64,000 nt of DNA from Anadara kagoshimensis (Eukaryota; Mollusca; Bivalvia; Arcoida; Arcidae). A program made the position numbers and the translations under genes. Where the stretch lies: positions 56,752,866 to 56,816,865 of the forward strand of contig CM037871.1 in the NCBI GenBank assembly GCA_021292105.1, in the 5' to 3' direction. Below are positions 1 through 64,000 of this stretch, piece by piece. Positions within the stretch are counted from its first letter, which is position 1, and every line of letters begins with the position of its first letter. The notes below the pieces were generated by a model. The model was not told the origin of the DNA. It searched no databases and was given only the letters and a program-made list of their open reading frames with translations.

Positions 1-689
1 GTTTCTTGCATCTGTTCAAACCAAAATAATATGTTTGCAGTCTCTTTTGATGGTTTTCACCATTTTTCATAATTATAACTTTTAATTTTACCATCATTTA
101 TGGGTCTGGACTCTTATCTATTTTAAAAAGTTGTGTAAAACCCTGATTTAATACTGCAGATGTTTTACTGAAATGAAGCCCCCTGGACAGAACCAAAACT
201 ATACTTAAATGTATATAATATTGAAGTTGATCGTGGTTTGGACATGGATTGTTTTGTTTGTTTTTGATTTTTGATAAGACAGTGATTTATGTTGGGTTAC
301 AGTTTATAGGTTAAATCCACCCCATCTCTTCCTGGTTGAGTTTTGAGTTTTATAGAGAATTATTAGAGTGTGAAGTTCTACAATGTATATACACCATGGT
401 AGGTATTTATTTCATGTCACTGCTTTACACCTTGGTCAAAGACAACATTAACATTGTTGTGGCTCCTCAACTTTAGTTGTTCTGAGTCTCTTAGTTGATA
501 CTGATGGTGGATGCAATACCTTCACCATATAAAACCAGAAATGGTAAGAATTTTTCATTCACTTTATTAACAGGTAGTATTTTTTTTTCCTTTCCAATTT
601 TTTTTCAGAACCAGAACCTACCTATTTCAATATTTAAACCCACAGTAATTTTTAGTTCAACTTCGCTATAGCCAACTTTTTAAATAAGC
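1..689. other. Intron sequence of STAP-like gene, nothing recognised
   Basis: AT-rich sequence with many stops in all frames and no convincing exon borders. It presumably belongs to an intron that follows the PH-domain exons, but that is inference. Confidence 0.4.
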
Positions 690-1369
690 AAAACATTTTT
701 TAAGTGTCTGAGCATGGCAATACCAAATGATTTTGACCATTTTCTGATAAAAAAAAACCAAACATATTTTGAAGGGACATAGTAACAGATGACCCAACTT
801 TATCATCATCTGATAAATAAGATTTAGGACAGAGTATCAAATGACCTTGACCTTCATCTGATGAATACAGTTTTATTACAGGACATTGACCTTTGTGTGA
901 TGGATATAAACTTTGAGAACACTTTACCAAATGACCTTGACTTCCATAACTTTATTTCAGGACACTTTACAAAATGACCTTGACCTTCATAACTTTACTT
1001 CAGGGCATGTTATTAAATGACCTTTGCTTTCATACCTTTACTTCAGGGCACTTTGCCAAATGACCTTGACTTTCATGTCTTTACTTCAGGGCACTTTTCC
1101 AAATGACATTGACTTTCATAACTTTACTTCAGGGCACTTAATCAAATGACCTTGACTTTCAAAACTTTATTTCAGGGTATTTTATAACATGTCCTTGACT
1201 TTCAAAACTTTACATCAGGGCACATTTCTAAATGGCATTGCCTTTCATAACCTTTCTTCAGGACACTTTACCAAATGACCTTGACCTTCATTTGATGAAC
1301 ATGAACATTACCAAATGACAATACCAAATGATCATGTTATTCATCTAATAAATCTAAATTATATTTCAG
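690..1369 (+). repeat. 43-base tandem array ending at a real splice acceptor
   Basis: Units of exactly 43 bases between about 918 and 1304, with degenerate copies out to 690 and up to the exon. Each reads CTTCAGGGCACTTT, then CCAAATGACCTTGACTTTC. CAG trinucleotides fall at 960, 1003, 1046, 1089, 1132, 1175, 1218 and 1261; the true exon starts after CAG at 1369 and its first 30 bases are a diverged unit. Confidence 0.85.
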
Positions 1370-1597
1370 GGCACGGTTCCAAATGACCTTGACCTTCTAC
1401 CAGATCAGGTATCACAGATCCAGTCCGATATTGACTATTTTCGTAATCGTCCTAAATCAAATCCATCTGTCAGATCTGGAAATGCCAGAAACAGGATGTC
1501 AGCCGCTGACAGCGGAATTAATGTCGACGGTGCCAGCATGACAACTAGGTCAAGTGGTAAAACTTTAGGAGGTGGTAGTGATGGCGGACCAACTACG
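1370..1597 (+). CDS. STAP-like gene, exon 1 in window (linker before SH2)
   Basis: Acceptor ATATTTCAG then 76 in-frame codons to donor ACG/GTAATA (phase 0 at both ends). Starts GTVPNDLDLLPDQVSQ, a linker motif resembling the stretch after the PH domain in STAP adaptors, then turns into Ser/Gly-rich sequence. The first 30 bases are homologous to the 43-base tandem repeat just upstream. Confidence 0.75.
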
Positions 1598-4500
1598 GTA
1601 ATAAATTTATATGATATATACATGTATTTATATAAGCTTTTTATGTTAGTTTTTTATCATTGTATCCTGATCAAAGACCATGAAATAAAACAAACTGTCG
1701 TTATAGATACACATATAATTACAATAATTACAATTACAATAATTTTTCACTGTATAGCTGATAAATGTGTCAGCGCACGGGAAAATGGGGCTTATCACAT
1801 TTTTTATCGAATTTCGTTTTTTGTCAAAAATTGAAAGAACGGGTGCTAAAAAATATGAAACACTGAAAATAAGTGGTTAAAATGATCAAAATTTGCAAAT
1901 TTGGGCCGATTTGAAACCACTTCTGTTAAATTTGTAATGACGTTTTCAGTCGTGTAATGACGTTATCAATAATATGAATGACGTTTACGTTTCAAAAAGC
2001 TTTGTAAAAATAACTTCGAACTTCTGTTTACACAGTAAACGGTACAGTCAGTAAACTTCGGACATTGGACCGCGTGATTGAAACACGGATGTATTATCTT
2101 TGTATTATATGTAATGACTGTTTTTATATCTACATTACTTTAACACAGTATGCTGATTGATAACTGTTCTATAAAAAGTTTTATTCTCTATTCCTCTGTG
2201 TCGTATCGAGGACATGTTGTATCCTGGTGTTCGGCACTAACATACTTTTGAACATTATCAAAGAGATAACGGCGCCTTTCTAAACTCTGTCCCGCGGGTA
2301 ACATAATATCTGGACGTTCGCGAGAGACCACTGTATTTCCTTTCAGTATCGACAAAGAAACTTCGTCAGACTCGTTGTTCTTTTTCACAAACACAACGCC
2401 CGGAAAATCGTGATGGAATCTAAATTGCTGGTATTTTTGAATTCCTGGAACAGGCTTGAAATTAAGTTCAAGAAACGCTTTTCAATTTCGCCAAACCCAT
2501 TCGTCTTCTTCATGAAACAGAACAGCGGAATTAGAGACTGCCGAGTTGTTAACCACATTTGCCAAGTCGCCAATACAATTACAATCAGATCTCTTATATT
2601 TCCTCTTAATATGAGCGAAACCGGCATCTATGACGCATCTGCAATGCCATGGAACCTGCATCATAAACTTTATCTCCTTGTTCAATCCCATCATAACACG
2701 CCATACAAAATATCCAACAAGGAATCTGTTCTTGTTCTGACCTGTGTGTAAATAAATAAAGGTAACGTTAGTTATTCAACATATTGATGCAAAATTTCAC
2801 AATTATCTTTATTTTTTTGTTCTTATTCATTACAGTACAGGCCTGTGGAAAGTTTAACACTTTAGTGCTGATTATTATGGACCGAATCGACAGCTCGTGT
2901 CGGTTCCTCGGCAGTTTTCAGCTGTTCGGCTTCTCGGTACTTTTTCGACCGCCCGGCCCCTCGTTATTTTCTTAGTCACTTGACCTCTCGTTATCAAGAA
3001 AACATAAGTTCAGTAAAATGCCTGCAGTCAATATATATCGCCAAATTTTGGAGAAGTCAAAGTGATATTACTGTGACAATTAGCAGAAAGAGGATAATAT
3101 TCATATATCAACGGGTATCTGATGATGACGGGGGATATAAACAGATTAAGAGACGTTTGTTGACTCAAGCAAAATAACTGGGATTACAGTAGTCCAATTA
3201 TTTGTTTTTAAAATCCCGCTCCATAATGGAATATAAGAATTAGAAATTATGAAAACCATCACGTAAATCTATTCCATGCACCGTCCATATATTCATTTTT
3301 TAAATTAGGATTTAAAGTCCTTTTTATACCAAATGATATTATTATTATTATTATTTTATAATTCATCCCTGTCAGATATAAATTGCTTGACCACTCGTTA
3401 CCTGGTGGCCGAGGCTCGGCTACCGAGAGGCCGAGTGAGCTGCCGAGCTATACACAGTTCAAAGAGTCCAGGGACCGAATGAGTTGCTGAGACTCAGCTG
3501 CCGAGCAGCTCAGCTGTAAGTAGCTCCAGTTGCCGGGAGATGGACAACTTTTCGGCCACTAGATGTCCACAGCTCCGCCCCTCGGCTAACTATCGTCAGC
3601 TCAGTGTTAAATTATTGACAGGCCTGTACTGATATTATTATCATTATTAGCTCACCTGACCGAAGGTCATGTGAGCTTATGGCATAGCGCAGCGTGTGTG
3701 TGTGCGTGTGTGCGTCGTTAACACCTATTTTCGACTTCTCCTCTGAAACTACTGGACAGTTTTTAATGAAACTTTGTCAGAAGTATATATGGGCCGGTGC
3801 AATTCAGATTTGTTCGTGGCGTTGCTATGGCTACCATAACTAGGTCAAGGTGACCTAGGGGTGCAAAAATCTTAAAAAATCTTCTTCTCCGAAACCAATG
3901 ATTGGAGAAAAAATCTGATGTGATATTTGGCTTCTCTAGGGTCTTAAGCCTATAGTTTGTTCATTTTGTGAAATTCGGATAAAAAATAGGTTACGCGTTT
4001 TTGCGTTTAATTTTGAAAAAATCGTAAAATAGCTTCAAACTGTTATAACTTGACTATTTGACCAGATAATGACATGGGGTTTTCAGTTTTGACATCTTCT
4101 TGTTAGTATCTTCAAAATGAGGTCAAGGTCGATTGTGAAGGTCGTGACCTAATTTTTTAACCTCTGATTATAATTATTATCTCGAAAACTATAAACTATA
4201 AACTTTTTGTATAGGTCAAGGTCACAGATGTGAAACAATACTGAAATGGTTAATTATCTCGAAAACTATAAACTTTTTGTATAGGCATGTATATTAGAAT
4301 GTTGTTGGTATTAATACAATGATCATTTTGATGTATAGAAAAAGGTCATGGGTTCAAAGGTCAAGGTCACAGATGCGAAACAATACCGAAATGGTTAATT
4401 ATCTAAAAAACTATAAACATTTTGTATAGGCATGTATATTAGAATGTTGTAGGTATTGATACAACAATCATTTTGATGTATAGAAAAAGGTCATGGGTTC

Positions 4501-7500
4501 AAAGGTCAAGGTCACAGATGTGAAACAATACTGAAATGGTTAATTATCTCGAAAACTATAAACTTTTTGTATAGGCATGTATATTAGAATGTTGTAGGTA
4601 TTGATACACCGATCATTTTGATGTATAGAAAAAGGTCATGGGTTCAAAGGTCAAGGTCACATATGTGAAACAATACTGAAATGGTTAATTATCTCGAAAA
4701 CTATAAACTTTTTGTATAGGCATGTATATTAGAATGTTGTAGGTATTGATACAACAATCATTTTGATGTCTAGAAAAAGGTCATGGGTTCAAAGGTCAAG
4801 GTCACAGATGTGAAACAATACCGAAATGGTTAATTATCTCAAAAACTATAAACATTTTGTATAGGCATATATATTAGAATGTTGTAGGTATCGATGCAAC
4901 GATCATTTTGATGTATAGAAAAAGGTCATGGGTTCAAAGGTCAAGGTCACAGATGCGAAACAAAACCAAAATGGTTAATTATCTCGAAAACTAAACATTT
5001 TGTATAGGCTTGTATATTAGAATGTTGTAGGTATCGATACAACGATCATTTTGATGTATAGGAAAAGGTCATGGGTTCAAAGGTCAAGGTCACAGATGCG
5101 AAACAATACCAAAATGGTTGATTATCTCAAAAACTATAAACTTTTTGTATAGGCATATATATTAGAATGTTGTAGGTATTGATACAACGATCATTTTGAT
5201 GTATAGAAAAAGGTCATGGGTTCAAGGGTCAAGGTCACAGATGCAAAACAATACCGAAATGGTTAATTATCTCGAAAACTATAAACTTTTTGTATAGGCT
5301 TGTATATTAGAATGTTGTAGGTATCGATACAACGATCATTTTGATGTATAGAAAAAGGTCATGGGTTCAAAGGTCAAGGTCACATATGTGAAACAATACC
5401 AAAGTGGTTAATTATCTCGAAAACTATAAACTTTTTGTATAGGCATGTATATTAAAATGTAGGTATTGATACAATGGTTATTATGATGTAAAGAAAAAAG
5501 TCATTGGGGTTTAGTATTTATGTGTTCTTTAAATCTATCAGCTAGCCATTAGTTATCAGGTGAGCGTATCAGGCCAATGGGCCTCTTGTTATTACTATTA
5601 TTATCAGTGTTTTATTGAGGTTCGAATACTGATATTGTTATACGGATAATACTTTTTGTAGAGACATGCATTTCATTGTATACTAGTATTTACGGAAAAG
5701 AGGTCAAGTGGTTCAATGCACACACTTACGAACCACCACGTCTCTCACCACCTAGGTTCAAATCCCACTCAAAACAGATCTGGAAAATTTGCTAGTTTGC
5801 TTGTCGAAGGTCGATTGTTTTCCCCTGGCTGTTTTCCCCGACATAAAACATTTCTCCTCTCTACTCTAGTGGTGCTATTTGGTCATCCATCAGATATTAA
5901 ATAAACCAAGCCTACATCTCTACAAATCCAAGTCGATTAACCTGGTTTATCGCAAACATTCATTCAAAACAATTCTTATACTTGATGCCAAGCCTCTTGT
6001 GTCCCATATACACCACCACGCTAATGTTCGGGTATAGATATGGAGAGAGAGAGAGAGAGATTTAAAAAATAACGCAGTCACGCTTACCTGAACAATTGTC
6101 GGCGTGAAAACTGGCAACATTTTCACCATAGGCAAATTTGTTTAGATTGAAATCCAGCATACTGATGACAGCATTAGGACCATGCGTCTCGCGTCCATCC
6201 TGTCCAATAGTCTGATGTTCGTCAATTAAAAAATTTCTTTGTATAGGTATACCATCTGTTCTGATGCCAAAAATCTGAACTTTACGTAAAATTAAAAAGT
6301 ACAAAGGTCCCATTTGCTTGACATAGTGTGGTAGACAAACATTCTGAGCAAAATCAAACGTATAGTGAACGTCTATGTCTCTGGATAATGGTTCTTCTGG
6401 TCCAATGTTATCAGCTAGTCCTTGCATATTTGCCTTTGCTTGTTCAATACAGTTTTTGTACACCTCGCGTTCCATGCGTACAGTAGTGATATGATCTGTC
6501 ATCTCTAGACTTGCCTGTAATTTGTCTTCTTCTGACCTTGCACACACATCTGCTTCTGGTTTGGCTATCTGGATATGTGGACAACACTGCTTCCAAATAC
6601 TCTCAAAAGATCGTATTTTTACAAAGCGTACATTCAAATCGGAGCAAACACTTTCATAACGAGCATGTATTTCTCTTTGTAATGTTGATGCTGGCAAGAA
6701 TACGAGCGGCATGCCATCTTTGCCCCTCGGGGCTGCAGGCTGTGGAAGACCCTCATCATCTGCAGTGCTGACAATAAATCGAACAACTCGCTCAACATCT
6801 GGGAACAATAGTGCATGACTTGGTTTTTTACCTTTGTTTCCATGAACGCGTGAAACAGGACCATTCTGATGATAATTTTTAACCAGCGCTTCAAATGTCC
6901 GCTTTCCAATGTCAAAAATTGTTAAAAATGATGTGCGGCAAATAGTAATTCCTTTAAATGAGTATGACAGTCTAACACGTTTACGGTCACCATATCTAGA
7001 GCGTTTAGAGTCTTTGCAAATTTGGTTGAAAGCTCCCATAACATATAATTCTTTTTCATCTTTATCCATTTCCCGTAGTGTGTAAACATGTTGTACGATT
7101 TCTTCTTGTTGGAATCTGGACAGACAATCTAGTTTACAGCCACAGCCATCCCTACAGTTCTGTAAAACATCGCTATCCAGCGTGTTTCTAGCATCATCTG
7201 TTTGCTCTGTTTGCTCCACTGTGTTTTCACTTTCATTAGATTCACTAAGGTAACTCTCTATCCTTCTATGAACTTCGGTACTGTCTAACTCTATATCTTG
7301 ATCTTCCTGATTACTATCTGATGTGTCCTGTTGTCTTTCAAACTGCGGGAAATAATCTTCATACAGTCTATTAATTTCCTACAACAGAGTCAAACAGAAT
7401 GTATATTAAAAAAAAAACTTTTTAAAAATGAAAAACTGTCTTTGACAAAATCCAAAGAATCAAACCAACGATGAATCAAGATAATGCGAACATTGCTTTA

Positions 7501-10500
7501 AAAAAAAACTGTACTTCGTGTGGGCACTCTCGGGATGATCATGTAACATGCCAAATACATGGTCGAGGTGATGTACAAGCATCGTTACTTTTTTATCATT
7601 AATGGTTGTTATAATAAATAAAAAAGGTAATTATTAGAAGAAAATAAATAAATAAAAAAAAAAAAATAAATAAAATAATAATATATAATAATAATAATAG
7701 AAATAAAAAAAAATAAAGTTAGGATTCTGAGATTCGAACTCTTGTCAGCACGATTTGGAGACTAACAACATACCACGGCGCCAACTTGTTTGTTACTTTG
7801 TTATGGTTTAATAATATACCTATTTTTAAATTATAAAAAAACATGGGACGTAACTCCCACAATGTTGTAGACTTTTCTCGTCTGACAAGGGGTATTATTT
7901 ATGGCCCGGGTGGTTGAGTATTGAGTCTAAGATTCATTATTTTTTAAATGAAGCATGGAAAAGAGATTCGTTGCAATATATGTTTTTTTTAAACAGGTTT
8001 ACATTAATTAGTAGCACTGTTGTCCTTATGGTGACTCCTGTCTTGTTCGTTAGAACTGACAGGGGCACACTGTACAGTCTGAATCTGTAAACCCTTTGTT
8101 ACTGTACATTTAAGCTTTTAAACTTTTTCTTTAAGCGTTTCAACTTTTTAAAACAACAAAACGAGTCAATCATATTAGACTGACACATTGTCAAACGATA
8201 CCATGTCTGTGATGAACCGATCATGCACACTGCACTGTCTGCAGCTCGGTGAATTTGTACTTGTTAAATAAATGATTAAATAATAATAATGATAATAATA
8301 ATAAATAATGAAAAACTTACCTCTAACTCGTCCATTGTATGAATAAACAGCAACAACAACAAAATCTCGTAGTCTATCTACACACAAGTTCAGTATATCT
8401 TTAAAATCTTGCAGCCGGCAACAACATGTAAACAAATTTACGGCGGGAGCAGTACGTCACTTTCTATGTTGATTACGCCACAATCGTGACGATTGCGATA
8501 AGCCCCTTTTTCTCATGCGCTGACACAAATATGATTTAAAATAAATAGTTTGAAGAAAGTGACATTAACTGGAATTTACTTCGGAATAAGTTCAAAATAA
8601 TATATACATACATAGATATTTATATTCAAACACAAACATACTGGTACATGTTAAAATCACAATCCTAAAACCAAAGTATGAACTTTGAAAACTGACAAAA
8701 CTTTAACTTTCACTAGGGAAGTGAGGTCAGGTGCCCCAGAAGGACAAGCACCACAAGCACCTCCTGTTTAGCTAGTTCCACCCATGTGTGAAATCAAAAT
8801 TGAGAATGAAAAGAACATTGAACTATGGGGCATCAAATATATCCAGAATACTTATATATACATCAAACTTATCAACAATATTGTGATGTTGCCGATAATA
8901 AAAACTTTCTTAAAACTAAATCAAAATTAAAAATTGATTAAGTTCTTCATGAATATTATGATATTTGATAGCTCATGAGTATTATGATATTTGATACCTC
9001 GTGAACATTTATATTTAATACCTCTTGAATATTTGTCATATTTGATAGCTCATGAATATTTGTGATATTTGTACCTCATGAATAGTTATGATATTTGATA
9101 CCTTATGCATATTTATAAAATTTGGTACCTCATGAATATTTATGATATTTGTACCTCATGAATAGTTGTGATATTTGATACCTTATGAATATTTATAATA
9201 TTTGGTACCTCATGAATATTTGATACCTCATGAATATTTATGATATTTGGTACCTCATGAATATGTATGATATTTTGATAGCTCATGAATATTTATGATA
9301 TTTTGATAGCTCATGAATATTACAATTTTATGACTTATGTTCCTGTTTTATGTTACAGAGGCACAAGTTTACCAATGACCATAACTATGTTAGTGATCAA
9401 ACTCCAAGGTATTAACTATTTTCTATTTACATTTAACATCATTTATTTACCACCATTTGTTCTTTAAGACTTTGACCTTGTAAAGGAGCGGAGTGGCATA
9501 ATGACATTTTATGCTCCATTCAGAATTCCTAATCTTGTATCAGTATGGCCAGTTTTGGGATGTCGGAGGAAACTGGAGTGCCTAGAAAAAAAACTGACAA
9601 ACGTTCTCACATAAGGATTTGCCAAACTGGGATTTAAACATAGACATTGAGACACTGCGATGGAATAAACTGGTATATAAGAGCACCTGGCCCCAGTTTC
9701 ACAATCATTCCTTAGCTGAGATTTTCCCTAACTTAGATCTGACAAATCTCATACCTTAATAATTTTGTTAATTATTAGGATATTCAGGAATTTAAGGTCT
9801 CATTTTAAAGATCTCTTCGAGCTTAAAATATTTGTGTTTAGTTTTGTCAAAAATATTTCTTCATATTTTTAGAAAACATTGTCATATTTTGCTAAACTTA
9901 AGTTAAGGAAAATCTTAGTTAAGGAACGATTGTATAACCGGGCCCCAAGGTGTTACAAAGGGGTTTGTCAATAAATCAAGAGGACCTTATAAAGAAATAC
10001 GTGAAATGATTAGATTTTTAAACTTCAAAATAATTTAGCAATAAGCAACTTTTTACTCTACATATAAATATTCCCTGTTACAAACAAATTATATCTCCTA
10101 ATTTGTGTTACCTTGATAAGATGCAGTATTCATTCAAGAAATGAATCAAGTTGGGCCAAAGCTCTCCTATCAGACAATCTGGTTTTTCAAAATTTGTTTT
10201 ATGAACATCAAACATATAGCACAATTATGTGACATAGAATGAACACTGAAGGTGATTTCAATAAAACAGATATTAATTTTAAGTGTTTTACATATTTGCA
10301 GCTGGTTTTTTGAGAATTGTTCTCGACAACAAGCAGAGACAATTTTAACCATTGGTAAAGAATTTGGTAATACTTTGATGAGAATGAGTTCTACACACAA
10401 AGATCATGGGAGTTATGTCATATCTAAAATGTTTGAAAAAGAAAACAGGTACGCAGTATGTAATACCTCATCTTAACCGGTCTTTAGACTTGTATTAATA

Positions 10501-13500
10501 CTATAGGGTTATTAAACTGATATTATACAATTATAGCATTTCAGTGAGTGCGATATGATGTTTTATCGGCAAAGCAAAGCAATATTGGCCGAGGCCGTAG
10601 GCCGAGGTCAATATTACTTTTCTTTGCCGATAAAACATCATGTTGCATTCACTGAAATGCTATAATTGTTTTATTACATGTAAACTATGTTAAAATGAGA
10701 AGACAGGTGTTATATTTTACTAATAAATATATTTTGCCTTTTATGTTCCTACACTGGCCGCCATCACGGTACCAGAGCAGCGCCACGGCAACTAATGACG
10801 TACTAGTGTCTGTGACGTCATTAATGGTGCAATTCATTCTTTTTGCGTTCAATTAAAGTTTCAAACGATGAAATTGATTGGCTTAGTGCAATATGGTGTT
10901 TTATCATGTTCCAGAGTGCAATATGATGTAAAACGGCTTTGCGCGTGCAAGTAGTTTAACCAATCCAAACAAAGGTCACAGAGTAAAATCATATCATAAT
11001 GTAATAATGGGAATTATTGTCCTGAGTTGACTGGACATTTGCATGAGCTTGTTTAATTATATAGCAACATGAATTTCATTTATTTACCGCTACTATTTCA
11101 TCTAAAATATGATTTTGTCTCACAATACATAAATATTGATATAAGAATTACAACACAGCAATGGTGTCTTTAGTCATGTTACAACAAAGGACAGTGTCAT
11201 GTGACAACACATATGCAATATGAAAAAATTAATTTGAGAAACCTCAGACTGGAAACAAAGTTAGCGTGCAAATATCAATTCATATTGAACACTAAAACCT
11301 CAGGATTTATGGTTTAATTTCTATGTGAAACAAAATATTGCCATATACATATAATTAAGTGTAATCTTCTTTCTGTGAAATGTAGAAGTTTTTTAAAATT
11401 CATAATGAGATCCATACCGTCAATCCTGTCTAAAAAGGCTACCTAAGGGAACCAGTAAAGTGACCTTTAGAAGCAAGTTCAAATAACATGAATAAATAGC
11501 AATTTGAATATTTACTGACTTTTAAAAGTAAATGTTCTTATATAGAGGTGGCTAGATTAGTTTGACTGTATTTGCATGTGTGTCAGCTTATAAATAATTT
11601 TAGATGAAGTCAAGTAAAGTTTAAAGTATTTATACTTCCATTGCCTGACATTTATGGTAATCAGAATAATCTGAAGTCTTGATAGAAGAAAAAGTGCACA
11701 TCTGAAGAAGGTCACAATATTGAAAATTTATTGGGAACAGTGTGATAATTCCATCTAGATATCCATATTTAATTAATTGAATTCTATTTAAATTATTCAT
11801 CTTTTAAAAATTGTTATTGTTGTTTTCATTGACTTTTTACAGATTTGAACACTTTGAGGTGTTACGAGTTGCTAATGGTTACAAGATTAACGTTGAAAAT
11901 CAGGTATAAAATGTTTTCTGTACTATATATATAGCTAGTTGTAGCTTTTTAAGAGTATTTCTGTTCATTACTGTAAAAGGGGGAAATTTTCTTGTTGGTA
12001 AAATTTTTGCCTATTTTGCGCTAAAGAAATTAACACGAACATTTTACCCACCGTAAATGTCTACCATACAGGTTAATAGAAAATACATCCACTATTATTG
12101 GTTACATGAAATTACCCAATGCAAAAATGCCAGATTTCAGAAATCACTAAATTTTTACCCTGTGAAAATAATCCCCTTTACAGTATTTCAATTTCATGCT
12201 GGAACTTCTGCATTTAGCCATTTAGCTCATATATTATTTTTGGCAAGACCTTTTTATTCTTATGACCTTAAAATTTATCTGGTGACCTTGAACTTTATCT
12301 GGTGACCTTGAGCTTTATCTGGTGACTTTGAATTTGAATCTAAGGTACGTACCATATATGGGTACTAGGGGCATAGTGTTGTGTATTAAGGTTGCCTGCA
12401 TAAGTGCAGAAGTCTTTCATATCCTCGGTGTCAGCATTGCCAACCAATTTATTTTTTGAAGTGGTTATTGCCCTGACAAATGTGTTTTACCACATATTTT
12501 TATGCCCGTATTTTATAATATACATGTACACAGGCTTTATAATTATAGTGATAATTAAAATACAAATAAAAGATTTGTCATATTTGGGTCAAATAATAGA
12601 TTATTTGATCAAAAACGTAAATATGTTTTTAGATCCGCCGTTTTCTTTTGCCATATGGTCGGAACGTTTTTGCAGTTGAACACGATTTAAGATCGATCAT
12701 CCATCATTTAGACATCACTTTTTTGGGCAGAATATCAATAACATTTTGATTTAATTCTAATTTATATTATTTAATCCTGTTCAATCAATGTATGTTAGGG
12801 TACATACGGTTATACAGGTATGAAAAATATGTGGTAATAACATCGACCTTTATTTTTTTATAGGTTAGATGTACAGTTGAACTACCGGTACCTTGACTTT
12901 ACTAACAGGACCTGTCTGTTATCTGTGTAATTATCCCCATCCTTTCGAAAAAAAGAAGGACATATTACATTTGATCTTTCATCCATCCCTTCATCATGAC
13001 ACTTCTTCTCTGAAGTAACCCTTCAAAACTATGAAGCAATAATTATGTTGTAAAACTTAGTGCAAAGCATCAACATTGCATATCCTAACCTGAGTTGATC
13101 TGCTTATTTTCATGGAAGTTATGGCCCTTTGAACATAAGTGCAAATCACGAAAACTACCTACATGCAGGGTTATCCTAATTCACTGAATTTTCTTGTTAT
13201 GATTAATGCTTCACTTTTTTAGCACCATGCGATGAGTAATCTAACAGAAGTGATGATTTTCTTTGTAAAGACGGCTGGTAAACACGACACTTTTCCAATG
13301 AAATCTAACAGATTATCAGATTATGGATTGAAAGAGGAGCCAGATTATGCTACAAAATTTTATAACAGTTAGTTTTTATAGTTTTTCTTTAATTTTGAAG
13401 TATTATGTAATTTCTTAAAACTTTGGTGTGTAAACTTCTCTGCTGAAACTACTAACTTACCTGGTGCCCGGTATTAAAAAGACAGAGTATCAACTAGTTC

Positions 13501-14454
13501 ACATGGTGTCAGGATAATGTGACTGGGGAGTGGTATGCTTGTCTGCTGACTCTGTGAGCTAGCACCTAAAAGTCTGCCTGAGTGTATGCTATTTCAAGGC
13601 AGAAAATAAAACACACTCGCACATCTCACACATACATGAACTTGTTCTTATATTTATCCTTAAAGATTAATAAACTTGCTCTTGTCGCAAAATAGCTGAA
13701 AGATTGCTGATGAAATGTCAAACAACATTACAACCAACCAACCAATCAACCGATTAACCATATGTAATATCACAGTTTTAATTTGGCTTCTGTACTTTAA
13801 GTCCCCTACTGACATAGCTATGTCTGTCAGTCCAGCAAATTAGTGTTCCACAATTCTTTGTTATACTTTTAGAAATTCATTTCATATATTTTCCATTGCA
13901 TCATCATGACGATTAAAAAATCAAGTTCAAAATTTGTTCCATTGATATTTGTTATATCGTTTGGATTTTTCATTTCTTATGAATGAAATTGGCATTATGT
14001 TCCCATCAAAAGATTCTTTCTGCTAGTAGGAGACTATGTATTGCCATGGGACATTCTTAGAATGGTAGTTAACACCAACATAATAAAAGCTTCTTAGATT
14101 TATTAATAACAGTTATCTTCAATTTTTTTACCAGTAATGTTTTGCACGCTATTTTAATTTTTCTTCTATTTTATTTTAGCTTTATTTGCTTAACTTTTCA
14201 TTAATATTATTTATTTCATGTATAGCACAACCAGACACTCCAAGGGAATCTGTAATCTTTAATATGGTATCTAGTGAAGCAGAGGAACCATTACCAGGTA
14301 AGTGATGATGCCCATGTAATTATTTAATATTGTAGTAATGAATATTTACAGAAAATTACAGAGAGAGAGAGAGAGAGAGGTTTGCACAGCAAAGGAGATG
14401 AAACAATAATTGGCAGGCACATACACATGCACACACACATGCATGCACACACAT

Positions 14455-14507
<53 letters not shown>

Positions 14508-17500
14508 CTGAGAGAGAGTTAATTTTTTATTTGATTTGAACTGGCTATTTTCCTGTTACATTTTAAAATTTTTAATGTAAGTGCGACTGTTTGACCTTTT
14601 GGTGTTAACTGCTTTTATTGTGGTTTAATTTGCATGGAAGCTTTGTTAGAAGTGAGGACTTGATTTTACTGGTAATAAGTAATATACTTTAGTTATTGCA
14701 CTGTTGAAGGTATATCAACTATGATATATACCATCATTGGGAAGCTTTGTTCTCAAGGTAGTTTAAAATTTAGTTATTGCACTACAAGAAATTTTAATTT
14801 TAATATAGCATGTTATAGTGTGAATTTTAAAGCTTTTAATTTTTTATTTATTATGCTGTAAGTCTTGCCTGTAGATTTGTTTTTAATTTTTAAAACTGCC
14901 AGAAAATTTGGTCCACTTGTTTTCATTCCATGAAGTCATTATACACTCATTTCTTTGGCATATATATATACGGTTTATAAAAATGTGTTTCGGATTTAAA
15001 AATTGGCTGGACATAAATCACACCAAGCAAGTGAACACTAGCCTCAGAGTATGAGTTCCATAGGCTGCTTTAGCTTAAGTTAGTTTCCTTTTTATATTTA
15101 TCAATTATTACTGTGAAATGCAATCAAATCTTTAATTATACATTTTGTATTTCCATTACCAAGGAAGCTATGACAGGTTTTTGGCATTATAGGCAAGAAA
15201 ATCTTAATTTTTTTTTGTACCTGGGGTTATAACTTTTTTACCTGTGGTTGAAAGTGTTCCAAGCAATGTAATGTCTTTGTTGATATAATGAGAATGACAA
15301 CTCTTGAGTCGGATTATAAATTTTTCCGTGACACCATTTGTTGAAACTTTTAATAACTCAAAGATGCAAATATTTTGCCCAGAAAATCCCAATTTAAAAC
15401 AGTAGAAAAAAAATCATTTTGATTTAATCATAAAAATTTTCATACACTTCTTCACCAGAAAATTTATGCTAATCACATATGGCACGACTTACAGCTCTCA
15501 TTTGCATGATGGGTTGAGAAATGATGCACACAAGTTTCACATTTTCAGATTATGAAGAGCCTGTTCCCAGACCTGTTAAAACATTCACTCCTGGTATATT
15601 GAAAAAAGAAGGGTCCAAATATTACCATAGACAAGGCTCCACGGGTGAAGGTATTATTGTACAACAAATCTTTATGTTGGTCAAAAACAGTCAAATTGAA
15701 TGCCTTAAGTTTTTCATTTATTTCCCCATAATGTTTTTTATGCTTAATTATGTGTGTAACATTTTACTGTCAAAGCCATGCATCAGCACAACCATCATAG
15801 TTTGGGAGATACTCAGTCCAATGGTCCAAATGATGTATTTTTATTCCCCACCTTTCAAAGAAAGAGGGTACATTAAATTCAGGTTTTCTGTTCATCTGTC
15901 CTTCCTTCCTTCTGTCCATCTGTCCACAATTCTTGTCGGTGCAAATTTTCCAAAACTATGAAGCACTATTTCACTAAACTTGGTGCAAATCATCAACAAG
16001 AGATGCACATGTTGTTAACTCATTTTCTTTGGAGTTATTGCCCATTGAACATAAGTGCAAATCACAAAAAAGAACCTGTTGGTGAGGGATCTTAATTCAC
16101 TGAATTTGCTTCTTCTCTCTTCCTTTGCACATCAGTCATAAAGGAAATGCTGTAAAAGTGACCTGTGACCTATGACCTTTTTCGATTGAATTTCCTTGAC
16201 CCTTCTAGACAGGTAACAGAGTTACACTTCGAGCACAGCTTTCATTGTCATTACATTTTAGTGTTCATTCTTGATCAAAAACATTTTTCCTACACTAAAA
16301 GTCAAGAATTTTCTCAATTTTGAACCTAAATTTGTATCCATAGCAACAAAAGACAAATATAACATAATACACACATACTGGCTCATATTACAGTCCATAT
16401 TTGATTAAAGATGTAAGGTTAGTTATTTTAAGGAAATTCTGAAACAAATAATTCTTAAAAACTCAGTTTTAGCAAATGTGACCTGTTAATACAAAAAATT
16501 TTCTGTCCTAAAATTTATCTGGTAGGTTGACTTGGGTTTGATGTCTCCATGTGGCCTGTGGGTTGATGTGTAGACCATAAATGTGTCTGGTTTTCATTTA
16601 AGAGTAGGAAAAACTTAAGGCATTCCCTGTTGTCCAGCAACTTTGTACATGTATAATGAATGGGGTTTGTTGCTGTATCATGTGATCAACACTCCTTAAC
16701 ATTTGTGTGGGATGTTTTGGAAAAAACATTTGACCCAAGATTACCCAGAATAATTTTCACAGGATAAACTGGTACGATTCCATATCCAATGGAGAAAATA
16801 GTTCTAAACAAATGGTGGTAGGTATCATGTGTTTCAACAGCAAACCCATTTGCTTGTAGAATTTCCAATATATATGTTAGGTTTAGAATGAATATATACA
16901 TTGCCAAAAGCTTTATGAACCTGGTCTATTTTCAATTCCCAGAATTCAAGTTTACAACCAATATGTTATCACCTGCATGTTATATCATGCTTTAATTATA
17001 AGCCTGCAGAGGTTTTCCTGTTTGTTTTGCTTGAGTGCATGGTAAACCAGCAAAATTGAATGAATGGGGTAAAACAAGCCAGTGTATTTTGTGATCATTA
17101 CCCCATAACATTTGTGTGGAATGATGTGGAAACAAGAATTTCTCTGAATAAAAATATATTAAAAGAAAATTGTCCACTGAACATGTGGATAAGTGTTTCA
17201 CACAGGCATTCTCGGTGTAGTATCACATGGCTCTTTGGTGAACCACATTGAGAGGAAGATACCATAATATTCCAAGTCCTAGAATTTTTCACACTTGTAA
17301 ATTTTTATGATATACAACTAAAGAAGCAAACCTTTTTAGAGTGGTACCCTACTTTATCATCATTAACATGACAGAATTTTAAACATCATGAACATTTAAC
17401 ATACCCATAATTGTGTCTTCATGAAAACTAATAGTAATCAATACAATATGTGTGTAAATGTTGTTTGAACTTTATTTTTGTGTTTTAAGACACTAATCGT

Positions 17501-17832
17501 GTGTGTTAATGGTGATCGACCTGTACCACAAGATACACATGTGTATAGAGCATTTGTTTTTATGGTTAACGGACAACCATTACATGATCTAATTGGCACA
17601 AATGTTAATGGTACAGTGTGAACACCATTGCTTGCAGAATTATCTTACACTTTCTGATAAGAATTTAACATCTTAAGCTGCAATTAATTTATAATGTGAA
17701 TACAATGTAACATGATACCTTAAGCTTAATGGGGATTCCACATTGGAGAGAAAGAGAGAGAGAGAGAGAGAGCTCCCATGGTCAGTTACCATCAGTATAG
17801 GAAAGAAAGAAAGAAAGAAAGAAAGATAGAAA

Positions 17833-17864
<32 letters not shown>

Positions 17865-20800
17865 ATTTTTGACTCAATGAAGTTTGAGGATAAATTATGC
17901 CTTTTTTAGAAAAGGTATCTGTAAAATTAGCTTAAATTTTAGTAGAAATAACATGTATACAATCAAACCTCGAATCATCGCCACCATTTGTTCAGCCATA
18001 ATTTGGTGTCATAAAGGTGTTTAGTGATGAATTGAGGGGACATATAAAGCATTTGAGACTTGATGTGAAAAATGAGGTATCAAGGAGCATCATAACAAGG
18101 TTTTATTGTATATGTATATGTCATTATGAACACCTTGTCATTTCCTCTGAACCATTATTTTAGACTTATATCTCCAACCAAGTTGTGAGTATTTTTATTA
18201 TCTCCCCTTTACTTTCCCACTTACCTATCCAACAATTAAAAATCAATTTTTTTTTATTTTCAAACAAACCTGATGTAGTAGGAGGTAATATTTTGATAGT
18301 TTCATCAATTTTTTTTAAAAATTTTTATAACAAGTTGACATATATACAATCCATGAATCTCACACTTTATTACAATTGTATTTAAATCTTCTAAGTATGC
18401 CATGAGAAATAGAAACAAGTGTATAATGAAAATAGAAATAGTAACATTATCTTGATATATAGTAGGTAGTGATAACAATCCATGAATCCCACACTTTATT
18501 AAAATTGTATTTAAATCTTCCATTTATGTCATGAGAAATAGAAACAAGTGTTTAATGAAAATAGAGATAGTAACATTATCATTATTTCTGAATAACATAC
18601 AGTAAAACCTCGCTTCATTGCCACCATTTAATTATATTATTGTCAAATATCAAATGCTATGTCTATACTAAATATTTGTAGTTTTAATGACATTTATTCA
18701 TTTTCACCAAACATTTAGTTAAAGCTAACAGAGCTTGTAACAATATCATCCATGTTAATAAAAATCCTTTTATTAGCTTTTCTTTCCCCCACCTTTCGAA
18801 GAAAGGGGATATTAAATTCAAGTTTCCATCTGTCTGTCATTCTGTCTGTCCATTCGATATTCTTGTCCGTGCAAATTCTCCAAAACTATGAAGGACTATT
18901 TCATGTAACTTGGTGCAAAGGATCAACATGCATAGGAGATGTGCATATCATTAACGGGAGTTATTGCCCTTTGAACATAAATGCAAATCACAAAAAAAAA
19001 AAAAAAATCCTGCTAGCAGTTGATCATAATTTAATGAAATTACTGTTAAATAATTTATTTTTTTAAATTGTTGTAAACCAATTAACAGTCTGAAGCAATT
19101 AAGCTAAAATGACATACATGTATCATTTATGTTTTATTTATATTTTGAGCATTTACTAATCATTTGATAAGGCTACCAGAACTTTAAATAGCTGGGGCCC
19201 AGAACTCGAGAATTCTGAGTATTCCCCATGATTACTGTAAACATACTAATTTTAGCATGTTTGAATTTTAATGCATATAAATTTTAGCATGTACAAATTT
19301 TAGTCATTATAAATTTTAACGTGTATAAATTTTCACATGTATAAATGTTCACACAAATTATGATTTGGGTTAATTGATTTGGACTTGAATTAGCATAAAT
19401 CTTATACATTGCCCTGTGAACTACAATCGTATTTAATTTGACGAATAAAGTAGCCCTACTGTATTATCAAGAAAATTGCTGAAATTAGTACACCACAAAA
19501 ATTAATATGTTTACAGTAATTTTTGTTTGCATCCTGTGATATCGCATATAATTCCTTCCTTTTGCCTTTACCTTTTCCATAACAAATTTATTTATGCACA
19601 TAATATATTTTCTGCACCTTATGCATTCTTATTAGCTGGCAGCACACAAGTTAATCATGTTCCATACAGCACGGTATCCCATGGCAACAGACATCGATCT
19701 CACCAACGAACCAGTGTTCCACCTCAACAGGACTTTGAAAAAAGGGTTGTAACTGCAGGTTTGTTTAAAATACTTATATAAATAGTATTAGAAAAATCTG
19801 TGAGGTTTTTGAAAGTATTGTAACAAAACAGGAAGTATGAAATTTGAAATAATTAAATGGCTGTGATTACGGTAAGATTGTAATCTAAAGCAACATAGAT
19901 TTTATACCAATCACAGTCGTTATGTTGTGACATAAGATTTAGGAATGTTGTCAAATCCATAAAATTTGTACTTTTAATTCTGTGCACTTATATTTTCAAA
20001 ATTCATACAAAAATAGTCTTTTATAGTATCTTAGTATGCTACTGCATCAACATAACATTAACCAGTATATATTAGATAGATATACCCCCTGCAAACTAGT
20101 TTGGGGTATACAGGAATCGCCATGTCCGTCTGTCTATCTATGTAAAATTGTGCCTGGGCCATATCTCATAATTGCTTTGGACCACTGTCATAAAACTTCA
20201 CATAAATAATTCTACATGGCCCAAATGTGTCATGACTTTGAACCAAGGTCATATCAGAAAGGTCAAGGTCATGGGAAAATATTTAACCCTTGTAGATGTT
20301 GGGGACGGGGGGTATTTGGCTCTCAACAGACAATTCTAGTTATATATGTTTTAGTTACATTATAATATCAGTAGTGTAGCAAGCCAATTTAGAAACTATT
20401 TGCCTGTGTTTTGATAATATGGTATTAGCTGAGCATTTGCTCTAAAAAATTGTAAATTATTTAGAGGCAGATTTAAAAATCAAACCCTCAAATTCAGGAG
20501 CATGTAAATACAATTTATTCCTTTATGCATAACAAAGATGTGGCAATTAAAAGCTATTTTAATGTTGTTTTCTTGAAATGTCCTTAAAAATAAAGTCCAA
20601 GTCCCAGATAATGACTTCCTTTTTTACCTTCTGTTTGTCTTGATTTAAAGGTCATGATTGAAAATAAAACCAAAGTTCCATATGGTAAGCTATTAAAAAA
20701 GAAAGAAGTATAAGAAAAACAGGAGATGTTTTAAATTACCAGTTGTATATTGCCGTACTATGCAGAGGTCTTATTATCCCCTGCCTGTTGGAGAAAGAGG

Positions 20801-23800
20801 GAGATATTAAACTCAAGTTTCTGTCTGGTCGTTCGAAATTCTTGTTTGAGCAAATTCTCCAAAACTATGAAGCACTATTTCATGGAACTAGGTGCAAAGC
20901 ATTAACATTGATAGGAGATCTGCATATAGTTAACCCGAATTGGTCTGTTCATTTTCTTTGGAGTTATTGCCCTTTGAACACAAGTGTAAATCACAAAAAA
21001 AAAAAACCTGCTGGCGATGGATCCTAATTTACTGAATTTACTTATTTATTTTTGTTTTTGATACTTTAGGGTAAGTCTCAAATAGTCTGTTTATCTATAT
21101 AAATATTTTAAATATTTACAGCACATTTACAACATTTAGATAATGTTATTGATCAGTTTGAACCTCCTGCAAAAGAAGAGGAATATGTCAATAAGGATTT
21201 TTTTAATCAAGGTAATTTATAAATCTAAAAATAGATTTTATTTATGTTTTTACACAAAATCCAGATATATGTATGGAAATAAAACAAAATCCAACATTTC
21301 TTATAACCCAACCTTGCACACACAAAAAAACTTTCCTTTACAGCACTGACTTGATGACTGTGGTTGTATCTTTAGTTATAACAAGTTGTTTATTTTACTC
21401 CCATGAAATATTTTCCTATGATAACATTTTCTCCTGAGGTTTGTTCCATGTCTAATATTTTATATATAAATATTATCTATGTATAATATTTTATGGAATA
21501 AGCCATGACATTTATTCCACCAGATAGATTTTACCTCCTTGACACATTTTCACATGGATAAAATTATCGACCGTATATTACAATGATTTGATGATTACAA
21601 TTGTGATTATGAACGTAACATCCATTTATTTTAGTTTTTGGTATCAGTGTTGTTGTGCTACAGGCTGTTTTCAACAACTTCATATTTTCTATTTTAGTGT
21701 TTTGTTGCAGTTTTCGTTTTGTTTTATCTTGCATATTTTGAAATAACCAGCCATTTTATGATTTACCTTTTTAGCACGGACTGGTCATTTTGTACATCAG
21801 CCATCCAGACAGCAAGAAAGCCAAACCCCACCACTTCCCCCACCCCACACATCTACCACCCATAAATACACAAATGAAGGTATGCATGCATTCAAATTAT
21901 ATATTTTCAATATTTTGTAATATGTGATTGCTTTAATTCATAATAGGACTTCCATTTGAACCTCAGGAAAACTTTTGAAAATAAAATTTCATTGCTTTTT
22001 AAGAAAAAAAGTAGTGTTTATTTTGGTTTGAAATTTTAAAGGAAATCAGTTTGACCTAGAAAAGTCAAAGGTCAAATGGAAACCCTATATTAAGCATTAC
22101 AGGAACAAATGCCAACTTTTTTCTTTGAAAAAGTGCCATATTTCACAAAATTTTGATTTTTTTATATTTATCGGAATGTATTTATCAAAAAAGTTTCTAT
22201 TATTATTATATTATTGTAATTAAAGGTGGCCTTTATTGTAGAAATTTAAATACAGTGGCACCTTGATTTACTGCCAATATTTGTTAATATTCAAATTGTG
22301 TCATTTCAAGAAATAGTTTGGCATAAATCCATAGAGATTTATAAAGGAAACATAGACGAATGGAGTTTTAATGATAAGAATTATTTTAAAAATATGTGGT
22401 GATAATCAAGATGCATAATGATGTAATGTTTACTGTGCCTAAATCTTATCTTGAATGTAAATTGTGACTGTAATGATATATCTGTATATGGTATTTATAT
22501 ATATATACAAATGTATATATATCAGTAGTTGTAGTACTGTAGTTTTAATTCAGCTTCATCTTATAATTTCAATTTTTAATTTAAAAATAAATAAATAAAA
22601 GAATAAAAATGATATAAACAAAAACCCATGGTAAATATATTGTACAACTTGGGAAAAATGAATTGGATTTAAACTGAAATATTGCCAAAGCTATTGTAAT
22701 GAAATTAATATTGGTGTTATTTTGCTGCGATTTTAAATTATTAATTAAAATTTATTTTAAATAAATCTACTTTTTTAAATCCACATGTTTCGAGATTCGA
22801 GAATGTTTTATTTAAAATAATTAGTCATATTGAATATATCCTAGTATGTAATAATTGGAATACACATTTACTGGCAACAGTTTCATAATCATGTCCTAAC
22901 AGAGATTTTCATTAACTTAAATATCAAATTTTTGTGATCTTTCCTTTTTTAAACTAGAAGATTTTTTTTGGAAAAATTAATACACAATTTACCAGTGTCT
23001 TAAGCTAGAAGTGATCTTCAAAATGAAACCTTAAATTACGGTACTTAATAATGTAAAAATTATTAAGAATTGAAATTTTTCAGATTTAAATTTAGGAAAA
23101 TCTTAGTTAAGCAATGATTCTGAAACTAAGGCATAGTATTTATAACACACTAGACAGCACATAAATATTATAAGTTATACAGGGCTTTTGGCAGGTTACA
23201 CGGCCCCATGTACCCCGTTAGTGATTTATGTACCCTGAGCCTGCCAAAGCCCTGTATAACGTTGTCACCCTTCAAAGCGTAACCAGTTGGATCTTTTTAA
23301 CTTCCATTTCGTGTTTTATGTGACTTGCGTACGTTGTCGCCATGTTTGTTTACTGTAACTAGACATCAGCGATCTACGAGTTACTTCCCTTTTACCGCTA
23401 AACGTCGCATGCGTTCATGTACCCCGGCAGATTTCCGAACATAGTTCCATGTACCCCGGCAAGTTAACCAATCGCTTTGAAGGGTGACAAAAACACTTAT
23501 CTCTAATGTGGTGATATGTGACCATATTTGATTACTATATTTTTTGTCCTAGTACCAGTAACATTTTCATACAGTTAAGAAATAATCTACATTTACTGAT
23601 GTGCACATGAGGCAGAATAAGTCAAAAGGTGTCAAAGTCACTTAATAATTTATTCTGTTACATGTGCCACTACGACCTGTTCATTATTGGATGACTAAAC
23701 ATGGGTAACATTTTTTATGAAACATTTATTTAATCATATTGTGAATGCATGGTGGAATGCAACATTTTTCCATATTAATGTTTAATTTAGTTTTAGTCAG

Positions 23801-25103
23801 TGTAAATTTTAAACTACTTAAGATTTTTATTTTGCCCCGTATACAGACAACCGTTCAGTTCTTTCCATGCCTTTACCACCACCACCCGATCCAGTCCAGG
23901 CACCAGAACCACCACCACCACCACCACCTCCTGCACCACCAGTGCCACCTATAAACAATGATGGTAAATTGTCTCCCTTAGTGGGAAAATAGTCCTGTTT
24001 TGTATTTATTACTAGCACTGTCTAATGGAACTCTGTATGCATGATAGATATTTTTACTAACATTGTTACTAGTTGATATAATGTTAATGTATACATGTTT
24101 GTAAGCGTGTTCATATTTTACTTAGGAATTAAAAATATTACTTTGTTTATTTACTTTTTTTGTAAATTCAGTATTATAATATTGCCTGGGCCTAATGTTA
24201 GCCAAGTGATCATAAGTACAGTGGCTCACTACCTGGGATTGTATCCCACATGGGCAGATCCTAGTGCGATTAACTTTGTCAGTTCCTTTGTCAAATGTCA
24301 GTGGTTTTCTCTAGTCACTCTTATTTTCTCTACCATCCTAGAACTGACCACCTAGATATAAGAGAAAGAATTTTGACTAAGGCTTCAATTGTAAAACTCC
24401 ATAACTCCACTCTTCGTTCTAATAAAATATTGAATTTGATAAATTTTAACATGAATTAAAATGCTTTCATTTCTGTGCTTGAAATAACCTGATTGACTGT
24501 TTGAGACTTTGTATATGTCAAATTGTTGCTTTATTGCCTTATGCTCTTCTAAGAGTGAAGATGACATTCTAAAACAGGAGAGTTGTGTCCCTTGTACAAT
24601 ATACACTCTGTCATTCAAACAATAAACCTAAATTACTGTGCTATTGTTTTGTCTGGATTTATGTAGTTAAATTTAATTTACAGAAACTAAGATATGTTTT
24701 TAATGGGTTGTGACATTATAGGACATTACAGAACTTTATTTGTTGCAGAGTTTGTCAATTTACCATGCTAACATTTGTGGGAATTTATTATTTCTACTGA
24801 TTATAGAAATTTTATTTCTATTTATTTTTTATGGTGTTTAACACCCCATTCAAGATTGAGGGGGTTGGTTCAGGAATTATTATAGACAATATATACATTT
24901 ACTTATTGGGAAAACAAGATTTTTGTGGAATAAATCAATTTTTGTGTTTTCATGTGTTATGAGATATGACTTGGTATATTGACGAACTCTTACAGTATGT
25001 ATCATATTAGCTTACATATCAGTGCACTTGCAGTCAGTAAATGACATAATGTCAGTTTATTTTTCATGGTAATTGTATTTTGTTTGTAGTCTCTTATCTT
25101 GTC

Positions 25104-25150
<47 letters not shown>

Positions 25151-28100
25151 TCTTTAGTTAGCCAGAAGATTTAGATTATCTTTTAATAGATTTTTGATAA
25201 TTTAAATAACATTTTGATTTTATCAACTTAAAAACCTTATTAATTATTTAAAAACTCAATTTTATCACTTTAATAGGATCAATAGTTATTAGTTCACTTG
25301 GTCAAAGGGCCATTTTTTCTGATATTACTAGAAACCCCAAATCTTGTATTTTTAACATATGGTACTTTACCTGTAGCTGGTGACATCTCAATATCAATAA
25401 CAGATTCTAACTTAATCTATCTATGTTATTCAGTTTCTCAGATAGATGCTAATATTGCCTTATACTATATTTTCTGCTGTTTTATATGAAGTCTTCAACT
25501 GCAAGAAAAATATTAACTTTCAGTGATTCTATATATGCAATGAAAATATAAAAAATTCTGTGCAGATTTTAATTTAAAGATTATCCTAAATTACATTGGT
25601 AAAAATTGTTCTTTTTAAGTAAAAAAAACTTGATAATTAAAATTTCATAAAAATCAAGTTTATTTTTATGTTATATTAGTGTTCAGCTAGTAATACCAAA
25701 CCAATAATACCGAACAGTTATTTTAATTATTTATGGAAGAAAAGAAGCACATGGTTCATGGTTTAGTTTAATTCATGTTATTGTAATAAAGGGAAAATAG
25801 TATTGGTAATTCAGACATGCATGTTTTATGTTTGTTAAGGGTATTTGAGTGTTTTTTGGTGGTTTGTAATATTTACAATTACAGAAATTAAAAATACTGG
25901 TATTTCCTCTAGAGTAGTTACTTTGAATCTAAGTTTACTAAAGATTTGACAGTGAAATTGGCCAGCATACCATGTGTTCAATATCCATAACATTTGTGTG
26001 GAATGTTTTGAAAAAAATTTACAGAATTTAGCAGGGTAACATAATTTTTACAGGAAAAAACTGAAGCGATTCCATCTCAAATGGAAATAATTGTTCCGCA
26101 GAAACATTGTAGGGTATCACGTGGTACAATGGCGAACTTCATTGTGGAAGATCAAAACCTACATGCAACAAAATGAAAACTGAAACCTTGTAGGATTTAT
26201 TGTGGTCCAGCTACTGTAATAAGAGTCCGAGATGGAGGGGAAGCTACTTTCTTGAGAATGTGCGATGATGGCACATTATCGGAAAAGTAACTTCCTGTTG
26301 ATCTCGGAACTGTTATTAGTTGGGAGTAGGATTTTCTGGTATGCATGTAAATAATTTTTGTATTTCCTTTAGGTATTCAAAGGTCATAATTGATATATAG
26401 TATTTTTAATAACTTATAATTATAGTGTGTATATATAATTATTCTATGTTCGAAAATATGCTTCATGACAAAAGATTTTCTATATATTCTCTTCAATGGA
26501 AAAACCATATCATATCTAAACCATATTTAAAATATGATTAATTTTTGTCCCCACTGTAATCATGAATGTGTGGAAGCAAAAACAGATGATACTTTTTTGT
26601 AACTTATTTAAAATTTGTTTACAAGCCAGCAACATATTTTTTATTTACATATGAAACTCTGTAACTATACCTTTGCTTAAGATGGCACACCAATTAGACA
26701 TGTAACTATATGTACCATTATATAAGCACTTTACCTTCCTTGTTATTGAACAAACGATATTTCAAGTAGAAATAAGTGAACACTTTAGTTTTCAATTTTA
26801 TGTTTACACTTCTAGATTCACGAGTGAAGAATTTGAGATCCAAATCAGTACCAAATGTAGCAGACCAGATAAATCAAATGAAACTGAGGCCTGCACGAAC
26901 GGACCTCACCAAACAAGGTAGGGCTGAAATGTCTCAAACAGAATCACTAAGTAGTTTTCCCTACTGCAAGTTTTAGCAAAATATTGGACCAATTTTCAAT
27001 CTTATAATGTATAACAGGTTTGTCTTTTGTACAAACCTACAGCGACAAATATTGCTAATAAAGTTGGCCAATAGAGCTGTCATTAATGACAATTTGAATA
27101 ACAATGTATCAACTAAAAAATATATTGATAAATTGATATATCAAAATATCGGAAAAGTGATTAAAATGTTTTATGTTTTATAGACAGATTATTTTCCACC
27201 AATATTTGGCACGTCTGGTGTCATCCTAAATGTTTGTAATATTATATGTACTCTGTTTTGTATGTCAGTTGGTTTTGGGATACATTAGAATGATGGGTTG
27301 TAAGTATAATGCATTTACAACCAGTTTAATCATTGGCTACTTCAACCTTAGCAATTAACCTGGCGGCCATTTTTGTTGATATTGATGCTCAAAAAATATA
27401 CTAGTATCATATCAATGGCTTTTATTGATGATATGTGATTGTATCAAGTAGAAATCGGTCAAAATCTCCACGTCAACATTTTCAGTATTGTGACGTAACA
27501 GTTGGAAGAACGACGTCATCGTTATACCGCGATCATTGCCGTGAAAACAGGTACCTGTGCGCCTTTATCAACAACACACTGCTCAACATGGAGACAGATA
27601 TTTTATACAACAAGCAAATGAATACTACATTTATACTGCATGTGACTGAAAAATTGTACTTGACCTAAGGTCCCTATATTGTTAGAATTTCCGACAATTT
27701 TGCAAATTCAAGTAGTTTTGAGCGCATTTACAATTGGGTGATACGTAAACAGTTACGTCATAAATGACATCATAACTTTGGTATTCGTTAGAATTTTTAA
27801 GTAAAATTTTGTAAAAAGATAGAGAATGAATTTTTATATATTTTAAATACAAAAAAATATTTTGTGACAATTTGAGATTTCAACCAATTTCTACTTATAC
27901 AATCGCATATATTGATCCATCAATGACAGCCTACTGAATGACAGTTACTTATATCTCCAATTGGCATATCAGGTAGAAGAGAGACAAAGTGGAGAGACCA
28001 TACAATGAATTTCATAACCATTTGTTGTTATTTAAGATTTTAATTTTAATTTTTCAGTTACAGGCGATTTGCCAGGATCAGTCCTTCGTGAATCACAGCG

Positions 28101-28450
28101 TGTGAAGAATCCCAGTGCGCAAAACCATGCCCCCATACGACCAAAAAGTTTTGCATCTTTTGACATTCCAAAAACTCCATTGAAATTGAAACAGGTTTCA
28201 TCACCAAATTTAGAAGGTATGTCTCCACCACCTGTCACAGATACAACTCCAGAAATTGATGAGTCTGCCTTGTCACCTGTTGGTGATATCAGAAAAAAGT
28301 TTGAAGTGCGAAGGAAATCACAACCAGCCCTGACAACGGCAAAGTCACCTGGTACGTATAGTGTGTGGACTATTTATTGATAGGAGGAATTTCTGGACTT
28401 TTATTGCAATATTGGTGTTTTATGCTTAAGTCAAGGTTCTTTTACTTGCT

Positions 28451-28488
<38 letters not shown>

Positions 28489-30079
28489 CAAGGCTGCAAT
28501 TCTTGGATGGTAGAAGAAAGTGTGGTAGCTGAAGAGAACCACTAACTGACAAACTTTCTCACACTAGGACTTGCCCCAGTGGGATTTGAGACTTGCCAGT
28601 GAGAGCTGTTTTCATCCATTATCCAGTATGTTAGACCACTGGGCAACATTGAAGCTGCACAGTTGATGAATGCATATATGTAATGGCCAAATATGGAACA
28701 TTGATTATAACTATTAAGTGATGAGCAACACCTTTTCAATAGTTTGTCAATGATCACAGATCAAGCTTTACTAAGATAGAACACAAATAAATGATCACAG
28801 AGGTCTCTGAGCACATACAGAGGATAACTACAGTGATGTGAATTTTCCCAATAACTCTTTTTTATTGCTTCCCTAATGGGAAAATAGCTAGATTAGTAGA
28901 ATTACAGTATCCTAATTTCAGTGGCTTGATAATCACCTATAAATAATCACAGTCAGTACTTGATTTGTCAAGATTCAGGGTGTCAAAACTCACGACAATG
29001 TGAAATCGATCTATATTGAGATCTATATACTTCATGTTAACAATGTTTTGCTATAAACATCTAGCATATTTCATGATGGGTTTCACTGCTGTACCACTTG
29101 ATTCCATCTAACTTTTGTGCAGAAGACTTACTTCCAATGGATATGGAATTGCATAAGATGACAGTTTTTGCTGTAAAACACTGTTATTCTGGGAATTTTC
29201 TACATTAATGCTTTCCAAAACATCCTGCACAAACATTAAGAGGTATTGATCATGTTGTACAGCGGTGAACCCCATTATTAGAGCTTAGCTACTTAAACTT
29301 GCCATGTTTATTTCTTTCAATCTAAGAAAAGCATTTTACAGGTTTACATAAAGCTGAATTAATTTTTCTGAAAATGTTCTCTCAATATAAATTTAACATT
29401 GTTAGGTAGTAGACCTCAGTCGTGATAAGGCCAAATGTGGGACGGTCAAAAGTAGTGCATAAAACAAACCCAGATGCCTTTCCTTAGACCATGCTCATTT
29501 AAATTTGTTAATAGGTAGTACTTTGCAATATTGCCAAGGTGAGAGGTTCTTAGGTTTGCAAAAATTTAAACCTGAATTGATTAACTATAGCACTATATTT
29601 CCGGCGTAAGGACTTCTGCCGCACCATACACTTCTATGGCAAGACCACATTTTGGGTGTAAACATTGCCATGTGCTTTTAGCATGGTTGGCACATTTCTC
29701 AAATTTCTGAAAAAATGAATCAGACAAGACCCTGGTTTTCCTTCACAAAGAAAAAGTGGAATATTTAAGGATTCAGGAAAAATGTGTGCCATTGTATGTA
29801 GATCGAGGTTTGTTTACCATCTGATTCTATGAAAATGGCCTATTTGGGGGTAATATTTTGCAATTTTTTGTGTGGTTGCCATGGAAACAAAATGTTTTCC
29901 AAAATTGTGAAAATTTGCACTTGGGTCATAAATGCAGTAAAGAAATATTGTTTTAATTCTCCTGAATTGAAAAAGTATCAATATTCATGTTGTTTCAGCA
30001 AAATTATTGAAATATGGGTGCATGTGTTAAGGCCAAAATTGGCATTGACTATATACATGTAATGAACATAATTACGATT

Positions 30080-30111
<32 letters not shown>

Positions 30112-33100
30112 TTTGTGTGTGTTTATTCACATATAATACTAAATGTATATGTTAATTTGCATGATATATATATATATACTGTTACACTAACTTGCATGTT
30201 AAAATAATGCATATATGCATGCCTGCATGAACTTGTAATTTTTATGTTTAGCTAAATTATAACACAATTATACAGGACAAAATATTCAATTACCTCCCTT
30301 TGGTAGAGTTAATACACCTAAATATATATTATATGTATTTAAAATAATTCCTTGTATACTGTAAAATCAGAAATATATGTGAGAGGGAATTTATAGATTT
30401 ATATGAATAATTTTTGGGGTTGGAAGAGAACATTTTGGTACTCTTTTCTTGGAAATACTTGGGGAATATAATTATATATTGTTGATGAATAAAAAAAATC
30501 CTGTTATTTTCATTGTATTTCATTCAGTGGATCTTAAAACATATCCAACTTATCTGAAAATTAGAGACATCTGAATTCAAGATAAACAAAATTATTTTGG
30601 GGAAATGAATAGCAACACATTTCAGACTTTTCTAAAAAGTTTGACTTATTATTAATTTTGAGATATCCATGTTTGAGATAACAAAAATCAACCGTACACA
30701 AATATTTTTATGGTTTTATAATGGTTGACCACAAAATCCTGTTGCAAATATTTCTGAATGTTCTTGTTTGTATATATGTATATAAAGCTTAATGTTAATG
30801 CTTGTATACAGGTACCAAGACAGGCTTTAATTATAACAAGGAACCTGTTACTACTAACCAAGGTTCACGAAATAGTACCCACTTTAACAGCACCACAAAC
30901 CAGCAAAACATAATGCCTTCACCAGCATCTAATACGGGTCCAGGAGATGAATACTACAATGAGGATAGTTATTATTCTGATGTAGATCAAGGCTTACTAA
31001 TGCATGAGGATAATGGGGAAATGTATGATGATACAGAAGGTCCGAAGGATCTGTCTGGTCATGTGACTGATGTGCTTTCAGGTAAGACGACTCAGATTGT
31101 TACATTTGATATTGAGTCCTCTGTTGTTTCCAATGCGATTCCTCCACAAAGAAACAGGTTAATGAGTGCTCCTGCTGTTCCATCTTTTCAAGCCACTAAT
31201 GGTGACGATGACAATGATGAGGATTATGAAGATACTGGTTTAGCAAGAGGTAAAAGTTGTTAGTTTTGTCACCTGTAGAAAGTATAAGATATATGACTCC
31301 CCCACTCCCACATACAAAGTTTGGATTATATTGTCACCTGTAGAAAGTATAAGATATATGACTCCCCCACTCCCACATACAAAGTTTGGATTATATTGTC
31401 ACCTGTAGAAAGTATAAGATATATGACTCCCCCACTCCCACATACAAAGTTTGGATTATATTGTCACCTGTAGAAAGTATAAGATATATGACTCCCCCAC
31501 TCCCACATACAAAGTTTGGATTATATTGTCACCTGTAGAAAGTATAAGATATATGACTCCCCCACTCCCACATACAAAGTTTGGATTACATTGTAGAAAT
31601 CACCCTGTTATATTTGTCGGTCCATTCATCTCTCAGGGTGTCCATCCATGTCTTACATTTGGACAATTACGGTAACTATAAAGGACAGGAAAGCTTGGCC
31701 GCTAGTTATATATTATTCCCTAATAAGATTTCCTTACCTAAATAGAGCTGGGACTTGTAGAAATTTTATACTTGTTACTGGAATTGCCATTACCCACCAG
31801 TACCCTAATACCTGTACAAGCAGGTATGACTGTGTCCCCCGCCTTTCAAAGAAAGAAGGGGATATAAAATTAAAATTGAGGTTGCTCCGTCCATCCTTCC
31901 TTCCTTCTGTTCATCCCTCTGAAATTCTTGTCTGTGCTAATTCTCCAAAACCATGAAGCCCTATTTCATGAAACTTGTTGAAAGCATCAACATAGATAGG
32001 AGATGCTCATATCTTTAACCCGAGAACAGGTTTGCTTATTATACCCCCTGCTTACCTTCAATGGATTTTCATGAAACTTTCACACAATCTTTGTGATATA
32101 ATTTAGATGTGCACCTCCTATTTAAAAATTTGATCCAATGGATTTGCGGGGGGTATTTTTTGTGAGCTTGTGGCTCACAGTTTTTCTAGTTTTCCTTGGA
32201 GTTATGGCCCTTTGACTGAAAAAATAAAACAGTCTAATTTTCTAAAATGCATGATTGAAGCTGAAATCTGGTTTGATATTTAGCTTCTCTATAGTCTTAT
32301 CTTAATAATTAAATCGTTTTGTGAAAGTTGCTTGAAAAATGGGTAATGTGTTTTTGCATTTTACAAAATTGAAAATTGCCTTCGTAATATAATGTCCAGA
32401 CAAAGTTTGTCTGGAGTAATTCTCCAAAACTATGGATCACTATTTCACAAAACGCAGTACAAAGCATTAACATGAATAGGAGATGTGCATTTTATAAACC
32501 TGAGTTTGTTTGCTCATTTTTCTAGGAGTTTTGGCCCTTTGAAAAATCTAAATTGGTAAAATTTCTAAAAAAAAAAAAAAAAAAAAAAACATGACTGGAG
32601 CCAAAATCTGATGTGGTATTTGGCTTTTCTATAGTTTTGAACCAATAATTCATTATATTTATGAAATTTCATTGGAAAATGGGTCATTCAAAGCATAAAA
32701 ATTGACAGATGTGAATATCATTAACCTGAGTTGGTTTGCTTATTTTCCTGGGAGTTATTGCCCTTAAACATAAGTGCAAATCACAAAAAAAAAAGAACCT
32801 GCTGGCAGGGATCTTAATTCACTGAATTTGCTTGTTAATGTAACCAAGGTAACAAAATGTGTAAATATTGTTTAAATTAATTAAAATGTATAAATCTTTG
32901 AACACATTATTCTACATTTGTCAGCCTTTGATAATGTTATTGATAGTGTTGATACTTTATATCAGAATGTCAGCACTGTTTTAGCACATGGAACCTGTAA
33001 ATCAAGGACAGATTTGGTACTCAAAGGAAGACTTTTGATAGATGTCTTTTTATCTGAAAGTTTAATCACGATTTATTTTATTTTTGTGAATTTGAATATG

Positions 33101-33899
33101 AACACTTATACCTTTTAAATTTGCGTTTAAGGCATTTCTTAACCTATACCATGTTGTATTTGATTATTTGTACAAAATTCACATGGCTAAGACACCTACA
33201 TTATAAGTAATTCTAATGCAAAGATTTTGTAAACAGGATTTTGATTGGACCCCGACCACAGTAAAATCTACGTTTTACGGTCGGAGTTATGACGTCGCAT
33301 GCTGTCTAGACTACGATAACATCATGTATTCCTACACGCCGGTACATGTGCTTTTGTTTACAAAACGTAACATTTTTTTTTATTTGAATTAGAATGGAGA
33401 TAACTATGTTACATTTGAAGAGTTCAGACCGTAAAACATTGATTAACTGTCGCAAATACCGTTTACCTTGCTCCGCAAGTGTTGCCAGGTAGAACTCATT
33501 TTGCGACAGTAAAATCCACGTTTTACGGTCGGAACTTTTCAAATGTAACATAGTTATCTCCTAGTTGCCCTTTTGACATGGAGAGTTTTGCTTTTTTATA
33601 TAAACTAAATTTGTACATATTTGTTTTGTTAATTATAATTCTACTACATTTGTTTAGGTACAAGAAGATCATTTAAACAAAAATTAGAAAATATGTTGGC
33701 AGGGAATCCTCCACCTATGGTGAAACAAAACAGTTTAGGACATATATCATCAAATACAGGAAGTCAGGCCTCGCCACAAGTACCACCAATACCGTCCAGG
33801 TCCTCGAGAGGACAATTACCGCCAACTCCAACAATACAGGAACAGTTATATGAAGAATTACCACCTAATTCTATACCAGAAGATGATACAAATGAATAA
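1370..33899 (+). CDS. STAP-like SH2 adaptor protein, 3' part of gene (16 coding exons, 795 codons in window)
   Basis: Coding exons at 1370-1597, 9359-9408, 10302-10448, 11843-11903, 13223-13367, 14226-14297, 15549-15650, 19636-19758, 21122-21211, 21775-21879, 23847-23963, 26816-26917, 28058-28351, 30812-31249, 32925-32996 and 33658-33899 have GT-AG borders, agree in phase and total 2388 bases ending in TAA. Residues about 94-187 form an SH2 domain: WFFENCSRQQAE start, LMRM at the FLVR position (Arg for phosphotyrosine), then GYKINVEN and a C-terminal helix with VMIFFVK. From knowledge of families, this layout and the linker motif VPNDLDLLP best match STAP1/STAP2 adaptors, which have an N-terminal PH domain; here that part would lie before the window. 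The tail (212-795) has no recognisable fold: proline stretches, Ser/Thr, many Tyr and acidic patches, as in a scaffold for SH3 and SH2 partners. It is far longer than I recall for vertebrate STAPs. The gene start is not in the window. Some small exons may be missed. Confidence 0.85.
1767..1799 (+). repeat. Left terminal inverted repeat of transposon
   Basis: GTGTCAGCGCA, then four Gs and CTTATCACA; pairs with 8494-8526 with mismatches at positions 12, 14, 20 and 31 only. Preceded by AAAT. Confidence 0.8.
2180..2185 (-). terminator. AATAAA polyadenylation signal of transposase-like gene
   Basis: Minus-strand AATAAA three bases after the terminal TAG, typical of compact transposon genes. Confidence 0.5.
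2188..2741 (-). pseudogene. Transposase-like gene, last exon with premature TGA
   Basis: Acceptor TTACACACAG, then QNKNRFLVGYFVWRV and AGFAHIKRKYKRSD; in-frame TGA at 2484-2482; the same frame then stays open (KAFLELNFKPVPGIQK ... PRYDTEE) to TAG at 2188. The open frame after the stop shows the mutation is recent. Confidence 0.75.
2834..3635. mobile_element. Short inverted-repeat element (CAGTACAGGCCTGT family), copy 1
   Basis: Left end ACAGTACAGGCCTGTGG then AAAGTTTAACACT; right end AGTGTTAAATTATTGACAGG then CCTGTACTG, its inverse. Interior is rich in CCGAG/CTCGG words. No coding capacity. Related copies near 44630 and 58715. Nested in the transposon intron. Confidence 0.6.
3650..5590. repeat. 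Long dispersed repeat with internal 145-base tandem array
   Basis: Begins with a hairpin GCTCACCTGACC/GGTCATGTGAGC and a GT-rich stretch, ends TCAGGTGAGCGTATCAGGCC then AATGGGCCTC; I associate this layout with an abundant bivalve repeat. Its core (about 4190-5490) is nine units of about 145 bases, each with GGTTAATTATCTCGAAAACT and AAAGGTCAAGGTCAC. Single-base differences between units are frequent. No ORF. Confidence 0.75.
5695..5925 (+). repeat. Possible SINE fragment
   Basis: Contains a B-box-like GGTTCAAATCCCAC at 5754-5767 followed by a tail with TTTTCCCCTGGCTG. No clear A box. Within the transposon intron. Confidence 0.35.
6088..7378 (-). CDS. Transposase-like gene, main exon
   Basis: Uninterrupted 430 codons from acceptor GTTGTAG to donor TTCAG/GTAAGC. 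Opens with EINRLYEDYFPQFERQQ and an acidic stretch, then the Cys cluster, helix-turn-helix-like region and the DFAQN and HADNC blocks. No frameshift or stop inside. Confidence 0.8.
7620..7790 (-). repeat. AT-rich simple repeat and tRNA-like SINE head
   Basis: 7635-7715 is (AAT/AAAT)n. On the minus strand 7720-7790 reads GGCGCCGTGGTATG ... AGTTCGAATCTCAG, with the B-box resembling a tRNA-derived SINE head. It lies in intron 1 of the transposase-like gene. Confidence 0.4.
8321..8335 (-). CDS. Transposase-like gene, first coding exon
   Basis: Fifteen bases encoding MDELE, followed by GTAAGT. Chosen because it supplies an ATG in phase 0 with the open exon at 7378; the upstream ATG context is ACAATGG. 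Confidence 0.6.
8494..8526 (-). repeat. Right terminal inverted repeat of transposon
   Basis: Reads GCGATAAGCCCC... GCGCTGACAC on the plus strand, the inverse of the left end. Followed by AAAT. Confidence 0.8.
8700..8900 (+). repeat. Dispersed repeat, CACCTCCTGTTTAGCTAG family
   Basis: Shares AAGCACCTCCTGTTTAG and ATCAAATATATCCAGA with 46800-46945, and in inverse with 49280-49370. Function unknown. Confidence 0.5.
8935..9325 (+). repeat. Degenerate 26-29-base minisatellite before a 50-base exon
   Basis: About 14 copies of CTCATGAATATTTATGATAT then TTGGTAC, ending about 35 bases before the exon acceptor at 9358. The units supply several branch-point-like and AT-rich stretches. Any effect on splicing is unknown. 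Confidence 0.7.
9359..9408 (+). CDS. STAP-like gene, small linker exon
   Basis: 50 bases, acceptor TGTTACAG, donor AAG/GTATTA; encodes RHKFTNDHNYVSDQTP plus two bases of the next Ser codon. Phase 0 in and phase 2 out match the flanking exons exactly, which is the main support for so short an exon. Confidence 0.7.
9689..9946. mobile_element. Inverted-repeat element, GGCCCCAGTTTCACAATCAT family
   Basis: Left GGCCCCAGTTTCACAATCAT then TCCTTAGC; right TTAAGGAACGATTGTATAAC then CGGGCCCC, an imperfect inverse. About 258 bases, no ORF: a MITE. Relatives at 22868-23135, 42321-44405 and 51056-51314. Confidence 0.7.
10302..10448 (+). CDS. STAP-like gene, SH2 exon 1
   Basis: 147 bases encoding the N-terminal half of the SH2 domain: tryptophan start (WFFENCSRQQAE), GNTLMRMSS with the phosphotyrosine-binding Arg, then HGSYVISKMF (strand C). 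Acceptor ATTTGCAG, donor ACAG/GTACGC. Confidence 0.9.
10525..10672. repeat. Palindromic element with GGCCGAGGCC core
   Basis: ATAGCATTTCAGTGAGTGCG and GATGTTTTATCGGCAAAG on the left return inverted on the right (GCCGATAAAACATCATG, TTCACTGAAATGCTAT), around a small GGCCGAGGCCGTAGGCCGAG hairpin. Arms of about 65 bases. Confidence 0.7.
10740..10990. repeat. Dispersed repeat shared, inverted, with 37440-37700
   Basis: GTACCAGAGCAGCGCCACGG and CAACTAATGACGTACTAGTG match the reverse complement of 37560-37640. Contains a perfect TGACGTCA at 10813-10820, the CREB/ATF consensus, but within a repeat. Confidence 0.5.
11843..11903 (+). CDS. STAP-like gene, SH2 exon 2
   Basis: 61 bases; encodes FEHFEVLRVANGYKINVENQ, the central strands of the SH2 domain (HFEVLR... 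GYKI pattern). Donor CAG/GTATAA, phase 0 out. Confidence 0.9.
11968..12190. mobile_element. MITE, TACTGTAAAGGGG family, copy 1
   Basis: Starts TACTGTAAAAGGGGGAAATT, ends AATAATCCCCTTTACAGTAT. Interior (AATACATCCACTATTATTGG) matches 36008-36030. A tandem CTGGTGACCTTGAACTTTAT of about 20 bases x 3 lies just after it (12264-12330). Confidence 0.6.
12932..13200 (+). repeat. Dispersed repeat family R1, copy 1
   Basis: Carries CAAAACTATGAAGCA, TTGATCTGCTTATTTTC, TTATGGCCCTTTGAACATAA and TGCAAATCAC, ending TTCACTGAATTT. Copies at 15840, 18775, 20764, 31836, 32386 and 32690, all in this gene's introns and all in the same orientation. Confidence 0.65.
13223..13367 (+). CDS. STAP-like gene, SH2 exon 3
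   Basis: 145 bases; HHAMSNLTEVMIFFVKTAGK is the last helix of the SH2 domain, followed by linker. The donor used is ACA/GTTAGT; the apparent TAG just after it is inside the donor and not read if splicing occurs here. Phase 1 out. Confidence 0.85.
14226..14297 (+). CDS. STAP-like gene, tail exon (symmetric 1-1)
   Basis: 72 bases, acceptor ATGTATAG, donor CCAG/GTAAGT. Encodes QPDTPRESVIFNMVSSEAEE-type acidic linker. First of ten consecutive phase 1-1 exons. Confidence 0.75.
14355..14520 (+). repeat. Microsatellites (GA)n and (CA)n
   Basis: GAGAGA at 14361-14380 and an uninterrupted CA run at about 14456-14502, ending in GAGAGAG. It lies 60 bases downstream of the donor at 14298. Confidence 0.9.
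15549..15650 (+). CDS. STAP-like gene, tail exon (symmetric 1-1)
   Basis: 102 bases; DYEEPVPRPVKTFTPGILKK then GSKYYHRQGSTGEG. The DYEEP tyrosine resembles a phosphotyrosine site and VPRPVK a minimal SH3 ligand (inference from motif only). Donor AAG/GTATTA. Confidence 0.75.
15838..16115 (+). repeat. Dispersed repeat family R1, copy 2
   Basis: Starts TTCCCCACCTTTCAAAGAAA, includes CAAAACTATGAAGCACTATT and ends TTCACTGAATTTGCTTC. About 190 bases after the donor at 15651. Confidence 0.65.
16615..17265 (+). repeat. Dispersed repeat family R3, two adjacent copies
   Basis: Around 16620-16900 and 17045-17260: TAACATTTGTGTGG, then ATGTTTTGGAAAAAAC and GAAAATAGTTC-type words, ending with TATCATGTG or TATCACATG. 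Further copies at 25960-26170 and, inverted, 29075-29280. Confidence 0.55.
17745..17875 (+). repeat. Simple repeats (GA)n, (GAAA)n, (AAAT)n
   Basis: Three microsatellites in a row within the 15651-19635 intron. The rest of that intron, apart from R1, R3 and the duplication at 18340, shows nothing recognised. Confidence 0.85.
18335..18590 (+). repeat. Direct duplication of about 125 bases
   Basis: ATCCATGAATCTCACACTTT at 18349 recurs as ATCCATGAATCCCACACTTT at 18479, and GAGAAATAGAAACAAGTGT follows in both. The two copies differ by scattered substitutions. Confidence 0.7.
18775..19050 (+). repeat. Dispersed repeat family R1, copy 3
   Basis: CCCCCACCTTTCGAAGAAAG start, CAAAACTATGAAGGACTATT and TTATTGCCCTTTGAACATAA. 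Sense orientation in the intron, with an A-run after CAAATCAC. Confidence 0.65.
19636..19758 (+). CDS. STAP-like gene, tail exon (symmetric 1-1)
   Basis: 123 bases, acceptor CTTATTAG, donor GCAG/GTTTGT. Encodes GSTQVNHVPYSTVSHGNRHR and a Gln/Pro/Ser stretch. In frame with both neighbours. Confidence 0.75.
20083..20345 (+). repeat. Dispersed repeat family R2, copy 1
   Basis: ATACCCCCTGCAAACTAGTT start, GTCTGTCTATC, CATAAAACTTCACAT, AAGGTCAAGGTCATGGGA, end TTTGGCTCTCAACAGACAAT. Another copy at 35037-35405 and a partial at 32041-32190. Confidence 0.65.
20764..21045 (+). repeat. Dispersed repeat family R1, copy 4
   Basis: CCCCTGCCTGTTGGAGAAAG start, CAAAACTATGAAGCACTATT, TTATTGCCCTTTGAACACAA, A-run, TTTACTGAATTT. 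It ends 76 bases before the exon at 21122. Confidence 0.65.
21122..21211 (+). CDS. STAP-like gene, tail exon with DNVID motif
   Basis: 90 bases, acceptor ATTTACAG, donor CAAG/GTAATT. Encodes AHLQHLDNVIDQFEPPAKEE then YVNKDFFNQ. The LDNVID segment recurs as FDNVID in the exon at 32925. Confidence 0.75.
21775..21879 (+). CDS. STAP-like gene, proline-rich tail exon
   Basis: 105 bases, acceptor CTTTTTAG, donor GAAG/GTATGC. Encodes RTGHFVHQPSRQQESQ followed by TPPLPPPHTSTT, a candidate SH3-binding run. Confidence 0.75.
22868..23135. mobile_element. Diverged MITE of the GGCCCCAGTTTCACAATCAT family
   Basis: GGCAACAGTTTCATAATCAT on the left and AATGATTCTGAAACTAAGGC on the right, with AAAATCTTAGTTAAG inside. 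More decayed than the copies at 9689 and 51056. Confidence 0.55.
23168..23492. mobile_element. Inverted-repeat element with CATGTACCCCG repeats
   Basis: TTGTCACCCTTCAAAGCG at 23253 pairs with CGCTTTGAAGGGTGACAA ending at 23489. Beside it a hairpin TATACAGGGCTTTTGGCAGG pairs with CCTGCCAAAGCCCTGTATA. GC content is clearly above the surrounding intron. Confidence 0.6.
23847..23963 (+). CDS. STAP-like gene, polyproline tail exon
   Basis: 117 bases, acceptor GTATACAG, donor GATG/GTAAAT. Encodes LSMPLPPPPDPVQAPEP and a run of eight prolines, then APPVPPINND: the most proline-dense part of the tail, a candidate SH3 or WW ligand (inference). Confidence 0.75.
25107..25153 (+). repeat. (TTTA)n microsatellite
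   Basis: Eleven tandem TTTA units. The intron 23964-26815 otherwise holds one R3 copy (25960-26170), an inverted repeat at 26215-26335 and nothing coding. Confidence 0.9.
25960..26340. repeat. R3 copy and a small inverted repeat
   Basis: 25980-26170 is an R3 copy (CATTTGTGTGGAATGTTTTG). 26215-26335 is an imperfect inverted repeat: AATAAGAGTCCGAGATGGAG and GAAGCTACTTTC on the left against GAAAAGTAACTTCC and GATCTCGGAACTGTTATTA on the right. Confidence 0.5.
26816..26917 (+). CDS. STAP-like gene, basic tail exon
   Basis: 102 bases, acceptor ACTTCTAG, donor CAAG/GTAGGG. Encodes SRVKNLRSKSVPNVADQINQ then MKLRPARTDLTKQ, a Lys/Arg-rich segment with RSKSVP that looks like a basic Ser phosphosite (inference). 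Confidence 0.75.
27433..27908. mobile_element. MITE-like element with TGATTGTATCAAGTAGAAAT ends
   Basis: Left end GATTGTATCAAGTAGAAATC then GGTCAAAATCTC; right end GAGATTTCAACCAATTTCTA then CTTATACAATCGC, inverse with few mismatches over about 33 bases. About 475 bases, no credible ORF. Confidence 0.65.
28058..28351 (+). CDS. STAP-like gene, long tail exon
   Basis: 294 bases, acceptor TTTTTCAG, donor CCTG/GTACGT. Encodes RPKSFASFDIPKTPLKLKQ, VSSPNLEGMSPPPV and DIRKKFEVRRKSQPAL. Repeated SP/TP and basic-Ser sites suggest a phosphorylated disordered region. Confidence 0.8.
28448..28488 (+). repeat. (TA)n microsatellite
   Basis: About 17 TA units. The intron 28352-30811 otherwise holds an inverted R3 copy (29075-29280) and (GA)n at 30079-30110; nothing else recognised. 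Confidence 0.9.
30812..31249 (+). CDS. STAP-like gene, longest tail exon, Tyr/acidic
   Basis: 438 bases, acceptor GTATACAG, donor AGAG/GTAAAA. Encodes a Thr/Asn-rich start, then GDEYYNEDSYYSDVDQG with four tyrosines in acidic context, MYDDTEGPKDL, and a second acidic block NGDDDNDEDYEDTG. The tyrosines are candidate kinase targets (inference). An internal GGTAAG near 31081 could act as an alternative donor. Confidence 0.8.
31268..31592 (+). repeat. 65-base tandem repeat, five near-identical copies
   Basis: Unit GTCACCTGTAGAAAGTATAA then GATATATGACTCCCCCACTC etc., period 65 (TTGGATTATATT at 31321 and 31386). Copies look identical, so expansion is recent. It starts 19 bases after the exon donor at 31250. 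Confidence 0.9.
31836..32850 (+). repeat. Cluster of R1 copies 5-7 with an R2 fragment
   Basis: R1 at 31836-32030 (CCCGCCTTTCAAAGAAAGAA), interrupted at 32041-32190 by an R2-type ATACCCCCTGC ... GGGGGGTATT piece, then R1 again at 32386-32560 and 32690-32845. An A-run lies at 32569-32589. This nearly fills the intron before the exon at 32925. Confidence 0.6.
32925..32996 (+). CDS. STAP-like gene, tail exon with second DNVID motif
   Basis: 72 bases from acceptor TTTGTCAG. Encodes AFDNVIDSVDTLYQNVSTVL. The donor chosen is ACCT/GTAAAT because it alone gives the phase 1 needed by the last exon; the frame itself stays open further. Donor assignment is less certain than elsewhere. Confidence 0.6.
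33236..33562. repeat. Inverted-repeat element with TTTTACGGTCGGA motif
   Basis: GGAGATAACTATGTTACATT at 33397 returns inverted as AATGTAACATAGTTATCTCC ending at 33561; arms of about 70 bases with a few mismatches. GTTTTACGGTCGGA also occurs at 33273-33286, suggesting a second, partial copy beside it. Confidence 0.65.
33658..33899 (+). CDS. STAP-like gene, terminal coding exon
   Basis: Acceptor TTGTTTAG; encodes TRRSFKQKLENMLAGNPPP, PQVPPIPSRSSRGQLPPTP, and ends EELPPNSIPEDDTNE then TAA at 33897. Proline motifs continue to the very C terminus. Confidence 0.8.
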
Positions 33900-34026
33900 A
33901 GGGAGACAACTCTATACTTTAAGATATTGTAGCACACTGATGTGATACTAGACTGGATAAAGTATACATAAAGCCCATATATAGAATAGACAGCTAGCAT
34001 GCAATGCAGTTGTGCTATTTATTGTG

Positions 34027-34032
34027 AATAAA
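34027..34032 (+). terminator. AATAAA polyadenylation signal, STAP-like gene
   Basis: AATAAA 128 bases after the stop codon, in TGTGAATAAACTGC. It is the first canonical hexamer after the stop and a plausible 3' end. Use is inferred. Confidence 0.5.
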
Positions 34033-34160
34033 CTGCAACTTTGTTGATAATATACAACAGGAAAATGTCAAACTACCTACATTCTGTCAGTTTTGACAAT
34101 ATTTGGTAGTAAATTAGTAGAATAGTTACTGTGAAAATCACACATTTATATCTCTCTATA

Positions 34161-34396
34161 TACTGTATATTGCTTTATTTTCACGGTGTCAAATTTTTGC
34201 GGTTTGACGATGGCTAGTGTATTCGCGGTGTCAAATTTTTGCTGTCTTATCTGATTAAAGGAAAACGACTCTAGGAAAATTAATGGGCCTGGTAATTCCA
34301 GTGTATATTCACGGCGGTTTTATTTTCGCGGGAATACACTTGACCGTGAATATAGCGAAAATAAAACCACAGCGAAATATAAGCATTATACAGTAT
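34161..34396. mobile_element. MITE-like element with TACTGTAT ends
   Basis: Left TACTGTATATTGCTTTATTT and right AAATATAAGCATTATACAGT; interior inverted pairs TATTTTCGCGGGAATACACT. It lies in the 3' flank of the STAP-like gene. Confidence 0.55.
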
Positions 34397-34439
34397 TCTG
34401 GTTAATACCGTACCTTCATGCTACATATGAGTGTGTGTT

Positions 34440-37400
34440 ATATATATGTACATACCCCACTTAATGACCATCAAATGGTAGAGGGGAATATATAGTTATT
34501 TATCATTCATCATTATTTTGTCATTTATTTATCACTTGTTCATTGTTTTACAATATTTACAGTATAATCACTCTAATTTACCTCCCCCAAATGAAGTTCC
34601 GGGGATATAGTTTTTTTCTCCACTTTTTACCGCAAACATTTAGTCCACCAATTTTCACGAAAAATATTTAATGGATGGTTATGAAACTTCAAAGGTGATG
34701 TAGATGTGCCATTAGCCGTCTATTTATATTTTGATCATGTGCTCATGGTTTGAAAAACATTTGCAGTTTGTTTGGGTGACGCTTTTGAAATGGCATCCCA
34801 TTTTAGTTATAAATTGTTATGTTTTACCTTTATTTTACAAACTCGCAGATAAAGATTCATTTTTTATATTTTTTAGAGTTAATGCCCTTTGAATACAGAT
34901 TTCATCATTTTAAAGTCTGTGATTGATCCTTATATTTTCACATAAGATATTAGTTTTTGTTTTGCCTGAAAAGTTCAAGATAGAGCATTCATGTATCATT
35001 GTTTTGTTGTTGGTCCAAATTTTGGTTTAAAGTTTATTATACCCCTGCAAACTAGTTTGAGTGTATAGGAATCATCATGTCTGTCTGTCTGTCAATGTAA
35101 AATCTTGTCTCGGTGATATCTCATAGCTACATTGGACGACTGCCATAAAACTTCACATTGAATAATAGTCATGGTCCAAAGGTGTGAAAAAGGTCAAATC
35201 ATAAAGGTCAAGGTCGTGGGAACAGTATGATTAAAAATCATTCCGGGCCATATCTTATAGCTGCTTTGGATGACTGTCATAAAACTTCACATGAATGATC
35301 TTCATGGTCCAAAGGTGTATCATGACCTTGAACGAAAGGTCAAGGTCGCAGAAAAACATAAAATGTGGGGGGTGGGTATTTGGCTCTCAAGAGACAGTTC
35401 TAGTTCAATCCTAATTTTTTCCAAATTATAAGTGAAAAAAAATGAAGCCTGACTTAGAACATTAAACAGGTATTGATACAGAAAATGGAGGTTGAATAAC
35501 CTTGACCTTACTGACAGCAGTTATATGTCTATTTATCCAGGGAACATTTATGATATTATTGTGTTGTATACAATATTTGGTTATAATCAGGAGAATCATG
35601 CAATTTTACTCAGCTATATCCATTTGTACTTAGAAATTATGTGAATTATTACCACTAATTAAGTTTCAGTGGGATTTACTTATGGATTTGTACTTGGAAA
35701 TCTGTGATTTTCATTATTTTTATTGTTTTAATTTAATATATAAAGATTAATTCATATATATATTACTTTACTGTTTTATGTGAATGTATTATATCAGTTA
35801 AACCTGTCCAAACTGACCACCTGACAGGCTGAAAATTTTGTTCAGATTAAAACAGGATATTGGTTAACACAGGTTGATTGTGTATACTGTAAAGGGAGAA
35901 ATTTTGGCATGGGGGACATTTTCGATTATTTCGTGTTAAAGAAATTACCACAAAAATTTTACCCATGCGAAAATATCTTCCATATATGTTCATATATCAT
36001 AAAATATAGAAAATACATCCACTTATATTGATTACATGAAAAATACACCCATGAGAAAAGGCCAGATTTCTGAAATTGTGAAATCATCACCCTGCAAAAA
36101 TAATCCTCTTTACGGTATCTAGAATGACATGGTAAAACAATTCAGCTACTATTATTTTACTCTAGTTACTTGAGAGTTTTCAGTTTACTGTAAGAGTTCA
36201 GTTTGTGCAGCTTCCCCCGTAGTTTTAATGAACTTATTGTGATATCTCTGATTTGAATGATATTAAATATGATTATATGGTCAGTTGAATTGTGATTGCG
36301 TACTCTACTTCCTTTATAGAAATTATTTCAGGTTTTAGAACATTTTGGGCATTATGCTTATTATTTATAAAGTTCAGTTATTGAATAGAGTTAGATAAGG
36401 TGAAGATAGAAACTTCTTTCATTGCTACTTCAAGCGGAAATCTTTATCTCAAACATAGGAAGATATGGAAGAATATTTTGTAAGAAACTTTGTTACAAAT
36501 TCAAACACAAATTTTTGGTTTCAGATGATATCACTGGTAACAATAAAGATTCAATGAAAAAATGATTTCTACCAGAAACAAATTTCCACTTATTAAATGC
36601 TACATGTACATGTATTATGTGTAGTGCAAGTTGCAGTATCTTCCTACCAAGTTACAGTCTGTCTGTGTGAATCTGTGAATCTGAGATTGAGATTTAGCAT
36701 CACACACTATTATCTGTTGTTAACATGTTATAATTGATAGCATTTTTTTATATTGTGATATTATTGGCAGTTTAGAGAACCATAATCCTAGCCTTCAGAA
36801 AACTTTAAAAAAAACTATTTCTTTAACTTGGTTATAAAGATTATGTATTACGTTTCTTTAGATTGTCAGTATTGATATTTAAACATAGTGCTACTTTACA
36901 CCCAATGATATAAGATCATCCACAAATATATAGTGCTAGCTCACAAATATCATAAAAGCTTTTGACAGACCAAAAATAATAGTTGGTAGTCTACATATAT
37001 GTATTACTATCCTAATAATACATTAATGTTTATTGTAATTAGTTATTAAATTGACCACCTTCTGTCAATATTTTTATTTTTATTTATTTTTAAATTGACC
37101 ATCTTCTGTCAATATTTTGATTTTTATTTATTTTTAAATTGACCACCTGCTGCTCATAATTTTTATTTTTATTGTTAATTTGACCACCTGCTCACTAAAG
37201 ACACTCTAAGTGATCATTTGCTCACAAAGTCCATATTGAGTGATTTTATAGATCAAAGTGTAGATATTCCTCAATTAATTTATATACAGGTTAGTCTTAT
37301 TCAACGTTTTGTATTTATGTGTTGATCGATTGTTGATGTTATTGGCATTTGTGCATTTATTTTAGAATATTTACAATCACATTGTTTTTGCTTCAATGCA
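34440..37400. other. Intergenic, no gene seen; R2 copy and a MITE
   Basis: R2 copy at 35037-35405 (ATACCCCTGCAAACTAGTTT ... TTTGGCTCTCAAGAGACAGT). MITE of the TACTGTAAAGGGG family at 35887-36118 (GTATACTGTAAAGGGAG ... CCTCTTTACGGTAT). 37050-37200 has a short tandem of AAATTGACCACCT units. The rest is plain AT-rich sequence with dense stops. Confidence 0.6.
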
Positions 37401-37439
37401 GTGTTTGACCTCGATTCTACTTCATGACTCGATGCAGTT

Positions 37440-37700
37440 GAATGGAGCACGCGAGTTTATTCTATGTCAATATTTGACGTATCGCTGACCACGCCCACAA
37501 TGTTCTGACAAAGGCCTGGCATGCCTGAATTACAGGCAAAAGGAATGAAAACTCGAGTTGAATTGTACCATTTAATGACGCCACTGATACTAGTACGTCA
37601 TTAGTTGCCGTGACGCTGCTTTGGTACTGTAATGTCAGCCTTTGTCGGAACATTGTGGGCGTGCCCGGCGATACGTCAATGATGCCGACAGTTGGAACAG
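37440..37700. repeat. Inverted-repeat element with CACGCCCACAATGTTC ends
   Basis: CGCTGACCACGCCCACAATG and TTCTGACAAAGGC on the left pair with GTCGGAACATTGTGGGCGTG and CCCGGCGATACG on the right. Its middle matches 10770-10850 in inverse. GC-rich compared with surroundings. Confidence 0.6.
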
Positions 37701-37804
37701 TCAATTTTTAACGAGGTAGTTATAGTTGTTTTTCCTTTATGAAAAGTGTTAAAATGTCAGTTTATATTTTGTGTATTTGAAAAAGTTACAAATGATTGTA
37801 AATA

Positions 37805-37963
37805 TAAGGAATGACATTTACTTTGACTGTACTGCATGGAGTTATGCAGTAGAATGGACTGTCTCAAATAACCATGAAAGCCTTCGGCTTTCATTTAATT
37901 TGAGACAGTCCATTCTACTGCATAACTCCATGCAGTACAGTCAAAGTAAATGTCATTCCTTAA
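37805..37963. repeat. Near-perfect palindrome, arms of about 75 bases
   Basis: TAAGGAATGACATTTACTTT ... GGACTGTCTCAAAT on the left is repeated inverted on the right; centre GAAAGCC-TTC-GGCTTTC. One small difference near the centre. A single strand would form a very stable hairpin. Confidence 0.85.
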
Positions 37964-38699
37964 ATGAATATATACACATATCAAATAGATTTTAATTCTA
38001 TAAATTACACGTCAGTCTCAGATAATTTTCCTTCATTCTCTTTGCTTAGTACCCAGATTTTAAAGCATGTAAATAAAACTGTTTAGTTATGAAAACTAAG
38101 CTAAACAGATGAGATATCAGCTTTTGTATGATGTAAGTGCAAGTTGATACAAGTAATTTGAGAAAATAACTGGTTGGGTGTTAGAACATTAATGATTGGA
38201 TATTATTATGAGAATATCACCAATCAGATGAAAGCCACATGTTTGAAAAATATTACTGGTTTGATGAATTAACAAATAAACAGAATTTTGATGTAAATTT
38301 GTGATAAGGATGTTTATTACAGTTTGGTTACAGATGATACTTCAGTTTAAATGAAGACATTATTTCTACCAGACATTTAATGCTTAACATTGTATTATAT
38401 TTATTGCATGTTGCTGTATCTTCCTTCAAAATACTGGATGTGAGATTGTAGGGGAATATAAGGGCTGGATAAAAGTATCAAGTATTGGATATTATGAGAC
38501 TGAATGCCACTGATAGGATAGAAGTAAAAAATAATGGTATGGTTGGATTAGGTAGGATGTTACTGATTGGATGTAAGTGTAAAATGAATGATGTTGATTG
38601 ATTGGATAGCTGTATAATAACAATAATACTGATTGGATGAAAGTATTTGTTGAGAAATTGCTAGATTGGATACAATAAGAATTTTACGGATTGGTGACT

Positions 38700-38945
38700 G
38701 ATTTATTGGATACGAGAATGTGACTGATTGACTGAAAATACTTATACATGATTGGATATAAGAATGTTACTGATTGGATGAAAATACTTATACATGATTG
38801 GATATAAGAATGTTACTGATTGGATGAAAATACTTATACATGATTGGATATAAGAATGTTACTGATTGGATGAAAATACTTATACATGTTTGGATATAAG
38901 AATGTTTCTAATTGGATGAAAATATGTATGTGATTGTGTGACTGT
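38700..38945 (+). repeat. 46-base tandem repeat, about 4-5 copies
   Basis: ACTTATACATGATTGGATAT then AAGAATGTTACTGATTGGAT, period 46 (38741, 38787 and so on). Flanking 38500-38700 has looser TGATTGGAT copies. 38945-39700 holds nothing recognised. Confidence 0.8.
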
Positions 38946-39714
38946 TAAGAGAATATTATTGTTTTGGTATAAATATAGGGAAGATTAGATGTGATATGAT
39001 ATTTATAATGAGGATATCAGTTACAAATTGGTATGCTAATGCACCAAAGAGTTGTATTTTGCATGTTCATATACATTACATGTTCAGTATATAGTTACTT
39101 GAACAATTTTATGCTTAAATGTACAAGAAAATTTTTGTTGGGAGTTTTGTTTGTCTGAACTGAACTGATGTTCTTCTTTTCTCTTCAGATTTTTTTCCAT
39201 ATAATATAAAATTCTGTCAAGATAGACTTTCAAAAATTCTGTCAAGTTAGACTTTCAAAAACCTTTGCCATTAGTCATTTTTGCTTTACCCTTACCATGT
39301 TAACTATGTTGGTATGTTTTGTCAATACACCTTGCCAAGGGGTGTCAACAAATGCCAGAACCAGTAAACAAATGATTGTGATATTTGAAATATTGTTTTG
39401 TAAATTAGTGTATTATGTTCATTTAACTATGCAACATTCATCAAATATATAGTATAATATATATGTACCATTTCTACATATTGAGATATGCTTTTATAAT
39501 ACATCATACATGTTAAAAATATCTAATATTAAAGTTTATATTAAAGGTTAAATATTGTCAACTTTCTTTTTATATGAAGGCGGTTGATCAATATTCATGT
39601 CAAAATTATATTAGGCCGGTTTTCACATATTAGTTGTCTCTTGTTGTACCATACCAGGCTCATCAAGCTCTACATCAACAAAACAGCATTTGACATCCAT
39701 TTCATTTAGACAGC

Positions 39715-40060
39715 AAACTGCCGTGGTCACTGGTAAACTAAGTTGGTAGGGTGCTCGCTTCTAACTGGGAGGTCGTATGTTTGAACCCCGATCGTGTCTG
39801 ACCCAAGACTTGAAAGTGGGTAGTGACTGTTCTTTCGCCAAACACTCGGCATTAACCAAATAAAAGACACGATTCTTTCGGATGGGAACATAAAGTAAAC
39901 GATGGTCCGTGTCACGATAAGCGTGGCACGAAAAAGAGTCCTGCTGTATAATGCCATCAGCGCAACATACGCCTATAGCTGGCGACGTCTCGATATAAGT
40001 GAAATATTCTTGACAGAGATGTTAAAAACCATTACTCAACTCGACTCTTGACAGCAAGTT
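39715..40060 (+). repeat. tRNA-derived SINE, copy 1
   Basis: Head 39730-39790 with TAAACTAAGTTGGTAGGGTG (A-box-like) and GTATGTTTGAACCCC (B box), then GAAAGTGGGTAGTGACTG, CACTCGGCATTA, TGCTGTATAATGCCATCAGC and TATTCTTGACAGAGATGTTA. Matches the minus-strand copy at 46063-46370 along its length. Confidence 0.75.
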
Positions 40061-40249
40061 TTAAGTGTTCACAATATTGCTATACTCTGTTAGAAGTCAT
40101 GAACACCATGTTAGCTAGAAGTTTTACAATCATTTCATTATGGTGCCACTATAAGATTTCCCTGTTCCTCCTCTGGTGTCCCAAGAGACAAGTACATATG
40201 AACTCAGGGTTAGCCAATCTCTAGTAACACCAAACTGATCTTGTATCCA

Positions 40250-40440
40250 CTGCCGTGTCGGGTCTGACAAATTTTGAAAATAGGTATTGACTGTTGTTTC
40301 CTCAAGCACTCGGCATTTAGAAATCACGGTCACGGGGTTCTTCGAAAGAGGCCTTAAAAACCAACGCGCCGCGAGACAGCAGGCGTACGCGTGGCTCGTT
40401 AAAGAACCCTCCTGGTACATTGCCCCGAGTGCACAGCAAA
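40250..40440 (+). repeat. SINE fragment, same family
   Basis: Starts at GTGTCGGGTCTGACAAATTT and carries CAAGCACTCGGCATT and CGTTAAAGAACCCTCCTGGT; the tRNA-like head is absent. 40450-41875 contains nothing recognised. Confidence 0.55.
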
Positions 40441-41875
40441 AGTGAAAATTCTGCCTCTTTACTTATAAATGTTTAAACAATCGGAGCAAGTCTAAATACA
40501 TGTACCAGAGGCACATAGTAACATATATTTTTTCGGATTGCTATTTGAACTAATGCAACGTGAAACACTGGAACAAACCATAAACTATGTTTTCACTTTA
40601 CGATTTAAAATTACAACAACAAATCTGGTTATTATATAATATATATTTTAAATATTTTTATGTAAAATGCAAATTTAAAACCTAGTTTGTCCAAAGCTCA
40701 GCTAACTATAATACTTTTGTTTGTGATAATTCCGAAGCCATTAACCATATATACTTCACGACATCTGTATACATAGCCTAAGAACTACGATGGAAATTTT
40801 AATAGTCATAAATGGCAGATCAGTTTAGATTTTGTGATTCAAGTTTTGTAAATATTTGCTGAAACAGTCACCGGGAATGTGACTGTTTGTTAACAAGAAT
40901 CAACACTTCAATAGGTTAGCTGACCTCTGACCAGCATGCTTTTGAACTTGAGTAATAAATTGTCCCCAAGATAGCACTCTAAATAAATACATGTATAAAA
41001 CCTCTTAAACAGTATAACCCTGAGAATAATAGAACTTCTGAACATGTCCCTGAGACTAAGATCTAAACAACATGTCTTAAAACTTTGGGCTAAAGCTTCA
41101 AATCGCAAGACTTTTGAAGCAGCTCCTTTGATTCAGCTTATTATGTGATTATGGTATTCAGATATAAACAATTAATGTTCTCTGTGTCACAGCTACATCG
41201 TATTATTAACTGGTCACGTTACTTGAAGTCTTCCAATCTAAGATGCCAGGATGTTGTGATTAGTATGAGCGCAGTTTACAAGCCTCGTTATCACGGTAAC
41301 CGGCATTTTGCAATTTTCTGACACCATCATAATTACCCTGGTAAAAATGGCGTCAACTGACGTCGGTAAACAATCGATAATTTGATGGAACAAATGGCGG
41401 GAACACTTTCGATTCCCGATACAAAATCCAGATTTTCAGGCAAGGCAGTTTGAGGTGGGAAATATAATCCTTATTTGTCATTTCTAACTGCATTAAACAA
41501 ACGTCGTGATCAAAAGTTTTAAGTACAATTTCCTGATACAATTGATCATTTGACGTAAGGGATTGTAACGAACGTTTTTATCAAACACAAGCTGCGCTGA
41601 ACACTGTCATAATAACAGTTTTAAAAAAGTAAAAAAGAGGTAGTACTATGTTTTGGTGTCTTCGCCTTTTAAAGTATGATATTGCTCTGATCATCAAAGT
41701 ATACAGAGAATTCATCCAAAACTAATTTGACACCGTAATCTCAATAATGTTTTCTGTAACGCCGTGTGTGCTACTTAATAATAATTTTGGTGGATATTTG
41801 GTTTTGCTTAGTATTGAAAAACCTCGATGTAGCAATTTCGCTGAAAAAACTTCATTTCTACCTGGTTCATGCGTG

Positions 41876-42196
41876 TTAATCATGCTCACTCGTTAAAAGA
41901 CCAAATATAGCAGCCGCCCCAATTAAACCAGCAATCAAATATATACCACAAGCTAGCCTGTCCACTATTGTTGCTAAGATTTTCCATTCCTCGGCTTGTG
42001 TGATATCGCTGTCTAAATGTTCCAATGTTTTCTCTATTTTATCCAGATGTTGTTCCGTTTCTGTTAGTACCTCAACTGTTACGTTTTCGAAACCTAAACT
42101 AGCTGTTGACGAAGTTCCTCCAGAAAGTTCTATTGAGGATTTTACAGGTCTATGTGACAGAATTCTGCTTTCTTGTCTTTCAGTGGAAAGTTCAAT
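41876..42196 (-). CDS. Channel gene last exon, cytoplasmic loop end and TM4
   Basis: 106 codons from acceptor TTTTGTAG: a Ser-rich loop (IELSTERQESRILSH), an amphipathic stretch TETEQHLDKIEKTLEHLD, then EEWKILATIVDRLACGIYLI and TM4 ending LLTSEHD, TAA at 41878-41876. Confidence 0.85.
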   Translation of the reverse strand: MELSTERQESRILSHRPVKSSIELSGGTSSTASLGFENVTVEVLTETEQHLDKIEKTLEHLDSDITQAEEWKILATIVDRLACGIYLIAGLIGAAAIFGLLTSEHD

Positions 42197-44469
42197 CTAC
42201 AAAACAATGATTACCAGACTTTAAAACTTGATATTGAAGATGCAACTGATTCTTCAAGTTTTGCTTAATATTTGTACTTATAAGGGCTGCTGTTTAAAAG
42301 TTGATCAAAATATAGTCAACCAGGCTTCAGTTTCACAATCGTTCCTTAAGCCCCATTTATACGGCGAGAATTTCATACCTAAGTATTTTTTACTCATATG
42401 TAAATTTACTCACATATGCAAATGGTGTCGTATGAACAACTTTGCATATACGCAAATTTTACTCATGTAAGTAATTTGCACCTAGTAGGGACCAAGTGCA
42501 AATTTGCTATAGTATGTGAGTATTTTATACTTAGGTATGCAAATTTTGCTAGAGTGTCGTATGAACGCACAATGATATTTACTTACATAATTTTAAACAC
42601 ATGGACTTATGCCAGGTTATTTATCTATGGGTTAATGTTTGGTGCAGGAGTGAATATGGGTGTTTGTGATCTGCCTCGTACCAGAAAAAATGGTTTAATA
42701 GTGTTGTCCACTGATATACAATGTCACAGATTAACATTACATACATCCCATTCTATTGACATCGAGCTAACCAACAGGTGCCAATTGTAAGGGAAACCCA
42801 CTCGCCACTTATGGTGTTACAATCGGGGATAGTGGTTAAAGAAGCCAACCACTATTAACCACGACGGCCCTCATGGATTTGTAATAATTATCCAATAAAG
42901 ATCAAAAGTTGTAATTGAAATAGATTTATTTGACAAAAGCACAAAAACTAGTGACAAGCTGTCACCAAAATTTGACGTTTTACTAGTTTTCAAAGAGAAA
43001 GTGCTTGAGCAACATAGGCCAACCACAGAATGTAAAGAAAATTTACTTTTACAAATTTGACAATGAATTGTCCATGAAAGGAGATGCCATGTTGTTACTT
43101 AGTGTTTTGGGACAACAGATATTATAAGCATCATCATCTTCAACATCACTGAAATAATGTTCACTATCCAGTTAAACAAAAAACATTTGACCGATCGATG
43201 AAGCTACACTAATTTTAGTTAGGGATACAGCTCAGTTAAAAAAGAAGTTTTAATGTAATAAATAGATAAAATGTGTAAACATTTTGGGGCCCAGACTGGG
43301 TTTTAGGAGACATGGGCTTATCTAAATATCTGATATTTGTTATGAAGAACAACACAAGCTCCTTTTACAGAACAAGCAAACACGACATGGACATCAATTT
43401 TTGCAATCATCACAATGGACATTTCAAGCAACCCAAAGAAATCCGAGATCCAGTGTCATTCTACCTTAACTAGACGGTATATAAATGTGCTCTGCTCTTG
43501 TGTAAGATTTTGTTTGTTTGTATACTTTTTAGGCTTGAGAAAACAAGTCTTTAAAGGCTATGTCATATAACATTTTTTAATGTATTTTATGATTATTCAA
43601 TAAATTTAAATTCAAAAACTGGAATATGACATATGCTGGATCACCAAGTAGAACTTTACATATGAGTAATATGTAAATTTAAATATGAGTAAAAATACTT
43701 AGGTATGCAATTCTCGCCGTATAAATGGGGCTTAAGTTAAAGGGAATCTTAGCTTAAGCCCCATTTATACGGCGAGAATTGCATACCTAAGTATTTTTAC
43801 TCATATGTAAATTTACTCATGTAAGCAAAAGCATATTTTGCTTTGCGTTCATACGTAATTTATGTACCATAAGTAAATTTGAAGTTTTCAACCAATTTCG
43901 GATAATTTTCATTCTGAAGACTTGATTATCAGAAAAGAACGTCTCCTTACTATTAATTTAAGCACTGATTTGATACTGGTCTATTATAATGACAAAGGAG
44001 CAGTTCTACTTGGTGATCCAGCATATGTCATATTTCAGTTTTTGAATTTAAATTTATTGAATAATCATAAAATACATTAAAAAAATGTTATATGACATAG
44101 CCTTTAAAGACTTGTTTTCTCAAGCCTAAAAAGTATACAAACAAACAAAATCTTACACAAGAGCAGAGCACATTTATATACCGTCTAGTTAGGGTAGAAT
44201 GACACTGGATCTCGGATTTCTTTGGGTTGCTTGAAATGTCCATTGTGATGATTGCAAAATGAGTAAAATTTGCGTATATGCAAAGTTGTTCATACGACAC
44301 AATTTGCATATGTGAGTAAATTTAATATGAGTAAAAATACTTAGGTATGAAATTCTCGACGTATTAATGGGGCTTTAGCTAAAGAATAATTGTGAAACTG
44401 GGGCCAGGTGATTATATTAATTATTATTGTTATGAACAGCTTTATAAACGTGCGTTCAAACGAATTTAT

Positions 44470-44516
<47 letters not shown>

Positions 44517-47500
44517 CCTGGTCCAGCATCTGAGAATTAATATCATGAATGTCACCGGACTGACTTGAGATCAATGTTTTTTCTGTTAGTACTCTAAAAG
44601 AACCAATTACTGTGCTAAATAGTAGATAAACGTACAGTACAGACATGTCGAAAGTTTAAGGACTCAATGCTCGGCTACCGAGCAACGGAGATATGATAAC
44701 TAATGGTCGACACACTGCCGAGGGATAGGTAACAACTGCCGAGATATAGGTAGCAAGGGATCAAAATGAGGTGTCGATTCAGTACTAATTCGTTAGATAA
44801 GTGTTAAACTTTCGACAGCTAGATACCTTGTTAACAAACACCATGTATGTGTTTCTTAAAATGAACCGAAATGAGCGTAATGTATTTGCCCACTTCACTG
44901 TACTTACATTTTCCTTTATATACTGTTTGATCTTCTGTTTGTATGATTCTGGAGGCGTCACTCCAACCATTCGACCAAGAAAATCAAAGAATATACGTTT
45001 TACATATGTTGGTATCGGTTTCTTTCCTCCATAGTGTAAGTAGTTCACCACAACTGCCATAATAGTAGCATATCCCACCAAGAAAAGTGTGAAATCAAAA
45101 TAGATCGCTGAAAATATAGACAGACAATAAACATAAGTGACGGCATATAGAGTGCCATGATTCCACATACAACACAAGAAATCTGATATAACAAAATCGT
45201 GTGTATAAAGATCTATATAACAAACCTGTTTATAAAGTATGGTATAGCAAAAAAAAAATGTTTATAACGAAGTCTAACAGAAAAAAACATGTTTATAACG
45301 TAGTCTGATATAATACAATCATGTTTATAACGAAGTCTGACAGAAAAAAACATGTTTATAACGTAGTCTGATATAACACAATCATGTTTATAACGAAGTC
45401 TGACAGAAAAAACATGTTTATAACGTAGTCTGATATAACACAATCGTGTTTATAACGAAGTCTGACAGAAAAAAAGTTTTTAACGTAGTCTGATATAACA
45501 CAATCGTGTTTATAATGAAGTCTGACAGAAAAAAAGTTTTTAACGTAGTCTGATATAACACAATCGTGTTTATAATGAAGTCTGACAGAAAAAAAAGTTT
45601 TTAACGTAGTCTGATATAACACAATCATGTTTATAACGAAGTCTGACAGAAAAAAACATGTTTATAACGGAGTCTGATATAACACAATCTTGTTTATAAC
45701 GAAGTCTGACAGAAAAAAAAGTTTTTAACGTAGTCTGATATAACACAATCGTGTTTATAACGAAGTCTGACAGAAAAAAAAGTTTTTAACGTAGTCTGAT
45801 ATAACACAATCTTGTTTATAACGAAGTCTGACAGAAAAAAAGTTTTTAACATAGTCTGATATAAGCCAATCATGTTTATAACGAAGTCTGATAAAAATCA
45901 ATCATGTTTATAGCGAAGTCTAATATAATATAATCGTGTGTATAAATAGGACTAAAATATCAAAATTAATTAAATTATACATATAACGTAGTGTGGTATG
46001 GCAGAATATCATGTACATGTTTATAACGAAGTCTGATAAACAAATCTTGTTTGTAACGAGTTGGGTTGAGTTCAGTAATGGTGTTTAACGTCCCAGTCAA
46101 GAATATTTCAGAAATTTTGCCTGTGCGTTGGGCTGATGGCATTATACAGCAGGGTTCTTTAGCATGTCAAGCCTACTGTGACACGGGACTTCGTTTATTT
46201 TAAGTTCCCACTCGAAATAACCGTGACTTTCATTTCGTAATGCCGAGTGCTTGGCGAAAGAAAGGTCACTACCCACTTTCAAGTATTTTGTCAGATCCGG
46301 TCGGGGTTCGAACCCACAACCTTCCACTTACGGAGCAAACACTCTACTAACTGAGCTACCACAGTGGTTTTGTTTGTAATGAAGTCTGGTGTCTGATAAA
46401 CAAAGCATTGTAATAACGCAGTCTGATATGGCAGAATTATCTTATAACGAAGTCTGATAAAAAAATCACGTATAGAATGGAAGTCCTATATAAAAATCAT
46501 GTTTATAACGGAGAAGCGTATTTATAACGAAGTCTGATATAACAAAATTATGTTTATAACAAAGAAGCAGTTTAACGTAGTCCGATATAACAAAACACAT
46601 TTAAAACTAAAAAGCATACTTAAAACAAGGTCTGATAGAGCAAATCATGTTACAACTTAGTCTGATTAAAACCATGTAAATAACCAAGTATGATATAACA
46701 AAGCCCTGTTTATAACGAAGTCTGATATTAATCAAAAATAAACACACTAATCCAAGTCCAAAAAACCTAGCTTGGAACTGACAAGTTCGGTAAGACACGT
46801 GAACTTCCACCAGGAAAAGGGACCGGGTGCTCCGTAAGGGTAAGCACCTCCTGTTTAGTTAGCTACACCCGCCATTTGTGTGAAAGGAACATGGAAATAT
46901 GTGATGTCAAATATATCCAGAGCAATCCTGGAACAGGGACATCAAACAAAGCCGTGTTTACAACGAAGTCTGATTAATGTGGTATGGCAAAAAATCATAT
47001 AGCAGTACATGCTTATAACGAAGTCGGATAAAAAAAACATGTTTATTACAAAGTCTGATAAACAAATCAGGTTTATAATAAAGTCTGATAAATAAAAGCA
47101 TCTATATGACGAAGTCTGATATCACAAATCGTGTTTATAACGAAACCTGATAGAACAAAATCGTGTTTATAACGAAATCTGATATAACAAAATCATGTTT
47201 ATAACGAAATCTGATGTAACAAAATCATGTTTATAAAGAAGCCTAATATAAAAACATGTTCATGAAGTTTGATTTGATAAAATTATACCAAAAAATAAAT
47301 ACGTGGCAGGGATTAAACTTAACTGTTTTAAGTTTGGGTACAGTTCACTTCATAAAAGAAGTTGTAATAGTAATAAGTACTAGGTGAAATGTGTAAAAAT
47401 TTAGGGGCTCAGGCTGATTTTAGGAGCCATTGGCCACTGCTTATCCTAATCCCCGACGCCACTCTGTGGTAGAATCTGAACATTTTTTATGTAAGTGGTT

Positions 47501-50500
47501 TAAATTGGCATCAACAGCATAATTTCTAGACAATCGACATGAAATGGACCAAGGGATTGGTAACTGGCAGCTATCTTAATGGTAAGCAATTATGAATATT
47601 TGGTGCCTATTTGTAAAAATAACTCACCTAGATACGGCACGTGGTCTGCTGAATGCGGTAAGGAATCTGCTATAAGAATCTGGAATACTGCTAAGGACAG
47701 CATCACTGTAATCTCCAAGGAAACCTTCTCTCCTGATTCACACGGCAAAAAAATCCAAATACCCCCATCCCAGCTATAAGTGAAGATGGTATTATCAAAC
47801 TAACAACGTGAAATCTAGGCTTTCTTCTCATCTCTAAATAAAACGTAACATCTGGATAGGGTTCGGGACAGCAAGAATAATAGAAAGCATGACGTTTAGC
47901 TAAAAATGATGGTAACTGCCATTCGGAATTTACATCCATTGACGATAAATCTCCTGAGGGGTTTTTAGGCACGAAATCAAGTTCTAAACCATGATAACTC
48001 CATGATCCAAAGACAAATTTGCATATCTGTACGTCATACGGGAAATGTGACACGTCTATAACACACCGGTTATGGATCACAGAAGGAAAATTGTAATACA
48101 CAGTGCCGTCCGAATATACGTTTGCCGCAAAATCTTCTTTTCCAAAGAATGTTTCGCCAGTACTGAAAAGAAACAAAATAGTGGCTAGAAACGAACAAAT
48201 TACAACGTCAAGTGTGTTTAAAATGATATAAGGTTAGTAGCGCCAAGCCTATTCTATTTTAAAACAATTTTCTATATTTTTATATATCGAAAATTGGGGC
48301 TGTGGTGGCAAAATGATTTTAGATAAAAAAGCCTTCAAGCCCGAGGTGCCTCACCGCTGTGGCCTATTCGACCCCGATCGACCCCAAATGAAAAGGGTTT
48401 TCCCTGTAAGCATTTACCAGTTAGCTCAGTGATCGGTGGCAATGTAATGGACAGAGTAACATGTGATGTCTATCAACCGCATTGCGAGCCAACGTAGTTA
48501 GCACTTTTACGGTCACCAAAAGTATGCATCGCAGATCAGAAACACTTTCACAAACTCGCACAGCACATGAACTTGTGTTCAAATTAGAGGCGTATGGTGA
48601 ATAAAAAATGACTTGTCCCGAATATAGGTGATAAATGGTTGATGTGACGTAACATTCAACTTGCAATCTTTCGATTGCACAAACTATTTGCACTAAAACT
48701 TTATTTCAAAAATATAAAACATGCGAAATACGTGTTTTGCAAAACGTACACTGCATTACGTAAAGTCTTCAAATATGTTGGAGCAGTGGAAGTGATAAAA
48801 AATACCAGATAATTTTCAACAAAAATAAAACAGCTTACTTGTCATAAAGTGTAATATCAGGTACCCAAACGGCCTCAAAAGGAAGAATTATATTTTGTGT
48901 TCCATTATAATCTGAAGCATTCCATGTCAGTCTACAATCTGTCCATTTCTATAAAACACAATGGTACATATAATATATATTGATGGAGACGCAATAAGAC
49001 GTGTTATTGGATACATGAACATTGAATGGAACAAGAGGTATTACTATTTTCTTATTTTTTCTAGCTCACTTTCTTAATTTACCCGGCGTATACCGTAGTT
49101 GTGTAAATATGTAGAGCAAGTGACTGAATTAATATCACTCAAAATTACCCAAATCTGGTTAAAATATTTTAGCGTCATTCATCTTTGTATCGTACAAAAG
49201 CGTATAGGGGACATTGTATAAATTGTAACCGAAATCACCCTGGATATAATTGACGCCCCATGTTTCATTTTAATGAAGAACGTGGTGGGTATATCTAGCT
49301 AAACAGGGGGTACTCAGTAACTTATTCCTCGGGAGCACCCAGATTCGATCTCGCTACCCTGGAGGTGTTTTACTAAATTTGACAGTTTTCATAGTTTTTT
49401 ACCTTTTTGTGATTTGAACATTGACTGGTATCTATGTTTTTGATTTGATGATTATTAACAACCGTATGTTGTGACGTGACAGACCTGCACTTCATCTCAC
49501 CAAAATTAAGATACATACATATTATATACACAGTGTGTATGTACAACCCTCAGTATTAGGTCGAGTCCTTTTGTCGTGGCCGTATCACTACGAGTCGCGC
49601 TTGCGCGACGAGTAGTGATACAGCTACGACAAAAGGACGAGACCTGATACGAAGGGTTGTACATACACACTGTGTATATGATATTTTTATCTTACATTTC
49701 TTATTAGGTCATTAAAATAATAAAAAACCCAATACTTTATGTGAAAAAAAAACATTTTACCACAGAAAACCACTGAACTATGTTATGACATGTTTTGTAG
49801 TAATGACGTCATTGTTTACATTTGACAAATAGGAGATTCCCCAATGACGTCACAATGAGAAGTGCACGCCAATGTTGTATCACCACACTGTGGTGATACA
49901 AGATTCTGTATCATACGTGTTCGATAAAACTTGTATTTCATCAAATACAGACAGAAAAACTAGTCTAATGTTAGATAAAAAATGTGTGAAAGAACACGTT
50001 TGTAAAGTTACCAAATGATTATATGGTTACACTTTTGTCTCAAAACAGTTACATTTCAATCTTCAGGTTCTGTTACCGTACGATTTGACGGAACTCGCTT
50101 GCCAAGTTTTCATTTTTTTCCCCCTCACACCACCATGCACAACCACACCAACATCATTAGTAGACAAGGGTTTTTATATATGTCTCTCGTAGACATTACT
50201 AACGTTATTATATTTTATTTAAATTTAAAGCATTTTCCTCCCAATCGTTCATCTGTTTAGTATTGTAATATACTAGCTTATTTTTTAAATGTTTGGCTTT
50301 AAAGTTTAATTCTTAAACAAACACTATTTGAATCTTTTGTTTCACACCGAAGCCAGGATTAAATACTAGTAATCATTATGATTATATTTTTTTACATGAA
50401 TGCAAACAGATAAAGACCATGTGATAAAAAGCACGTTAAGTCTAGTGACCAAGCACAAGGCGCTTCAAACGGTAAAAAAATAATCCATGTGAAACGATGG

Positions 50501-53500
50501 GCAACTATATGGCATTTAGGGATTATCTCCCTTGACAAAAATAGTTGCAGATGCTGTATTTAAGTTTTAAAAACCTTTCAACGGATATATCTTATTTATT
50601 TAAAAAAGTGTATGAAATAGTTAAATATAAAATATTAAGTAAAATAATCGATGTTTGAATAATTTGGATTCTTAATTGATGTGTGTAAAATGAATGTTGT
50701 TTTAAACACTCGATACACATTTTTGATGATGGTATTTCAATATTTCGTTCCCGTTGTTCTGTACACGCACGCTATGCTATGCCATTATCTAATTGGAGCC
50801 TGTACGCTCACCTGGCAAAAAATTAGATACGATAATATTTGAAGTCCCACATCTGGGACAATAAGTTGTAAATAGTACCTTGAAACTCCGAATTCAAACT
50901 CAAAAGCAGCTATATTTTGAGCGTTAAAACATTTTTGTTGAAAACGTAGCACATACACATTCTCTCTAAGCTAAACGTTTCTTTAACTTAAATCAGCGGC
51001 ATTTAATTCGGCAATTTTTGGCGCAAATAAACATTTACGACAAAACTAAAAACCAGGCCCCGGTTTCACAATCATTCCTTAGCTAAGATTTTCCTTAACT
51101 TAAATCTTGCAAAATTAAAAATCTTTATAATTTTGTTAATTTTGAAGATATACAGGAACTTAAAGTGTCAATATTAAGATGATTGCTAGAATTAAACATT
51201 TTTATTTAGCTTTGACAAAAATATTCATAATCAGTTCCAAAAAGAGATTACCAACATTTGCTTAATTTTAGTTAAGGAAAATCTTAGCTAAGGAATGATT
51301 GTGAAACCGGGGCCTGTACTTAATACAAATGAACAGATAATACCTCTGCATTTATTCGCTGGTGATGTTAAATTTTTCAGATAATCAATATTTTAATCTT
51401 AAGGTGTCAGACACCGGCTGCATGATTCTAAAGATCGCTTCAAGCAGCGACATTTAATATTAAATGTCGCTGCTTCAAGCTTTTTTATCATTTGCATTTG
51501 TAAATTTAATTTGATTTAAATCTAATTTTTAAAATGTTTATTCTAAGATTGCCAAAATTGGCTAAATTTAAGTTACGGAAAATATAAGTTAAGAACAAGA
51601 CCACAATTTTACAATTACACTAAATGTGTACCCTAATGACTGACATAATATATTACTTAAAATAGCCGAGTTCAACATGTAAAAATTCATAGAAATAACT
51701 TATAGCAATAGTTTCAAAATATAGGAGGCGTACATGTATCATGGTTATTCATGCAAAACTTAAAACGCATAACTTTAACAGATGTTCTCTCCCCAGTGGC
51801 GGACTTAGTGGAAAATGGAGCCCATTTCAAGTTTGTTGATCATGGAGGAAGAACAAATTACTAGAGGAGTTTGAAGGCATCGCCAGGTTAATTTTTAAAA
51901 ATGTATGGATCATTTCCTGCAATCTAAGCAACCGACGCCAGAACCCCCTCTGCGTCTGACACTGCGCGGCAATACCATATATTGCTAAAAAAAATAACCA
52001 AGTCAGTCTAAATGCCAAAATTCATGGAAAAATTAACCAAGTTTGTCAAAAATATGATATGCACATCTTTGCTATACATTTAAACACTATGTCGAGTTTG
52101 GAAACTATAACTATTATACAGTAGGACTAGTCTCCGAGCTGTAGAGATTTGGAAATTACCTCCCTTGAACAAAATAATTACACGTAAAGCAATTATTTTT
52201 CAACATTTTATGAAATGTCACTGTTTAATTTCTAACAAAAAAGATAAAAAATAGTTTGATAATTTTTTTTAACGAAATCATTTATGCTGTCAATAACCAT
52301 AAAGCCTAAAAAAATGCACGTGTAGAAATTATTGTAATAAATACTTGATTATCATTTTTTGGGTGGCATTTTTAAAATATTGAAATGCACTTCATCTACA
52401 CACGCACGCTGCGTCATGCCATTATTTCATTAGAGCCTGTACGCTCACCTGGCTTAATAATGAAAGAATATTTGAAGTCCCACACAGGGACAATTAAAAC
52501 TGATATAGAAATAAAATCAGATCTTGAGTAAGATTTTGCATTGTATATCAAAATGATTACATAACGTAATTTGTTCGTTATAGTGCCACATACAATCATA
52601 CAATGATTTTCTTAAATATACATAAATAACAAAATAATTATATCCAGCCATAAAATTTACTATAAAACACAAAAATATATACATATTGATATTATTAAAA
52701 AAATCATTACATAACATTAAATCATATTTAATTTTTTTGTTCTGTTAAAACACTGATAAATATATTGAGATTAAAAAAAGGTTGCATGGGACCATGGCTT
52801 AATAAAACCGTCAACGTAAATAATACTACTAAAATGTTCAATATACACGTTCGCTTTCTGTAAAAGAGTAAAACGTATATCTGTAAAAAAGGGACAATTT
52901 AAAAAAACGTTTATAAGCTTATGTGCTCATATTAGCTGTATTAGTCCCAAATGACAACCCAATCTGTCTATAAAGGCTACTATTTCAACAAACTTTTTTA
53001 TGTTTTGTTTATTTTATAACTTTAGTCTAAAAGTTTATGGAGAATTTTTTAACCGAATAATTATTACATGTTTATTCTTAATGCACGAAGATTAGTAATA
53101 TATAATTACTATCATTATCAATCTTTGATCAGCATGATGAGTTTTACAACTTTTGTTTTGCAAAGAGTACTTGAAGATTTTATTCTCACATCATAAGATC
53201 AGAAGGTATCTTTCCTCCGTATTTCCTTTTAATAATGAAACACCTCCTCAGTATTGGGGAGTAATTCATTAGAGTTCTAAGATAAAGTGTATGTAGATAT
53301 GCTGGAATCATTGTCTCAAGCCAGATCAGTTAACAGTCATTTTTGAGGGTTTTAACAAAGTACCACTATCACTGTTAAGCCATATTCTATGTGAATGTAA
53401 TTTGTAGCACAAATCTGTTGATATACTGTGCCACTTCAGCTTCAACACCGACAGAAATCAAGGAGCTAACATCCAGACACTCCTTGACACCATCGCTCTA

Positions 53501-56500
53501 ATGCTACAACTTTTCCCTTTTTAACTGTTTTTATTTGACGTAAATATTGATGGCTGTATTGACTCCGGGATGTGTTGTGAACTGTTCGGGTTGTAGCAGC
53601 GGAACTGCTATGAGGTTCCAGTTCCTGAATGAACATTATTTTCACTTATTTGTATACCAGTATCAACAATACATGTTTACCGTCGTTCATCATATGACCC
53701 TCTATATAAAGTCCACCTGCCTATTAAGTACACTATTGATCAGTTACCTTGGCGGTCTTTATACATAGGTTATGTTGTATATTAAATATTATTTTACACA
53801 CGTGAGAAGTATTTTCTGATGACAGAATTCAGACTTTGGGTCTCTGTATAACAGTACACGCCATGTTTTGGTAAAATGTATAGATAACATCTCTGTGATA
53901 CTGGTCCATTACAGGGATGAAGATTAGCAGGGGCCAAGTAGCAATCAGTCTGGGTCCCTTAATGTTTACACATTTTAGCTATTTATTACTATTATGTACA
54001 ACTTCTCTTCTGAAGCCAGCTGGGCCCCTCACTCAAAATAGTTAAGCTTCATCCCTGTTAATGTTTAAAACAATCATGATTTTATAGGTCGAATATGAAA
54101 AATTTCTAACCATCGGCCCAATTAATTTAAGGTGTCATTCTGAAGATTTCTTAAAGTTTTTAACAATTGCATTTATAAATCTATTGACTACCTTTGTCAA
54201 AAAAAAGTCTATTCTTAGTTCCATTTGCCGCTTAATTTAAGTTACGAAAACTATCAGTTAAGAAACAAGACCAAAATTTAACAGGTTACACAAAATATAC
54301 ACACAATGACATAACAACAGGGGTTTCAAACACCAGAAATCTCCCGTCTGCCAAGTTCTGGGCAATGCCTTATATGGCTAAAAAATACTTTGCCAAAAAT
54401 AAGAAGTTTCCTGCAGGCTACACATTTAAACACTAGATCCAAAGAAGTACCGGAGCTGTAACGGGACGAATGAATAACTTAGCGGACGATCGAGCGGCAT
54501 CTAGATTGAATTATAAACCGGTTGGCATTATGAATTACCTCCCTTGAACAAAATAATTACATGTAAAACAAATAATTTTTTAAGAATTTATTAAATGTTA
54601 CCTTTAAATTTTAAATAAAAAGTAATAAGTGCTAAAATACATTTTTTAAACGAAATCATGAAAGTTATTAATAATTATAAAGCTTAAAAAATGCATGTAT
54701 ATGATATATTGTATAAAATACTTTATAATCATTTTTGGATCGTATTACTTGAATAATGAAAACGAGATTCATCTACACACGCACGCTTCGCTATGCCATT
54801 ATTATCATTAGAGCCTGTACGCTCACCTGGCATAATAATGAAAGAATATTTGAAGTCCCATACTAGGGGCAGTAAAAACTAATAAAGAAATCAATGAAAT
54901 ACCACCCTGTGTGGTCATAGCCAGGACCAAAACATAAACAGTATCACGAATAATACTAGTATTTACAATCTCATTCCTCAGGACACCAAACAGGAGAGGA
55001 CTTGTTTAAGGGAGCTCTACACACCTTAAACACAATGCAGTAATGGCAGTATAAATGCTTTAACAAACCAGAAAAAAATCTGGATATGTATCACTTGGAT
55101 TAAATGCTAAACACTATTCTCTATAGATTTACGTGGTGTAAATGGCAAACTGTGACATCGAAGTTTCATCAATTCCTGTCAATTTAATAAAATCCAACGA
55201 GTTCCAAAATATGGAGGTAATATAATAAACTAAATATGTCGGACAGTTACAATGTACGGATTGTGGCGCATATCTACACCAAGCCTGTAAAGGAATAACA
55301 AGATCTACATTCTTCAAGTACACCTGACATGGCGGTCCGAAATATACTTGTGAATTTTGTAAAAACAGTCGGACTGGCAATTAATCTGACTGACACAATT
55401 ACAAATTTTTTAACAGGGAACAAACGTCGAAGTGGTGTTATGTCGCTTAAAACAGTAAAACCCCCGAGGAAAATATCTTATTTTGGTACAACCCCAAAAC
55501 TTGCGTCAACTCCGGGAAAATCTGACCTCTTCAGTCTTGGAAGCTTTGTTAGGCATTAGAAATTTGAAGTTGAAAATAAGATATACCGAAACAACACTTA
55601 ACACTCTAGACTACAAAACATCAATACTTGTGCAAAATGTTAAAACCAGATAAATAATACACACAAACACTGATAATGAGGGAACTACAGAGTCTAGAAA
55701 TAGTACACACAAACACTGGTAATGAGATACCTACGGGGTCTAGTAATAATACACACAAACACTGATAATGAGGGAACTACGGGGTCTAGTAATAATACAC
55801 ACAAACACTGGTAATGAGGGAACTACGGGGTCTAGTAATAATACACACAAACACTGGTAATGAGGGAACTACGGGATCTAGTAATAATACACACAAACAC
55901 TGGTAATGAGGGAACTACGGGATCTAGTAATAATACACACAAACACTGGTAATGAGGGAACTACAGGGTCTAGTAATAATACACACAAACACTGATAATG
56001 AGGGAACTATGGGGTCTAGTAATAATACACACATTACAAACACTGGTAATGAGGGAACTACGGGATCTAGTAATAATACACACAAACACTGGTAATCAGG
56101 GAACTACGGGGTCTAGTAATAATACACACAAACATTGATAATGAGGGAACTACGGGGTCTAGTAATAATACACACAAACACTGGTAATGAGGGAACTACG
56201 GGGTCTAGTAATAATACACACAAACACTGGTAATTAGGGAACTACGGGATCTAGTAATAATACACACAAACACTGGTAATGAGGGAACTACGGGGTCTAG
56301 TAATAATACACACACTGATAATGAGGGAACTACGGGGTCTAGTAATAATACACAAACACTGGTAATGAGGGAACTACGGGATCTAGTAATAATACACACA
56401 AACACTGGTAATGAGGGAACTACGGGATCTAGTAATAATACACACAAACACTGGTAATGAGGGAACTACGGGATCTAGTAATAATACACACAAACACTGG

Positions 56501-57584
56501 TAATGAGGGAACTACGGGATCTAGTAATAATACACACAAACACTGGTAATGAGGGAACTACGGGATCTAGTAATAATACACACAAACACTGGTAATGAGG
56601 GAACTACGGGATCTAGTAATAATACACACAAACACTGGTAATGAGGGAACTACGGGATCTAGTAATAATACACACAAACACTGGTAATGAGGGAACTACG
56701 GGATCTAGTAATAATACACACAAACACTGGTAATGAGGGAACTACGGGATCTAGTAATAATACACACAAACACTGGTAATGAGGGAACTACGGGATCTAG
56801 TAATAATACACACAAACACTGGTAATGAGGGAACTACGGGATCTAGTAATAATACACACAAACACTGGTAATGAGGGAACTACGGGATCTAGTAATCATA
56901 CACACAAACACTGGTAATGAGGGAACTACGGGATCTAGTAATAATACACACACACACACACTGATAATGAGGGAACTACGGGGTCTAGTAATAATACACA
57001 CAAACACTGGTAATGAGGGAACTACGGGATCTAGTAATAATACACACAAACACTGGTAATGAGGGAACTACGGGGTCTAGTAATAATACACACAAACACT
57101 GGTAATGAGGGAACTACGGGATCTAGTGATAATACACACAAACACTGATAATGAGGGAACTACGGGGTCTAGTAATAATACACACAAACACTGGTAATGA
57201 GGGAACTACGGGATCTAGTGATAATACACACAAACACTGATAATGAGGGAACTACGGGGTCTAGTAATAATACACACACACACATTTGTAATGAGGGAAC
57301 TACGGGATCTAGTAATAATACACACACACACACTGATAATGAGGGAACTACGGGGTCTAGTAATAATACACACAAACACTGGTAATATAATGAGGGAACT
57401 ACGGGATCTAGTAATAATACACACAAACACTGGTAATGAGGGAACTACGGGGTCTAGTAATAATACACACAAACACTGGTAATGAGGGAACTACGGGGTC
57501 TAGTAATGAATCTACAACACCAACTGGGGGTTGTATCAGAAACTCTAGAAAAGGTCAAGGCAGATAATTGTTGGAATGCAATGA

Positions 57585-57615
<31 letters not shown>

Positions 57616-60090
57616 TTTATCTGATCACATCTTAGATTTTTGAAATAGTTTCCCTATCCCAAAAATATAATTCAAAAAATTAAAGAGTATTAATGAAATG
57701 AAGAATATGTTTAGAGAAATACCAGGGGCGATTTTGGAACTAAATAGATTTTCATAATCTTTCAGAAGCAACAATCGACTCTTTTAGCAATGAACACGTT
57801 TATAACAAAACCCATAAAGCGACTTCGTTATATTGTTACAAATAGACTTATATAGAGGAGCGGTCGTGCCCAATATTTGACTTTGTACTATCCATGTATT
57901 CGTTGTAAGCGTGTTCGTTATATTAGTGTTTTACTGTATACAGGCACTTTACGACACATACTTCATCCAAATATACAATCTGAATTGTTAATTAAGTTCA
58001 AACAATATTTTATCAGAAAATAAAAATTAACGAATAGCGTATAGAAACAATTTTTACAAATTAGGATCCTGGAACAAGAGTAAAACTCATATTAACCAGC
58101 TTCTAACTGAATTCTTAACACAACATTCCAGAAATAAGCATAACCTCCAATTGTTGCCCAGCAATATACTTAAGATATAGACTCCATGACTTTTACATAC
58201 ACGATGCTGTTTTCTGCTGTTTCAAATTTGTATATGTTTGCTGCTATTGTCGAGCAAGGATATACAAGTGTTATCAGTCAATGTAACGATACTAAAAGTC
58301 TCGGTCCACATATGAATGATAGGTAATGTAACTTCTTGTTGGTAGGGACAACACCCAATCACTAACTTGTTTGTTGCATTCAGGGTTATCATTCAAATTA
58401 ATGTGGGTCAGTGTAAATTATAACGTTATTATGTATTTTTTCTCTCCGATACAACAGTGCCAATCTCCATTTGTATGTATACTACATGTATAAGAATAAT
58501 CTCCATAACTGCCGTATTTTGTATCTAGTAAATGTTTTTATTTTTTGTTGTTGTTTTTTCCCCTTTTTTGTATGTTATAATTAATATGTTTGTTTAATGT
58601 TACTTAACATGCGATGTGTAATATTCATATAATATTAATAACAACTATAGTATTGACAAAAAGGATTTCATTCCCCGATCCTTGAAATATCATTGTCGTG
58701 AATTTGAACCACGTACGTACAGTACAGGCCTTTCGAAAGTTTAACACTGAGCTAAAGAATATGAGTCTTAAGCTCGGCTTTCTAATTGCTGAGATATGGA
58801 TAGCTGCAGTTGTGAAAAGCTACCGAGAGATAGATAACAGCTACCGAGAGATAGATAACAGCTACCGAGAGATAGATAACAGATACCGAGAGCGATATCA
58901 GTTCCGATTCTACACTAATTGAAGTAATTCGTTAGCTTATTGTTAAATTTTCGATGGGTCTGTACGGTACGTAGCATTAATTATCGATTGATGTCAATTA
59001 ATATTGACGTGAACTAACGTAACATACACTCACTTACCATTCTTATCCAAATATTTGCCTTTATGATCTGAAGTGGTTCATCCTGTAATAGAAATAAATC
59101 TATCAAAGTATTGAAGGTGCTGTAAAAAAACAAGTTAATTTATACTGAAAAGGTTGAAATGGCTATATACAAGCAACGTGACCGAGTGCTGATTGATGAC
59201 GTGGTTAATTTCATTGGAAGGTCCAGGACATATACATTGGGTTAGATAGGGTGTCTACTTCTGCTTCATTTTGAGTTCATCCTTCAATAGATGAGTATTG
59301 TCGAACTTTGTTCATCGTCAAGGTTAGCGTGCAAATAAAATCCAGTATGTACTGAAACCTTCATATTTTTTTTAAAACATAGTAATTCACAATATTTTTT
59401 TTGTGGAAATTTGGAGAATTTAACTCGGAGTGGGGATGGGGTGTATTACCGGTAGTATAACTAAATATTTACTTACAAAGTCTATGAGTTGTCTCATAGC
59501 CATGTCTAACGTCACTGTAACAACTTCATTAGCTTCACAATGTGGTATTATAGCGGCGTCATAATTTTCAAGAATGTTCTTTTTAAGTAGTTCTTTGATT
59601 GTCTCTAAAGATGCGCCTGTAAATAATGAAATGAACACAGCAAGATCTAAATGATATAAACCAGCTAGCCACACATAGAAATCAAGTCCCACAAACGAAG
59701 TGGAGGGGATATATTGTTTACTTCCTTTCTTCCGTCAAGATTTTGTCGGCTACTTTCTCGAAAAAATTAACAGAAACTTGAAAGGAACAATCTTTGTGTG
59801 GAGTGTGCCATCGGCAATTCGTATTCTGATCACATTTGGGAAAATATGGATTTCCGAGTTGGGGTTCGTTTTGAGACTCTTTTGAAATGACGTACCATTT
59901 CAGCTATCACATTCATTTAAACATCAGTATATTTACTTGCGACCAAAAAAAGATATCTACTTTGGGACTTTTAATTTGGAACGGGGATTTGCACTCAAGT
60001 GATCATGAGGCCTTATTTAATGTACTTACCACTTAGGAGAGTTAAAATAAGTACTATAGGGAGCCAATATAGTGCCATTTTTCTTTCCAT
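41876..60090 (-). CDS. Nicotinic-receptor-like Cys-loop channel subunit (seven exons, one frameshift)
   Basis: Exons 60090-60030, 59616-59477, 59082-59038, 48948-48839, 48162-47628, 45107-44908 and 42196-41876 are phase-compatible and give 470 residues if one base is missing from the run at 47747-47753. Order: signal peptide (MERKMALYWLPIVLILTLLS); ligand-binding domain with NIWIRM-KW (loop D), VWVPDITLYDN (loop A), Cys-loop C152-x13-C166, GSWSYHG (loop B) and YYSCCPEPY (loop C, vicinal Cys 216-217, alpha-type); TM1 about 237-259; TM2 GEKVSLEITVMLSLAVF; TM3 from YFDFTLFLVG; a short cytoplasmic loop; TM4 after EEWKILATIVDR. Exons of 45 and 110 bases match the sizes I know for exons 3 and 4 of nicotinic genes. 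It probably forms a pentameric plasma-membrane channel gated by acetylcholine or a related ligand; the ligand cannot be read from sequence. Molluscs have large families of these subunits. The TM2 4' residue is Glu, where Gly or small is usual. Confidence 0.85.
42350..43731. mobile_element. TTAA-flanked inverted-repeat element A
   Basis: Starts GCCCCATTTATACGGCGAGA, ends TCTCGCCGTATAAATGGGGC; flanked by TTAA at 42346-42349 and 43732-43735. The ends extend over about 60 bases of inverted repeat (TACCTAAGTATTTTTACTCA). TTAA duplication is the piggyBac hallmark, but no transposase is encoded. Confidence 0.75.
43758..44373. mobile_element. TTAA-flanked inverted-repeat element B
   Basis: Same ends as element A (GCCCCATTTATACGGCGAGA ...), TTAA at 43754-43757 and a mutated TTTA at 44374-44377. 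Its interior 44003-44260 is the reverse complement of 43397-43655 in element A with very few differences. Confidence 0.75.
44469..44513 (+). repeat. (CA)n microsatellite
   Basis: About 21 CA units directly against the GTAGGT donor-like site of the exon-like stretch at 44518. Confidence 0.9.
44518..44593 (-). other. Exon-like stretch in channel gene, out of phase
   Basis: Flanked by TTCTTTTAG and GACCAG/GTAGGT, open as VLTEKTLISSQSGDIHDINS in one frame. That frame does not fit the phase 0 left by exon 6; in phase 0 it meets a stop. VLTE echoes VEVLTETEQ in the last exon. Either an alternative exon, a relic, or chance. Confidence 0.3.
44630..44825. mobile_element. Short inverted-repeat element (CAGTACAG family), copy 2
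   Basis: ACGTACAGTACAGACATGTC then GAAAGTTTAAGGACT on the left; AAGTGTTAAACTTTCGACAG on the right. Interior TGCCGAG/CTCGGC words as in the copies at 2834 and 58715. Confidence 0.6.
44908..45107 (-). CDS. Channel gene exon 6, TM3 and start of cytoplasmic loop
   Basis: 200 bases: YFDFTLFLVGYATIMAVVV (TM3), NYLHYGGKKPIPTYVKR and IFFDFLGRMVGV, the usual post-TM3 pattern. Donor AAAT/GTAAGT, phase 0. Confidence 0.85.
45245..45960 (+). repeat. Minisatellite of alternating ACGAAGTCTGA / ACGTAGTCTGA half-units
   Basis: About 11 double units of 60-66 bases: TTTATAACGAAGTCTGACAG then A-run, followed by AACGTAGTCTGATATAACAC then AATC. The A-run length varies from 6 to 8. Its open frames are by-products of the repeat. 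Confidence 0.85.
45961..47240 (+). repeat. Decayed continuation of the same array, interrupted by two insertions
   Basis: TTATAACGAAGTCTGAT units recur at 46020, 46443, 46515, 46714, 47010 and 47120-47240. The array is broken by a SINE (46063-46370) and by a dispersed repeat (46800-46945), so those insertions post-date it. Confidence 0.75.
46063..46372 (-). repeat. tRNA-derived SINE, copy 2 (minus strand)
   Basis: On the minus strand: GTGGTAGCTCAGTTAGTAGA (A box), GGTTGTGGGTTCGAACCCC (B box), GAAAGTGGGTAGTGACCT, CACTCGGCATTACGAAATG, TGCTGTATAATGCCATCAGC and a tail GACGTTAAACACCATTACTG. The full-length relative of 39715-40060. Confidence 0.8.
47325..47465. repeat. Dispersed repeat with GGGATTAAACTTAACT ends
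   Basis: Shares GTGTAAAAATTTAGGGGCTC with 43190-43320 (GTGTAAACATTTTGGGGCCC) and, inverted, with 53925-54065 (GGGTCCCTTAATGTTTACAC). Three copies within this gene's introns. Confidence 0.5.
47628..48162 (-). CDS. Channel gene exon 5, Cys-loop to TM2, with frameshift
   Basis: 535 bases. First frame runs TGETFFGKEDF, CVIDVSHFPYDVQIC, GSWSYHG, YYSCCPEPYPDVTF and TM1 (FHVVSLIIPSSLIAG) to GVFGFF; the conserved LPCESGEKVSLEIT follows in another frame. The switch falls in seven Ts (plus-strand 47747-47753); eight would restore one frame and the phase needed by the next exon. Confidence 0.85.
48839..48948 (-). CDS. Channel gene exon 4 (110 bases)
   Basis: KWTDCRLTWNASDYNG then AVWVPDITLYD: loop D tryptophan, two possible N-glycosylation sites (NAS, NGT) and loop A. 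Ends AA, phase 2, donor GTAAGC. Confidence 0.9.
49518..49686. repeat. Near-perfect palindrome, arms of about 80 bases
   Basis: ATATACACAGTGTGTATGTA ... TCCTTTTGTCGT on the left returns inverted on the right, centred on GCGCTTGCGC. GC-rich core within AT-rich DNA. Two TGACGTCA sites lie nearby at 49804 and 49845. Confidence 0.8.
50740..50870 (+). repeat. Dispersed segment, copy 1 (GCCTGTACGCTCACCTGGC)
   Basis: CACGCACGCTATGCTATGCC, GAGCCTGTACGCTCACCTGG and TTTGAAGTCCCACAT; also at 52385-52490 and 54770-54880. 49870-50740 otherwise shows nothing recognised. Confidence 0.65.
51056..51314. mobile_element. Intact MITE, GGCCCCGGTTTCACAATCAT family
   Basis: GGCCCCGGTTTCACAATCAT then TCCTTAGCTAAG on the left, CTTAGCTAAGGAATGATTGT then GAAACCGGGGCC on the right: the best-preserved of four copies. 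Confidence 0.8.
51540..52510 (+). repeat. Segmental duplication, copy 1
   Basis: Ordered matches to 54160-54900: AAGTTAAGAACAAGACCA, TGCTAAAAAAAATAACC region, TACATTTAAACACTA, ATTACCTCCCTTGAACAAAA then TAATTACA, and GAGCCTGTACGCTCACCTGG. Diverged by many substitutions and small indels. Confidence 0.65.
54160..54900 (+). repeat. Segmental duplication, copy 2
   Basis: Matches copy 1 in the same order and orientation (CAGTTAAGAAACAAGACCA, ACACATTTAAACACTA, ATTACCTCCCTTGAACAAAA, GAGCCTGTACGCTCACCTGG), within the same 10 kb intron. 52510-53920 between them shows nothing recognised. Confidence 0.65.
55240..55375 (+). pseudogene. Decayed PHD-like zinc finger fragment
   Basis: Frame YVGQLQCTDCGAYLHQACKG then ITRSTFFKYT, a TGA, HGGPKYTCEFCKN: spacing C-x2-C-x4-H-x2-C ... 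C-x2-C is that of the second half of a PHD finger. It has upstream stops and an internal stop and lies antisense in a channel-gene intron, so it is probably a transposon or retrocopy remnant. Confidence 0.4.
55655..57512 (+). repeat. 46-base minisatellite, about 40 copies
   Basis: Unit AACACTGGTAATGAGGGAAC then TACGGGATCTAGTAATAATA and CACACA. Variants: GATAATG for GGTAATG, GGGGTC for GGGATC, and longer CA runs at 56945, 57280 and 57325. The central third (about 56380-56900) is nearly homogeneous, the edges more varied. It lies in the 10 kb channel-gene intron. Confidence 0.95.
57583..57611 (+). repeat. (CT)n microsatellite
   Basis: TCTCTC run. 57612-58715 has no gene; 57780-57935 contains AACGTTTATAAC/TTCGTTATA words recalling the 45.2 kb array. 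Confidence 0.85.
58715..58980. mobile_element. Short inverted-repeat element (CAGTACAGGCC family), copy 3
   Basis: ACGTACAGTACAGGCCTTTC then GAAAGTTTAACACTGAGCTA on the left; TTAGCTTATTGTTAAATTTT then CGATGGGTCTGTACGGTACG on the right, inverse over about 40 bases. Interior has AGCTACCGAGAGATAGATAA in four 21-base tandem copies (58818-58892). Confidence 0.7.
59038..59082 (-). CDS. Channel gene exon 3 (45 bases)
   Basis: DEPLQIIKANIWIRM; the size and NIWxR motif match the conserved 45-base exon of nicotinic receptor genes. Donor AATG/GTAAGT. A 10 kb intron follows. Confidence 0.85.
59477..59616 (-). CDS. Channel gene exon 2, N-terminal ligand-binding domain
   Basis: 140 bases; ASLETIKELLKKNILENYD is the N-terminal helix, EVVTVTLDMAMRQLIDF the first strands of a Cys-loop receptor. 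Donor CTTT/GTAAGT, phase 0. Confidence 0.85.
60030..60090 (-). CDS. Channel gene exon 1, signal peptide
   Basis: ATG at 60090 encodes MERKMALYWLPIVLILTLLS then G; a positively charged start and hydrophobic core typical of a secretion signal. An alternative in-frame ATG is four codons on (60078). Donor AGTG/GTAAGT. Confidence 0.75.
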
Positions 60091-60345
60091 CTTTACAAAC
60101 AACTTATTTTGCACCTTACTAGCATTACTAATATACGTAATACTAGGCTGATGCTCCTATTTTGTCATTTGAACTGGTTTCCATAAGCAAGTAACATGCC
60201 GTTTTTAAACCGAATCTGTTGCATCACGTAAACTTCGTCACACTGAATCAATGGATGATTGGCTCAATCAATCTGTAAAATAAAGTAAAATACCAAAAAA
60301 TGTAAGGTGTATATACACAATAAGGTTAACTTGATGCTTAATTTA
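60091..60345 (-). promoter_or_regulatory. Putative promoter / 5' UTR region of channel gene
   Basis: The 255 bases between the start codon and the satellite must hold the 5' UTR, and perhaps the core promoter unless an untranslated first exon lies beyond. No clear TATA box or initiator could be assigned by eye. Confidence 0.25.
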
Positions 60346-63300
60346 CAGATTACAATATTGTAGTATTATCTTGATTTACAGATTACAATATTGTAGTATT
60401 ATCTTGATTTACAGATTACAATATTGTAGTATTATCTTGATTTACAGATTACAATATTGTAGTATTATCTTGATTTACAGATTACAATATTGTAGTATTA
60501 TCTTGATTTACAGATTACAATATTGTAGTATTATCTTGATTTACAGATTACAATATTGTAGTATTTTCTTGATTTACAGATTACAATATTGTAGTATTAT
60601 CTTGATTTACAGATTACAATATTGTAGTATTATCTTGATTTACAGATTACAATATTGTAGTATTATCTTGATTTACAGATTACAATATTGTAGTATTATC
60701 TTGATTTACAGATTACAATATTGTAGTATTATCTTGATTTACAGATTACAATATTGTAGTATTATCTTGATTTACAGATTACAATATTGTAGTATTATCT
60801 TGATTTACAGATTACAATATTGTAGTATTATCTTGATTTACAGATTACAATATTGTAGTATTATCTTGATTTACAGATTACAATATTGTAGTATTATCTT
60901 GATTTACAGATTACAATATTGTAGTATTATCTTGATTTACAGATTACAATATTGTAGTATTATCTTGATTTACAGATTACAATATTGTAGTATTATCTTG
61001 ATTTACAGATTACAATATTGTAGTATTATCTTGATTTACAGATTACAATATTGTAGTATTTTCTTGATTTACAGATTACAATATTGTAGTATTTTCTTGA
61101 TTTACAGATTACAATATTGTAGTATTATCTTGATTTACAGATTACAATATTGTAGTATTTTCTTGATTTACAGATTACAATATTGTAGTATTATCTTGAT
61201 TTACAGATTACAATATTGTAGTAGTATCTTGATTTACAGATTACAATATTGTAGTATTATCTTGATTTACAGATTACAATATTGTAGTATTATCTTGATT
61301 TACAGATTACAATATTGTAGTATTATCTTGATTTACAGATTACAATATTGTAGTATTATCTTGATTTACAGATTACAATATTGTAGTATTATCTTGATTT
61401 ACAGATTACAATATTGTAGTATTTTCTTGATTTACAGATTACAATATTGTAGTATTATCTTGATTTACAGATTACAATATTGTAGTAGTATCTTGATTTA
61501 CAGATTACAATATTGTAGTATTATCTTGATTTACAGATTACAATATTGTAGTATTATCTTGATTTACAGATTACAATATTGTAGTATTATCTTGATTTAC
61601 AGATTACAATATTGTAGTATTATCTTGATTTACAGATTACAATATTGTAGTATTTTCTTGATTTACAGATTACAATATTGTAGTATTATCTTGATTTACA
61701 GATTACAATATTGTAGTATTATCTTGATTTACAGATTACAATATTGTAGTATTTTCTTGATTTACAGATTACAATATTGTAGTATTATCTTGATTTACAG
61801 ATTACAATATTGTAGTATTATCTTGATTTACAGATTACAATATTGTAGTATTATCTTGATTTACAGATTACAATATTGTAGTATTTCTTGATTTACAGAT
61901 TACAATATTGTAGTATTATCTTGATTTACAGATTACAATATTGTAGTATTATCTTGATTTACAGATTACAATATTGTAGTATTTTCTTGATTTACAGATT
62001 ACAATATTGTAGTATTATCTTGATTTACAGATTACAATATTGTAGTATTATCTTGATTTACAGATTACAATATTGTAGTATTTTCTTGATTTACAGATTA
62101 CAATATTGTAGTATTATCTTGATTTACAGATTACAATATTGTAGTATTATCTTGATTTACAGATTACAATATTGTAGTATTATCTTGATTTACAGATTAC
62201 AATATTGTAGTATTATCTTGATTTACAGATTACAATATTGTAGTATTATCTTGATTTACAGATTACAATATTGTAGTATTTTCTTGATTTACAGATTACA
62301 ATATTGTAGTATTATCTTGATTTACAGATTACAATATTGTAGTAGTATCTTGATTTACAGATTACAATATTGTAGTATTATCTTGATTTACAGATTACAA
62401 TATTGTAGTATTATCTTGATTTACAGATTACAATATTGTAGTATTATCTTGATTTACAGATTACAATATTGTAGTATTATCTTGATTTACAGATTACAAT
62501 ATTGTAGTATTATCTTGATTTACAGATTACAATATTGTAGTATTATCTTGATTTACAGATTACAATATTGTAGTATTATCTTGATTTACAGATTACAATA
62601 TTGTAGTATTTTCTTGATTTACAGATTACAATATTGTAGTATTATCTTGATTTACAGATTACAATATTGTAGTATTATCTTGATTTACAGATTACAATAT
62701 TGTAGTATTTTCTTGATTTACAGATTACAATATTGTAGTATTATCTTGATTTACAGATTACAATATTGTAGTATTTTCTTGATTTACAGATTACAATATT
62801 GTAGTATTATCTTGATTTACAGATTACAATATTGTAGTATTATCTTGATTTACAGATTACAATATTGTAGTATTATCTTGATTTACAGATTACAATATTG
62901 TAGTATTTTCTTGATTTACAGATTACAATATTGTAGTATTATCTTGATTTACAGATTACAATATTGTAGTATTTTCTTGATTTACAGATTACAATATTGT
63001 AGTATTTCCTTGATTTACAGATTACAATATTGTAGTATTATCTTGATTTACAGATTACAATATTGTAGTATTTTCTTGATTTACAGATTACAATATTGTA
63101 GTATTATCTTGATTTACAGATTACAATATTGTAGTATTATCTTGATTTACAGATTACAATATTGTAGTATTTTCTTGATTTACAGATTACAATATTGTAG
63201 TATTATCTGGATTTACAGATTACAATATTGTAGTATTTTCTTGATTTACAGATTACAATATTGTAGTATTATCTTGATTTACAGATTACAATATTGTAGT

Positions 63301-63672
63301 ATTATCTTGATTTACAGATTACAATATTGTAGTATTTTCTTGATTTACAGATTACAATATTGTAGTATTATCTTGATTTACAGATTACAATATTGTAGTA
63401 TTATCTTGATTTACAGATTACAATATTGTAGTATTATCTTGATTTACAGATTACAATATTGTAGTATTTTCTTGATTTACAGATTACAATATTGTAGTAT
63501 TATCTTGATTTACAGATTACAATATTGTAGTATTTTCTTGATTTACAGATTACAATATTGTAGTATTTCTTGATTTACAGATTACAATATTGTAGTATTA
63601 TCTTGATTTACAGATTACAATATTGTAGTATTATCTTGATTTACAGATTACAATATTGTAGTATTATCTTGA
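60346..63672 (+). repeat. 33-base satellite, about 100 copies
   Basis: Unit GATTACAATATTGTAGTATT then ATCTTGATTTACA. Variants are mostly at one position (TATTATCTT, TATTTTCTT, TAGTATCTT). A shorter 32-base unit (GTATTTCTT) occurs near 61880 and again near 63563. Each unit contains the 12-base palindrome TACAATATTGTA. Because 33 is a multiple of three, two spurious frames of over 500 codons appear (IYRLQYCSIIL repeated); they are broken only by the 32-base units. I see no reason to call them genes. Confidence 0.97.
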
Positions 63673-64000
63673 TTTTAACTATGCAATACATATTATTTAA
63701 ACTTATTATGTTCGCCGAAAAGCATACTCTTACACCTACTGTGTTCACAGCACAGTTGCAAATTATAACAATTATTGTTGTTGTATCACGTGATATATAC
63801 CCCTTAAGTAACGTTTATGCGAAACGAAATTGATTGGCGTAGGCCTACTTGGACATTTATGACGTTATTTGGAGAATGTGCAACGATCAACATATCCATT
63901 AAAACTTTGAATTATGTAGCTATTACTAATACAGACTATGACATTTTAGCCTTCGTATTGGCACAGCGACTTCAAAGAGTTATTGATAAGTTGGTTCACC
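63673..64000. other. Unique sequence after the satellite, nothing recognised
   Basis: AT-rich, no exon borders or repeats identified. Confidence 0.4.

Follow-up and report, generated by a model that had tools for sequence, protein, structure and literature searches.

A probable decayed copy of a young Sola2-type transposon carrying a DUF7869 gene in Anadara kagoshimensis

Layout and decay of the element in the window

The window analysed here, a stretch of 64,000 nucleotides of the genome of the bivalve Anadara kagoshimensis, harbours at positions 1763-8530 a DNA transposon with inverted ends, flanking AAAT sequences and, on the minus strand, a transposase gene of three exons. Its features are as follows, the source of each assignment being given in brackets.

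1763..1766, unstranded: AAAT, target site duplication on the left (compared with other copies)
1767..1799, plus strand: terminal inverted repeat, forming the 3' end when the element is read in the direction of its gene (end matching)
2188..2741, minus strand: exon 3, with QNKN, the third Asp and the C-terminal region
2190-2188, minus strand: stop codon in exon 3 (sequence)
2628-2626, minus strand: third Asp codon, in exon 3 (sequence)
2742..6087, minus strand: intron 2, GTAAGC...ACACAG, with the nested insertion inside (of 7 other copies, all have the donor motif and 6 the acceptor motif)
3650..5585, unstranded: nested insertion, a repeat with a tandem core of 145 bp x 8.9 (site unoccupied in all 13 other copies compared)
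6088..7378, minus strand: exon 2, with the Cys cluster, a helix-turn-helix-like stretch and the first and second Asp
6100-6098, minus strand: second Asp codon, in exon 2 (sequence)
6355-6353, minus strand: first Asp codon, in exon 2 (sequence)
next to 6544-6542, minus strand: site of 12 missing codons in exon 2 (comparison with open copies)
from 7156, minus strand: Cys cluster in exon 2 (sequence)
7379..8320, minus strand: intron 1, GTAAG...TGTAG (donor and acceptor both present in all 7 other copies)
8321..8335, minus strand: exon 1, start codon and MDELE (same in 7 of 7 other copies)
8494..8526, minus strand: terminal inverted repeat, forming the 5' end when the element is read in the direction of its gene (end matching)
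8527..8530, unstranded: AAAT, target site duplication on the right (read from the sequence)

The initial annotation of this DNA had described ends of 33 bases matching at 29 positions, AAAT on either flank and, inside the ends, a three-exon gene with a Cys cluster and aspartates at residues 347, 432 and 474. Comparison of 1767-1799 with 8494-8526 gave the same identity, 29 of 33 bases; 200 shuffled 33-mers, compared with the complete reverse strand of the window, reached 22 of 33 at best. The AAAT copies are present at 1763-1766 and 8527-8530, the exons lie where they had been placed and have GT/AG borders, and the Cys cluster, D347, D432 and D474 are all at the positions claimed. In the open copies described below the residue numbers are those of the window plus 12, and the three aspartates are accordingly D359, D444 and D486.

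Two defects of the gene were found. An in-frame TGA, which had escaped the initial annotation, lies at 2484-2482 in exon 3; the stretch past it can still be aligned to the C-terminus of the bacterial relatives and is therefore part of the gene. In addition, and equally unnoticed before, the window copy is without 12 codons that the open copies have, its exon 2 measuring 1291 bases versus 1327. The nested insertion of about 1.9 kb at 3650-5585, inside intron 2, is likewise absent from the initial annotation; it came in later, its site being empty in all of the 13 other copies compared. By eye, the ends of this insertion resemble those of Helitron-type repeats. An inverted repeat in the same intron (2824-2861/3603-3640) was considered as a further nested insertion and rejected, since the stretch up to 3649 is common to the other copies and is therefore family sequence.

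By its TGA and its missing codons the window copy does not look autonomous now, although 3 of the 7 other copies checked (L008, L009 and L010) have an open spliced frame of 631 amino acids.

Copies elsewhere in the genome and empty sites

The host genome searched was an assembly of 1,115,223,567 bases in 36 contigs. With exon 2 as the query, at least 101 matches at E up to 0.001 were obtained, the window counted; many of them cover only a piece of the exon or come from diverged relatives. A search with the left end yielded 54 matches. Apart from that of the window, 20 matches reaching query base 236 or beyond start exactly at base 1 of the terminal inverted repeat, and others start further in, for example at base 9, 35 or 85. 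Fourteen loci (L005-L018, the window being L005) were assigned to the same family, and both ends were read in nine of them; for a tenth copy, L017, the 3' end alone was read (in L044). The boundaries given in the initial annotation recur in these copies, which have the same ends and differing flanks.

The 4-base duplication, which the initial annotation had put forward as a candidate, was found in perfect form in six of the nine same-family copies, all of the form A(A/T)(A/T)T. In gene orientation it reads ATTT in the window, ATAT in L009, AAAT in L010, ATTT in L012, ATAT in L014 (the ends of which are in L042 and L041) and AAAT in L016. Against a clean picture, the other three copies of the nine lack a clean duplication: L008 has ATTT versus ATTA, with 3 of 4 bases matching; L007 has ATAT on one side and its partner displaced within an AC repeat; and the 3' end of L006 is broken by an AT repeat. 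In a sister family with related ends, three copies picked from six loci were read and all three had perfect duplications, so that in the two families pooled 9 of the 12 copies with both ends read have perfect ATTT, ATAT or AAAT.

In a genome rich in A/T, an A/T-rich duplication of 4 bp says little by itself, and the weight is carried by two empty sites. When the flanks of L010 were joined minus one AAAT, they matched, over bases 1-339 of 339 and with 91% identity, another locus on the contig of L010 at a distance of about 0.5 Mb; across the junction a 35-base exact match was obtained solely with 4 bases removed, and none with 0-3 or 5-8. An empty site, which the initial annotation had proposed to look for, therefore exists for L010, at a paralogous place. 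The sister-family copy L027 is located in a satellite, and removal of 4 bases restores a 36-base unit with five exact occurrences in the flanks; among removal lengths from 0 to 8, none but 4 restores the satellite unit. These two sites set the duplication at exactly 4 bp. With ends and 4-bp duplications that recur in other copies, and an empty site for one of these, the feature is a DNA transposon, as had been proposed.

Five complete copies measure 4950-4985 bp, and the pairwise DNA identity among six copies (these five and the window without its nested insertion) is 97.06-99.45%, for which reason we call the family young. Of the other four copies in this splice check, L006 showed no border motif for exon 3, and the frames of L007, L016 and L014 end early, after 533, 275 and 159 residues, respectively. 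The introns, together with the open frame in some copies, could be taken to indicate a domesticated host gene that lies between inverted repeats by chance. However, the copies are near-identical and dispersed, with exact ends and an empty site, and the window copy is itself broken, which makes such a gene barely credible.

Duplications of 4 bp also occur in Chapaev (CMC), Kolobok and piggyBac, and the target of piggyBac and Kolobok is TTAA. No TTAA duplication was found among the 12 copies of the two families with both ends read, which argues against piggyBac and Kolobok. Chapaev belongs with EnSpm and Mirage to CMC, which is recognised by C(2)C and H(3-4)H between the second D and the last E. 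In the present protein the third residue is D, and the open copy has no CxxC between D444 and D486. In Pfam at E up to 0.01, moreover, the open copy and the bacterial proteins described below match no family other than DUF7869. Membership of any of these three groups is thus highly improbable.

The DUF7869 protein and its bacterial relatives

The protein of the open copy matched DUF7869 alone in Pfam even at E up to 1 (E 3.2e-15, 56.7 bits, residues 416-567). This family is PF25273, with a curated cut-off of 26 bits, and the exon 3 piece of the window scored just over it (E 3.5e-6, 27.2 bits); exon 2 of the window alone matched nothing in Pfam up to an E of 1. In 46 of 48 loci Asp was found at 359, 444 and 486 in every aligned cell, the exception being a gap in the secondary alignment of L024; as several of the 46 loci overlap and many hold only parts of the gene, they are not 46 independent proteins. 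The alignment thus offers these three conserved aspartates as candidate catalytic residues of DDD type.

Judged by eye, strands and helices near the three aspartates follow each other in an order that resembles that of an RNase H-like domain. A sequence search of solved structures up to E 10 gave five weak matches, four of them to ribosomal protein eL21, and a second sequence search of PDB chains gave no match. The NCBIfam model ISNCY_2 weakly matches residues 155-204 of exon 2 (P0001; 19.9 bits, cut-off 250), which suggests a putative helix-turn-helix at this stretch; NCBIfam gave nothing for P0002, P0004 and P0005.

Prokaryote contigs were first scanned at the protein level, and none of the 20 candidate stretches was confirmed. 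A DNA pattern for HADNCxGQNKN in prokaryote contigs matched two stretches. One of them, L001, on a contig of a Nitrospirales metagenome-assembled genome, has an open frame of 661 amino acids and adjoins an ISL3 element. In the other, L002, from Ca. Thiomargarita nelsonii, the gene is split over two overlapping frames, and the neighbours are a PqqD-domain gene and an HPr kinase-domain gene, the latter below its cut-off. A DUF7869 search of 42 genomes from the order of the L002 genome yielded a third relative, L048, with an open frame of 636 amino acids; of the two neighbours tested, one has a DDE domain match and the other is without a match. The proteins from all three bacterial genomes score above the DUF7869 cut-off of 26 bits, and none of these relatives reached the cut-off of an NCBIfam model, a MarR-type model scoring 16.4 bits (cut-off 185) against the first frame of L002.

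The bacterial proteins are colinear with that of the window and share its D-D-D; they are 31-34% identical to the open copy over the aligned parts. The elements resemble that of the window in having inverted ends that start with G, as judged by eye, and A/T-rich flanks of 4 bp; they differ from it in that no introns were seen, and in L002 and L048 they are only about 2 kb long. The ends of L002 form a perfect inverted repeat of 36 bases by BLAST, or of 35 if the ATTT flanks are the duplication. Those of L048 match over 42 bases at 97.6%, with flanks ATAT/ATGT (3 of 4 bases), and those of L001 over 36 bases at 88.9%, with flanks ATTT/ATAT (3 of 4) if the end is put, by eye, at GAGG. A perfect duplication was thus found in one of the three bacterial copies, L002.

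These loci may be contamination of the assemblies; the neighbours of L001 and L002 are, however, bacterial in type. Recent transfer from animals to bacteria was considered and rejected, because the bacterial proteins share just 32-38% identity with one another and make up a separate clade with long branches on one side of the tree (support 0.994), which is a small one of 13 sequences, rooted at the midpoint. Bacterial DUF7869 relatives are rare in the genomes sampled: they were found in 1 of 274 genomes sampled in the class to which the L002 genome belongs and in 1 of 395 sampled in the L001 phylum, in both cases the seed itself, and in 2 of the 42 from the order of the L002 genome, the seed and the new L048, with 0 of 14 control genomes positive each time. 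Searches for relatives in viral contigs, in plasmids and, with one query, in phages found none. In the portion of the text available, a mobile-element survey of another Thiomargarita cell names other transposase families (PMC4853749).

Placement in Sola2 and proposed mechanism

Taken as a whole, the feature is very probably a decayed member of a young cut-and-paste transposon family of Sola2 type that has been mobile recently, the filing under Sola2 being by features of the element and not by protein alignment. The founding paper of the Sola superfamily, with the Sola2 group included, is Bao et al. 2009. We file the element here because its putative DDD, its 4-bp AWWT duplication and the lengths of its ends and of the whole element fit the printed description. 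According to the accessible part of one account, Sola elements have a DDD, a target site duplication of 4 bp, inverted repeats of 11-1124 bp and mostly a length of 2-9 kb, and have been reported from bacteria and metazoans (PMC10741241); the 33-bp ends and the 4950-4985 bp of the present elements are inside these printed ranges. As far as the available text of another paper goes, Sola2 duplications in one amoeba are AT-rich AWWT and in a second are ATAT, AAAT and ATTT (PMC3627910), to which the A/T-rich AWWT target in nine perfect cases of the present families corresponds. The 4-bp duplication, fixed by the two empty sites, and the three alignment-conserved aspartates are further points of likeness. 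Some published Sola2 elements of social amoebae carry a Fanzor1 gene as well (PMC3627910). A curated bivalve library is reported to contain 14 Sola2 elements (PMC10294476). On this analysis the superfamily does not seem to be new, as the element fits Sola2 as printed.

The element could instead be a DDD transposon of another superfamily, such as Sola1, Sola3 or an unnamed DUF7869 superfamily, with coincident A/T-rich duplications of 4 bp. The comparison with Sola2 was by description and drew only on the duplication, the ends, the length and the DDD, and DUF7869 was not found in the literature searched, where searches with sequence motifs gave unrelated papers only. On the other hand, AWWT is the very preference printed for Sola2 (PMC3627910), and 9 of 12 copies from two families have it. 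We therefore consider another superfamily unlikely. A more far-reaching and rather improbable reading is that DUF7869 marks a single transposase lineage of animals and bacteria with shared 4-bp targeting of AWWT, the bacterial branch being an unnamed insertion sequence family; this lineage may separate from Sola2 upon sequence comparison.

For the Sola2-type element a cut-and-paste mechanism is most likely. We infer that the DUF7869-family protein would bind the 33-bp ends through its N-terminal Cys-rich/helix-turn-helix region, and that the element would be cut out in a metal-dependent reaction at a D-D-D active site, which probably lies in an RNase H-like domain. Joining of the excised element to targets of the form A(A/T)(A/T)T would leave a stagger of 4 bp, and repair of this stagger would give the 4-bp duplication.

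The Pfam entry of DUF7869 gives no function, whereas the domain is tied here to defined ends and a 4-bp duplication. A family listed as of unknown function thereby gains a likely one, that of a transposase. Such proteins, which according to the initial annotation are common in invertebrate databases, would be masked and not counted as host genes. The bacterial copies, which are small and intronless and have recognisable ends, would be simpler systems for the chemistry of the lineage.

A nested repeat in intron 2

Intron 2 of the Sola2-type transposon in the window (2742-6087, minus strand) harbours the following insertion:
3650-5585, nested repeat with a core consisting of 8.9 copies of a 145-bp tandem unit

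The insertion point is an ATT-rich microsatellite within the intron, and the insertion is absent from its site in all 13 other copies compared. The 145-bp tandem repeat was also found in the same-family copy L017 at 2858-3780, where it occupies a different place and is about 79-86% alike; the exon 2 matches of this copy are interrupted by about 2 kb. A Helitron-like hairpin was seen by eye at the 3' side of the repeat in the window.

Sister family and a bacterial relative

The sister family is represented by six loci (L026, L027, L028, L030, L033 and L034), the members of which are more than 90% identical in DNA and the protein of which is, at the four loci compared, 42-44% identical to that of the open copy, a copy from the window element's own family with an open spliced transposase frame. 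The elements are 5.6-6.0 kb in length (three copies), their termini are GACTGCCGTCATGAG..., and the 4-bp duplications were perfect in each of the three copies read.

On the Nitrospirales contig L001, which carries a bacterial DUF7869 relative, the outer inverted repeats of the DUF7869 gene also enclose an adjoining element:
L001 269-1609, ISL3 element

Other features of the window

47706-48233 and 44788-45261, minus strand, neurotransmitter-gated ion channel gene (open frames)
920-1291, tandem array, 43-bp unit
8947-9321, tandem array, 27-bp unit
31266-31594, tandem array, 65-bp unit
45258-45945, tandem array, 61-bp unit
55653-57507, tandem array, 46-bp unit
60337-63675, 33-bp satellite, 101 copies, 98% matches

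The ion channel frames matched the ligand-binding domain (E 2e-25), and their match to the transmembrane region (E 0.0052) fell below the cut-off. The two long open frames within the satellite are due to its 33-bp repeat.
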